A DNA stretch of 64,000 nucleotides. It comes from Rhizophagus irregularis (lineage: Eukaryota > Glomeromycota > Glomeromycetes > Glomerales > Glomeraceae). Below are positions 1-64,000 of the stretch, piece after piece. The stretch is taken from assembly GCF_026210795.1 (NCBI RefSeq), contig NC_089445.1, positions 4,216,001 through 4,280,000 of the forward strand, read 5' to 3'. The notes beneath the pieces were generated by a model. It was given only the letters and a program-made list of their open reading frames with translations, ran no database searches and was not told where the DNA came from. Each line of letters begins with the position of its first letter. Position 1 is the stretch's first letter. Position numbers and translations under genes: made by a program.

Positions 1-615
1 GTATTCTAATTTTATAAACACGTTTATTTTATTTTATTTTATTTTATGTAAAGTCGGAAGGAACTATCTAAGAGAGCATTAATCCATGAGAATAGGCCCA
101 ACATTAGTTCCATCATCCATTCCATAGAACGGACCCTACCTAATTGTTATATATAGACTGGTCCAACAACACGACCGATGAAGGAACAGGTAGCCGTTAA
201 AGAAAAAAAAAAAGAAAAAGAAAAAGAAAAACTAAATAAAGGCTACATTAAAAAGTAAACATATATATAAAAATTAAGAGTGGCAAAACTATACATTATA
301 AAATAGAGGAATATCTATAGGCAGAGGTGAATTATAATTAACAACATCATTCATTTCCAAATGTTTGAAAAAAGGACCACTATGTAAAAAACAAACTTCT
401 ATAAAGGGTGAGAAGTCCCGTATTTTTCTTTCGCCTAAAAAGGCGCCAACTGTAAATACTGTCAGAGTTGGAATGGTTCACACTATTCTAAATTGTTTTT
501 TGGTTACGCAAATTGGGTGTAAATAATAAAACAAAATAAGATGTAGAAATAAACTACTGCTAAGTAGAAAAAATTTTGACTCAAAAAAAAAAAAAAAAAT
601 TATAAATGTTTAATA
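1..615. other. 3' flank of the DUF8211-like gene
   Basis: AT-rich stretch beginning with a TTTTA microsatellite (about 23-48). No gene is visible. It contains the hairpin at 446-471, which is shared with the decayed copy at 28.1 kb, and an A-rich run at about 584-599 just after the minus-strand stop codon. Confidence 0.5.
446..471 (-). promoter_or_regulatory. Stem-loop downstream of DUF8211-like gene
   Basis: On the plus strand the arms CCAACT (446-451) and AGTTGG (466-471) enclose the 14-nt loop GTAAATACTGTCAG. It lies about 145 nt past the stop codon at 616-618, so it would sit in the 3' UTR of the minus-strand transcript. The same loop occurs at 28155-28168 with different but still complementary arms. 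A role in RNA 3' end formation or stability is inference. Confidence 0.5.
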
Positions 616-2475
616 TCAATGAATCTTCACTCCAGTTGAGTCGTCCATAACAGCAGGAGAGAGACGTCTACGTTTGAATCTATCTGTGTTATCAATCGAT
701 GGGTAAAGGTTAGTAGTATGCGAAGAAAATCTTCGTTTTTTAGGTCTGAGTTCGAGCTCTTTAGCATCGTCGGAAGTGTCCACTGGCACTCCGAACATGT
801 TAAGGTGTGATTGGTTGCCATAGCGCATGTGCTTGTTAGATCTAATATTATCATCTTCAAATATGTTGGTACAATAATTACTCATAGTCTTATAAACTTT
901 TGATTTAGTAATTTCGTTATCAGTTTCCAAGTATTGGGTTGTCAACTTCATCATTTTATCATGAACACGCTCACAAAATGTACTCAACCTATCCTTCAAA
1001 AATTGTCGTGGTCTAACCCGATGGACTGAAGTCCCTTGCATAATTGCATTTTCTTGATTCAATCTAAAATGAGCAATACGCTCATTCTCACGTTGTAACG
1101 CACGACGTTGTGCTTTTGTAAGTGGTGGGGGCAAATTGTTGTGTAAATTATACATATAAGTAAACCACTCTCTAGAACCTGGAACTATATATACACCCTC
1201 CTCTGTGTAAAGCGGTTCCTTAGGAATTATATTTCTGTATTTGTGAGGAATAAACATATTAGGGGTTGGATTGTAGGGCGCTACTGTATACGTAATAAGG
1301 GGTAAGGATGGTAGAGTATCGTCAATCGTGGTAGTCATAAATCTTTTACCAGGACGTCCAAAAAAGGGCGTCCAAAATTTATAATTTCCGTGATGGAGGC
1401 CTTGGTTGTAAAGAAGATGTTTGATGGATTTAAGAACAAATTGTGTTTCTGAAAACAGAAATCGATATCTTTGTGCCGTAGCATATTTATGCTGTATAAG
1501 GTCCATACGATTATGTTCTTTTGTGTTGAAAATGCGTCGTTTAGCCCTATCAAAACGAGTCTCTTGAGCCTTGCTCACGCTAGGGTTGTGACTACGTCGG
1601 ATACTTAAATTGCAAAGTTTTTTCCTATATATATGTTTATTATTAAGGTGTGTGATGGAGTGGCGATCCCTAGCATGGATCGTTTCTTCATAAGAAATTC
1701 CCAATCTTCGAGAATAAATTTTTTTAGTTCTATGTGTATTCCAGTGAGTGTATAAAAGATTAGCATGAAAAATCTTTGATTTTAAAGAAGCATTTGTTGA
1801 ATCAACATTAAGTTCTTTTTTAACATTTTTAATATGTATAAACACATCATTTTTAAAGAATGAGGGTTGGTGAAGGACACAAGCTCTTCTAAAATCTGAC
1901 ATTATGAACGGTGTCGGTACTTTACAAATGGTTTTTGGAGGACTAAATCCAGGAAATCCAGGGGTAATGTAATCATGAGAACAAGGAATATATATTCCAA
2001 AGTGAAAACGATATCGTTTGTAAGAGAAATTAAAAAAGTTTTTGGTCGTTGTGTTACGTGAATCAATTTTGCTAGCACGTGACATGATAATCGCCTTTCT
2101 TTGTAGTAATTTATCTCGGATAAAATTAAAAAATTTTTGTTGAATACGCCTGGGTAAAACTCTTTGTAAAGAAAAAAAATGTGTGAGCATAACACTAATC
2201 TGGTATTTGTCATTAGGGAGTTTACTTGTGTTAGGATAACTAATTGGGCTTGTTTTCATGTGATAATCATTTGTGTGTATTTTAAGATGAATTTCATTGG
2301 TGTCTGTAGAATGATCGACTAACTCAAAAAAGAAACTTTTTGATCTACTGATGTCATAAATTTTGTTGTAACCAGCTCGATTAGGACGAGTCACGTGAAA
2401 TTTGGAAAAAGAAACGTCAAGGGGATATTTTTTCTCAAGGGAAGGTAAAATGTTTAAAGACTTTGAAGATGACAT
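616..2475 (-). CDS. DUF8211-like protein of arbuscular mycorrhizal fungi, 619 aa
   Basis: Single-exon open frame of 619 codons starting MSSSKSLNIL, the longest intact frame in the window. It is strongly basic, rich in His, Arg, Asn and Phe, with no signal peptide or membrane segment. Family-like blocks are GISYEETIHARDRHSI (about residue 265), the SIRRSHNPS region followed by RAKRRIFNTKEHNRM, and NQGLHHGNYKFWTPFF (about 365). The C-terminal third is charged, with KKRR and FKRRR clusters that could act as nuclear signals. I associate the pattern from memory with a Glomeromycotina family labelled DUF8211; the label needs checking and function is unknown. A decayed relative lies at 28.2-29.2 kb on the same strand, and the two share a 3' hairpin, so the unit may be dispersed by duplication or transposition. 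The start is the first ATG after an upstream stop. Confidence 0.8.
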   Translation of the reverse strand: MSSSKSLNILPSLEKKYPLDVSFSKFHVTRPNRAGYNKIYDISRSKSFFFELVDHSTDTNEIHLKIHTNDYHMKTSPISYPNTSKLPNDKYQISVMLTHFFSLQRVLPRRIQQKFFNFIRDKLLQRKAIIMSRASKIDSRNTTTKNFFNFSYKRYRFHFGIYIPCSHDYITPGFPGFSPPKTICKVPTPFIMSDFRRACVLHQPSFFKNDVFIHIKNVKKELNVDSTNASLKSKIFHANLLYTHWNTHRTKKIYSRRLGISYEETIHARDRHSITHLNNKHIYRKKLCNLSIRRSHNPSVSKAQETRFDRAKRRIFNTKEHNRMDLIQHKYATAQRYRFLFSETQFVLKSIKHLLYNQGLHHGNYKFWTPFFGRPGKRFMTTTIDDTLPSLPLITYTVAPYNPTPNMFIPHKYRNIIPKEPLYTEEGVYIVPGSREWFTYMYNLHNNLPPPLTKAQRRALQRENERIAHFRLNQENAIMQGTSVHRVRPRQFLKDRLSTFCERVHDKMMKLTTQYLETDNEITKSKVYKTMSNYCTNIFEDDNIRSNKHMRYGNQSHLNMFGVPVDTSDDAKELELRPKKRRFSSHTTNLYPSIDNTDRFKRRRLSPAVMDDSTGVKIH

Positions 2476-2527
2476 AACTATAAAAATTTTGGTATACTAT
2501 AATGAAAAAACTACTTCCAAAAGCAAC

Positions 2528-2580
2528 GGGATATATAAGGAGTACTTTCCGTCGAGGCCACCAAGTGGTCCTCACTCCTT
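2528..2580 (-). promoter_or_regulatory. Possible core promoter of the 619-aa gene
   Basis: On the minus strand a TATA-like TTATATAT (about 2530-2537) lies roughly 55 nt upstream of the ATG at 2475. It overlaps an imperfect hairpin: AAGGAGT at 2538 pairs with ACTCCTT at 2580 and GAGGCCACC pairs with GGTCCTC. Function is inferred from position only. Confidence 0.25.
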
Positions 2581-3990
2581 TTATACCAACGTAAAGGGTT
2601 AAAAATTATTTTTTTAAAAAAATGTGTATACTGCGGATTTCTATGAAATCTGACGGAAAGGGGGAAGAGTTTTTTTTTTTTATTTTATAAACACGTATAA
2701 CTTTAAAGTTTCATTGGCTGGCAAATTTTGACTATCACGTGAATTAAATCAATGAGTTGTTTGATTTTTACGTTTCTTAAATATTCATGCATTTTGACAA
2801 AGTTTACGTGACATGCCTAAATGAAACTCAACAAACAGTATATGTTAGTTTTGCTAAAAAAAAATTATAAAAAAAAATAATAATCGAGAATTAGATCGTT
2901 TCAACCTGGATTGTGAGTAGTTCCACCTAAAAAAAAATTGCATGTAATATTATTATACATGAAATTCTAGGTTCATAGATTTTGTGTGTAACGTAACTTC
3001 TGATATTCTAACCAGTTAAAAAGTTTTTTTTCGGGTTGCACTAAATTACTATATCGTTGATTTTAGATGAAAAAAAAAAATGGGTACAGACCGGAGCACT
3101 GTATTCACAAGAACAAAAGAATTTATAACTTTATTATTATCATGTATAAACTATATGTAGATCATTAGAATAATAAATATTCTATTTTGTAAATGAGTTT
3201 TATAAACGGCTTAGATTGTTAAATTATCTTGCAGTAAATTCCAGTCGAATTTTAGACCAAAAGTTCCATGTGATTATGTAATCTTTTGGCTAGATTAAAA
3301 TTGTATAATTTGAGTTAAATTAAGATTAAAGAATTAAAATTAAAGTTTTCGTTACATAACTATCAGTTCACAAATATTGCGTTTATTTTGAAACAATATT
3401 CGTCTTTTGTGAAGATAATAATATAAATGGCTTCTTGATTTTTCCAAATATTAAAAGTATTTTTAAGTAGGGAAAGAAATTATAATAAAAATCAAAAATA
3501 GTTGTTAATTTCAATCTTCCATTTAAGTTTTCAATCAGATTTATATGTTCATTGTTGATAAATTATGTTTCACGTTCTAATACAGTGCCGATCCACGCCA
3601 ACGGCATATTTGATACATGTTGTTTACGGGGCTTGAGAAAAAACTTTAATCATAAAATTATGGTACCTTCCTAGCATCAAAGTTTTTGTATGAATTAATA
3701 TTTAGCGGTTAGTGCATTTTTTTATATATATGTATAATTGTTAACCTTGTTTTTTCCGATTTTTTCCACTTCCGCAGTAAAGAAAACCTTATTAAAGTTT
3801 TGATCAACAAACAATTTCGTGCGGTGTGTTTTAAGAATGTAACACAAAACAAAGCAATATGCACGCCATGACCATGATCTAGCTAATTACAGAATTTTTG
3901 CAAAAAATATTATTTAAAGAGAAAAAAGAAAAAATTTTTTTCCAATTAAAAAAAAAAATAAAATAAAAAACAAAAAATAAAAAACAAAAA
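2581..3990. other. AT-rich intergenic stretch
   Basis: No coding frame or family resemblance was seen. The last 50 bases before the F-box ATG are almost pure A with a few T, as is common in front of genes in this genome type. Confidence 0.4.
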
Positions 3991-5415
3991 ATGTCTCAAC
4001 TTTTCGTTGATTGTATTATTGAAATTCTCGAACATTTAGAGAGAGATAAAATTACCTTACATTCATGCTTATTAGTAAACCGTATATGGTGTAAAATTTC
4101 TGTTAAAATTTTATGGAGAAGCGTTTGGAATTTTAATTCTTGTAATTATAATATTTTAATCTCTTGCCTTCCGGATGAATCTAAGGAAATTTTGATTAAA
4201 AATGGAATAATCATTTCAGCTTTAACTTCAAAACCTCCAATGTTTAATTACGCATCATTTTGTAAAGTTCTATCTGATTATCATATAATACATGGAATTG
4301 GACTCCTTTTTGAAAATCAGAAACATATTCTAACAGATTCAAATATAGAAATTATAGCTCAGGAAATATATAAGCTTCTTATGAATCAAGGTCCTTCTTT
4401 AAAAATATTACATGTTGATTTATTAAAAATGAATATAATTTTAACTTCTTACCCTGGATCAAAAAATTGTTTAAAATATCTCTCAGAATTAAATTGTCGT
4501 TCAAATTTTTATCCAGAATTTTTTCAACAATTATCAAAAATATGTCATAATATCAAATCAATATATGTGGTATTCGATTATTATATCTCAGATGGATTAA
4601 TGGATTTAATCTTTTCTCAAAACAATTTGAAAAATTTGGTCTTGCATCAATCTCACGATCATAAAGTTTTATCAAGTATAATTCCATCATTAGCAAAACT
4701 TTCTAATAATACTTTGATTAAATTAGGAGTATATGAAATCCATGATTATGTACCATTACCATTTCCAAAAAATTTACATGAACTTATATTATCATTTTAT
4801 TATGATATTTCGGAAGTTTCTGAGGATGCTTTTAAAGAATTACAACATATTGAATTTCCAAAATTACAAGTTTTAAGATTTAGATATGCTTGTCCTAAAG
4901 TTGAATTTTTAATTAATTTCTTGGAAAAAAATGGTGAAAATTTGAAGGAACTTTATGTAGAAAATGAAATTAAATTTTTGAATTCATTAAATTTAGCTAT
5001 ATCAAAATTTTGTCCGAATCTTAAAATACTTTCAACTTCAATATCAGATTATGATAATTTAAAAGTTATTTTTGAAAGATGTCAACATTTAGAAAGTATT
5101 AAATTATATGATAAGCATTTAAATTTAAAAGAATTATTAAATATTATTATAAAATATTCCCCAAAAAATTTTTTTCAATTAAAAATTTATTATGATTATC
5201 AAATAGAATCACAATTATTTCCAGAATTATTAAATTATTTTTATACTAATTGGGGAAATCGTTTACCATTAAAATCATTTTCTTGGGTTATTATCGATTA
5301 TTTGGAAAAAAATAATTTTGTGAAAAATCATGAAATTATGAAAATAGTTGAAAATTTTATTAATTTAGGTGTTATTAAAAAATTTAAAGTTATAGATTAT
5401 GATGAAAATTATTGA
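3991..5415 (+). CDS. F-box/LRR protein, 474 aa
   Basis: Intronless gene of 474 codons. Residues 1-50 form an F-box: hydrophobic DCIIEILEHL, then LHSCLLVNRIWCKISVKILWRSVW, the usual Skp1-binding helices. The rest is irregular leucine-rich repeats (for example NLKNLVLHQSHDHKVL, NLHELILSFYY, FPKLQVLRFRY, NLKELYVENE, CPNLKILSTSI, HLESIKLYDK), each beginning with a strand of LKxLxL type. Such proteins are substrate receptors of SCF ubiquitin ligases and are greatly multiplied in arbuscular mycorrhizal fungi; the target is unknown. The ATG follows an A-rich leader, and AATAAATAAAT about 85 nt after the TGA may serve polyadenylation. No frameshift or internal stop is present. A decayed relative lies at 20.2 kb. 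Confidence 0.9.
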   Translation: MSQLFVDCIIEILEHLERDKITLHSCLLVNRIWCKISVKILWRSVWNFNSCNYNILISCLPDESKEILIKNGIIISALTSKPPMFNYASFCKVLSDYHIIHGIGLLFENQKHILTDSNIEIIAQEIYKLLMNQGPSLKILHVDLLKMNIILTSYPGSKNCLKYLSELNCRSNFYPEFFQQLSKICHNIKSIYVVFDYYISDGLMDLIFSQNNLKNLVLHQSHDHKVLSSIIPSLAKLSNNTLIKLGVYEIHDYVPLPFPKNLHELILSFYYDISEVSEDAFKELQHIEFPKLQVLRFRYACPKVEFLINFLEKNGENLKELYVENEIKFLNSLNLAISKFCPNLKILSTSISDYDNLKVIFERCQHLESIKLYDKHLNLKELLNIIIKYSPKNFFQLKIYYDYQIESQLFPELLNYFYTNWGNRLPLKSFSWVIIDYLEKNNFVKNHEIMKIVENFINLGVIKKFKVIDYDENY

Positions 5416-7640
5416 ATAGAATATAGAATAGATTTTTTTTTATATAACAGAAAGAATTTATGTATCATAAATGTGTATTTACAATTTTTTTTATTAACAA
5501 ATAAATAAATATATATATTTTTTTATTGGCGTACTCATGATAATAGATGTCACGTGCCATTAGATACGTCATGTTGTTTTATTTATATTCAATCATCTAA
5601 ATTTAACAATTTGCCTATATTTACAATATCCCTGCCAATATAAATCACTTCTACCCACACAAATTATAAAATTCCGCAAACAAATTTCCTGAGATTAGTT
5701 TAGCATATCCCGCCCCCCCCTTTGTTTTTTTAAAGTTGATAAATATATAACAACACATGTTCTAAATTCATATTATAGGTTACTGAATTCTTCTGAAATT
5801 TCTCAAATTTTCCCAAATTTTCCAAAGGTTTATTACCTCTACTAGTTTGTTTAATGAAAACCCCCTCATGTAACCCGTAGGTTACATTCAGATCTCGTGG
5901 GTTAATCTGGCACATAAGCAGGATGTAATGTACTGCATTACATAGTTCTGTAGCAAATTTTGAGCGAAAATTAATTTTCGTTTTTTTTTATTTTTTTTTA
6001 AAACAAAAGAACAAATTTTTTAAAAATAAAAATAAAAAAAAATGATTTTTTTTTAAAAAAAATAAACAACTTTTTAAAAATAAAGTAAATAATAAAAGGA
6101 TTTTATAATTTATCGCACATCGCACCCTTTTTTGTCACCTGTGTCACACCCTCCCTTTTTCATATTCTGGGGACGAAATTTTTTCCGCTGTAAAATATCT
6201 ATTTTTCACACCCTAGTTAAATGTCACATGTTTTAATTTTGCCCGGCATTACGTAATTTTGCCCAGGTTTTAATTTTATATAAAAAATAATACAATAAAT
6301 AAAAAGCGTAATGTGGTTGTTTTGTTACAAAAAATACCTATAATTCTATAACTTTATAACTCTATTTAAGCTAAATAAAAATTCAGATATAAATGATTTG
6401 GATTTGTTGAACAACTTTACTTAGACACTCAGAAGTGATTTACTAATACCAAAGTGTTGAAATAACGCTCTGAAACTTCTACTACACGAATTTTTTTTTA
6501 AATATTAAACTAAAGAACAAACATATATAAAGCTTGTTTTCTAAAGTAAAAATCGTTAAAATAATATAGTTTTACATCGGTAGTTAAGCTATTATCATAT
6601 GACGTTATGTGCTTTATTATTAATACTTATTAATATTTTGAAAACTTTAAATAATACTGTTATTCGTACCCACTTTTGTTAAGGCGTTAAGTGGCTTATT
6701 GATACTACTGCACTATTCGTTTGAAAAATGAAGGGATCTTTTTACATTTGAGTAAATGGATCGGAAAGTGAGAAAATGTACTCTTTACCATTAAAATTTA
6801 TATAATTCTTGCACTTGTCAAAGTTATTTAAACAAAAATACATTCTTTAATATGCTCTTATAATTTATAAAAATAAAATTAGTGCTTAAACATTTCAAAA
6901 AATGTAATTAAATTTTAAAAGGAATTAAACATAATTATTGACAATATTTTTTTTTACTTTTTTATCGAACTTCTATATTATTATTTTAATTTTCGAACAT
7001 TAAAATGAGCAAGCTTAGCATTGTAGAGGACGACTTTATCTAACGATATTATTAATTTTGGGCGCAGTATTAAAGATGTACCATAGCTTGTTAGAATCGT
7101 CTCACTGAGACGAATCAAATGGTGGTAGTTTTATCTTATATTTATGTATAAATTTACTGCAGTCCGAAATGACCTTAAATTATTGGGGCAATGATTTAAT
7201 AATTAATTAAGTGACGTAAGAAGTATAAATTTTATTGGATGAATTATGTTACAAGGAAATGAGTCGTAAATTTGGGAACAGTGTAGATCTGTAAGAATAT
7301 TACGACTTTACGAGCTATGGTCCACATTAACTTTATGTGATTCAAATTTTTATAAATTGTAAATTGAATAGTAAAAAGAAGAAACTAAACTGATAAAATG
7401 ATAGAGCAACATGTATTGAACATTTCTATCAGGTTAATTTTATAGAATTTAATAAGAATTTTAGTAATTAATATTATGGGTTAAAGTTTGATAATTTTAA
7501 TAAGTAGCAATAATAAAAACATAAAATTTCGGACTAGTTTTCATGTAATTTTCACGGATTTTACAAAAATTCCATTGCAATCTACAAGAATTTCATGTAA
7601 TGTGGCAAAAAATTTTTGCCGTTCATGTTGCAATTATATA
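5416..7640. other. AT-rich intergenic stretch with a MITE relic
   Basis: Poly-A and poly-T tracts near 5970-6080. At about 6117-6235 the block with CACACCCTCCC, GGGGACGAAA and TTTTTCACACCCTAGTTAAATGTCAC resembles the interior of the short MITE at 30400-30560, suggesting an old copy. The remainder shows nothing recognisable. Confidence 0.4.
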
Positions 7641-7643
7641 GAG

Positions 7644-7702
7644 TTATTAGGCACAGGATATTCAATATACACCGTAATATTGAATAACGAAGTGCCTAAT
7701 AA
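7644..7702. repeat. Nested hairpin
   Basis: Perfect 11-bp arms TTATTAGGCAC (7644-7654) and GTGCCTAATAA (7692-7702) enclose a second perfect pair, TATTCAATAT (7659-7668) and ATATTGAATA (7677-7686). It stands next to the larger palindrome at 7730-7847, so both may be parts of one decayed foldback element. Confidence 0.6.
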
Positions 7703-7729
7703 TGGTTATATTCCTTGGTAACCTTACGT

Positions 7730-7847
7730 GATCATGATAAATTAATCAATTTTGTTCATATTCGGCATGTTACATCATTTATTGCCGGATATCATTTATT
7801 TCTGGCAATAAATGGCAGATATGAGCAAATTAATTGGCATCATGATC
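7730..7847. repeat. Imperfect palindrome of about 118 bp
   Basis: Outer arms GATCATGAT (7730-7738) and ATCATGATC (7839-7847), middle arms at 7751-7768 and 7812-7829 (14 of 18 match) and a perfect inner pair CATTTATTGCC (7776-7786) with GGCAATAAATG (7804-7814). The two short reading frames across it have no family resemblance. It is best read as a foldback mobile-element relic. Confidence 0.6.
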
Positions 7848-7924
7848 TTATGGGAATACCGGATATTAAAAATTTCAAATTTCAGACTATTGTTATTTAT
7901 AGGTGTCAGCCACCATACTACTAG

Positions 7925-8781
7925 CTCATTATGTATAAATTTCGATCCAGAAATTTTTAGGGATTTTTATTCACCTGTGTGGCAATGATTTAATAAGTCA
8001 TGCACGTAAAGGTGCGGGAACTGCGGGGTTGTCCCTACAGTATCCTACAGTATGATATTCAATCACGTCCGCAAAATTCGATAATTTAACTACATATCAA
8101 TCCAAATATGATGTGTAGTTAATCAGATGGACATATTATCACTACTTTCGTATAAATTTTGCTCAGAAATTTTTGTACAATGATTACCATGAGTTACATT
8201 ACATTAAATTTTGCCAATGAGAAATTCCTTGTGAATAATTCTTGATAAAATTTTCTGGTAAATAATTTCAGAAAATCGGTAAAATTTTGGTTAATTTCGA
8301 TGAATGAATACAGAAGAAAATATATAATTATTAACACTCGACTTGACATGTGACGTACAGGCATGTGACGTACATAGTAATTTCAGTGGTAAATTATGAT
8401 TGATATACTACGTCATATTAGAGTTATGATTCGCTTGTTTCTTGGCAATGACTTTTTCTTTTATAAATAAATCCGCCAGAAAAATGTTTCTTGATTTTTT
8501 TTTAGAACAAATTTAAAATAAATTAGAAAAATCATTCAAACAATTTCGAACTTCATGACGATTCTTCTTTATCCCTATAAAAACGAAATGAGTTAAATTT
8601 GTTTAATATTTGTGCTCATGTATAATGAATATCTAAAAAAGACCCATTTTGTTTTTTACACATGAAAACAAAATTAAAAAGAATTTAACACATTTCATTT
8701 TTATAGTGTATATATCTGCATTTTCTTTTTTGAATTTTATACAAATAATAATTTCATTAAAAATGCAACAAGTAAATCAAT
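7925..8781. other. Intergenic stretch
   Basis: No gene seen. A short tandem motif, CATGTGACGTACA, occurs twice at about 8346-8375. The sequence just before 8782 should hold the missing N-terminus of the FAD monooxygenase relic but shows no GxGxxG-coding block. Confidence 0.35.
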
Positions 8782-9963
8782 GCAAAAATCTTTGAACGTG
8801 AATCTTGTCCTACAGGTATAAATAATTTCTAATTTCTAATTAAATATTACGTTAAATTGTGTGTTGTTACATTTAGATCGATGGCAAGGATATCATATAA
8901 GTTTATCCAATTATGGAGCTCAATCTCTTTTAAACTGTATTCCATCCTCAATCGCCTCAAAACTTTCAAAAGCAATGCCAAATCCAATTTCTGATATAGA
9001 AACTCATGGAATAACTATCACTGGTCAAATAGGAAATGTTCTACTTACCCCTCATTTAAAGATGTTTATGAACTCGTAAAATATCTCGTGATCTATCATC
9101 AATGATTACTTAGCCATGATAGACTTAGAGATGTTTTATTAGAAGATGTACTATACTAGTTCAATGGAATAAAAAATGCATTAAATATGTAGAAACTCAA
9201 GGAGGAGTTTGGGAGATGGCTCACAAGAATTTTGTAATATTTTAGTTAGTGCAGATGAAATTAATTCTCCAAGTAAGTTATAATATACTTTTAAATAACA
9301 CCTATTATTTAATAAAATCCATAGAAATATTTTGACCTTTAAAACTCTTGGAACAAAATGAGATTCAACATTTATGATGACGCGTTTAATACCAATCAAG
9401 CAGAACAAAACGATGAGAAAAATGAGAGCAACATTAGTTTATTCTTATCCTTTTAAATTCGATAATATAGATTTTGAATCTGACAAAGTTAAAGTTGATA
9501 ATAATGATCCTGCATCAGTTATCGAACATGTCAAACGATTAATTCGAACATTAAGGCCAGATTGTGAATTAACTGATTTATTGTTAAAATTATGGGATTT
9601 GCCTAAAACAATTCCAAATGATCCAATAAAGCTTCCATTTAAAAGTATAATCCTGTACAACGAAGAATGATGCGAGATATTCTATCAAATCATGGACAAG
9701 TAGTCGAGTTGTATTATTAGGGGATGCTACTCATGCTATGAGTCTCATATTAGGATTAGGAGCAAACAATGTTATACAAGATGCTGATAAGCATTATCAA
9801 ATATACGGACAATACTATTTCTTTTATTGAAGAATATGAATAAGAAACGTTAAAGCGAACATTCGCTGATGTAAGATCTAGAACTGTCACATTTAAGATT
9901 TCCATGCCAGTTGGGCCTTTTGGCGTTTTTATTAGAGATAGTATTTTGAAGTTTATGAATTAA
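8782..9963 (+). pseudogene. Decayed FAD-dependent monooxygenase
   Basis: Relic of a flavoprotein monooxygenase (PHBH/salicylate hydroxylase-like fold). The first trace reads AKIFERESCPT, the end of the FAD-binding first beta-alpha-beta unit. A clean intron (8816-8876, GTATAA...TTTAG) follows, and the frame resumes as DRWQGYHISLSNYGAQSLL. Later blocks are spread over different frames: LSHDRLRDVLLED, VQWNKKCIKYVETQGGVWE, FCNILVSADEINSP, DPASVIEHVKRLIRTLRP (about 9500), SWTSSRV, the second FAD motif GDATHAMSLILGLGANN (about 9720) and a C-terminus MPVGPFGVFIRDSILKF ending at 9963. At least four frameshifts or stops occur, and the N-terminal GxGxxG is missing. It is certainly non-functional; substrate cannot be inferred. 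Confidence 0.85.
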
Positions 9964-10111
9964 ATATTAGAAAATTATAATAAAATACATATACTAAATA
10001 ATATATATCAGATATATAATATACTGTATGATATATAAAATACATAAAAAATAAATTGTTACCATATTACATGTTTTACCTATACATTGTACATGGTAAT
10101 GTTACCTGAAA

Positions 10112-10728
10112 TTTTAATATGTAACAGTACAGGATTCTGGTTAATGTATATACACAAAAAATTTCATTTTTCTAGTTTGTTGTTATATGATTATTAAAAA
10201 AATTGAAAGAAAATTAATTTAAATAACAATACTATGCTTCCACATTTTCTCAAAATTTTACATATTATTTTTTGTATTATTTAAAGGCTATAGTTTTAGA
10301 AAATGAATATATGAATTTTTTATTTTTCTTATTTCCAAAAAATTAAAAATTAAAATTTTATTCAAAGATCATTTTATTTTAATTTTAACGATCATCAGAA
10401 ATTTTTAAACATTTTTTCATTAATACAGCTGTATAAAGGTTAGAAGCATGAAAATCTTTTGCTATATTCTTTAAAATCTATATTATTACATATTAAAATT
10501 TTAAGCATTATTATTATGTGTAATTTTAATTAATTAACAAAAATAGAGATCATTACTTTATCTACTAACTAGTATAATAATAATTAAATTTCTTTTTTTA
10601 ATTAATATAGTTGTATGAATGTTAGAAGTGTAAAACTTTAAATATATATTTTATTTATGATATCTATATTATCACACATTAAAATTTCATTGACAAAAAT
10701 AGTTCCCGCTACTTTTGTCCAAGTAGTG
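10112..10728. mobile_element. Truncated composite Tc1/mariner-like MITE
   Basis: Diverged copy of the element at 52445-53367. Shared blocks include ATTTTAATATGTAACAGTAC, AAAATTTTACATA, ACAGCTGTAT and the right end CGCTACTTTTGTCCAAGTAGTG at 10707-10728, followed by TA. The left terminus was not found. It abuts the last exon of kinase gene 1: its TA lies where gene 2 has the GTATG donor. Confidence 0.55.
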
Positions 10729-12109
10729 TACCTAATGATTTTATGTCTCAATTATACAATCATTCAAATCATCTTCACTTACTAGCATTTTATTTTCTTT
10801 TACACTAGCTTGTGAATCTTCAATTTCAAGAATTTCATTCAACTTTTTACTAGTATTTTCATCTATAATTAAATAAATAAATTAATTTTACATAAATAAT
10901 TTGTAAGATCAATTTTTTATATATTATAATACATACCTAATGACCTTGAATCTCTAATTATACAATCATTCAGACTTGCATGATATGCTTGTAAATCTTC
11001 ACTTTCAAGGATTTCATTCAATTTTTTACTAGTGAAATCAAGTAAGCGACTAATATAACATGTTTTAGGATGAGATTTAGTAGCAAGATTGTTATGACCA
11101 ATTGGTGCATTTATAAATTCCATAATGTTGCTTTTTAATTCTTCACTGACTTCATTATTATAAGGATGGAAAATCCAATCCTCAATAATACCCTTCACTT
11201 CTGATGTAGATGGTCTTTTTAATGGATCTTCATTCCAACATTTTTTCATTAAATCTACATAACATTGTGGAGTATTTTCAATAATTTCAGGACGTTCGCC
11301 TTTACAAATACTTAAACTAAGTTGAATATCATGTGCTCTGTTAAAAAATGGTGGTACCCCAGATGTAAATTCCCACATAATCATAGAAAAACTATATATA
11401 TCACTAGCTGAAGCATAAGGTTTGCCTCTTAAAACTTCAGGAGCGATAAATGGTATAACACCATAAATATCATACTTTTTCAAAGACGATTTTACAGGTT
11501 GACATAATCCTAAATCACTAATATAAAATTTATCCTTATTCTCATCATTATGATTTAAAATATTACCATCATGAAAATCACAGTGAATAAGATTCTCTTC
11601 ATGTATCTTTTTAAGCCCAGAAATAATTTCGTACAACATATATAATTTTTGATTCCAATTATTTTTGACTATTCTTGTTAAATTTTCTCTTAAATTACCT
11701 TTATTTGCATATTCCATTACTACCATATATTTTGATGAATTTGGAACTTCTGTAAATCCATAAAAATTTATAATATCACTTGAACTTAAACAACTTCTAT
11801 GATATTCCCACTATAAAAATAATAATAATCTATTAGTATAAATAAATTTTAATTTAAATTAAAAATAGAAAATAATATACTATCATACTTCTTTTAAAAA
11901 TTCATTTAAATTTTCATTTAAATTCTTGTGACATTTAAGAATTACTTCTTCATCTTCATCTCTGCTATTCTTTAACCAAGTAGCTTTATATATAGTACCA
12001 AATCCTCCTTCATTAACATATTCAACATTTTTAAATTTGTTATAAGGAAACCATTTTAATCTATTTTTAAGAATAAAATCATCTATAATTGCATTTTCAC
12101 TTTTTCCAA

Positions 12110-15100
12110 TAGAGGTTGGAACCGACCAAAAAAACCTTAACCGATTAATAATCGACTAATCAGTTACCATAACCGAATAATAATCGGTTAATTAATCGGT
12201 TAATTAATCGGTTAATTTGTGATGAGGTTAACCGATTAATTAATCGGTTAATATATAAATTTTGCATTTTCCGCCGCCCATTTGAATATTTTGCGTAATA
12301 TATATCACATGACATTTAGCTGCGCCATAAATACTTTATTTAAAATAAAATAAAAATAAATACATATTTTATAAAAGCATTTAAATATGTTACAAAAATA
12401 TATATAATAAATGATTATTCTTAAATTATCTTAACCCTTTAACCTAACCTAAACTCCACTTTCAATGCAACTATACATACATACTACATATATAAAACGT
12501 GACCGTGTATTGCATTTATTTTTTCTAAATTTCATAAATAAAAAATTATCAGTTTGTTATTTGGGAAGAATTTTTCAATTATCAAGTATTTAATTAAAGA
12601 TATTTACCTTATTAGCAAGTGAGAACATATCTATATATTTTGAATTTCTTTTAATAAAAAGAATTTCTTGGAAAAATTTTGGACTAAGACGTGTCTGTTT
12701 ATTTGTCATGCTATTTCCAGCATCTGAAAATAAACGTTCGCTAGGAACTGAAGTTGCTGGAATGGACAAATATTTGCGTGCCAATATTGATAATATGGGA
12801 AATCTATGTCTATTGTGATTCCACCATTCAAAAGGATTGATATTAGGATCTGCTTTTTCTGTGATACTTTCATTAAGATAATTATCAACTTCATTTGACT
12901 TTTTTTTGCGTTTATGACTTGTAGTTCTATGAAGTACATTAAAAATTGAATCTTCTGATGATTGATTTCGGGTGGGTGGAACTTCAAGTGATTCTTCATT
13001 TGGATTTAATTCAAATTTTAAATCATCATACATATTCTGAAGATTAATTTCAGTTTTTGTCTGTAACTCATCATCTGACAAAAATTCAAGATCTTTGTAT
13101 CTGGGATCCAAAATTGTCGAAATAAGTGCATTTTGATTAGGTACTTGCCAATAAGAATTAAGTGACTTAATAATTGTTCCTAATACTCTTTTAATTATTT
13201 GATCAGAATTTGCAGATTCTGGTTGAGATTTTTGCGGCGTATTCTCTAAAATATTTTGTGATTTCCTTGTTGTTTCACTATAATTAATTTTCTTAGTTTT
13301 TTTACGTAAATTATGTTTATGAGGTCTAATAATCATTGGTTCATTGCTTGCTTCATCTGACTCTGAATCATCTGAAATTACATCATCTTCTTCTGATTCG
13401 TCAGATAAGATTTCTTTCATATTTTCTATATAAAAATATAAATTAATTACATTTTAAAATATAAATAAATAAACTTCATTAGTTCATTTTAAAAACTTAC
13501 CATTATCATCAATATCAATATCATCATTATCATCTAAATCCTCAATATTAATATCGTAATTATCTTTTAATTTGTTTTTATAAATTAATTTTAATGTTTG
13601 AATAATTGGTAATATTGATGAAATTGTTGCATATTCAACTCCACTAAAATAAGTTGTTACTTCATCAAATGGCTTAAAAAGACTACATAATTCACTCAAA
13701 AGAACCCATTCTTCTTCACAAAGCATAATTTTTTGCAAGCGTTCTCCATCAAGTTTATCATTTTTATCATCTTCAAGGTGCAAAGTTGCATTTAAACGAA
13801 TAATTGGCTTTTTTAATTCAATTAATCGTTTCCATGAATTATATTTGGAATTCCAACGCGTCGGTACTTCATTAATATTTTTAAGTATACTTGTAGGCAA
13901 ATTTTCAAGTGGTTCATCATCAGAATCCTCATTTGAAGGTTGAGTTTTTTTATTAAGTTCATTTTGTACTTCTTGAAGTCGTTCAGACTGTTTTGGTGAT
14001 TGAAAAAATTTAACTAACTTTCTGTAACGCTTAACTTGCTTATTGATTGATTTTAATGCTTTAATAACTGTTAATTGCAATGTATGTGCTACACACGGTA
14101 ATCTCTGTATTTTGTCATTCTTTTGATTTAAAATATTAACAGCTGCTTTCATGTTACTTCCATTATCAGTAACTACACAGACAATCTTATTTTCTAAACG
14201 ATATTCTTCTATATACTTCTCTAAATAACTAGATATAGCTACAGCTGTATGTGGATATAAAATACTTTTAATGCCAATTAATATATCATATGGCTTAAAA
14301 TTTTCATTTACCCAGTGACCAGTAATTCCAATATACCCTGTTTTACTTCTTGCCGTCCATAAATCAGTTGTAATTGAAATAAATTCACAAGAATTAATTA
14401 CTAGAGTCAATAATTCCTTAACCCCAAGTTTATATACTTCTGTAATCAAATTTTTGATAGTTTTATCGCAAGGAATAGAATATGATGGATCTAGTGCGAA
14501 AAGAAGCTTTCTAAATCCCTTACTTTTTAAGATGTGAAATGGTTGAGAATCAGTAATGATAAATTCAAGTAATAATGTGTTTAACTTGTGTTGATATGAT
14601 TTTCCATGAGATCTTGCTTTGCTAAACATTGAGTCAATTGTTGTTTGATGTATTATTGATTCCTATTAATATAAATACAAATTTAATTTAATTTTCTAAT
14701 ATATTTTTACAATAAATAAAAAAATTATGTTACCTCTTTTTCTTCATCTCCTTCAGTTTTATTATGAGCTGCATTCAAATGATATTTCATATTTGACGTA
14801 GAACTTGAATGTTTATAAATTATATTACATGGCTCTTCTTTCTCGCCTTTCATTATAGGTATTATACATTGTACTTTTCCATCATCAATTTTTTTAAAAT
14901 ACTTCCATACAAAGCTCTTTTCGGGCTTGGACAATTTTAATTTTTTTATTTGTTGCTGTTGACTACTACCAGCTGTTGATTCAAAAAATGAAAATGAAGA
15001 CCTTTGTGAAATTGAAGTAGAAGGTGCAACAGATTGTAGTTTCGATGAACCAGATAGAGATTCATTTTCAACATTTCTATAATCAATATATTCTGAAAAA

Positions 15101-15440
15101 TTGTCATTTGTTTCATTATCACCCATATTGTATAATTTTTTTTATAATAAATTAAAATTTCTCAAGTTTTTATAAAAAGTTTAAACGGATTTATTTTTTT
15201 GATAAGTTTGTCAATACTGTATATTAAAAAAAACCTGTTATCGGAATTTCATTATCTAATTTGAGAAAATGATCTGCATAGTATTTTAATCAACTAAATT
15301 AATCGGTTAAATTAATCGGTTAATTAATCGATTAATTTAGTCGGTTAATTAGTCGATTAACCGATTTTTTGATACCTTTAACCGATTAACCGCCTTGACC
15401 GATTAATTAATCGATTAACGTTAATCGGTTCCAACCTCTA
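12110..15440 (-). mobile_element. Complete autonomous hAT transposon
   Basis: The element is 3331 bp with perfect 16-bp terminal inverted repeats TAGAGGTTGGAACCGA (12110-12125 and 15425-15440) and an exact 8-bp target duplication TTTTCCAA (12102-12109, 15441-15448). Both ends carry clusters of TTAATCGGTTAA and variants (about 12136-12253 and 15283-15430), probable transposase-binding sites. It encodes an intact transposase. The paralogous kinase gene 2 shows the unoccupied target at 46574-46585. Perfect ends, an exact duplication and an open transposase point to a recent, possibly still active insertion. Confidence 0.95.
12590..15126 (-). CDS. hAT transposase, 796 aa, three exons
   Basis: Exons 14734-15126, 13501-14662 and 12590-13425 join in frame (2391 nt), with introns of 71 and 75 nt (GTAACA...ATAG and GTAAGT...ATAG). 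The N-terminus has a BED-type zinc finger around WKYFKKIDDGKVQC with SNMKYHLNAAH. The RNase H-like core has SITTDLWTARS (first Asp), CVVTDNGSNMKAA (second Asp), the hAT LPCVAHTLQL motif and VPTRWNSKYNSWKRL. The hAT C-terminal dimerisation region reads FEWWNHNRHRFPILSILA, then ATSVPSERLFSDAGN with the catalytic Glu. Acidic linkers flank intron 2. No stops or shifts, so the protein is probably functional. It acts in the nucleus, binding the element's ends and excising it. Confidence 0.93.
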
Positions 15441-15490
15441 TTTTCCAAATCTATAAATTTAAACAGTTAAAATTATGTTATAGTTTATTT

Positions 15491-15830
15491 TAGAGGCCTG
15501 CAAGCGGGATTGAAACCCAGACCCAGCCCGGATCCAGAACCGAGTTTGGGCTGGAAAACTTTCTTTCAAAATTCACCCAGGCCGGGTCCAGGCCGGAACA
15601 TGATTTTTCATTACACCCGGATTTTAGTAATTCTGGCCAAAATTGTCTTAATTCCGGCCGAAATTAAACTGGCCAAAATTAAGTTGGCCGATTTTTTTGT
15701 TTTTACAACAAATTGATATGATAATAGTCCGGGTCAGGTCTTCAATATATTAAGTTCAGGCTGGGCTGGACCGGGCACTTTGGTTAATTTCCAAGTGTGG
15801 GCTGGGTCGGGTTGTAAATGCAAACCTCTA
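15491..15830. mobile_element. Short GC-rich hAT-like MITE
   Basis: Ends TAGAGGCCTGCA and, inverted, TAGAGGTTTGCA (15491-15502 and 15819-15830). It is absent at the homologous place in gene 2, where the flanks run on continuously. The flanking octamers GTTTATTT and GCTGATAT match at 5 of 8 positions, so any target duplication is decayed. The ends carry GGGCTGG/CCGGGTC repeats, and the middle repeats TTCTGGCCAAAATT-like motifs. It sits in the intron between the 1-nt exon and the N-lobe exon of kinase gene 1. Confidence 0.7.
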
Positions 15831-15870
15831 GCTGATATTATAATTTACACTAAAATAAATTACTACTTAC

Positions 15871-18800
15871 TCTAAAATTTAAATAAGAATTTAATGTAAC
15901 ATTAATCTTTTTGGATAAATATATTATATAGTAATAACCGATAATTTACAACTTACCAACTAAAGTAACAGATATTTTTTTAAATGAAAGAATTCAGTTA
16001 ACAAATAAATATTATATAAAATATATAACAATAAAAATATATATCTTACAAGCTATATAATAAATAATTTTTTAAAATTAAGAAATTAGTTAGTTTAAAT
16101 TATATATAAATATAATAAATAAGTAATAATAGAATTAAATTAATAACTTATAACTTACGATCTATTAAAGAAATTAGTTAATTTAAATTATATGTAAGTA
16201 TTATGTAAATAAGTAATAATATAATTAAATTAATAACTTACTCCCTATATTGTTAAATAATTTTTTAAATAAAGTAATTAGTTAGTTTAAATTATATATA
16301 AATATTATATAAATAAGTAGTAATATAATTAAATAAATAACTTACTCCCTATATTGTTAAATAATTTTTAAATAAAGAAATTAGTTAGCTTAAATCATAT
16401 GTAAATATTATATAATTAAGTAATAATAGATAGCTTATAACTTACGCTCTATTAAATAAAGAAATTAGTTAGTTTAAATTATATGCAAATATTACATAAA
16501 TAAGTAATAATAGAATAAATAAATAAATTATGACTTACCAACTAAAATAAATAACAAAACGATTTTTTAAATAAAGAAATTAGTCAGTTTAAATCATATG
16601 TAAATATTATATAAACAAGTAATAATAGAATTAAATAAATAACTTACTCCCTATATTATTAAATATTTTATTAATAAAGAAATTAGTTAATTTAAATTAT
16701 ATATAAATATTATATAAATAAGCGGTAATAATAGAATTAATAAATAACTTACACCCTATATTGTTAAATAATTTTTTTAAATAAAGACATTAGTTAATTT
16801 ATAAAATTATATAAATATGTAATAATAGAATTACTACTTACATTCTAAATTGTTAAATTAATTTTTTAAATGAAGAAATTAGTTAATTTAAATTATATTT
16901 AAATATTATATAAATAAGTAACAATAGATAAATAAATAACTTACTCCCTATATTGTTAAATAATTTTTTAAATAAAGAAATTAGTTAGTTTAAATTAAAT
17001 GATTAAATGTAAATATTTATATAAATGAGTAATAATAGATAAATAAATAACTTACTCCCTATATTGTTAAATAATTTTTTAAATAAAAAATTAGTTTTAA
17101 ATTAAATGCAAATATTATATAAATAAGTAATAATAAAATTAAATAAATAACTTACTCCCTATAGTGTTAAATATTTTTTTAATAAAGAAGTTAGTCAATT
17201 TAAATTATGTGTAAATATTATATAAATAAGTAATAATAGAATTAAATAAATAACTTATAACTTACGATCTATTAAATAAAGAAATTAGTAAGTTTAAAAT
17301 ATATAATAGAATTAAATAAATAAATTATGACCTACCAACTAAAATAAATTTACAAAATGATTTTTTTAAATAAAAAAATTAGTTAGTTTAAATTATATGT
17401 AAATATTATATAAATAAGTAATAATAGAATTAAATAAATATCTTACTCCCTATATTGTTTAAATAAAGAAATTAGTTAGTTTGAATCATAATAAATATTA
17501 TATAAATAAGTAATAATAGAATTATATAAATATCATACCATCTACAAAATAATTTTTTAAATAAAGAAATTAGTTAGTTTAAATTATACATAAATATTGT
17601 ATAAATAAGTAATAATAGAATTAAATAAATAACTTACTCCCTACTATATTGTTAAATAATTTTTAAATAAAGAAATTAGTTGGTTTAAATTATGTGTAAA
17701 TATTATATAAATATTACAATAGAATTAAATAAATAATTTACAACTTACAATCTATTAAATAAAGAAATTAGCTAGTTTAAATTATATGTAAATATTATAT
17801 AAATGAGTAATAATAGAATTAAATAAATAACTTACTCCCTATATTATTAAATAATTTTTTTAAATAAATAAATTAGTTAGTTTAAATTATATGTAAAATA
17901 TTATATAGATAAGTAATAATAAAATTGAATAAATAACTTACTCCCTATATTATTAAATAATTTTTTAAATAGATAAATTAGTTAGTTTATATGTAAATAT
18001 TATATAAATAAGTAAATAATAGAATTAAATAAATAACTTACTCCCTGTATTGTTAAATAGTTTTTTAAATAAAGAAATTAGATAGTTTAAATTATATATA
18101 AATATTATACAAATAAGTAATAATTGAATTAAATAAAATGACTTATAACTTACAATCTATTGAATAAAGAAATTAGTTAGTTTAAATTATATATAAATAT
18201 TATATAAATAAGTAATAATAGAATTAAATAAATGACAATAACTTACAATCTATCAAATAAAGAAATTAGTTAGTTTAAATTATACAAATATTATATAAAT
18301 AAGTAATAATAGAATTAAATAAATAACTTACTCCCTGTATTGTTAAAAAAATAAATAAATTAGTTAGTTTAATTATATGTAAATATTATATAAATAATAA
18401 TAGAATTAAATAAATAGCTTACACCCTATATTGTTAAACAATTATATTGTTAAACAATTTTTTAAATAAAGAAATTAGTTAGTTTGAATTAACATAAATA
18501 TTATATAAATAAATAATAATAGAATTAAATAAATAACTTACTCCCTACATTGTTAAATAATTTTTTAAATAAAGAAATTAGTTAGTTTAAATTATATGTA
18601 AATATTATATAAATAAGTAATAATAGAATTAAATTAATAACTTATAACTTACAATCTATTAAATAAAGAAATTAGTTAGTTTAAATTATATATAAATACT
18701 ATATATAAATAAGTAATAATAGAATTAAGTAGATAACTTATAACTTACGATCTATTTAAATAAAGAAATTAGTTAGTTTGAATTAACATAAATATTATAT

Positions 18801-19305
18801 AAATAAATTAATATTAGAATTAAATAAATAACTTACTCCCTATATTGTTAAATAATTTTTTAAATGAAGAATTCAGTTAATTATATAAATAATAGAAAAT
18901 AGATATTATATAACTTACACCCTGTAGTATTATTAACATAAAATTAATTATTGATTAGTTAGATATAAATATAATACAAAAGTATTTACTGTAAGTTATA
19001 CTATATATTACTTACAATCTAGTTATTTAAGTTAATAATATAATTAGTTAAATTATATAAAACATTAAACAAATAAATATAATCTATTGTAACTTACCAT
19101 CTGTAATATAATTAATTATTAAATAGTTATTTAAATAAAAAATTTAGTTATTATTTAAATATTATGTAAAAAGAATTAAATAACTGATAGCTTACCAACT
19201 ATATAGTATTATTATTAAATAAATTATTTAATTATATGAAATACAATGAAAATAGTGAGTAATTTCATTATTATTTAATTATAAGATAGCTTATCAACTT
19301 ACGAG
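15871..19305 (-). repeat. Intron/microexon array of kinase gene 1 (about 35 units)
   Basis: Tandem units of about 100 bp. On the minus strand each runs GTAAGT, an AT-rich body with AAACTAACTAATTTC (branch-like ACTAAC), then TAG (sometimes CAG), with exactly three bases before the next GTAAGT. The triplets counted by hand are GGA 14, ATT 5, TTG 4, ATC 3, GGT 3, ATG 2 and single CTT, AGC, AAT, CTC. The downstream end has a 1-nt spacer, A, at 15871. The phase set by the upstream exon gives 36 codons without a stop, starting A-L-D-D-W-W. Units are more diverged than in gene 2. Use as exons is inferred. Confidence 0.8.
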
Positions 19306-19588
19306 CTAAATATTTAATATAATTTTTATATAATATAGTTAGTCTAAATTATATTTCATATTATATAAGATATAATCATAGATAGTATTTGAATTATTTA
19401 TAAATAAAAATTTAATATTTCAGCTTTTTATATACCTTTAGATTCTTCAGTGTCACTTTCTTCAGGTTCTTTGATATTGCATACAACTAGTTTTATTATA
19501 TTGCAAGTTTGTTTTAAAATTTGAATAATTCCAATTTATATTATGTATTCATGCTATATGCTTTACCTTTACCAACACATTGGCCCAT

Positions 19589-20160
19589 TACTATGCCAAA
19601 ATTCTCACTATCCTTTTATATATATATACTGTATATATATCAAATGATATTTATTACCGAATTTTATTGGTAAATATCTTTTTTATTATTATTTTTAAAT
19701 GCTTTTATTATTATGAATAAATATAGTAATAATATTTATGCAAAATGTATTATAAGCATTGTATACGTATGACAAACAAATTTTACACATCCAAATATGA
19801 CGATCATCAAATCTTAATTTTCTTAATACATGATATATAAACTTTTAAAAGTTTAGTTATTTCAAAAATTACTTAAAGTAGCAAATATAATTGTAAATAT
19901 CGTCAAATAATCTGTGTAATACATATGATTGCATTTTTTTTACTATATATACATACGAATTTTATTATATTATTACTTACAGTATACATAATTTAAACTC
20001 ACATAACCACATATCTAATTTTTTGCATGGAACATTTTATCTTGAAGAGAAAAAAAAAATTGTTTTTTCTTAAAATACATAAAATAAAATCATTTTATTA
20101 ATTTAATAACAGGCACATTTAAAAATAACACTTTTACACTAGAGCTCTGAATCTGACATG
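19589..20160. other. Upstream region of kinase gene 1
   Basis: Homologous to the sequence upstream of gene 2 for about 150 bp (shared ATGAATAAATAT and AATGCAAAATG blocks at 19710-19760), so this holds the original promoter. No clear TATA box was singled out. Beyond it lies AT-rich sequence with no gene. Confidence 0.4.
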
Positions 20161-20199
20161 ACGGATCGAATCAATGGAATCATTTTATAAAATTCTAGA

Positions 20200-20660
20200 A
20201 AAATCCTCTTATAAATTTAAAAATATTAGAATTGGACGGTAGTTTTCAAGATATGGCTTGGGATCATATAGAGAATTTATCATTACCCTATTTACAAATA
20301 TTAAAAATTGATTATGTAGGTCATGATGAGAGTTATTAATAAAAGGATTGTTCGGGCTATTTATCAAAATTGCCCGAACCTTCAATATCTTAATCTAATG
20401 TTTAGAAAGAGTAATATTATGGAATTAGAAAAATTATTAATTAAATGTCTATATTTGAATGGATTATTTTTATCATTGTTACTACAAATTGGGAATTTTA
20501 TCTAAATTTTCACCAAATAATTTATTTAATTTTAAATTTTATTCCGTTAATCAAGTTAGATTGAATTCATTAAAACCGAATTATTTTTTGATAATTGAAA
20601 AGTTGAACATAAACATCCTATGTTATTAAAAGTCTTTCGAATGACAATTGTAAGTTGTTG
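20200..20660 (+). pseudogene. F-box/LRR gene fragment
   Basis: Leucine-rich-repeat remnants in shifting frames: LKILELDGSFQDMAWDHI, LSLPYLQILKIDYVG, then VRAIYQNCPNLQYLNL (20350-20405), EKLLIKCLYLNGL and KFSPNNLFNFKFYS. The NCPNLQYLNL and KFSPNNLFNFKFY phrases are typical of Rhizophagus-type F-box proteins. At least two frameshifts are needed, and neither the F-box nor the C-terminus is present. It is related in style to the intact gene at 3991-5415 but not a close copy. Confidence 0.7.
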
Positions 20661-23600
20661 ATATAAAGTAGAAAGTATAGTTAAAAAATTCGATCATGAT
20701 TTATATGGAGAAGTCTCTGAATGATCTAAAAAGCGTATTAACCTTATTTTGTATTTGTTTTTTTTTGTATTTATTCTTGTGTAAAATAAAAATTTGATAC
20801 TTAAAATTATTTTACAGAACTATAAATCATATAAAATAAAGAGATTACAGTATACTATTATATATTGAAATTGTCCATCCGAGATATTTATAAAAATTCG
20901 GGGTCCTATTCAAGAAGTTGGCATTTAGGTAATTGACTTTGGGAAAAGGTATATTCAGAAAAGTGGAATTCAGAAAACGGACCGACAAGGGAATAACATA
21001 TAACATTATTATTGTCTGGAGCGAAACGAAACACTATTATATGTCTACGCATTATGAAAAATGATCGATCCCGTGAGTTTCTCTGTCCCTCACGTGACGT
21101 CATCCAATAAAATCGCAAATCGGAATTTTATCTTTTTTTTCCACACCGGATTTACAACGCCATAAATTTTGTAGTAATTTATCCTTAATTTACACACCGC
21201 TACCTATCACTTTTAATTGAGAAATTTTTATGATAATAGATAAAACTTTATTCACATTCAAACTTAATCCGAATTTTTTACTCATTAACTAAAACTCTTA
21301 ATGGAAACCCATTTCACTCATATATTTGCTTTTATCAACGAGTAAATATTTTTATTTTATTGTTTGATATCCTAAGACGACGTGTTATAATAGTTGTAAA
21401 GTTGAAAATTGTCATGCGAAAATTGTTTTAAAGAACATTATATTAAATAAAATTAGGAGAATGATCATTAGTTCGATCACAACTCCAACCCATATTCCTG
21501 ATGCAGGTTTTGAACTTTCATCATGTGACCAGTATAAAACGTACGGATTTTTTTGGTCACCACTCCAGCCTCTATTCGGGCATCCTTTTCATCAGAAGTC
21601 AGAACTTCTATAAGTACAATGATGGACATATTGCATATAGGATCTTTAAGAAATCTATGACTTACTTGGTTAACAATAATGTAACGTTTCACTCATTTTA
21701 CCGATACCTGTTATACCAGCATAAAATAATATTTATTTTTTATATGAAACAAGATTACTAAATTTGAAAAACTTTAGAACTATTACAAATTGGAAGTTAT
21801 TTATTTAATAAATTTTTAATTTTATATTGCAATTTGAAATTAATTTTCTAAAAGCATTAAATATTAAAATAATTTGAAATTAAACCGCAGTAAGGAGCGA
21901 GGCGCAGTTAACGAATTTATTTAAATAATTTTCAAGTCGGGTGATTTTCATGTTGGTAAAATTGCATTTCAGTGAAGAATGTTTCAGAAAACATATATAT
22001 TAAAATGAATATAAAATATAAATATACATCATATCGGCGGATTTTGTCACTGCGTTAAATGCTAAATCTGAAAATTTCCGTTGCCCAAAATTGTGTTTGT
22101 AAAACTGTCGACCCTGTCACCCGCCGAACAAGAGGCATCCAAATAGTATTTTTCTCTTTTGTAAAAATTGTGGGATAGTGATTTTAAACTATGATCTTTA
22201 ATAAGTTAGTTAAAGAAGTAATTGAAACAATTGTAATTTATTATTATTATATATTTTTTTTTAAAAAAAAAATGTTGTACTGTACATTACTTTTTGATTA
22301 TTCATGTAATTAACATTAAATAAATGTTTTTTTCATAAATTTTACTACCTAAAAATCAAGTAAAATTAAAATTATTTTCTTTATATTATTTTTATTATTC
22401 AAATTTAACCAAACCAAAAAAGATATGAATTATCAGAATTAGTAATCCATATAAAAGTACTTTAATCATGTGACTTACAGACTTACAATGATAAAAATTT
22501 TCATTTTTTTCGTTATTAAAAAAATTTTTTGAGATTTTAGTTTTATAAATTCAAAATTTGATATTTCTTAATACAATAATTTATAACAATAAATGTTCAG
22601 TTATTCTAATTTCAAGTTATTACCTCACATATAAAAAAGTTTAGAATGCCCATTAACAACTTGTTACTTATATACAATAATTTGACCTTGGTAAAAAAAT
22701 CTTAATTAAAGTCATGTGATCTAATATTGATTGGTTATTCTATATCAAGTATAGTTATTAAATAAAAGAATGTTTACTTCAAAAAATTAAATGCGTACTT
22801 AATTGAGTATATCGAAATTTTAATGCGACATTGTTTTCTTCTTGATAAATTAAGGTGTAACGAATATGAATCGTCCACTAAAACAATTCTAAGTCAAATC
22901 GTTTGCGGTATAACGGCTTTATCGCTACGCCACAAATTATTATTTGATATTTCCACCTGCTGTGCTACAGAATTACAAAAAGGCTCATGTTTTAAGAGTA
23001 ATTGTTAACACAAGAGATCTTTTTTTTTTGAAAAAAAATTACAAAAAGTTTTTTTAAATGAGATATTTTATTCGTTCCATACAAGAATTTCTGTATAGAA
23101 AAAAAATTCTTTATAGAATGTATACAGGCACTGGTGTAACAGTAAATAAACCGAATTTTCAGACCTTTTTAGTGAAAGAAAAAAAAAAAAAAATTTTTTC
23201 TCGTAGAGATAGGCGTTAAAATTTTGGATAACATCACTTTCAACAATTTCCTTTTTTGAATGATTACGCAACACTTTGTTTCTAGTATTTTCCATTTCAG
23301 CCTGAACTTAATTTGTGTTTCTAATATTAAAGTTTAAACCTTTTTTTTTCTTTCTATATACGGAAAAATTCAATCATTTATTGTTTATTACTAATGATAT
23401 TATATTAGAAATATGCTAAAACCAATTTTTACAAAAAAGATCATTAACGTTGCATGGTTTTGTGTTGAACTTAGAAGTTCTCTGCTATTTGTGCTAATGC
23501 ATGGGTTCCACCTAGAGTAGTCCTCTGTATACTAAAAATACGACATCATATTTTTAGAGATGTTTAAAAATCTGAACATTTATTTTAAGCGTAAACTCAA

Positions 23601-24029
23601 AACTCAAAATAATTGTTCAAAACGAACAATGAATAGATTCTGTATTCTCAAATTAAAAAAAATTTTAAGGAAAAATAGCTATGAATATTTTAAAAATATT
23701 TTAAAACTCAATGTATATTGTTTAAAAAAATTTTTTTTATAATAATTGTCTATTTTTTATATTTTTCAAGTCATATAACCAATTCACATTTATTTTATTG
23801 TACACATTATAGGAACTTTGCACTCAAACTGATTATATACTTCAAATTATTGTAGCAAAACAAAATAAAAATTTTTTTTAATGTTCGTCTCCAATCTTAA
23901 TACACATTATGTAATGTTTTGTGTAACAAAATATTAATAACCATTTTTTTCTCCTAAATTAAATGAATTAATCATATTAAACTAACACGTCGGCTTTCCA
24001 AGTTTTTAATTTGCCTCACAGCGTAGGCA
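20661..24029. other. Gene-poor stretch
   Basis: Only short frames without family resemblance. A 71-codon minus frame at 21477-21692 and a 61-codon plus frame at 22823-23008 have no supporting context. Long T and A runs occur near 22255, 23020 and 23185. Confidence 0.35.
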
Positions 24030-25490
24030 TTAATTTATCTGTGGAAAGTGTACAAACATATCTGTTCTTAATAGTCGTCTTTTCCTATAAAAGTATATAA
24101 GAAATGAAGCCCCTATCAAGGCAAGCACAATTGATAAAATTATAATTACTAGATTTCTGTTTCGAGTACTTAAATTTTGATCTGGAGTTGTTGGAGACGT
24201 GGGAAGTATCAGATTAGGATCAAACTTACTAATCCATTTGTAATTAGATTTATCGCTCGTGTCTAAAATAAATACTTCATTTTGTGTGGTTGGTGATATA
24301 AATTCATTATTTTTTCCGAAAATCACGATCATATAATGACCGACCAAAGTAGCCGTATGGTAAGTACGTGAAAGTGGTGATTTTGTGGAGACATTCGCTA
24401 TTGACCATGTAAAATTAGCTTGTGATGTATCTAATATTACAAGATCATCGGCTGCAGTATCATCAATGCCTCCGTATACGATAATACGACCATCCTGAGC
24501 TATATAATTTAGAGAACAATTTAATATATTACTCATTTTATTGAATCTAATTCAAAAAAATAAGATTAAAGATATAATTACTCAGAACGGCAGAATGGTA
24601 TGCACGAGATGTTGGCGTATCGCCAAAGGTTTCCTGAGATATAATGTATCTTTTATAAGAGAAATGAACGATTAACTTAATTTAAAAGAAACACCTTACC
24701 TTTGGAGTCCATGTATTATCATTTATATTATATAAAAGTAGCTATTTTTTTAAAAAAAAAAAATGATCGGTAAATATACAATTTAGACTCTCAATTAATC
24801 AATTAAACGGTGCCGATTTACCTTTGACATATTTACAAGTAGTTCATTAAATCTACCACCTATATAAACAATATAACCGTTTGGTAACAATGTACCCGTA
24901 TGATCGTACATTCCTACTGGAGCACCACTACTTCTCCACACTCGCGTATGTATATCCAAAATATTCATTTTATTATTAATTACAGGATTGCCAATCGGCT
25001 GAAAGTTTCCACCAAATCTATACATTTTTCCAGTTTTATCACAAACGGTCTGGCTCCGGCTGTGATAATAAGATGGAGGTGAATTGATGGTCATAAGATT
25101 GTTCCACTGTTGTAAATTGTAAGTGTAGACATCACCGTATTCTACTGATCCATTAGATTCACCAATATACAAAATTAGAGAATCACCACAATTTGAAAAA
25201 GCGCTCCATGCATGTGTTGGAAGAATTTGCGATACGGGACTAAGATCCACCCACGGTAATTTATCTCCTGCTTCGACTCCAAAGGGTTTCCCAATGTTTA
25301 AATAATAAAATTCTTTGGAATGTTCTCCTTTAAAACTATCCTGGCTTATGGGAATGATACCACCTGTAATATATATTCTAGAATCTGCAAATACGGCGCT
25401 GTGGCCCCAAACTATTTTAGGAGTAAAAGCCAAAGTGAACTCATCAAGATACAAATAAATAACGATCAAGCAGAGGAAAAGCATTATCAA
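24030..25490 (-). CDS. Kelch-repeat single-pass membrane protein, 410 aa
   Basis: Four exons, 24822-25490, 24700-24741, 24582-24633 and 24030-24499, with GT...AG introns of 80, 66 and 82 nt, join to 1233 nt without a stop. The start MIMLFLCLIVIYLYL is a signal peptide. Kelch-type repeats follow, each with a Gly pair and aromatic residues: VWGHSAVFADSRIYITGG, DKTGKMYRFGG, YDHTGTLLPNGYIVYIGG, SRAYHSAVLTQDGRIIVYGG and SRTYHTATLVGHYMIVIFG; they predict an extracellular beta-propeller. Near the C-terminus NLVIIILSIVLALIGASFL is a transmembrane helix followed by basic YRKRR and a short cytoplasmic tail. The layout matches the kelch cell-surface proteins multiplied in these fungi. Ligand unknown. 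The exon junction at CTGA/CTCAG restores the family phrase AVLTQDGRIIVYGG, which supports the model. Confidence 0.88.
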
Positions 25491-25649
25491 TAATCATAAG
25501 GGAGTTGAAAATTACAATAAGAGGCTTGTTTTAATATTAATATTTAACGATGTACAATTTATATATATATATATATTGTATGTACAGCGAAAAATACACT
25601 TGGCATTTTTTTTAGTTCGCTTAAATATCGAAACTAAATGAATTCTAGC

Positions 25650-26953
25650 TAGGGATGTTAACGGTCCGATCAGACCGTGGTTCAGTCCTAGGACCGATGA
25701 CCGCATTAGGATCGGACCGATAGGACCGTCAGTCCTATAGACGCTCCTAATAAGAAATTTTTTTTTAACTAAAATTCATAGTGCCGGCCCGAATTATGGC
25801 AGTGTAACGTACACAATCCCAAAAAAGGAAAATTTTATTTTGAAGTTTGTTGTTACACTAATTTCCAAAAAAGGAAATTTTGTTAATTCCGGTAGAAATT
25901 TTTTTATGGACCGCGGTCCAGACCACTAGTGTTTCGATCCGTTTCCGGGTTCAACCGGATAAACCCGGATAAATTTTTTTTTTAGGTATCCGGATAATTA
26001 CGGTTTTACCCGGATAAATATCCGGATAAAAAATGGTAAGATTGACCCGGAATCCGGATAAAAAATAAATCACTTATTAATTTTCATAACATTTCATATA
26101 TTTTTAATATTGGTAAATTCATATTATATAAAGGCTAGATTTTACTTTAAAGATATAATAATATATTTTTTATTATTTATAATTATTCATTAACTACAAG
26201 GAAATAATTTTAAATTATATCGCATAATTTGAATATAAAATATTAAATTCGCGGCATTTATTATTAAATTTATATAGTTCAGCATTTAATTATATAATAT
26301 AGTTAATATTATACAGTATTTATTTATTTTGGTTATTTAGGACTAGATTAACTGTAATTTAAATTTAATAAATAAAGGATAAATGCTATAAATTGATTAA
26401 TAAATTTTTACAAGAATCCCGTGAAATTTAATTGTTATAAATTTAATAAATGCCACGAATTTAGTTCAATAAAGCCACAAATTAAAGCCACAGATTTAAT
26501 CAAATAAATCATGAATTTAATCAAATAAAAGCCACATATTTAAGTAAAAAATACACTAATTTAATTAAATAATGCCACATTTGAATTTAATAATTGCCAC
26601 GAATTTAATTAAATAAATGTTACATATTAAATTAATTAAATTCCATATATTAAATTAAATGAATGCCACGAATTTTATTTAATAAAAATGATCTATAGTA
26701 AAAAAAAATTTTGTTAATTTTATCCGGGTTTCGGTTTCTATCCGGATATATCCGGATTTTTATCCGAGTCGGATAATCCGGATAGAAACCGGATATTTTT
26801 TTAATTTATCCGGATAACGGTTTCTGCCCGGATCGAAACACTACAGACCACAGTCCTATAGGACCGATCGGTCCCGGTCCTCGGCCCGGTCCCGGACCGT
26901 GGACCGACGAAAACCGGACCAAGACGGACCGGACCGGACCGTTAACATCCCTA
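25650..26953. mobile_element. hAT-type MITE (outer element)
   Basis: Perfect 18-bp terminal inverted repeats TAGGGATGTTAACGGTCC (25650-25667 and 26936-26953). The flanking octamers ATTCTAGC (25642-25649) and ATTCTAGA (26954-26961) are a 7-of-8 target duplication, typical of hAT. Both ends are packed with GGACCG/CGGTCC motifs. No transposase is present. Without the nested insertion it would be about 380 bp. Confidence 0.9.
25927..26843. mobile_element. hAT-type MITE nested in the outer MITE
   Basis: Perfect 15-bp terminal inverted repeats TAGTGTTTCGATCCG (25927-25941 and 26829-26843) with an exact 8-bp target duplication CAGACCAC (25919-25926 and 26844-26851). ATCCGGATAA-type motifs are repeated near both ends. 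The AT-rich middle contains a degenerate repeat, GCCACGAATTTAATTAAATAA-like, at about 26400-26690. Its ends resemble those of the element at 53729. No coding frame. Confidence 0.92.
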
Positions 26954-26961
26954 ATTCTAGA

Positions 26962-28138
26962 ATAGAAAATGTCATGACATTCTTTTACGTAATGTATCCT
27001 TCCAATACTTCTTTTTTTTTAATTCATGTTACGACTTTATTGATTTAATTAAAAAGGAACAAAGACGGGAATTACATCCTATTATATCTATGAGACTCGA
27101 GATTCCAACCTTCTAATACTTCTTATACATATAATAATTATGATCGACATAATATTTTGTACTAGCCTTCGTCCACGGTAATTCTTTTCAATAAAGTTTA
27201 AGTTTGATTTACGACAAATACGAATTCACGTTCTTTTCTCCGGCATTCTAGTCTTTCCATATATGGTCCAATATAGGGTAGAAAAGGATGGGATTTCCGA
27301 TATAATTTATATCAATTAATTGTTTGTAAATCGTTTAGATGATTAGAAGTTCCTTTTTAAACTTATTATCTTTCAAGATATCCTTTTAATGTTTATCATC
27401 TTCCATATCCAAAAGAAAATTAGATTGTATTTATTATTATATGATTATCGTGTCCTTGTTTTTAGATCGTCAAAAATAGTTACAAATTTTTTTAATTTTT
27501 TTTAATTTTTATAACGATAGTTACACCTTATATTTATATTTCTTATGTCTGATATGTCTTAATGTGCATTAACTGCGTATTGGAACATGTTTATAGAAAT
27601 TTTCAAAACTGAATTGAGTTTAAACTATCTTGGTGATGTGCAAATCAAATCGCTCACTTTCGTACGAACAATAACTTGTTTCATAATATCATCGACACGT
27701 TTCTTCATTTATTTAGGAACCGGATAGAATATTTTTTTTGACATTATCCTGAACTCTAATGATTCCATTAATGATTAACATTATACACAGAACCAAATCA
27801 CGTATATTAAAATAGTTTCGATATACCGGAGTTTATTAGTAAAAGCTCGATATTCGCTATAACGGATCAATTTATTTTTATTTTATTTATTTATTTTATT
27901 TTATGGATAGTAAAGGAGAATTACAATGAAAATCACAAGCTATTCTAACGAATTTAAAGGAAACCATTATAGAACTTCCCCCAAAAAAACCCTGGAGCGG
28001 GCCCTTACTAGAAAATAAAGAAAAAATAACTAATCAGCAACCATACTGGTTTTGATTAGGATGACAACAAATTGGAAAAAGCGAACAGGAGAAAAAAAGG
28101 GAGTTTCAGCTTAATCATATGTCCGTATTGTACTTTCA
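26962..28138. other. Intergenic stretch
   Basis: No gene recognised. A TTTTA/TTTAT microsatellite lies at about 27868-27905, as it does near the 3' end of the other DUF8211-like gene at position 23. Confidence 0.35.
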
Positions 28139-28148
28139 TCAATCGATG

Positions 28149-28174
28149 CTGCACGTAAATACTGTCAGATGCAG
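28149..28174 (-). promoter_or_regulatory. Stem-loop, second copy
   Basis: CTGCA (28149-28153) and TGCAG (28170-28174) enclose the same GTAAATACTGTCAG loop seen at 452-465. It lies about 50 nt beyond the end of the decayed DUF8211-like frame. The arms differ from the first copy yet stay complementary. Confidence 0.5.
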
Positions 28175-28223
28175 AATGGTGTTATAAAGAGGTCCGGTAT
28201 TGTTTTTATGAGATTGTAAAGAA

Positions 28224-29220
28224 CTATCGACGCACTGGAGTCGGCGGAGGTGAAGTAAACATCCCTGATCTCTCGTGGGGTATCCGGTACGGAACGTGTG
28301 ATGAATCGTGAATAGGTGTATGCGATCCATTATCAGGTGGTGGAGTTCTTCGTAAATAGACGTCGGGTTTGTTTAGTAAGAGACGAGATTTTGCAGGTAT
28401 AATGTATCTGCCATTTAGTATATTTACTCGGTGTGTAAGATCTTCGACGATTATTGGTCGATGGTTTTGCGCAAATTGATAAAGTTGCAAAGCACGATTA
28501 TATCCATAATTTATTGCGGAATGAAACTGACGTCGAAACGTCGTCTAACTTTATAGTCAAAGAAGTTAATATTGTACGTATTTTTGTAGTATATACGAGG
28601 ATCTCCCTGGATACCAATAGGTAAAGGTGGTAATGGTTTCTTCAGTTTGTTATCTGCGTAACCATCTTTTTTGACCACGTAAGTAATTCTTTAAAGCGTT
28701 GTTATAAGGGTCAGATGCCCTATTGTTAAGGGCGTGATAATGTCGTTCAGGAACATGTTGAATTTGTTTAAACATGGCAGGTTGAGGAATGAAACGATTA
28801 GAAGGACTGCGTCCAGTAAAAAATTTTTTACGACTAGTATTAATCGTACTACGGTGATACGGTTCCATCTTTCGATTTGTTGAGGAGAACGTACGATATC
28901 AAAGGTCAATTTAGAGTCTTCCTTATAATATACGTGTTCGGTCGTTGTTGTGTAAGGTGCAGTGTCAGGGACTTTATTCTTCCCTTTAGCGAAACGTTGA
29001 GTTTTGTTTAATCTGACTAATTCAGGGTGATTGTTATAGTGCACTACGTTGTAACGGTGTAGCCAATACCAAGCCGGTTAGAATGCACTTTTTTAACGTG
29101 TTCATTGGCTTTTATGCCTTCCGCTGAGGTTTGACGAGCAATTTGGCGATGATAAAATCGAGCATCTTGAGCGATGCATACTGCTTTGTGTAAACGGAAC
29201 CTCCCAATTTTGGAGTGGTG
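28224..29220 (-). pseudogene. Decayed DUF8211-like gene copy
   Basis: Relative of the intact gene at 616-2475, broken into pieces on one strand. The order on the coding strand is HKAVCIAQDARFYHRQIARQ and VKKVHSNRLGIGYTVTT (compare SRRLGISYEET), then NNHPELVRLNKTQRF with KLTFDIVRSPQQIERW. After a frameshift come SRKKFFTGRSPSNRFIPQ, ERHYHALNNRASDPYNNALK and YLRGQKRWL, then FRRQFHSAINYGYNRALQLYQF and a Pro-rich C-terminus. At least three frame changes and several stops are present. Amino-acid identity to the intact gene is low, so this is a different subfamily rather than a recent duplicate. Confidence 0.65.
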
Positions 29221-29575
29221 ATGAACGCCGCAAACCCAACATTTTTTAAGTTGTTCCTAACTTTCAGACACGAAGAGCGACAAAAAGTAATTGCAAAGAA
29301 AATATTTCAAAGAGGTAAAGGACATAAAAAAATTATATTTAAAGGTTAAGAACTTAAAAAATTTAAAAGTAAGGTGTTGAGCAAACTTCTTTCTGATATA
29401 GTGGAAACGAAAGTTATTTGTAATATTTAAAAAAATAAACGTCCAACTTCGTAAATTTTTGTTCCAGGAATTTGTGGGAAAGAGTCCAGAAAAACATTTT
29501 TCTATAGCTATAGTAAAAATGATTCGATAAACCTGATCACGTGATCATTAACCAATAAAATTTAAGTAACATGAT

Positions 29576-30625
29576 TAGAGATGGGCTGTGGTTTCATGCA
29601 CGTGATGCCATACATGTATCAACACTTCCCCAGTAACACCACTAAATTTTTGGACGAGCATCCTTATCCTGGGCCACGGTCCAGATGCTTATCCTGGACC
29701 AGCAAATCTAATTGGATGAGATTGTTTTGTGTAACATTTGTCTTGGAAAAAAAAACAATTCGCGTTTTTTTTAAAAAAAAGGTACGAAATGCCTTTTTTT
29801 AAAGCATTTAATACTACCATTTTAAAGTAATATGTTATTTAAAATTTGTACTTTGGTATGCATTTTATTAAACTTTATTAATAAATAAGTAAAATTGCAT
29901 ATATAACTTTATAAAAAAGGTCTTTACATTATTTTTTACTGTAATTTTATTATTAAAATTATTTTAACGTTAATATCAAAACAAAAGTACAAAGTAATAG
30001 TATTATATTAGCTTTAAAAGTTTTGTTATAAATGTGTAATTTACAACCTTTTTTGAACAACTTTGCTTAACCCCAAAACTTAAAAAAAAAACACTTGATT
30101 TCCAGAATAATATCAATATATCATAAAACTCTTCAAAAAGAAAATAAAAAACATTTAGTATTATCATAAAACTACAATAAATACAATTAAAATTAAAATA
30201 TACAAACTGAAATGAAATATGAAATACTAAGTACTAACATACCACAAAAAAGAATAGAGAAAGAGTGAAAGATAGGAAGAGTAAGAGATAAAATAAATTA
30301 TGCCGGAGTTATGTAATAAAAGGGCTGATTAGCCAATCAAAAGTTGACTGGTCCAGAATAAGCATCTGGACCGGTGGATCAGGTTAAGGATGGCCCTAAA
30401 TTTTTCACCCCCACGTGACCTAATAATATTCATCACCGGCATCACACCCCACCGCGTTTTCACTGTTTATATTTATCTGAGGGACACAGTTTTTTTTTGC
30501 CTTACAAAATTATTTTTTTCACAACCACTTAACTGTCACCGGTCACGTGGGGTGAAATTTTAATTATAAAATTGGTGGTGTTACTACGGTAAATCATGCA
30601 TCAATTGCAGTGGCGCCCATCTCTA
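29576..30625. mobile_element. hAT-like MITE with long imperfect inverted repeats
   Basis: Terminal TAGAGATGGGC (29576-29586) matches the inverted right end (30615-30625); TAGAGATGGG is a common hAT terminus. Inside, AGTAACACCAC and a block containing GGTCCAGATGCTTAT (about 29661-29718 and 30334-30390) are also inverted, so the arms were long. The right arm carries a small insertion (30400-30560). No convincing target duplication was found. The 73-codon frame at 29581 is not a gene. Confidence 0.65.
30400..30560. mobile_element. Small MITE nested in the right arm
   Basis: Ends ATTTTTCACCCCCACGTGAC and, inverted, AAATTTCACCCCACGTGACC (30541-30560), flanked by TAA on both sides (30397-30399 and 30561-30563). 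The trinucleotide duplication suggests a PIF/Harbinger-type element, but that is weak evidence. A decayed relative may lie at 6117-6235. Confidence 0.55.
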
Positions 30626-33590
30626 TAAATCTTAATTTTGTAATTCTTGCTGTCAATTAAAAATATTTTATATTCATTTTTATGACCTCTATATATGACT
30701 TAAAACTAAGATGAAAAAATTAAAATTTAGTGTATATCATATTAGTTTTATTAGCATGAAAATTGTTTTAAAAAAATCAGTAAAAATTTTTTTGTGGTGC
30801 CAAAGAGGTTAACACCAACCAAACACAAATACGCAAATACAACCGCCATTATTCCTAGTCGTATCTTGACGCCAATGAGATAATACAATAGATAGGTATA
30901 AAAAAATTTCTAGGATTTTTTTGATCGGTATAGTATATATATATAAAAAATTTTTGGGGATTTTTCAATAACAATAGATCAAAATTTTGGGATTTTATTT
31001 TTAATAACAATAGATAATGAATAGTAGATATTCTTTAATAACAATATATCGGTATACTATTTCTTCCTTTTGTCTTCTTTTCTCTTTCTTTTTCATCTTC
31101 TTCATTCCTTCCTTTCATCCTTATTTTTCCATTTTGCTTCCCTCCTCCTTTCCTGTTCATCTTTTTCACGTTCCCTTTTCATCTTTTTTTATCTTTTCCT
31201 TCAAAAGTCTGAACCACTAGTAGTCCACTAGTGGTGGTTTGCCCATTTTTATTATTCAGTGTGGGAAAAATACGAAAATGTTTTAGCTTCACGTCCATCG
31301 TGTCTAGATTAAGTTAATGGAAATTTTTAATAACAAATACCAAATGATTGACGTCATTTGTCATCATCATAACAACCCTAATTGTGGCGCGGTTTTATAT
31401 GATCACGTGAAATTTATTTATACAGTTTACAGTAGGGCCACGCTTACATAATCATAAATCATTCATTTGTTTCAAAAAATTATTTAAGTTTCGACAATAA
31501 TAAATATTTACTCTTTAATACATTTCCATAAGATAAAATTTTTTTTCTTTAGTATTTTTTTCGAAAAAGCGAGATATTACTGTATGTTATTCTTTAAGCT
31601 ATTGAGTATTCTTTAAATTTTAATATTTATTGAATCCCAAAAGTTATCGAATTTTAAAATCTTGGGGATTTTTCTAATAAAAGACAAAGAAAATTCCCGA
31701 ATTTGATATCATATTGATCAATAAAAATCTTATTAATAAAATTTTTATATATAAAACCATACTTAGTTTTGATTTAATTAGTTGACAGCGCACCCCAATA
31801 ATTCGCGAAGTGCTTTTATTGTTGATACGAAAAAAAGGAAAAGCCGAAAATGTATATAAGACATGCGTAATACATTCACAAATTTATCATATACTTTATT
31901 ATGTAATATATGAATACATATTCTTATATATTGATTCATTACAATTAATAATCTATTTATCAAATATGATTAAATATTATGGAACCTCGTCATAAAAACA
32001 ATTTTATATTTTATTTGATGAATGTAAATGAATGTCGAAGAATAGTTGATAATTATTATTTTTTTTTTTCAAAAAAAAAAAAAAAGTTATTAACCTATGA
32101 AAAACATGAAATATAATGATGTGCGTAAGGAATGATTATTATTATTATTTTGCCGCAGTAACAATAACGACTAAACGATTTCGGGGTGAAGGAGAATATA
32201 AAATAAATTCCCTATATAATATCATCACGTATTGATAATACTTTAGAAAAGTTATTTTTCTGATAGGTTGTCGAGTGACCGTAATAATTCATCATACCAG
32301 AACCGTCTTTTAAACTTTTAAAGTAAAAATTAATCAAAATCTATACTTTTACATTTTCTTACATAAAATTCACAATTACCTTGATGACGAAACATTAAGA
32401 ATAGCGGTGGGATTTTTAGATATACGATTGTCGAGGTGAGTTATGATTGCCTAGGAAGTTTGTTTAAAAGTGAAAATAGTTATTTGTTGTCACTTACAAA
32501 CTTGATTGTTCATCGTTTAAAATCTTCATTTGCATGATTTAAATAATTTAAATAAAAACGAATATAAAAAAAAACGAACTACGAATATACGAGTAAATAC
32601 GGCTAAAATTTATTTTAAAAAATCATTCGTTTCTATGCTATCGGAAAGCATATTTGCGGATAATAAAATTCTCTTGAAAAGCAAAAACGATCCATATTTA
32701 TATAAAATTATATTAAATTGATTAGTGATGTAATACTATAATCATACATCAAAGCTGCTAAACTGCTAAGGCGGTTGATCATCATTGGCGTATGTTTAAT
32801 CTTCTGAATCTTTCATTCTGATCGTAATTCAGAATTTTCGGTAACCGTAAATAATACTAGAATAAAAAGTATTTTCAAAACCAAGTTTTAGATTCAAAAT
32901 TATTACGTAGTTTTATGATTTTTTCGTTATGAAAGGTTGATCAAGAATAAATCGAACACAAAATTTTTTGTATCAAGTAACTAGTATTTTTTTGGAATAC
33001 ATCATGTTTCAAATGATTCATTAATTTTCATTTTAGTTACAATAATAGTTAGTTGTATTTATCTAATAAGGGAATACATATGCGTGTTCTAGTAATTAGT
33101 GTATGCAGATTAAATGTTGGCGGTGTTGATATGAATGAATATTATGAATATCACTAATTAATGTTCGTCATTGCTGCAAGCTGACCTAATTGTATGTAGA
33201 TCTGTGAGACAAAATTACGTATACTATAGTTCGATTCGAAGAAATCTAAAATTCATTTTTTTATTTTATTTTATTTTAATAAAAAAATGTAATAAAAGTT
33301 TTTTTTGAATAATGGAAAACAATTAATTTGTTCATATTGAATATTTTCTTTGATAAGATTCTAACTACATATAGGCTAGAAATTTTTTTTTAAAAAAAAA
33401 AATACAAAGGATGAATTCTGAAGACCGCCAATATACTGTACATTCATTAGAATTTCCAAATGTACAGTATTATATTTTTTTAAATAAATTTTTGTTAAAA
33501 TTAATATGCAAAAACAAAGTTCTCACGATACTTTTTTGTATATATGTGAAAAAAACACCAATCTACCTAAAAATTTCATGATTTCTTTTT
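30626..33590. other. Gene-poor stretch with a pyrimidine tract
   Basis: An ATAACAATAGAT motif occurs several times at about 30965-31050, followed by an almost pure C/T tract (31055-31200). The rest is AT-rich with no recognisable gene. The 60-70-codon frames in it lack any support. Confidence 0.35.
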
Positions 33591-34025
33591 ATTTTGTAGG
33601 TACTTACCGGACGTCCTGGATATTTGACTTCAGAACTTGAGATCGGTTTCAATGGAAGGTAGGAATTAGGAAGTGGTAATCTAGGGAACGTTAATAAACT
33701 TTATTAGCATTTCTTTTGTCCTTTTACTTTTGTAATACCTACTTGAACGTCTGAACGAAGATTTTGGCCTTGGTTTTGAATGAAAGTAGTCGCTGGGAAT
33801 TGAGAGTTAAAGGACGTTAGTAGGACCTTTACTAACGTTTCTCCTTTACTAACGTTTCTTTTAATTTTTTAACCGTAGAAGCCTCCTATCTGAACACCTT
33901 GAAAGGTACAGGTTAAGAGCAACATTGCTTAGAGAATTTGGGTACTATATTGCAATAGAAGATTTAATTGGGATTTAACTTAAAGAAACATTTTAACGTT
34001 TCATTTTTTTTCTTTTTGTAGAGAA
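33590..34025 (+). repeat. Diverged tandem units with intron-like ends
   Basis: About three units of 130-150 bp. Each has a less AT-rich block (for example CCGGACGTCCTGGATATTTG, GAACGTCTGAACGAAG) and ends in AACGTTT plus a pyrimidine tract; acceptor-like TAGs fall at 33597-33599, 33876-33878 and 34019-34021. They may be exon-intron remnants of a repeated gene segment. No protein could be read. Confidence 0.4.
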
Positions 34026-35221
34026 CAGGACGCGTCCAATATGTCTTCCGGGATTATTAGATGATAAATTATGAAGTTAACCGAAAATTTAACACTCATA
34101 TTTCTATTTTTTCGTAATAAATAACTAAAGCTGAATTTGTTATTTTATTATATGGATTATTTTTGAATTTTGATTTTTTTTACTTAAAAATGCATAAATA
34201 AATAATAAATGTGATTAGGAAAACTTTTTAATTTAAAAAATTTTTTTATTGAACATCTAAGTCTATCAAGTTATCTAATGGCATGTACTAAATTTATAAA
34301 GTATAATAGCATTGTAGCATTAAAAATTTCTATACTCAGAGTATAGTTAATTTGCAACTATACTGTATAGATTTTATCAATTATATTATACAACCTCGGA
34401 GGCTATACATGTATGTATAATACTCAATATCGTTTTAAAACCGCTTTACATTGCTTGTACCTGACTAAAAAATTATATAAAATATACTAAATATTGTAAT
34501 ATTGTTCTTAATAAACAAGAATTAAAATTTCAGGACAAACTGGTAATATTATTAGTCGTTACTTTAGCCACAAATTTAGTAAAACAAAAATTGCAGTTTA
34601 AATTTATGGCTTGCATAAATTTTTTTATAATAAATTAAAGCTCACTCTTAGCAGCAACAATATAGTTTTAAATTTTTTTTTTTTTTGGTTTTTAAGTCGT
34701 CTGCTACATATTCAACCCATTTCTTATAGGCATACATGCAAATTTTAGATAATTTAAATAAAAATTAAAAGTAATTGCACAGAAAAAATTTACATTTGGT
34801 AACATGCGCCGCCATATACGTACGTTATATTTGGTAACAATGTAAATTGCACCAAAAAATAATTTTACGATTTCTATTTTAATTTATAGTTAAAAAATGA
34901 AGCAGACAGCCTAATACTATATAAAATTTATAATTTTACAGTATATCTTTTGCATAAATCCAAGTTTACTACAAAAAAAATTCAATAATATAAACCAATT
35001 AAAAAAGTAAATAAATGATACAGGTGTACCGTTGGTACGAATTGAATTGTATCTGTGTAACTGTAACCACATCTGCATTGTACCTGCACCAATTAAATTA
35101 ATCCATCACTTTAATTTAGCCAATTTAGCCGGAAATTCCCAAGTATAAAAATGATCATCGATTGGGCGTTTTACATTTGAAGTAAACTCCAGTTGTAATG
35201 GATGATAACAAAAATTATCTT
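34026..35221. other. Intergenic stretch with a dispersed repeat
   Basis: A block at 34803-34990 (CCATATACGTACGTTATATT, TGGTAACAATGTAA, AATGAAGCAGACAGCCTAATA) is repeated at about 44325-44500. Otherwise AT-rich without genes. Confidence 0.5.
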
Positions 35222-36403
35222 AAAATTTACATGAAATTTTAGATGATAATGAATATTATGAATTTATGATACTACTGTTGAAGTTGGTGATGATCCTCAT
35301 GTAAAAATATTCCGTGCTCATATGGTTATTTAAATTGTCGTTCTCCGTATTTACGGAGAAATCATCTTAAGGTAAGGATAACTTGAAGATTCTGAATTAT
35401 AATTGGTTATTTATTTTAATTTTTTTATTAATTTTTTTTTTAAGATATATATATATGGCGGAAGACTTTCTTTAGAGGAATATAATACTTCAGACATTGT
35501 TAATATTTTGATTAATGCTAGTGAACTTAGTCTTCAGGAATTAATCACACACTTACGATTATTTTTGATTGAAAATAAAAAAACAAAATTTTAACTTAAT
35601 ATATCAAACAAGTTTTAATAACGATTCTTTCTTAAAATTACAAAATTTTTGTATGGAATTGATGTCTAAAGAACCCGAAAAAGTTTTAATTCAATTGATT
35701 TTACTTCACTTTCAAAAAAAATGTTTGATTTCTCTTATTCAAAACGATAATATTCAAATGGATGATATTCAAATTTGGGAACATGTTCTTAAATGGGGTA
35801 TTGCTCAGAATCCTGAACTTTCTTTAGATCCTTCGAGTTATTCAAAAGATGATTTCAATGTTCTGAAGGATACTCTACAACAATTTATTCCTTTTATTAA
35901 ATTCTATAATCTAACTCCTAAAGAATTTATAGATAAAGTATATCCATATAAAAAAATCATACCAAAAGAATTACGTGAAGAATTAATTAAAAATTTTATT
36001 TATCGACAAAATAACAAATCAAAACTGATGATAACAAAAGAAATTAATTCAAAAAGTATTTATTCAAGGATCATTACAATTCAACATGTTGGATTAATTT
36101 CGAGATGGATTGATAAATTAGGAATTACTGATAATATAAGAAATTTATACGAATTCAAATTAATTCTTCGTGGTTCACGTGATGGGTTTTCACCTAAAAA
36201 ATTTCATGAGATTTGTAATAATAAATCTGATACTATAACAATTATTATAGTAATGAAATTCTTGGAGGATATAAACCAATTATATGGAAACCTACTTCAG
36301 GTCACAGTAATACTATAAATAGTTTCAGTTTATATTTTCTTTTAAAAAATTAGTATATTGAAAATTTTATTTTAAGTCGAGTAGAAGATGAGATGAATGC
36401 TAT

Positions 36404-37994
36404 CCCTATAAAAAAATTGGATACGTTTTTTATAAAGTTTTTATACGATTTTTTTCCTTAGAAATAACGTATCATAATAGGATACGGAAAAATGCACAAT
36501 TCCGTATCACTAAAAATATGGTTTGGATACGGAATTTGCACGGAATTCATATGGAATTTACATGATTTGATCACTGATTTTATCACGAAATTTATACGAT
36601 TTGGTCACTGAATTTACTATTTGTATTACAGTTTACTATAATTATATTTACATAAATCTAATTTTACTTTATTAAATTAAATAAAAAATAAAAAATAAAC
36701 AAAATACAAATACATTATGAAAATTCCTCCTTATTAAAACCACCTATTGCAACCAAAATTATCTATAAGTTCAGGTTCATTTGGAGTCAAACAACCTAAA
36801 AAAAACAAAAAAAGAAACATAAGAACGTCTAACTTAATTGGAAACAAAACCCCCCTTCATATAGTATCTGCAATCGTCCAAGTCACCAAAGGTCAGTATT
36901 CCTACAAAAAAAGAAAGAGAACTCCAGAATGTCTGACCTACATAAATGAAAAGAATTATGAAGTATCTGATGAAAAAGAAACCAAAACAACAAAATAAAT
37001 CCAAAACTGACCTACAAAAAAAGAAGACTCTGAAGCAACAAAACCGAAACAACCTACAAAAAGAAAAGAATCTGAACCCAACTTACAAAAAAAAAAAAGA
37101 AAATTTGAACTGACCTAAAAAAAGAAAAAAATCCTGAACAATCCTACAAAAAGGAAAGGACTCCCAAACTGATCTACAAAAAAAGAAAAAAGAAACTGAG
37201 TCTTCTCACAAAAAAAAATCTGCTGGCCTATGAAATAAAAAAAGAGATAAATATAAATAAAAAAGAAAGGGGAATAAAGAATAAATCAAAAAAAAATATT
37301 TTTTTAAAAAGAGAGTAACGAAGTTAGGAAAGTTAAAAAGAAATTTTTTTTTTAAAGGGAGGACGTCAAAGTTAGAAAAATAAAAATTTTTTATAAAGAG
37401 GAAATAGAAATAGAAAGAAGAAAATTTTTTTAAAAAAAAAGAAGAGTGGGAATAAAAGAATAAAATCAAAAAAAAAATTTTTTTTTTGAGGGAGTGACGA
37501 AAAAAAATTTTTTTTTAAAGGAGAGAGTGATGAAAAAAAAAAATTTAAAGTGAGGTACGAAAAAAAAATTTTTTTTTAAAAGGGGGGGTGACGAAAAAAG
37601 AAGAAAAATTTAGAAAAAATAACAAAAATAAGACAAGAGAAAAGAGAAGGAAGGGAAAGACAGAAAGGAAGATCGGAAGATCAAACTCATCAAAGTAAGG
37701 GTTTATATAAAAACAAAAAACGTATCATAACAAAACAATAAACAATCACGTGATCTCGTGTTATGATACGAGATTTTTGTAAAATTATTTTCTAAAAATA
37801 TTAAGTTTAAAAATTCCGTATACATTCCGTATGATTAATTTTTTCCGTATACATTTCGTATACATCAGTTTTTTTAAAAAATGTTCAAAAATGAATTGCT
37901 TATTAAATATACGGAATTTGTATACGGAATCTATAGAAACGTACATAAAATGTATACAAAACGTGTCCTTTCCGTATACATATTTCTTATAGGG
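36404..37994. mobile_element. Element splitting the TLDc domain
   Basis: Ends CCCTATAAAAAAAT and, inverted, CCCTATAAGAAAT, flanked by TAT on both sides. Both ends carry many GTATACGGAAT/GGATACGG motifs. The middle is low-complexity: repeats of ACCTACAAAAAAAGAAA (about 36790-37200) and of an A-rich/T-rich unit with GGAGAGAGTGA-like spacers (about 37280-37600). The 83-codon frame at 36747 is repeat-derived. No transposase, so a non-autonomous element of uncertain class. Confidence 0.7.
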
Positions 37995-38406
37995 TATATA
38001 TATATAATAATCCTAATTATGGTCCATCATTCGGTAATTGTGACTTTGTATATTGTATGGAAATAATTTTTATGATCAGAGTTATTGTAAGAAACCTTCT
38101 TGTTATGAAAAATTAATTAGAGAAGCTTAATATTTTTCCGTAGAAGAATATGAAATATTTCAGATTGTGAAAGGATGTTCAAAAAAGGATAATAACGATG
38201 CTAATGAAGTCTCTTCGCATGATATTAATAAAGAACAAAATATAAAAAGAATATTGGAGAAGAGTGTACTATCAAGAGAAGCGGGAATACAAGAAGAATT
38301 GAGGGTGTGAGAAGAATTGAAGAGGCAAGAAGAATTGAAGCGGCAAAAAGTATTGAAGCGGCAAAAAGTATTGATACGAGAAGAATTAGAGAGGCATGAA
38401 CGAATA

Positions 38407-39582
38407 ATGGTGTAGTTAGCCGAAAAATTCAGCCGAAGGCGCAGTAAATTTTCGGCTAACAACACCCAGCCGAAAAAAATTCATGTTGATCTTGAATATT
38501 TTATTGGTTCAACATCTAACTATTTTCGGCTGAATATTTTCGGCTAAATACACTTTTTTTAAATAATAGTGTAGTTAGCCGAAATATCCAAATAGCAGTC
38601 AATATGAAATAATGACAATATTTTATTTATTATAGAAAACAAAAAGTACATAACATTACTATACAGTCTATACTTTATTTTGAACAGTGCATTATTTTTT
38701 AATTAAATTAAACTACAAAAATATTTGTTATTTTTAACTCATTTATTTCCGTCCAATCATACTTCAATATTAGATTTTTAGTAATTTGATTATAAAAAAG
38801 AAATTTTTTAATATTTACTAATTGTTCTTTAAATTAATGAATAGTTTATTAACTATAAGAATAATTAAAATTTTACAATGCAATTATACAAATAAAATAA
38901 AAAAGGGAAATTTTTTTAAGGGATTTGAATTGTATTTGAAAATATACATACAGTATTTTTATTTTATTTTTTTTTGTTTTAATTTAATGTCTTATATTAT
39001 TCACTATATTTGACAAATTTCAAGTTTTTTGCATTATTTCTTATTTTAATATACTAATTTTTAGCTAAGATCCAACTCAAAAAACAAAAAGCATTTGAAA
39101 AAATATTTCAATAAACACTGACTTAGAGACTGACAAGAAGTTATATATTCCATATTTAGTTTGAAGATTATTTTGTATAAATACGATGTTACATTTTACC
39201 TGAAATTTTTAACTTTAACCAATTTTAGGACAGAATTAAGAAAATTTCGGCCAGAATTATGGATTCGAAAATCATTAATTTAGCCAATTAAACAAGTTTA
39301 GATTAATTTTAAACTTTACAAATGTATTATATACTGGAAGAGGGTGCTATTGACCATAATAAAGTGAATTAGGAGGTTACATGAGCAATGACTGCTATTT
39401 GGATATTTCGGCCAACTACACTATTATTTAAAAAAAGTGTATTTAGCCGAAAATATTCAGCCGAAAATAGTAGATGTTGAACCAATAAAATATTCAAGAT
39501 CAACATGAATTTTTTTCGGCTGGGTGTTGTTAGCCGAAAATTTACTGCGCCTTCGGCTGAATTTTTCGGCTAACTACACCAT
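38407..39582. mobile_element. Long-inverted-repeat (foldback) element
   Basis: Arms of about 195 bp (38407-38601 and 39389-39582) are near identical when inverted; by eye they differ by one single-base gap and one substitution. Flanking TA on each side suggests a Tc1/mariner-type target. TTAGCCGAAA motifs recur along the arms. The 787-bp interior has no transposase. It interrupts the Glu/Arg-rich tail of the TLDc pseudogene, and the near-identical arms imply recent insertion. Confidence 0.88.
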
Positions 39583-39975
39583 TATCAAGAACGAGAGAGG
39601 CGAGAAGAATTAGAGAGGCAAGAACAAGAGAGGATGCGAAAAGAAAGACGAGAATGAGAGTGGCGAGAAGAATTAGAGAGACAAAAACAATTGGAGATGC
39701 GAAAAGAAAGGCAAGAACGAGAGAGGCGAGAAGAATTAGAGAGGAAAGAACGAGAGTGGCGAGAAGAATTAGAGAGGCAAGAACAAGAGAGGATGCGAAA
39801 AGAAAAGCAAGAACGAGAGTGGCGAGAAGAACTAGAGAGGAAAGAATTAGAAACAAAAACAATTGGAGATGCGAACAGAAAGGTAAGAACGAGAGAGGCG
39901 AGAAGAATTAGAATGGCAAGAACAATTGAAGAGGCAAAAAGAATTAAAGAGATAAGACAACTGAAGTGGTACATA

Positions 39976-40252
39976 ACAGATAACGATATTGTGGAATAAT
40001 ATGAATTTACGAGATAAAATATAGAAAACAAAAATGAAAATATTTAAGTATATATAATAAGGACGTTAAAAAAATACTTGAAATGGGTTATTGAAAATTT
40101 CAATAAGATTTTTTAATTCTCTGTTCAATCGCCTCTTCCTGGAATACCAAACGTTTTTAATTTCATTTCTGGAACACAACCTTTCAAATACTTTTCCATG
40201 TTCGATTGTAAAGTCTTACACGGAATTTTTTTATTATTATTAAAGTTAAACA
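39976..40252 (-). pseudogene. Fragment of a Myb-like gene (3' exon copy)
   Basis: About 275 bp closely matching 54472-54750, the last exon and 3' flank of the Myb-like gene at 54.6-55.3 kb. It lacks the 5' exons and has a one-base loss in an A-run that shifts the frame at MEKYLKGC. It begins within the last codons of the TLDc-gene tail, so the duplicated piece was joined to that gene. Confidence 0.85.
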
Positions 40253-40810
40253 AAAATTTTAACACTCATGTTTATGTTTTTTTTTATTTTATAGGTACTG
40301 ACTAAAAAACTAAATATATATACATCTTAGGATCATATATATTTGGAAAAATAACGTGAAGAATATTTTAACCATTTACATTTTTAGGAACAATCATTCC
40401 AAGAATATTCTTGTGAACATATTTTCGTTCTTTCTCATGAGAAACTCTTCCAACTCTTTTCTTAACTCTTCTCAGGGGTTACATTTTAAATTATCAGAAG
40501 ATTCACTCTTGGAAACATTGTTCTCAGGAGTATTCTTATTTTCAGAAAGAATCATAATAGAAAAATTCGTTTTAGGAAAAAAGGATCATTTTCGTATCAT
40601 TTTAGGAAAAAAAAGTTATTTACAATTCATTTTAGGAAAAAGTCCAAGGCGTTCTTATCAAAGAAATGTCAAAAATAAAGAATTTTGCTAATTTAAATGT
40701 GTCATCAACCTGATCAACGACACAAGTAATACATATATATATACGCGATTTCGCTATTTTTTTCTTGTATCTTTCACAATATTTTCGTGTTATTATTTCC
40801 AAAAAAAAAA
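40253..40810. other. Intergenic stretch before the H/Q/S-rich gene
   Basis: No gene seen. TTTTAGGAAAAAA-like phrases repeat at about 40570-40640. An A run (40800-40810) immediately precedes the next ATG. Confidence 0.35.
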
Positions 40811-41921
40811 ATGTCAAGAAAATCTAACCATTCTCACAGTCAAGGTATACTTATACAAAATTATTAAATTGTTTATATTAAAAAGTTATTTAATGAATTA
40901 TTCATTCACAATAGTTCAAAGTTTACGAGGTCCACAACAAACTCATGTATGTTATAATTTAGTTTAAAGATTTGTATTAAAATTGGTATCTAATTTTTTA
41001 TATGAATTTGTAAACTAAATATAATCTCAGAGAAGGGAGACATCACCAGTGTCATCATTATCGCCATCATCATCACCATCTCCTACTCCTTCAACTCCAA
41101 CTATTCATGATCACGGTCATCATAATCAATCTTCAACTCATGTTCAATCTTTGACCCAAGGTCAATCTTCAACTCAAGTTCAATCTTTAACCCATGGTCA
41201 ATTTTCAACCCACAATCAATCAACTCGCGGTATTGTAAAGCCACCTGGTAGCGTGAAAAATATTTGTAAAATACTACACTTAGACAAAAGGATTTACCAA
41301 GGATATCGTGTAAGTATAATATGTAAATTATTAGTAACAGTTCTTATTTTAAAGTTAGTTAGTATTAATATTTAATTTTTGATTAATAGAGTGATCTGCG
41401 TGACTTAATTAAAACTGGCTTTTTAGATTCAAAGAAAAAGTGGATTGATCAGGATATGAAACAAGTTTTAATTATTATCAAAAAGGTAAAGCTTTTGGTT
41501 TATCTTAAATCAAACTGAAAGATTTTATTAAAAATATTAATAATAATATTTTAATAATATTAGTTTAAAGATAAAAATCCATCGTTCCCCAAATGTGCTA
41601 ATGACTGGGCTATCAAAGAGATCATGCGCTCAATAATTAATAATAAACGTAAATAATATATACATATTTATTGTGAAAAACATATATATATATATTTTTG
41701 ATTTATTTATTTATTTTATTTTATTTATTTATTATCTAGGGGAATATTCAAGATTTCATAAGAATAAGCAAACAAGACCTCGTCATAAGAATAATAACCA
41801 CCAGCACAACTATCAGTGTGACCATCAACGTGACCATCAGCACCATCAGCATGACGATAATGACCATCAGCATGATGATCACCAGCACAACCAGCAACGA
41901 CCATCAACAGCAACAGATTGA
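40811..41921 (+). CDS. H/Q/S-rich protein, 235 aa, six exons
   Basis: Exons 40811-40844, 40915-40946, 41031-41309, 41390-41485, 41564-41648 and 41740-41921, all bounded by GT...AG, join to 708 nt in frame. The N-terminus is low-complexity: MSRKSNHSHSQ, a Ser/Pro/Thr stretch, then repeats of SSTHVQSLTQGQ type. The middle (about residues 85-165) is an ordered, Lys-rich, probably helical block, SVKNICKILHLDKRIYQGYR then SDLRDLIKTGFLDSKKKW and CANDWAIKEIMRSIINNKR. The C-terminus is a His/Gln/Asp repeat (DHQRDHQHHQHDDNDHQHDD), possibly metal-binding or aggregation-prone. No named family recognised. The consistent phases over five introns make it likely to be a real gene; a DNA- or protein-binding role for the middle block is a guess. 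The start ATG follows an A run as in the F-box gene. Confidence 0.7.
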
Positions 41922-42560
41922 CAGTCAGCAGCAACAGCAGATTAGTAGTAAGATTTAAATTTCGTTGATCATTAAATTTTTTTTTTTTTGATCATAACAA
42001 CGTACTTTTCTAATTAATAAATTAAAAAACATTGTTTTTTTTATTTATTTTAATTAATAATTAAAAACATCAAAGTTCAATGTTTTTAATTAAAAAAAAA
42101 CACTTTTTTATTTATCTTAATTAAAAATGTCAAGTTAGATATTATTAATTGACAAAACAAATTTTTAAAATTTTTTTAATTATATAGATGTCAATTTTGA
42201 CGTTTTTTTAATTTAAAAAAAACGGTTTTTTATTAATTTTAATTAAAAAAACATCAATTTTGACATTTTTAATTAAAAAAATGTTTTTTTATTAATTTTA
42301 ATTAAAAAAATGTCAATTTTAATATTTTTAATTAAAAAAAATGTTTTTTTATTAATTTTAATTAAAAACTGTCAATTTTTTTTTGACGTTTTAATTTTTT
42401 TATTTTTTTTTATTTTGTTTCTATTTCATATTTCATTTTCACTAGTAATTTTATTTCATTTTTTTAGTTCTTTTAGTTCTTTCAGTTCTACAATTAATAA
42501 AGGTATGTTTTTATTTTTTATTTATTTTTTTATTTATTTCATTTCTATCTTATATTTCAT
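41922..42560. repeat. AT-rich repeats with TGTCAATTTT phrases
   Basis: From 42060 to 42380, blocks of AATTTTAATTAAAAA with ATGTCAATTTTGACGTTTTT recur about every 60-70 bp, forming a diverged tandem repeat with internal inverted symmetry. No coding frame of credit. Confidence 0.5.
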
Positions 42561-43470
42561 TTCTTGCTGACTTCATTTTTTTTTTACTTCATGGTTTTAT
42601 TTTTCACTTGGTTTCCTATCATTATTTTTTGCTATCCAACCTCCTATCATGATAATTTTTTATTTTTTGTTTCTCATCATTTTTCACCTCCTATTACTTC
42701 TCATTATTCCATACTTTTTGTCTCCCATTATTTTCTATTACATCTTTTCATTTTCCATTATCTTTTTTTCTCTCCTGTTTACTTCTTATCATTCCTTTTT
42801 GTCTCTCATTGCTTCTTTTTATCTCCCATCACTCCCCTTCATCTTCCCATCACTTCTTTTCGTCTCCCATTACTCCTCTTCAAATTCCCATCACTCTTCA
42901 TCTTCCCATCACTCCTCTTCGTCTTCTCCCCACTCCTCTTCATCTTCCCATCACTCCTTTTCGTCTCCCATCACTCCTTTTTGTCTCTCATCACTCCTTT
43001 TCGTCTCCCATCACTCCTCTTCATTTTCCCATTACTCCTTTTCGTATTCCATCACTTCTCTTCATCTTCCCATCACTCCTTTTCGTCTCCCATCACTCCT
43101 CTTCGTCTTCTCCCCACTCCTCTTCATCTTCTCATCACTCCTTTTCGTCTCCTGTTACTCCTTTTGTCTTCCCATCACTTCTTTTCATCTTCCATCATTT
43201 CCATTACTCCATTTTGTCTCCCATCACTCCATTTTGTATCCTATAACTCCTCTTCATTTTCCCATCTCTCCTTTTCGTCTTCCATCACTCCATTTCATCT
43301 CCCATCACTTCCTATTCTCCTTTTTGTTTCCTATCACTTCTCACTACCCTTTCATCTTTTATTACTTTCCATTACTCCATTGTTATTTTCATTTTTTTTT
43401 TATTAACATCTTTCTCCTTATCAATGTAATTTACTTATCTTTGTTTCTTTTATTTGTATCACTTCATTAA
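42560..43470. repeat. Pyrimidine minisatellite
   Basis: About 0.9 kb of nearly pure C/T on the plus strand, with a variable 19-21-bp unit such as CTTTTCGTCTCCCATCACTC or CTTCATCTTCCCATCACTC. Best preserved from 42810 to 43320. All three plus frames stay open for 145-280 codons because the unit contains no stop, so these frames are not genes. Confidence 0.85.
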
Positions 43471-43990
43471 AAATACAGTGGTTTTTTTCTTTAAAATTGT
43501 AAATGTGTGACTTAAATTTTAATATTTGCAAATAAAATTTCATTAGAATAAATGTTTGCAAAAAAAATTTTTTTTAAAATATCTTTTGTGATAAAATTTT
43601 AAGTTTAGCCGATCAAAAATTAGCTAAGTTAAAAAAATCCGATTAATAAATTTACTCTATATATCGTACATCATGTGACATATTTGTAAAAAAACTCAGG
43701 TGACAATCACCCTGATGTTTATCAATTCCCCTAAATTTTTACTATTTTACTATTTTAACTTATAATAAACCAAAATCTGTCATTTCTCTATACTTAATTT
43801 ACTCATTATAAATAAAAAACAACATTTGTTTATACTTTTATTTAAGAAAAAGATAGTTTTAAAAAATTTATTTATTTTAACGAAGCTTATTTATAAAAGA
43901 GAGATCAACAATTTGCATATTTATAAATTGAAGTCATTTTTTTTTTACAATAACTTCCACTTAAAAGATCTTTCAAAAGTATGTCAAGCT
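43471..43990. other. Intergenic stretch
   Basis: AT-rich; nothing recognised. Confidence 0.3.
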
Positions 43991-44311
43991 CCCCATGAAA
44001 ATGACCTCTTGTTTCCTGAAAACGTACCAAAAATGTTCGGAATATTTATATATCCTGTATTTGACCAGTATTTGTACAGATTACTATGGATATTTATATG
44101 TAATGAACAAATTGTTCGGATTCTGATTAATTCTGGACAGTTTCCGGACTAACTAAATTCCGGATGTGTTCCAAACGTCTGGGAAATGTTCCAAAACGTG
44201 CGCGTTTTGGAACATTTTCCGGACACATTAAATGTCTGAATACATCCGGAATTTGTCTCAAAATTAACTGGACATTTCAGAATAAATTCCAGATACTTTT
44301 TTTTCATAGGG
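43991..44311. mobile_element. Small MITE-like element with a central hairpin
   Basis: Ends CCCCATGAAAA and, inverted, CCCTATGAAAA. A near-perfect hairpin, AAATGTTCCAAAACG with CGTTTTGGAACATTT around TGCG, lies at about 44186-44219. TTCCGGA-like motifs recur. No clear target duplication. It adjoins a dispersed repeat shared with 34803-34990, and short frames across it are spurious. Confidence 0.5.
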
Positions 44312-45120
44312 TTGATAATATGCACTGCCATATACGCACGTTATATTTGGTAACAATTTAACATGCACCAAAAAAAATTTATTTTTATTTATTAAATTTT
44401 TACGTTAAAAAATGAAGCATACAGCCTAATACTATATAAATTTATAATTTATATCTTTTATTAATAAAGCATAAATCCAAGTATAATTATAGTTTACTAC
44501 AAAACAAGTAAATTGTTTACTGTGATTTGTAATATAATAATTTATTGTACATTTAAATTTTTTTTAATTTGATTACATTGAGCAATAAATTAATATATAG
44601 ATATATAGATATATTCATTTTAGCATATACATTTGTACTTGTACATAAAAATAGAATAAAGTTAGAAGACTTTAGTTTTATCAAGAAAAAAAATAACTGA
44701 TACATTATATTTATAAAAGTCAACAAATATAGATTAAATACAATTGGCTATTGAAATAAGTATAAAAAATTTTACATTATCATTGGAAATGATTTTATAA
44801 TATTATTTTGATAATTTATATCTCATAATTGGAAAAGTTATAAAAAAGAGATTTATTTAAATTACAAACTAAGAAACTTGTAAAATATTTACTACTCTAA
44901 TCTTAGTGTTTTAAATAATTCTAAGTATAATAAAAAACGTGAATATAAATATATAAGCTAAAAAAAAAGAATTATTTAAATTACAAACAAAGAAATTTGT
45001 AAATATTTTACTACTCTAGCCTTAGTGTTTAAATAAATTTAAAAAAAAAACAATTTCTTTTGAATGTGTAATATCTTAAGAAAAAACTATAAATTTTTTT
45101 TTAAAACAAACATTGATTAG
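44312..45120. other. Dispersed repeat copy and 3' flank of kinase gene 2
   Basis: 44325-44500 repeats the 34803-34990 block (CGCACGTTATATTTGGTAAC, AATGAAGCATACAGCCTAATA). Beyond it, two related AT-rich phrases with GTAAATATTTTACTACTCTA (about 44880 and 45000) indicate a local duplication. No gene. Confidence 0.45.
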
Positions 45121-48100
45121 TTAATTTTCATCTGTTTTAATATCTAAATAATTAAATATTAAATAAAATTAATTTCACATAAATAATTTGCAAGATTAAT
45201 TCTTTTATATATCATAGTACATACCTAATGACCCCAAATCCTTAATTATATAATCACTCAAATCTTCACTTACTAGCATTTCATTTACTTTTACACTAGC
45301 TTGTGAATCTTCACTTTCAAGAATTTCATTTAACTTTTTACTAGTATTCTCATCTGTTTTAATAATTAAATAAATAAATTAATTTCACATAAATAATTTG
45401 CAAGATTAATTTTCTTCATATACTATATTACATACCTAATGACTTTAAATTAACCATATATTCACTCAAATCTTCACTTGCTATCATTTCATTCAATTTT
45501 TTACTAGTAAAATCAAGTAAGCGACTTGTATAACATGCTTGTGGATGTGATTCAGTAACAAGATTGTTATGCTGCCCAATTGGTGCATTTATAAATTCCA
45601 TAATGTTGCTTTTTAATTCTTCACTGACTTTATTATTATAAGGACGGAAAATCCATTTTACAAAAATATCATTCACTTCTGATGTAGATGGTCTTTTTGA
45701 TGAATCTTCATTCCAACATTTTTTCATTAAATCTACATAACATTGTGGAGTGTTTTCAACAATTTCAGGACGTTCACCTTTACAAATACTCAAACTAAGT
45801 TGAATATCATGTGCTCTATTATTAAATGGTGGTATCCCGGATGAAAGTTCCCACATAACCATAGAAAAACTATATATATCACTAGCTGGAGTATAAGATT
45901 TGCCTCTTAAAACTTCAGGAGCCATAAATGGCATTACACCATAAATATCATACTTTTTCAAAAATGATTTTACAGGTTGACATAATCCTAAATCACTAAT
46001 ATAAATTTTATCCTTATTCTCATCATTATGATTTAAAATATTACCATCATGAAAATCACAATGAATAAGATTTTCTCCATGTATCTTATTAAGTCCAGAA
46101 ATAATTTCGTACAACATATATAATTTTTGATTCCAATTATTTTCAACTACTCTTGTTAAATTTTCTCTTAAATTACCTTTATTTGCATATTGCATTACTA
46201 CCATATATTTTGATGAATTTGGAACTTCTGTAAATCCATAAAAATTTATAATATTATTTGAACTTAAACAACTACTATGATATCCCCACTATAAAAAATA
46301 ATAATAATTTATTAGTATAAATAAAATTTAATTTAAATTAAAAATAGAAAATAAATACTATCATACTTCTTTTAAAAATTCATTTAAATTTTCATTTAAA
46401 TTTTTATGGCATTTAAGAATTACTTCTTCATCTCTATTATTCTTTAACCAAGTAGCTTTATATATAGCACCAAATCCTCCTTCACTAAGATATTCAACAT
46501 TTTTAAGTTTGTTATAAGGAATCCATTTTAATTTATTTTTAAGAATAAAATCATCTATAATTGTATTTTCACTTTTTCCAAATCTATAAATTTAAACAGT
46601 TAAAATTATATTATAGATATTATAGATTGTATTATAATTTACACAAAACAAATTATTACTTACTCTAAAATTTAAATAGGAATTTAATGTAATATAAGAT
46701 AAGTCTTAATTTTTGGATAAATACATATAATAACCTATAATTTACAACTTACCAACTAAAGTAACAGATATTTTTCAAATGAAAGAATTTAGTTAACAAA
46801 TAAAAATTATGTAAAATATACAATGATAGAGATACTTACAACCTAGATCATAAATAATTTTTTAAATAAAGAAATTAATTAGCTGTAAATATTATAACAA
46901 TAAGTAATAATAGAATTAAATAAACAACTTGCAATCTATTAAATAAAGAAATTAGTTAGTTTAAATTATATGTAAATATTATAACAATAAGTAATAATAG
47001 AATTAAATAAATAACTTACAATCTATTAAATAAATAAAGAAATTAGTTAGTTTAAATTATATGTAAATATTATAACAATAAACAATAATAGAATTAAATA
47101 AATAACTTACTTGCTATATTATTTAGTAATTTTTTAAATAAAGAAATTAGTTAGTTTAAATAATATATAAATATTATAACAATAAGCAATAATAGGATTA
47201 AATAAATAACTTACAATCTATTAAATAAATAAAGAAATTAGTTAATTTAAATTATATGTAAATATTATAACAATAAGTAATAGTATAGTTGGGGACACAA
47301 CAAATCATCAAATTGAGATTTAAAAAATCACGTGATATATATAATACTAATTTACGATTGGTTAAAAATCAAACCATATTGGGAAATGGTTTACTTTATT
47401 AATTCATCAATATTTTCAAAAATAAAATCTGGAACAAATCTTCCACAGCTTTTTTTCTTTTTTTAGCTATTTTTTGACAGTGTTGTGCTCGTCTCTTTAG
47501 TCGTGCCATGGGAAAAAATTCTATGATCTGCACTACCTCTCAGCCAGTCATAGTTCTGGCCTAAATTATAGAATTTTGTCAAATTCTGGCCGGAATTAAA
47601 TGTTTCTAATCCTACCGTTTATTAAGAAAATACTGAACTTTGCAGGCCAATAACATTTGATCTAGATCACCAATCAGGATAATCTCAACGTCATTTTGTA
47701 GTTTAAGTTAGTAACAATTAAACTTATGTTGAGTTATTTTAAATATATGCATCCAAAATATTTTTATTAAATTTCTAATTTGGACAATTTTATTTGATGA
47801 ATTGTTGTGTCCCAAACCATAGAATTAAATAAATAACTTACTCCCTATATTATTTAATAATTTTTTAAATAAAGAAATTAGTTAGTTTAAATTATATTAA
47901 ATATTATAACAATAAGTAATAATAAGAATTAAATAAATAACTTATGACTTACCAACTAAAATAAATTACAAAATAATTTTTTAAATAAAGAAATTAGTTA
48001 GTTTAAATTATATGTAAATATTATAACAATAAGTAATAATAGAATTAAATAAATAACTTACTATCTATATTATTCAATAATTTTTTAAATAAAGAAATTA

Positions 48101-51100
48101 GTTAGTTTAAATTATATGTAAATATTATATCAATAAGTAATAATAGAATTAAATAAATAACTTATGACTTACCAACTAAAATAAATTACAAGATAATTTT
48201 TTAAATAAAGAAATTAGTTAGTTTAAATTATATGTAAATATTAAAACAATAAGTAATAATAGAATTAAATAAATAACTTACTCGCTATATTATTCAATAA
48301 TTTTTTAAATAAAGAAATTAGTTAGTTTAAATTATATGTAAATATTATAACAATAAGTAATAATAGAATTAAATAAATAACTTACTATCTATATTATTTA
48401 ATAATTTTTTAAATAAAGAAATTAGTTAGTTTAAATTATATGTAAATATTATAACAATTAGTAATTAAATAAATAACTTACTCTCTATATTATTTAATAA
48501 TTTTTTAAATAAAGAAATTAGTTAGTTTAAATTATATGTAAATATTATAACAATAAGTAATAATAGAATTAAATAAATAACTTACTATCTATATTATTTA
48601 ATAATTTTTTAAATAAAGAAATTAGTTAGTTTAAATTATATGTAAATATTATAACAATAAGTAATAATTGAATTAAATAAATAACTTACTCCCTATATTA
48701 TTTAATAATTTTTTAAATAAAGAAATTAGTTAGTTTAAATTATATGTAAATATTAAAACAATAAGTAATAATAGAATTAAATAAATAACTTACACGCTAT
48801 ATTATTTAATAATTTTTTAAATAAAGAAATTAGTTAGTTTAAATTATATGTAAATATTATAACAATAAGTAATAATAGAATTAAATAAATAACTTACACG
48901 CTATATTATTTAATAATTTTTTAAATTAAGAAATTAGTTAGTTTAAATTATATGTAAATATTATAACAATAAGTAATAATAGAATTAAATAAATAACTTA
49001 CTCGCTATATTATTTAATAATTTTTTAAATAAAGAAATTAGTTAGTTTAAATTATATGTAAATATTATACAATAAGTAATAATAGGATTAAATAAACAGC
49101 ATACCATCTATATTATTTAATAATTTTTTAAATAACAAAATTAGTTAGTTTAAATTGTATGTAAATATTATAACAATAAGTAATAATAGAATTAAATAAA
49201 TAACTTACTCCCTATATTATTCAATAATTTTTTAAATAAAGAAATTAGTTAGTTTAAATTATATGTAAATATTATAACAATAAGTAATAATAGAATTAAA
49301 TAAATAACTTACTTGCTATATTATTTAGTAATTTTTTAAATAAAGAAATTAGTTAGTTTAAATTATATATAAATATTATAACATTAAGTAATAATAGAAT
49401 TAAATAAATAACTTATGACTTACCAACTAAAATAAATTACAAAATAATTTTTTAAATAAAGAAATTAGTTTAAATATATGTAAATATTATAACAATATGT
49501 AAATAATAGAAATTAAATAAATAACTTACTCCCTATATTATTTAAGATAAAAAAATTAGTTAGTTTAAATATATGTAAATATTATAACAATAAGTAATAA
49601 TAGAATTAAATAAATAACTTACTCCCTATATTATTTAATAATTTTTTAAATAAAGAAATTAGTTAGTTTAAATTATATGTAAATATTAAAACAATAAGTA
49701 ATAATAGAATTAAATAAATAACTTACTCCCTATATTATTTAATAATTTTTTAAATAAAGAAATTAGTTAGTTTAAATTATATTAAATATTATAACAATAA
49801 GTAATAATAAGAATTAAATAAATAACTTATGACTTACCAACTAAAATAAATTACAAAATAATTTTTTAAATAAAGAAATTAGTTAGTTTAAATTATATGT
49901 AAATATTATATCAATAAGTAATAATAGAATTAAATAAATAACTTATGACTTACCAACTAAAATAATTTTTTAAATAAAGAAATTAGATAGTTTAAATTAT
50001 ATGTAAATATTATAACAATAAGTAATAATAGAATTAAATAAATAACTTACTCACTATATTATTCAATAATTTTTTAAATAAAGAAATTAGTTAGTTTAAA
50101 TTATATGCAAATATTATAACAATAAGTAATAATAGAATTAAATAAATAACTTGCTATATTATTTAATAATTTTTTAAATAAAGAAATTAGTTAGTTTAAA
50201 TTATATGTAAATATTATAACAATAAGTAATAATAGAATTAAATAAATAACTTACTCCCTATATTATTTAATAATTTTTTAAATAAAGAAATTAGTTAGTT
50301 TAAATTATATGTAAATATTATAACAATAAGTAATAATAGAATTAAATAAATAACTTACTCGCTATATTATTTAATAATTTTTTAAATAAAGAAATTAGTT
50401 AGTTTAAATTATATGTAAAATTATATCAATAAGTAATAATAGAATTAAATAAATAACTTATGACTTACCAACTAAAATAAATTACAAAATAATTTTTTAA
50501 ATAAAGAAATTAGTTAGTTTAAATTACATGTAAATATTATAACAATAAGTAATAATAGAATTAAATAAATAACTTACACGCTATATTATTTAATAATTTT
50601 TTAAATAAAGAAATTAGTTAGTTTAAATTATATGTAAATATTATAACAATAAGTAATAATAGAATTAAATAAATAACTTACTCTCTATATTATTTAATAA
50701 TTTTTTAAATAAAGAAATTAGTTAGTTTAAATTATATGTAAATATTATACAATAAGTAATAATAGGATTAAATAAATAGCATACCATCTATATTATTTAA
50801 TAATTTTTTAAATAAAGAAATTAGTTAGTTTAAATTATATGTAAATATTATATAAATAAGTAATAATAGAATTAAATAAATAACTTACTCCCTACTATAT
50901 TGTTAAATAATTTTTAAATAAAGAAATTAGTTGGTTTAAATTATATGTAAATATTATATAAATATTACATAATAGAATTAAATAAATAATTTACAACTTA
51001 CAATCTATTAAATAAAGAAATTAATTAGTTTAAATAATATGTATATATTATAACAATAAGTAATAATAGATTAAATAAATAACTTACCTTCTATATTATT

Positions 51101-52111
51101 TAATAATTTTTTAAATAAAGAAATTAGTTAGTTTAAGTTATAGGTAAATATTATAACAATAAGTAATAATAGAATTAAATAAATAACTTACTCCCTATAT
51201 TATTTAATAATTTTTTAAATAAAGAAATTAGTTAAATTATATAAATAATATAAATATAGATATCATATAACTTACACCCTGTAGTATTATTGATTATTAA
51301 TTTGTTAGATAAAAAGATAATATAAAAGTATTTGCTGTAAATGATATATATTACTTACAATCTAGTTAATTAAATTAAGAATAATTAGTTGAATTATGTA
51401 AAATATTAAACAGATATATATAATATATATATTGTAACTTACCATCTGTAATATAATCAATTATTAAATAGTTGTTTAAACAAAGAATTTAGTTATTTGA
51501 ATGTTATGTAGAAAAATAAAGTACTAAAGATTTAAATAACTGATAACTTACCAACTACAGTATTATTAATCATTAAATAAATTATTTAGTTATATGGAAT
51601 AAAATAAAAATAATGAGTAATTCATTATTATATTAACTTACAAGCTAAACATTTAATATAATTTTTATATAATATAGTTAGTCTAAATTATATTTGTCGT
51701 ATTTGAATTTTTTATAAATAAAAACTTAATATTTCAACTTGTTTGATATACCTTTAGATTCCTCAGCGTCAAATTCCTCAATACTACTACTTTCAGATTC
51801 TTTAGTGCCACTTCCCTCAAATTCTCCAGTGTCACTTTCTTCAATTTCTTCAATATTACTGGAAACTAGTTTTGTTATATTGCAAATTTGGTTTAATTTA
51901 TATTTGATTATTTACAATTAAGTTATTTTTAATAAATAAAAATCTTTATATTTCAATTTTTGTTCTGTATATTATATTTACCTTCAGGTTCTTTGGTATT
52001 ACACAAAACTAGTTTTACTATATTGTAAGTCTGTTTTAATAATTTTGAATATTTCTAATTTATATTATTATTCATGTTATATGCTTTACCTTTACCAATA
52101 CATTGACCCAT
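45121..52111 (-). CDS. TKL kinase gene 2 with microexon array, about 501 aa
   Basis: Predicted exons: 52090-52111, 51982-52008, 51752-51865, about 44 triplet microexons, a 1-nt exon at 46664, 46367-46583, 45436-46288, 45225-45353 and 45121-45131; total 1506 nt, no stop. The N-terminus MGQCIGK fits N-myristoylation at Gly2 with Cys4 for palmitoylation. An acidic Ser/Glu stretch follows (IEESDTGEFEGS, KESESSSIEEF). The kinase has LSEGGFGAIYKA, Lys in VILKCHK, LIHCDFHDGNIL, SDLG, FMAPEVL, WELSSGIPPF and SKRPS; Asp and Asn of the catalytic loop are kept, HRD is HCD and DFG is DLG. The C-terminal exons repeat TSKKLNEILESED. Such kinases are heavily multiplied in these fungi. If the array is instead removed as one intron, exon phases 1 and 2 clash and a stop follows within 10 codons. 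Confidence 0.75.
46664..51644 (-). repeat. Intron/microexon array of kinase gene 2 (about 44 units)
   Basis: Units of about 100-104 bp, many near identical. On the minus strand each is GTAAGT, AT-rich body, AAACTAACTAATTTC, A/T tract, TAG, then three bases and the next GTAAGT. Hand count of triplets: GGA 9, TTG 8, ATT 5, three each of ATA, CGA, CGT, ATG and CAA, AGA 2, and single GTT, TGA, AAG, GGT, CTT. Exceptions: one GC donor (GCAAGT, near 46930), GTATGC donors after ATG units, and one unit lacking a donor (near 50150). A single A sits at 46664. The predicted phase gives 45 codons without stop, beginning A-F-D-D-W-W. One unit hosts a MITE. Confidence 0.85.
47286..47819. mobile_element. Tc1/mariner-like MITE inside one array unit
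   Basis: Terminal repeats TAGTTGGGGACACAACAAAT and, inverted, TGGTTTGGGACACAACAATT (about 27 of 30 match), flanked by TA (47284-47285 and 47820-47821). The interior has no coding frame. The interrupted unit would have an intron of about 640 nt. Removing the element restores the neighbouring unit sequence. Confidence 0.85.
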
Positions 52112-52442
52112 TGCTATATCAAAACTCTTCTTAATTGAAAAGGATCTTTTTTTCTTTTTTTTTTATTATTAAACGCCTTTATTGGTATGAATAAATATGG
52201 TAACAATATTAATGCAAAATGCATTATGTTGATCACGAGTACAAGATCACAATTTTCGGTTACAGCACGATCTCCCGACGGATGATTTCCGACAAGTTTG
52301 GCCGGAGTTATGCAGTAAGAGCACGTGATCAAACGGCCAGCGTTAGGCTGTCGGGAAAATGTCCTGTCGGGTAAGCGACACAAAACTATTTTTATAACTT
52401 AATGAAATGATTTACGCAAAATATACACAATTTTTTTGCTTA
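52112..52442. other. Upstream region of kinase gene 2
   Basis: Shares blocks with the region upstream of gene 1 to about 52240 (GGTATGAATAAATATGG, AATGCAAAATGC). Beyond that, GC-richer sequence with CCGACGG and CACGTGATC looks foreign to the duplication. The 89-codon minus frame has no support. Confidence 0.35.
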
Positions 52443-52444
52443 TA

Positions 52445-53367
52445 CACTACCTAGACAAAAGTAGCGGACCTTTTATTTTTATTAATTACTCAAAATTATA
52501 CATAATAATAATACTTGAAATTTTAATATGTGATAACATAGACTCTAAGGAACATATATTCAAAATTTCATAGTTCTAACCTTCATACAACTATATTAAT
52601 TAAAAAAACTTATAAAGGGAAATATTGACGATTATCTATAAAATTAAATAAATAGTCTGTTATTGTCTATTTATTTAGAATTTGCATAATAATAATAACA
52701 GAAATTTTAATATGTAATAGTACAGAATTTTGATTAATGTATATACGTTAAATTTTTTTTATCTAGTTTTTGTTTTTATATGAATTATATAAAAAATTGA
52801 GAGAAAATTTAATTTTTAAAAACAACAATACTGTATTTTCACATTCTCAAAATTTTACATAATAAAATACTTTAATTTATATATTGTTTGAAAGTTACAG
52901 CTCTGGAAAATAAATATTATATATAAATTTTTATAATTTATCTTTCAAATTAACAATTAGTATCTAAAAAAATAAAAATCATTCACTTTTTTTTAATTTG
53001 ACGATCATCAAGAATTTTTGATTTTTTTAATAAATACAGCTGTATGAAAATTAAAAGCATAAAAATTTGACTCTATGTTCTTTAAAGTCTATATTATTAC
53101 ATATTAAAATTTCAAGCATTATTATTTTATGTAATTTTAAGTAATTAACAAAAATAAAGGGTCCACTATTTTTGTCTAAGTAATGTAACAATTACCAAGC
53201 TTCATTTTTTAATTAATATAGCTATGTGAAAGTTAGAAGTGTGAACCTTTAAATATACATTCTTTGGAATTTACGTTATCACATATTAAAATTTCAAGTA
53301 TTGTTATTATGTACAATTTTGAGTAATTGACAAAAATGGAAGGTCCGCTACTTTTGTCTAGGTAGTG
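52445..53367. mobile_element. Composite Tc1/mariner-like MITE
   Basis: Long inverted repeats starting CACTACCTAGACAAAAGTAG and extending for at least 120 bp with few differences, flanked by TA (52443-52444, 53368-53369). An internal end-like sequence, GTCCACTATTTTTGTCTAAGTAATG (in two parts, near 53158-53190), suggests one copy inserted into another. No transposase. A truncated copy with the same composite structure adjoins kinase gene 1. Confidence 0.85.
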
Positions 53368-53728
53368 TATATGTTATGTTGTAGGTGAAAACGGAATCTA
53401 TGTGGATACGGGATGTTGGCCAGAATTAAAGCATAGTGCCGGACTAAGATTTCGTAATGCCGATTTCCACCGGTATTCAGAAATATATATAGTACAATAT
53501 AACTCTTAAGAATGAAACCATTTTTTAAACCACATTTAGGCACCTACATGCTAATTAAAAAATTGGTACGATTTCCACAAGTCAACAATTATTTTGTACA
53601 AGCTCTATCAACTTTATTTTGAAAACTCTGCTAAAAACCGAAATAGGAAATTCAGGTGTCAAAATTTTGGTCCAAGGATCCGCAAAATTAAGAAACTATG
53701 ATATTATATCACGGGATATATATACACG

Positions 53729-53932
53729 TAGTGCTTCGGTTTTTAACGGATCGATCCGCGGTTTACTACGGTTTGGCATCGGTTTATTTGAGTTGGAGCT
53801 ATAAGTTTGGCCAAAATTAATAAAATTTGTGGAAGAATAATTTTTTTAAATCTGACAAAAATTATAGTTTGACAAAAATAATAGAAAAATGTGATGCTAA
53901 TCAACGGATCAATCCGGATCGAAGCACTACTA
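53729..53932. mobile_element. Short hAT-type MITE
   Basis: Ends TAGTGCTTCGG and CGAAGCACTACTA with an exact 8-bp target duplication TATACACG (53721-53728 and 53933-53940). The ends contain GGATCGATCCG and GGATCAATCCGGATCG. Its termini resemble those of the nested element at 25927, so both belong to one family. The frame at 53619-53804 running into it is spurious. Confidence 0.8.
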
Positions 53933-53940
53933 TATACACG

Positions 53941-54569
53941 AGTATAAGCAATCATCTCTTGTCTAGTAGAAATTTTCTATTTACCATATCATTGATTTAT
54001 TATAATGTTTATTACTTAATTCACCAAATTGAACTTTATGATTATTATTTAGATAGATTTGGAATCAATGTAGTCAATAAAAGACTCGGGTATAAGCCGT
54101 ACAGATTTAGTTGATACCTTAACTCCAGCTGTAATTATTTCAGATTTTTAATGCCGGTCGAACTACTGTATTTATGAAATATTTATTTATTAGAAGTTAT
54201 CATTTATGTTCACATGATTAGGAAGCTAATTTGTTTTGCAAGAGAGAAAAGATAAAAGAGACAAGAAATTTACAAAAGGTATCACTATGAATATAAATCA
54301 AAAAAATTTATAATTTTAGTTTTAATTTTATAAAAATAGTTCGCTTATTCCTTTGACATACTGTATTATATTATACTGTATTATATTACACATTTTTTTT
54401 AATATATAAACGTTAAAGGGCTAACGCTTCATACTTTATTTAAAAAAATTTGTGATTTAAAAATTCAAATACATAACAGATAACGATATTGTGAGATAAT
54501 ATGAAATTTACGAGATAAAATATAGAAAACAAAAATGAAAATATTTAAGTATATATATAATAAAGGACG
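53941..54569. other. Intergenic stretch
   Basis: AT-rich. It includes the 3' flank of the Myb-like gene from 54472 on, which was copied to 39976. Nothing else recognised. Confidence 0.35.
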
Positions 54570-55255
54570 TTAAAAAAATACTTGATATGGGTTATTGAAA
54601 ATTTCAGTAAGATTTTTTAATTGTCTGTTTAATCTCCTCTTCCTGGAGTACCAAACGTTTTTAATTTCATTTCTGGAACGTAACCTTTCAAATACTTTTT
54701 CCATGTTCGATTGTAAAGTCTTCCATGGAATTTTTTTGTTATTATTATAGGAGAGATACTCTTCTACCCATTCGTAAATATATTCTTTTTCTCGATGCGT
54801 AAAAGGTACGTGGATGGTTAAACAGACTAAAACAAAGAAAAAGTTACTTCAAAGATTTTTTTCTTTATAAAAAAAAAAGATTTTTAGTTATAATTATAAT
54901 AATTTACTTACGTCTCGGATCCAACTTATTCCACCAACTACATTTTGTGGTTAATAAATTAATTTAATATGTTTTCTTTAAAAAAAAAAGAGAGAGAAAC
55001 TTAAAAATTGGTTATTAACTTACGAATGACAAATTTGCCTGGGACTGTGTGGAATAATTTTACTCAATTCCACAAAAGGGCTTCGGTTTACTCTTCCGTA
55101 CCTACTCCATTTATCCATATAGAGAGTTATAATTCTCTCATTCTAAAAAAAAAAGTGTTAAAATAAATATAAAATTAATATCTAAATTTTTAATATAAAT
55201 TGCTTTAACATACATTCGGGTCAATTCTACAAATTGTTCTTCGTTGACGTGGCAT
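54570..55255 (-). CDS. Myb/SANT-like protein, 147 aa, four exons
   Basis: Exons 55214-55255 (MPRQRRTICRIDPN), 55024-55142, 54912-54937 and 54570-54826, with GT...AG introns of 71, 86 and 85 nt, total 444 nt in frame. Two helical Myb-like units are visible: the first ITLYMDKWSRYGRVNRSPF to SPRQICHSWWNKLDPRL, the second FTHREKEYIYEWVEEYL to the SRNEIKNVWYSRKRR segment. Tryptophans and the IKNxWYSxKRR recognition-helix pattern fit DNA binding in the nucleus. Same intron positions as the gene at 57306-58138, with which it forms a tandem same-strand pair. Its last exon is also present as a broken copy at 39976-40252. Targets unknown. Confidence 0.82.
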
Positions 55256-57305
55256 ACTTGTTAATTTTTAGTGAACGAAAGGTTAGTGAAGAGAATGAAG
55301 AGGATTTACAAAAATTTCTAAATGCTTTCAGTTATTCTTATTATATTTATTATATATCAATTTTATCATATATTTTGTTAATAATATATTATTAACATAA
55401 AATGCAGTTCAAGTCAGTTATAGAAGTCGATTTTAATATACAGTACATATATTTAAATATTGATTGAATTATCCCTTTGTGTAAGTGAAAAATTTTTTTT
55501 TGTGAGTGGGTAAAAATAAAAATAAAGTTATTAGGTCTAGATTGTAAAGAAAATATACATTTTAAGACAGGTAATAGATTACTCAATTTAGTTCAATGAA
55601 AAAAATTTCATCATTCATAAATATTCGAAATTTCGAATTATTGCTTCTTGTTTTGATAAAATTCCCGAAATGATCCGTTAACATAAAAAAATATTTACTA
55701 TAATTTGGTTATAAAATTACTTTATCTTTAAATTAGATACAGTATTTCCGATAAATATGATAAATATTATAAAAAAATTCCATGATACTATTCCTAATAA
55801 AGTATATAAAGTATTATTTTTTTTTTCACACACTAATCATCTGATCAACTGATATGTTTTTCAATTATTATGATGGTACAGAAAAAAATTAAATTTATTT
55901 TTTTATATTTTTTTTTTAAAACGTGTTTGAAATTTCTCCTGATATGATATCTTAATATTGTTATATACAGTATGTAATATATTATGTATATATTGATTCA
56001 TGTTCGGTAGATGCGGAGATTTGATCCGATCACGATCAAAATGAATGCGATCTGATATAGAAAAGTATGATCTATCGAGATATTATTTTTATTTTATTTT
56101 ATTTTATTTTAAAAAAAGGTCGAATTCTTTGTGTTTTCTTTCAATGATATACAGTAACTCTTAAATGAAATGCAATATAAGCGAAACCAATATATATGTA
56201 TATATTGTTCTTTATTGTAATAATATACTATACTAACAGTCGATGCAAGTATGAAATAAACTACAGTGTATGCATCCCTTTGAAATTCTTTTAACAATAT
56301 AACTAACGAAGTTTTTTCAAAAAAAAAGATGATAGATTATCTATCGTGCAGAAAAACACAAGCTTATCTGTAATTAATTAATCAGAAAATATCCAATATC
56401 CTTGATCATATCAACTAAAAATTTTGGGGAATATAATTTTAAAATGTATTTATTTTGAACAAAGATAAGGTTAAAACTGGAAATTCAGGAAGCACCAGAA
56501 GTTACTTGTGATAAATAATAAACAAGGTTACTTTTTTGTAATGATTTATTGATTGTAGAACGAAATCTTTTAACGAATGAATTGAATTATAATATAATCA
56601 AAATATTTATGATGATTTTAATAAATAAATAACTAAAATTGTTAAAATATAATTACTTGAATAAATTATTAGAATTAAGAAATGATATGATTTGTGACAG
56701 TTATGAATGATTACAGTATAATATAATCGCTAACTAATATCAGCATAGTTTGTGTTTGAAAAAATATGGTATAACTTAAAAAGTTGACCTTAGATCTGAT
56801 TAGTATTTCAGTATGCATGACATATTACAACGTTTAATTTTGGGGGCCCAAAATTTTTTTAAAAGAGCCCAAAATCTTTTTAAAGAGCCAAAAGAGCATA
56901 TAATTTTATCGATCAGTCCCACAAATTGGTATAGAAAAAAGCCAATAAAAAACGGTTCTTAGATATCTCGTGACTTTTAATTTCCTTCGTTAACGAAAAG
57001 ACGAAAAGTTTTATTTATATTTTCATAAAAAATGTAAAAAATAATACATATAATATATATATAATTCCCATAATGAAATAATAAATAGCGTAAATAACAT
57101 AAAAACATAAATATATGAATAACATAAATATCATAAATAATGTCAAATAAAATAAAGTATATATATAATTCAAAAACAAACGAGGGTAAGAAAATACGAG
57201 TATACGACATAAAGCTTCAATAAATAAAAGGCATAAATTACAAATATCATAATTTTCCCATTTGTATAATTATATTCTTAATCCTGACTAATTTCTTTTC
57301 ACGAA
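55256..57305. other. Gene-poor stretch
   Basis: No gene recognised. It contains a TTTTA microsatellite (about 56085-56110) and a short purine-rich repeat of AGAGCCCAAAAT type at about 56840-56895. Confidence 0.35.
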
Positions 57306-58138
57306 TTAGTTATCATAATTTAAAAGGAATGAAATAGAAATTTTTGAATACCCATTTTGATTTTTTGGAATAAGCAATTCATCGGAATTAACATGATGAA
57401 AAATGAATTTACGTTCATCTTCTTCAGAATCCAAAATTTTCACTTGTTCTTGTTCTTGTTTTTCGGGTCCAGTCATTTCTTGTTCTTTAACTTGTTCTTT
57501 AGTTTTGATACTTCTCACTTTTAGTCCTTTAAGTTTTCTCAAGTAACTCTTCTTTCTTGAATTCCAATAGTTTTTGATCTTGTTTTCAGAGTGTTGCTTA
57601 CCAAATTGAATTTTTAAATCTTTAATTACATATTTCCAATGAATGACTCCAGTTACAGTTCGATGTTCTCGAATCCATTTAATAATAAACTTTTTTTCTT
57701 CAAACTCCAAAGTATCAAGGCATACTTATCGTAGCACAAAAAAAAGATTTTTTTTCTTAAAAAAGTGCAAGTTTTTAAAAAAAGAAAGAAAAAAAATTAA
57801 AATTACTTACAACTTGGATCAAGATAATTCTTCCAGCTAAATTTAATTATAAAAAAAATGTTTTAAAAAAAGGAAAACAAAAAAACAAGAAACAAAAAAA
57901 AAATAATAAATTTGTAACCTACTGGGAAGCAATTTGTTTTGGAGTATATTTTGGGACCAATTTACTAATCTTCACGAAACGATTATGACGATTTTTCCAT
58001 CTTTTCATACCGTACGTGATAAGTTTATTACTCTTTAAGAAAAAGAAAGAAAGAAAACAAAAATTAATAAAATTTTTTTTACGTGGTAATATAATATTGT
58101 AAAATTTATCTACATACAGTTTCATCGAATAACAACAT
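57306..58138 (-). CDS. Myb/SANT-like protein, 191 aa, four exons
   Basis: Exons 58118-58138 (MLLFDET), 57923-58032, 57811-57836 and 57306-57724, introns GT...AG of 85, 86 and 86 nt, total 576 nt in frame. Domain 1: ITYGMKRWKNRHNRFVKISK, VPKYTPKQIASHWKNYLDPS. Domain 2: LEFEEKKFIIKWIREH, VIHWKYVIKDLKIQFGKQ, HSENKIKNYWNSRKK. The tail is charged, with a Glu/Gln run (KEQEMTGPEKQEQEQVK). The junction CA/C rebuilding ASHWKNYLDP and T/TA rebuilding YLDPSLCLDTL match the sister gene (CHSWWNKLDPRLCL), which supports the splice sites. Probably a nuclear DNA-binding protein; no regulatory target can be inferred. Confidence 0.85.
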
Positions 58139-61100
58139 TTTTTTGAGATTTGAAATGAGGAATTAAACGAATAAATTAATTTTTTGTGCGGAATTTATAT
58201 AAAAAAAAATTTTTTATAAAATAATAAAAAAACAACCTTATTTTTTTGTGAACAGTTTCACGAAATTTTTTAATTGTTCCCTTTTGAGTGAATCTGTTGT
58301 ATATCTTTACTATTTATGACATTGTCACACCGTACTCTGATTGACAACAAACAAGATATAACCAATAATAAAAATTGCTTGCTAATAACTTTTTTTTTTA
58401 TATTAAATGATTTACATTAAAAAAATAAGGAGTTCATAAAATATAAATTACAAATGTTGGTTGATATAATTAATTCATCGGTTTATCTAATAAATCTATT
58501 TTAATTACCAAAAAAATCTCATCATTTTTTCATTTAAAGATAAAAAGTGTCATAAACAAAAAAGTGCCCATTTAATAACTCGTGTATATATTGCACTTCT
58601 TACAGTACAAATATAAATACTGTTATAATTATTGAGAACTCTGGTAAAAAAGTGATAAAAAAAAATTTAACCATTTAGAATAATATTATATAATCATTAT
58701 GTAAGCAATTTTAATCCCAAAATATATTAAATTTCTTTAAATATTTATATACAATATATGTCATCATATAACGTATGTTATTCAAGATTATTTCTACATT
58801 TAACCCGTCAAAAATCCATCGCTATTATATATCATAATCTTTTTTATTATAGAAAGACAGATTTTCTATCATTTATTTTATAATCTTGAATTACAGTCAA
58901 CTTTAAATTCGATATTATCTCATGCGATCTTATTATATAATGATTAATTTACCTAAATTCGGTAAATAAGTTGAAGGTGGTTCAAATAACAATTGATGTG
59001 GCTGTAAATTTCGTGAATTCTTTTATCCAAATTAATATATCTTCTTAACCAAATTCTGGACAAAAATCGAAATCATATGATTTTGTGAAATTATTAGCGA
59101 TTTTATATTACGCAATATATATATTCAATGAAAACCATGTATAAAATTATCAAAACGGGTTTTTTGGGGGGCGTTCTAAAAAATGGTCACCAATTTTTTT
59201 TTTTTCAGGGTATAAAAATTATTTTACACAAAGGCTGAAAATTTGAAATTTCAGAATTGAAAAAATTTTCATCATGTGAGGTTACGCAGATAAGTTATTA
59301 CTAAAGTTTTTTTCTTTTTTTGGTATAACAGATTATTCATCGTAATAGTTGTATTACGTATCACGTATGCCCCTAAATTTTAAATCATGTTTGTTTAATT
59401 TCTTACGTGCATGAAGCTTGGGAAAATAACGCGCCTAAGTTAATCATGTCCTTATAAATATGATTCGGAATTTTCCTAATGAAAAATTTTACTTTTGTAC
59501 TATCTATCGCGAAATAATTGGTTTACATCGATCATTTCCATTATTGTCACTACGGAATTACAGTACGATTCACGATTCTTATGTTCCGGTTGTACAGCTT
59601 CATTTTCAACCCTTAAAAATAATTTTTTCAAGCGTAAAATTATTTTTCTTAAAGAGATATCATAAATTTTATAAATAATATCACAAGAAATTATCGCTAC
59701 AACCATTAAAATTATAAAATAATTATTTATAATAGCCAACTGCCAACTATAAATTTATCAAATACTCAAAATGTAAGAATATTTATTATGAAACAAAATT
59801 CTTATTATTGGGAATAGCAAATATATATAATAATTATTTTATGCTGCGTATGAGTCTATTGTTTTAAAACATTAAAGAACAATGGACGTTTTTATTAGGG
59901 GGTTATTTATTTAGCAAATATTTGTTAACATATGAACTATATTTTTGGAAAAATCTGTCAATCTTCATGATTTATATGCTGTGTAACATTTCTTTAACCA
60001 ATATTTTATCATGATTCAAGTAATAAATGATCCGAAACCGCTTGTGTAATTTTTTCTTGATTATTAAAAGTATGCACTAATGTTACTTGTGATCAAAACA
60101 TTAATATGATCTTCTATAAAGCGTAAAATTTCGACTTGTCTTATATATTGAAAAAATTATTTTTTTTACAACTAAATTTTTCTGTTATTTATTTTTATTA
60201 TTTTCTATATTTATACAACACGAAAAAAAAATTAATAAATTTTATTGATTCAAAAATTTAATTTATCAATACAACTTTTCTAAAAATATTCAAGTTATTA
60301 TTAACCAATGATATACACATAAAATATTCTAATTTTTTTTTTTTTTTTAACTTGGACCTTTTATAAGTTTTATTATCATTACTATTATTACTATTATTAT
60401 TATTATTTATATTATTTACCTAATAGTAAAAATTACTTACGTTTATTTTCACGATAAAATTTTTATAAAAATTAGTATTTTTTTATAACGTTAATTTTTT
60501 ATTAAAAAAATGGTTTGATGTAAATTCGTATATCATTTATGAATATTCAAAAAAACTTGAAAGGATGTAAAACTGTACGAAATTTGTCATGATTTTTTAA
60601 AATCGGTGAGAAGCAATTTATTTCTCAACTTTCTTGTAAAGTAAAAGTTATACCGTTCAATAAAAAAGTACACGTTAATGATCTTTAATTACTATTTATT
60701 TTATTAGGTCAATTTAATTTAATTTACATGAACTTGAATCTTGGAGTTATCGATCTGAAAATTAGAGGATAACGAAGAATTCGTTGAATAATATTCATTA
60801 GAAAGAAGTTTGACTTATATGCGAAAGAAGACTTATAGCCTTTTCCGAAAATATGAACTTATTGGGTATTAAGGCTTTAAAGATCCACCTTATTTTATAT
60901 CTGAACTTGAGAAGCCATATAAAATTCACTAAGGTATCGTCAAATTTTATTATTCACTCTTCTTTCTTTACTAGTAATTAATGTTTTATTAATAATTTTG
61001 TTTTTCATGGAATGGAATGCAAAATTTTTATCATTAGCAAATATTCTCTAACGAAATATTACGTATTACAAAATTGGATGTTGTCCCCATTTTGAATATA

Positions 61101-61570
61101 AGTTATATAAATATGATAGTGAAGAATAACAAGTGAGTAAAAAAACATAAGAATAGCGATTGTAAAGATCGTGTTCGTTCATATAATATATTTACATAGT
61201 TTTTTTTTGCAAAATTCTTTTGTTAATCTATAACGATTGTGAGCTAATATAATTTCTTTTAGAAAAAAAAAGATTTTACAGTCCTTTAACTAGGAATGGA
61301 GATTTCATCTCGGTACGTCTTCCATTCTACTTCAGTTCTTCTGGGTAAATTAAAACTAGGATATATTTACGCAGGTAGTAGAACCTCCCTCACTTACCAA
61401 ATGGGCCTTCCTAGAATATCATGTAATGATCAATTAAAAAATTTATTTTTTGATTTGTTATTAAGTAACGACTAAATGACCAATCTATACTTAGACTAAA
61501 TTTAGTTTGCTTTTTAAATTGTTAGAACAGTTCCTAGAGTGGTTAATTTAATATTAGTTGATTATTATAA
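58139..61570. other. Gene-poor stretch
   Basis: About 3.4 kb of AT-rich sequence with only short unsupported frames (for example 59460-59678). A TAT/ATT microsatellite occurs at about 60375-60415. Nothing recognised. Confidence 0.35.
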
Positions 61571-61594
61571 GTTAAACGGAGGTTACGGCACATT

Positions 61595-61860
61595 ACGCCA
61601 TTTCGTCGAAGCCATTTCGACGAAGGGATGTTTCGCCGAAGCTATTCACCGAAGAAATGTTTCACCGAAGGGATGTTTCTCCGAAGGGATATTTTGCCGA
61701 AGGGAAGTTTCGCCGAAGGGATGTTTCACCGAAGGGATATTTCGCCGAAAGGACGTTTCTCCGATAGTACATTTCACCGAATCTATTTCGCCGAATCGTC
61801 CATTTCGCCGAATTCCATCTTACCGAATTCCATCTTACCGAATTCCATCTTACCGAAAAT
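61595..61860. repeat. TTTCGCCGAAGGGATG tandem repeat
   Basis: About 16-17 short units of 14-18 bp built on TTTCGCCGAA or TTTCACCGAA with GGGATG spacers, ending in three copies of TTCCATCTTACCGAA. More scattered copies lie at 62150-62210 and 62570-62690. The 108-codon frames through it exist because the unit has no stop. Probably end repeats of one or more mobile elements. Confidence 0.75.
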
Positions 61861-63400
61861 GGTAGCGATTAAAAATATTCATCACGCAATGAAAATTATT
61901 TTTAGAGATCCTTTTTTTCTAGGATATTATCACTTTAACATTCATAGTAACTGATATTAATTGTTAAGCAATAAATAAATAATTTTATTTTCCTGAAAAA
62001 ACTTATTCACGAAAAAGTAAGTAAAAAAAAGATTAATGTATTATAAATAATGAAATAAATTTAATAAAAATCATTTTGTTAATTCAAAAATATTTCTAGA
62101 AAAAGTTTTCTTATGTACTATTTAGTATAAAAACGATAAAGAATAAATAATTATTCGGCGAAATGTCCATTCGGCAAAATATCCATTTATCGAAATGTCC
62201 ATTCATCGGTAAAGTGGCTACGACAAAATGAAAGATGACTTCATGTGGACAACTTTAATCATATTGAAGTGCTTGCAAATTTACCATAAAAAAAAAAAGA
62301 GTTAATAACGAAAATTAAATAAATAGGTAAATGATTTAAGCGTCCTTTTTTTACTTTGACCGATAATGATTAATTTTTATTTAATTTAGAAATCTTAATT
62401 TTCTAGATCTTTAATTCATTAGTCTCGCTTCTTTAGCATTTGAATATTGATATCTTTAATAAGATTAGCCAGTATCATTAGTTCGAAATTCTACCAAAAA
62501 AAAAGGAGAAAGTTTCAAAATGGTTTTTCTGGAAGAAAATGGGTTATCGAGGATTAACTATCAGGACATTACGCAGAAACCCATTTCACCGAAGCTATTT
62601 CGCCAAAGGGAGGTTTCGCTGAACGAACATTTCACCGAATGGACATTTCACCGAAAGTACGTTTCGCCGAAACCCCATTTCATCGAAAATTTGCAGGAAA
62701 AGTCAATATCTTAGTAATGGAATAATTGCAATAAAAAAAAAAATAGGTACTGTAACTACAAGATTTTGATTTTTTGATACTCTTTTATATTGGCTTATTA
62801 ATAAGGTTATGGCGGTTATAGCATAGTTTTTTTAATTAATGATTCTGACTTCAATATTAGTTTAAGTAGTATTAACACCGTGTGTTGGGCTTGAAGTTCG
62901 ATCAACGTTGATCAATCAATTGATCGATAATTTTAATTTTTATTTTTATTTTAGACCTTGAATCTTTAGATGTTACTTCCAAATTAAGAAGGGACTATTA
63001 TTATACTTGCTGTCGGAATTAATTATGGCATATGAAGCCTATACCGTAATATACTATATCGTCGTAATGCCGTAATTATTTAATGCCAAGTATACAAAAA
63101 TTACACAAAGGAAGTAAATATTTTTTTTTATTTGATTATGCCGTAGATAATTTTTAATCCGTAAATCTATAATGCTGATCTTGATGTTTTGTTAGATATT
63201 TAAATGGTAAAATCCATATTTCGTAATGCCGTAATTTCAATTCGGCAATTCAGACGGCACTTATAACTATTATCTAAATTATTCTCAAGAAGTCTAACCC
63301 CAAAGAAGTCGCCTCGCTCTCCGCAACAAAAGACTTGATATTACTATAGGACCTAAGGTGTAGTTCAGGGTGATCTCGAATTATATATATATATACGAAG
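61861..63400. repeat. Repeat-rich tail region
   Basis: Further TTCGCCGAA copies (62150-62210, 62570-62690), then a zone at 63000-63260 with several TAATGCCGTAATT motifs. These GC-richer motifs in AT-rich DNA look like mobile-element ends. Element boundaries could not be fixed, and no gene was seen. Confidence 0.45.
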
Positions 63401-63411
63401 GGCTTCCATGA

Positions 63412-63763
63412 CTATGGCACCAGACGTTCCACTATTAACAATTTCACCCACACTTCTTCGAACAATAACGTCTGATCCATATTCGATAAATCTCCTCCTT
63501 TTTTACAATATCTAATACAGACGCCGGGGCTATCACAACTGGCACCATGAGTGCAACGGTCGGGGTCACTTCCTCCGGCATACCAAGTTAAAACAATGGC
63601 AGTTCCTCGTATTAACCTTACCGCTACAATGGGCATAGAGATGAACATGTGAAACTCCGTCGGAAATTATTTTGATGAGTAAAATAGGCTCTGCCGGCTC
63701 ATCTAAGACGAAATAACAGGGACAAAAGATATATAAGACGAAGAAATTGAAGAAGGATCTCAA
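63412..63763 (-). CDS. Possible small secreted Cys-rich protein
   Basis: The frame from 63763 starts MRSFFNFFVLYIFCPCYFVL, a plausible signal peptide, and continues to LYAHCS. A possible 50-nt intron (GTAAGG...GGAG, about 63576-63625) would join it to a second frame, GSDPDRCTHGASCDSPGVCIRYC, ending at 63412. The joined product would be about 100 aa with several cysteines and no known fold. Base composition is less AT-rich than the surroundings. Without the intron the first frame ends soon after. Small secreted proteins are common in symbiotic fungi, but no homologue is recognised here and the intron is unusually short. Confidence 0.3.
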
Positions 63764-64000
63764 TTAAAACGAGAAGAAAATAAAAATTTAGAAAAGTCTA
63801 ACAGAAAAGTTACGGATTATACATGGAACACATGGAACGTTATGGAATAAAGGTTCCCCAACAAGAAGAATCATCGAATAAAGATAGACTAATTCTTACA
63901 TCATGATTCATGACTCCAACTGAGGCGGAAGTGCCAAGTAAAGATGACAAAAAAAAATTGAAAGGTGATTTTATTTTTTTATTTTACGTAAATAAATCCA

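Follow-up and report, generated by a model that had tools for sequence, protein, structure and literature searches.

Genes built from very short exons are best known from Schistosoma, where 35 micro-exon genes (MEGs) have 10-20 short exons each, mostly of 15 bp and with a size range given as either 3-81 or 6-81 bp, introns of up to ~5 kb and secreted products (PMC10526429). Isolated micro-exons are reported from Arabidopsis APC11, for which the authors prefer intron definition combined with recursive splicing (PMC4674806), from Fusarium CYP621A (PMC12940212) and from Drosophila homothorax, which has a 3 bp exon (PMC7392893). Introner elements are many near-identical introns over unrelated genes. 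Among variable gene families, repeat-bearing nonself-recognition genes with NLR repeat domains are described in fungi (PMC4986451); the internal repeats of fungal NLRs recombine and vary at chosen residues, and the protein repeat is tens of residues long. The aphid bicycle genes form a fast-evolving family recognised by features besides sequence similarity (PMC9168663); they are putative gall effectors without single-codon arrays. A long-read annotation reports 2,533 kinase genes (PMC10234402), and the relevant passages do not mention single-codon arrays. The SP7 effector gene is not equivalent, having a single conserved intron ahead of its first repeat, and the term microexon is absent from the main text of that paper (PMC11333574). 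We found no arrays of single-codon exons in the literature searched.

The window analysed (the whole stretch of 64,000 nt from Rhizophagus irregularis) contains a protein kinase gene in which an array of tiny exons is placed between the N-terminal exons and the kinase domain. It is very likely that these are genuine single-codon exons that are constitutively joined, an inference made from sequence alone, without RNA, protein or population data. It is based on the spacing of the exons, an order-specific avoidance of stop codons, the similar ends and variable core of the arrays, and a codon divergence far above that of the introns. The features of the window are as follows.

52090..52111, minus strand: exon 1, ATGGGTCAATGTATTGGTAAAG (MGQCIGK), ending in phase 1
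51982..52008, minus strand: exon 2 (VLCNTKEPE), phase 1 to phase 1; assembled model, splice sites by sequence reading
51752..51865, minus strand: exon 3, acidic and Glu/Ser-rich, ending in phase 1; assembled model
46664..51644, minus strand: array of 44 tiny exons with introns of ~100 nt between them
51276..51644, minus strand: leading codons CTT TTG ATG ATT GGT, read in phase 1 as A-F-D-D-W
~47291..47818, minus strand: foreign insertion (~527 bp, inverted terminal sequence) in the array intron 47846-47220
46664..46757, minus strand: array end, with TTG exon (46755-46757), intron and 1-nt exon A (46664)
46367..46583, minus strand: first kinase exon, entered in phase 2
45436..46288, minus strand: second kinase exon, with HCDFHDGN, DLG and APE motifs identified by eye
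45225..45353, minus strand: penultimate exon; assembled model
45121..45143, minus strand: last exon and stop codon; assembled model
15850..19310, minus strand: second such array, CTC TTG ATG ATT GGT ... ATC CTT TTG A

Exon 1 resembles an exon in three other loci of our sample (L002, L003 and L004) and begins with MG.C, which we take to be an acylation-type N-terminus, while exon 3 resembles an exon in L004. The assembled kinase part matches PF07714 above the curated cut-off (E 2.4e-43; 148.8 bits, cut-off 23.1), and together with the catalytic residues recognised by eye this places the gene among the protein kinases (PF07714/PF00069, TKL-like). The kinase exon of the second array is broken by an insertion at ~12115-15450. 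No match to Rfam at gathering thresholds was found within the window.

The initial annotation had proposed about 44 introns separated by 3-nt exons in a kinase gene. This is confirmed, with 45 introns between exon 3 and the kinase exon and 44 tiny exons. Of the 44 exons, 42 are 3 nt long, one is 6 nt and the last is a single A, the final 1-nt exon that the initial annotation had also proposed. The 6-nt exon at 50894 (TAGGGA) may also be parsed as GGA preceded by a second TAG. The tiny exons are preceded by an AG acceptor and followed by a GTAAGT-type donor (exceptions: GTATGC twice and GCAAGT once), and the introns have GT-AG ends with donor, branch-like and acceptor motifs, from which splicing is inferred in the absence of RNA data. 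Complete signals had been claimed for every unit, but the unit near 50155 has lost its donor (TAG-CAA-GTTATT), leaving two units fused as a 201-nt intron. The array terminates with GTT TTG A, and the peptide predicted for this part of the gene reads AFDDWWKD...NYCFEFGKS. The stop-free model, given as 1506 nt, held as an open model of 505 codons, or 1518 nt with the stop codon, the difference lying in the choice of exon ends. The prediction that removal of the array as one intron leads to an early stop also held, with a stop 9 codons after direct fusion of exon 3 to the kinase exon. By comparison, exon 3 joined through the 1-nt A with all triplets dropped is in frame and open through the first kinase exon.

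The window gene is very likely one member of a large family of the same build in the same genome, a recurrence that was not part of the initial annotation. The genome contains 6,435 occurrences of the pattern TAGNNNGTAAGT, compared with 1,477 of its reversed form, and we estimate the number of single-codon exons in the genome at ~6,000. The combination of TTG, an intron, A and GTAAGT is found at 105 genomic places (reversed control: 0), and ATT, an intron and GGT at 114 (control: 0), at least one of the latter falling within an array rather than at its start. All 20 loci picked among 152 kinase-exon matches possess a tiny-exon array; in that search the best 150 of 3,293 candidates were scored. 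A 33-nt intron core occurs at 301 places; the first 100 of these contain 13 clusters, and all 13, compared by eye, are followed on their own strand by a family kinase exon.

Our sample of 38 loci is not random. It consists of the two window arrays; four loci from among the TAGNNNGTAAGT matches, picked since arrays were visible there; the 20 loci mentioned above, hand-picked over a range of identity and including L016 with an apparent kinase-exon stop; six loci forming two sibling trios from the TTG-A and ATT-GGT place lists; one locus picked for length (two adjacent pieces); and five picked for a stop in the kinase exon. Among the six loci with such an apparent stop, L040 has a full array and L016 an array of 14 codons. 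The array ends are alike among loci and the core differs. ATT-GGT (once AGT-GGT) lies close to the start in 28 of the 38, and in most of the remainder the start was not captured, although L004 is without GGT there. Nineteen of the 38 arrays end exactly in CTT TTG A. The claim that a final 1-nt exon corrects the frame is supported, a terminal A being present in 31 of 32 loci (loci chosen for length or broken frame excluded). In the two sibling trios the core is variable and the number of units differs between siblings.

The spacing was assessed with a parser that permitted exons of 1-12 nt and did not favour 3 nt; 839 junctions from the first 26 loci served to train its splice-site weights. Among 865 tiny exons in these 26 arrays, 825 are 3 nt long, and the others comprise 25 of 1 nt, 11 of 6 nt and four of other lengths. 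Introns are mostly 70-140 nt, and their length modulo 3 is unconstrained (275/296/320). A few arrays depart from the pattern, and L026, with exons of 2, 2 and 4 nt, shows a net frame change.

Each array codon is split by an intron, the first base being contributed by the upstream exon and the other two by the following one, and no stop codon occurs at the junctions counted. Neighbouring exon pairs form no stop in 1,024 cases over all 38 loci (33.5 expected from shuffles), a total in which every array's first triplet is counted as well. Among the 763 intron-spanning codons of the first 26 arrays there is no stop, where within-array shuffles predict 22-23, and no shuffle reached so low a count in a set of 5000 or in one of 2000. 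The same is found for distinct pair types (0/305; 12.7 expected; 0 of 5000 shuffles as low) and for out-of-sample pairs (0/201; 8.4 expected; 0 of 2000 shuffles as low). Among codons with an expected count of at least 4, only the three stops are missing altogether, and the next rarest is ACA (1 against 5.1 expected). No depletion was seen in the 26 arrays for pairs two to seven exons apart, where we observed 20, 23, 15, 18, 18 and 12 stops at lags 2 to 7 against 21.4, 19.4, 17.8, 16.4, 15.0 and 13.9 expected. The absence of stops at adjacent pairs, without depletion at longer lags, implies that selection sees an mRNA joining successive single-codon exons in order, and translation of the array is thereby supported, as an inference made without RNA.

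These counts exclude pairs across introns longer than 140 nt (49 of 1,053 internal pairs), three of which form a stop; two of these cases (L012 and L023) conceal a 3-nt unit that can still be made out, and the donor is broken in the third (L021). When all parsed exons are simply strung together, 12 stops appear in phase 1, and as many in phase 0. The former are confined to seven of the 26 arrays (L003, L004, L005, L012, L021, L023 and L024) and sit at odd parsed exon lengths or at introns longer than 140 nt. Phase 2 has 98 stops (75 expected). Stop triplets are scarce in phase 0 too (3 against 23.2 expected from base frequencies); shuffling is no test of this phase, and we attribute the scarcity to the few triplets beginning with TA or TG. 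The shuffles also assume an independent order, and tandem duplication makes units related. The initial annotation was correct that the lack of stops in one gene is weak statistics; the family supplies the statistics, and its proposal that the single-codon exons are used is supported, still without RNA, by the family-wide spacing, stop and lag tests.

The codons are hypervariable relative to the introns, which is also new to this analysis. Where 80 flanking bases are identical, the triplets differ in 546 of 587 pairs between arrays and in 144 of 408 pairs within arrays; the pooled values for ten control intron 3-mers are 0.1% to 17.6%. Per-base mismatch between arrays is 0.60 for the codons, against a median of 0.03 when control 3-mers in the introns are compared. 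Across identical introns the first, second and third codon bases differ in 59%, 28% and 3.7% of pairs, respectively, and single differences comprise 138 non-synonymous and 7 synonymous changes. With one random pair per identical-intron group, pN is 0.189 and pS 0.105, a weak test with ~3 synonymous differences. Diversifying selection on the codons is thus suggested but unproven. The intron 3' type is linked to the last two codon bases. The third base is T or G in 91% of 1,053 array codons, which removes two of the three stops; A and G occur there at 0.08 and 0.34, against 0.40 and 0.09 in the first kinase exon. This T/G bias resembles the NNK libraries of protein engineers.

We propose that the ~45 short introns would be removed by the spliceosome one after another, probably by intron definition and in a manner like recursive splicing. 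The 3-nt exons would be joined in order in phase 1, and the final 1-nt exon would set the kinase reading frame. The predicted product has a hypervariable segment of ~10 to 75 residues between the acylation-type N-terminus and the kinase domain, which would serve recognition or binding. The near-identical introns may act as recombination handles by which single codons are added, dropped or swapped with the frame intact, and selection for differing peptides would maintain the codon diversity. A bolder reading, towards which we remain slightly more sceptical than convinced, is a genomic codon-cassette system: the unit combines one codon with an intron, the introns, homogenised genome-wide, serve as recombination handles, the codons form a shuffle-tolerant library, and a binding segment is diversified residue by residue in ~100 or more kinase genes. 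A role in self/nonself discrimination or host sensing is conceivable.

Among the alternatives, it remains possible that the hypervariability arises from mutation or insertion targeted to the junctions and not from selection for different peptides. In its favour, the triplets differ despite 80 identical flanking bases, and the synonymous differences per group are not zero. Against it, the rarely differing third base and the 138 to 7 ratio are unlike blind mutation. This counter-evidence is itself limited by the link between intron 3' type and the last two codon bases and by the weakness of the per-group test.

Introner invasion, in which mobile introns cut a continuous coding stretch so that the introns are young and the codons old, is unlikely. 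In its favour, the introns are near identical across chromosomes while the codons seem unrelated. Against it, exact 3-nt spacing in a single phase is not expected of random insertion, the array codons differ from the first kinase exon in third-base use, and unit number varies between siblings; dispersed introners are rejected because all intron-core copies among the first 100 of 301 places are located in the kinase family. When one array peptide was searched for as an uninterrupted coding sequence, no match resulted; this search had no positive control and shows nothing alone.

It is similarly unlikely that alternative splicing is the purpose, with units skipped in many combinations to give many isoforms per gene. 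The frame does survive triplet loss when the 1-nt exon is retained, but skipping of 1-6 units creates stops at chance frequency, so that skipped isoforms seem unimportant to selection, and the lag test rejects large-scale skipping as the main product.

Very unlikely is the alternative raised in the initial annotation, a tandem satellite that mimics introns without codon-by-codon splicing in a gene that is dead or started downstream: the units are tandem and highly similar, splice motifs by themselves could be mimicry and broken members exist (W2, L036-L039), but a non-coding satellite without reading-frame constraint is rejected by the stop and spacing tests, as it fails to explain order-specific stop avoidance, a spacer length that is fixed while intron length drifts, or a terminal 1-nt exon that suits the frame.

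Genuine single-codon exons, dozens of them consecutive, probe the minimum exon size and the ability of the spliceosome to keep order, and the stop-avoidance pattern indicates from sequence alone that it does so. Because ordinary aligners place 3-nt exons poorly, the annotation of a large kinase family in a model symbiont may be wrong. The codon-cassette reading, if true, would represent a new germ-line route to protein diversity, with recombination between introns editing single residues without frameshift.

Compared with the described systems, the APC11, CYP621A and homothorax cases show that a spliced exon may be as short as 1 or 3 nt, as proposed for the kinase arrays, but their exons are isolated whereas the arrays have dozens in tandem with variable codons. 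Introners share the many near-identical introns in one genome; they differ in occupying unrelated genes, while the listed intron-core copies belong only to the kinase family and show 3-nt spacing. The bicycle genes are alike in evolving fast and in being recognised otherwise than by sequence similarity. In NLR genes the repeat is a protein repeat, and in the kinase arrays it is an intron plus one codon. MEGs are similar in having very short exons, mostly multiples of three, and in being difficult to annotate (PMC10526429). The kinase arrays do not fit the exon and intron sizes of the Schistosoma type, however, and are distinguished by tens of consecutive one-codon exons, near-identical 100-nt introns and a kinase product, with 105 exact array ends in the genome against 35 MEG genes.

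The kinase gene of the window was modelled from its sequence as follows:

52111 to 45121, minus strand, window kinase gene (sequence model)

Its 5' part consists of three short exons (MGQCIGK, VLCNTKEPE and an acidic, Glu/Ser-rich stretch), all ending in phase 1. An array of 44 tiny exons comes next, and the last four exons carry the protein kinase domain. The array introns are mostly about 100 nt long and combine a GTAAGT-type donor with a CTAAC-like motif and a TAG acceptor; the donor is lost in one unit. The initial annotation described a run of about 44 units of 3-nt exons, and this held for 42 of the 44, the others being one exon of 6 nt (or 3 nt with a second TAG) and a last exon consisting of a single A. 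Its claim of a model without a stop also held (505 open codons), as did its claim that removing the array as one intron gives a stop within 10 codons, since direct joining of exon 3 to the kinase exon meets one after 9 codons. If the single A is included between the two, the kinase exon is read in frame, which supports the proposed phase correction by the final 1-nt exon. A ~527-bp insertion with short inverted ends (GGGACACAACAA...), possibly a MITE-like element, lies in one intron of the array (47291-47818).

The gene belongs to a family with arrays of this type. Genome-wide, the TAGNNNGTAAGT pattern matches 3,150 + 3,285 times and its reversed form 734 + 743 times. The former fits exactly 907 of the 1,110 single-codon exons in parsed loci; we thus estimate about 6,000 single-codon exons, from (6,435 - 1,477)/0.82. 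The first kinase exon of the window gene gave 152 matches when only the best 150 of 3,293 candidates were scored, and an array was found upstream of the kinase exon in all 20 matches fetched (89% to 57% identity to that exon). These 20, the two window arrays and four loci on contig 1, chosen because arrays were already visible there, formed a first set of 26; altogether 38 loci were parsed, some chosen for length or for a broken frame. The longest parsed array, L030 (G000:C16:1442900-1452300), has 73 single-codon exons, together with one exon of 10 nt and one of 2 nt, which compensate each other in length, and by eye its peptide is Glu/Lys/Gln-rich and coiled-coil-like. At L034 and L035 (G000:C7:2567400-2579000) the array region exceeds 10 kb, with a gap of ~4.4 kb among the listed intron-core places; just the first 22 single-codon exons were parsed there.

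Our parser scored donors and acceptors separately and gave 3 nt no preference among the permitted tiny-exon lengths of 1 to 12 nt. Of its output, 825 of the 865 tiny exons in the 26 arrays have 3 nt, while 25 have 1 nt, 11 have 6 nt and one each has 5, 10, 11 and 12 nt. Taken modulo 3, intron lengths split into 275, 296 and 320. Array introns gain and lose bases freely, and tiny exons rarely do so.

In the phase set by exon 3, an intron interrupts each codon after the first base, and bases 2 and 3 come from the following exon. None of the 763 intron-spanning codons of the first 26 arrays is a stop, where shuffling triplets within arrays predicts 22 to 23, and no shuffle was as low as zero (0/5,000 and 0/2,000). 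Counting each ordered triplet pair once gave the same picture (0 of 305 types; 12.7 expected). The avoidance is confined to neighbours: triplets two to seven places apart form 20, 23, 15, 18, 18 and 12 stops (expected 21.4, 19.4, 17.8, 16.4, 15.0 and 13.9), and reversed triplet order gives 29. Seven further loci outside parser training had none in 201 (8.4 expected), and all 38 loci none in 1,024 (33.5 expected), with 29 and 33 at lags 2 and 3 (30.8 and 28.3 expected). Phase 2 contains 98 stops against 75 expected. In phase 0, where the triplet is the codon and order shuffling tests nothing, there are 3 stop triplets against 23.2 expected from base frequencies, which we put down to TA and TG being rare at the first two positions; phase 1 was chosen because of exon 3, the 1-nt exon and the order test. 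Selection therefore acts on mRNA that connects every 3-nt exon with its immediate successor; this is evolutionary evidence of splicing inferred from sequence alone, and RNA was not directly observed.

Some arrays deviate from this rule. Raw concatenation of all parsed exons yields 12 stops in each of phases 1 and 0, those in phase 1 coming from 7 of the 26 arrays. The phase-1 stops fall at odd exon lengths or long introns in the parser output; across introns over 140 nt, 3 of 49 spanned pairs are stops, two of these introns visibly hiding another unit and the third (in locus L021) having a broken donor. L026 (G000:C14:1922500-1926750) could be a dying member or a parsing error: its array is regular except for exons of 2, 2 and 4 nt, which leave a net frame change. 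Five loci were chosen because their kinase exon contains a stop: three have 4, 1 and 7 single-codon exons, one array is irregular and one intact; their 0 array stops in 60 codons (1.8 expected) are no more than chance. A sixth such locus, L016, has 14 single-codon exons. The second window array has no phase-1 stop; the ~3.3-kb insertion in the kinase exon of its gene (12115-15450), whose ends are inverted (AGAGGTTGGAACCG...CGGTTCCAACCTCT) and which shows an 8-bp target duplication by eye, may therefore be recent. Elsewhere in the window we observed a tandem repeat at 42788-43317 (20-21 bp unit, ATCACTCCTTTTCGTCTTCCC, about 25 copies) and 16-bp repeats at 61597-61813 (TTTCGCCGAAGGGATG and variants), with G+C by eye above the window's 25%.

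The codons vary far more than the introns around them. Where the 80 flanking intron bases of two units differ at no more than 2 positions (32 loci), triplet mismatch per base was 0.285 for 935 within-array pairs and 0.603 for 3,736 between-array pairs, against medians of 0.013 and 0.031 (maxima 0.077 and 0.100) for control intron 3-mers treated equally. With identical 80-base flanks (38 loci), 144 of 408 within-array pairs and 546 of 587 between-array pairs have different triplets; for ten control intron 3-mers, with both kinds of pair pooled, the differing share is 0.1% to 17.6% (about 1,000 to 1,200 pairs). Around identical whole introns (47 groups, 151 of 1,004 introns), 295 pairs were compared: codon base 1 differs in 59%, base 2 in 28% and base 3 in 3.7%, and single differences comprise 138 non-synonymous and 7 synonymous changes. 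The excess shrinks when one random pair per group is taken (pN 0.189 vs pS 0.105, with about three synonymous differences); diversifying selection on array codons is therefore likely, but not shown. Intron 3' ends can be grouped into classes associated with codon bases 2 and 3: TTTATTTAATAG with AT in 109/124 units, AATTTATTTTAG with TT in 39/49, and TAAATAATATAG with GG, AG or CG in 137/210. Third bases of array codons are T 0.57, G 0.34, A 0.08 and C 0.01, so that TAG remains the main possible stop; in first kinase exon codons they are A 0.40, T 0.43, G 0.09 and C 0.08.

Array starts and ends are shared. ATT-GGT (once AGT-GGT) occurs near the start in 28 of 38 parsed loci, often preceded by CTT/CTC TTG ATG/AAG (read in phase 1 as A-L/F-D/E-D-W); most of the remaining loci were captured without their start, and in L004 GGT is absent there. 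Nineteen of the 38 end exactly in CTT TTG A, and the window gene in GTT TTG A; once loci chosen for length or a broken frame are set aside, the parser returned a terminal 1-nt A in 31 of the remaining 32. Exact copies of TTG-intron-A-GTAAGT occur at 105 genome places and of ATT-intron-GGT at 114 (at least one inside an array), with 0 for either reversed control. In two sibling trios, with 14 to 73 single-codon exons, ATT-GGT lies near the start in 6/6 loci and CTT TTG A ends 5/6, and the cores look unrelated.

In canonical kinases of the same genome (L031, L033), a single long exon contains a cysteine-rich stretch, followed by NWTSGN..VDKFI and the N-lobe; by eye, the array of the family kinases replaces the part between a W and SGN..I.D.FI. 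All 13 clusters of a 33-nt intron core, compared by eye in the first 100 of 301 copies, lie upstream of family kinases on the same strand, and on the evidence of these copies the introns are therefore not dispersed introners.

We favour a reading in which single-codon exons are spliced in order. Intron definition would remove the short introns singly as the upstream exon grows, and the mature protein would consist of an N-terminus of putative acylation type, an acidic linker, a variable segment and an apparently catalytic kinase. The near-identity of introns within and between arrays would allow unequal exchange and conversion, adding, dropping or replacing whole units, always in frame, and selection for difference would hold codons apart while introns are homogenised. 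The variable segment might recognise partners, self/nonself or hosts, which is a guess. We found no arrays in which dozens of single-codon exons follow one another around a variable core in the open-access literature searched, outside which most subscription journals lie; tiny exons, 1-nt exons and micro-exon genes are already known.
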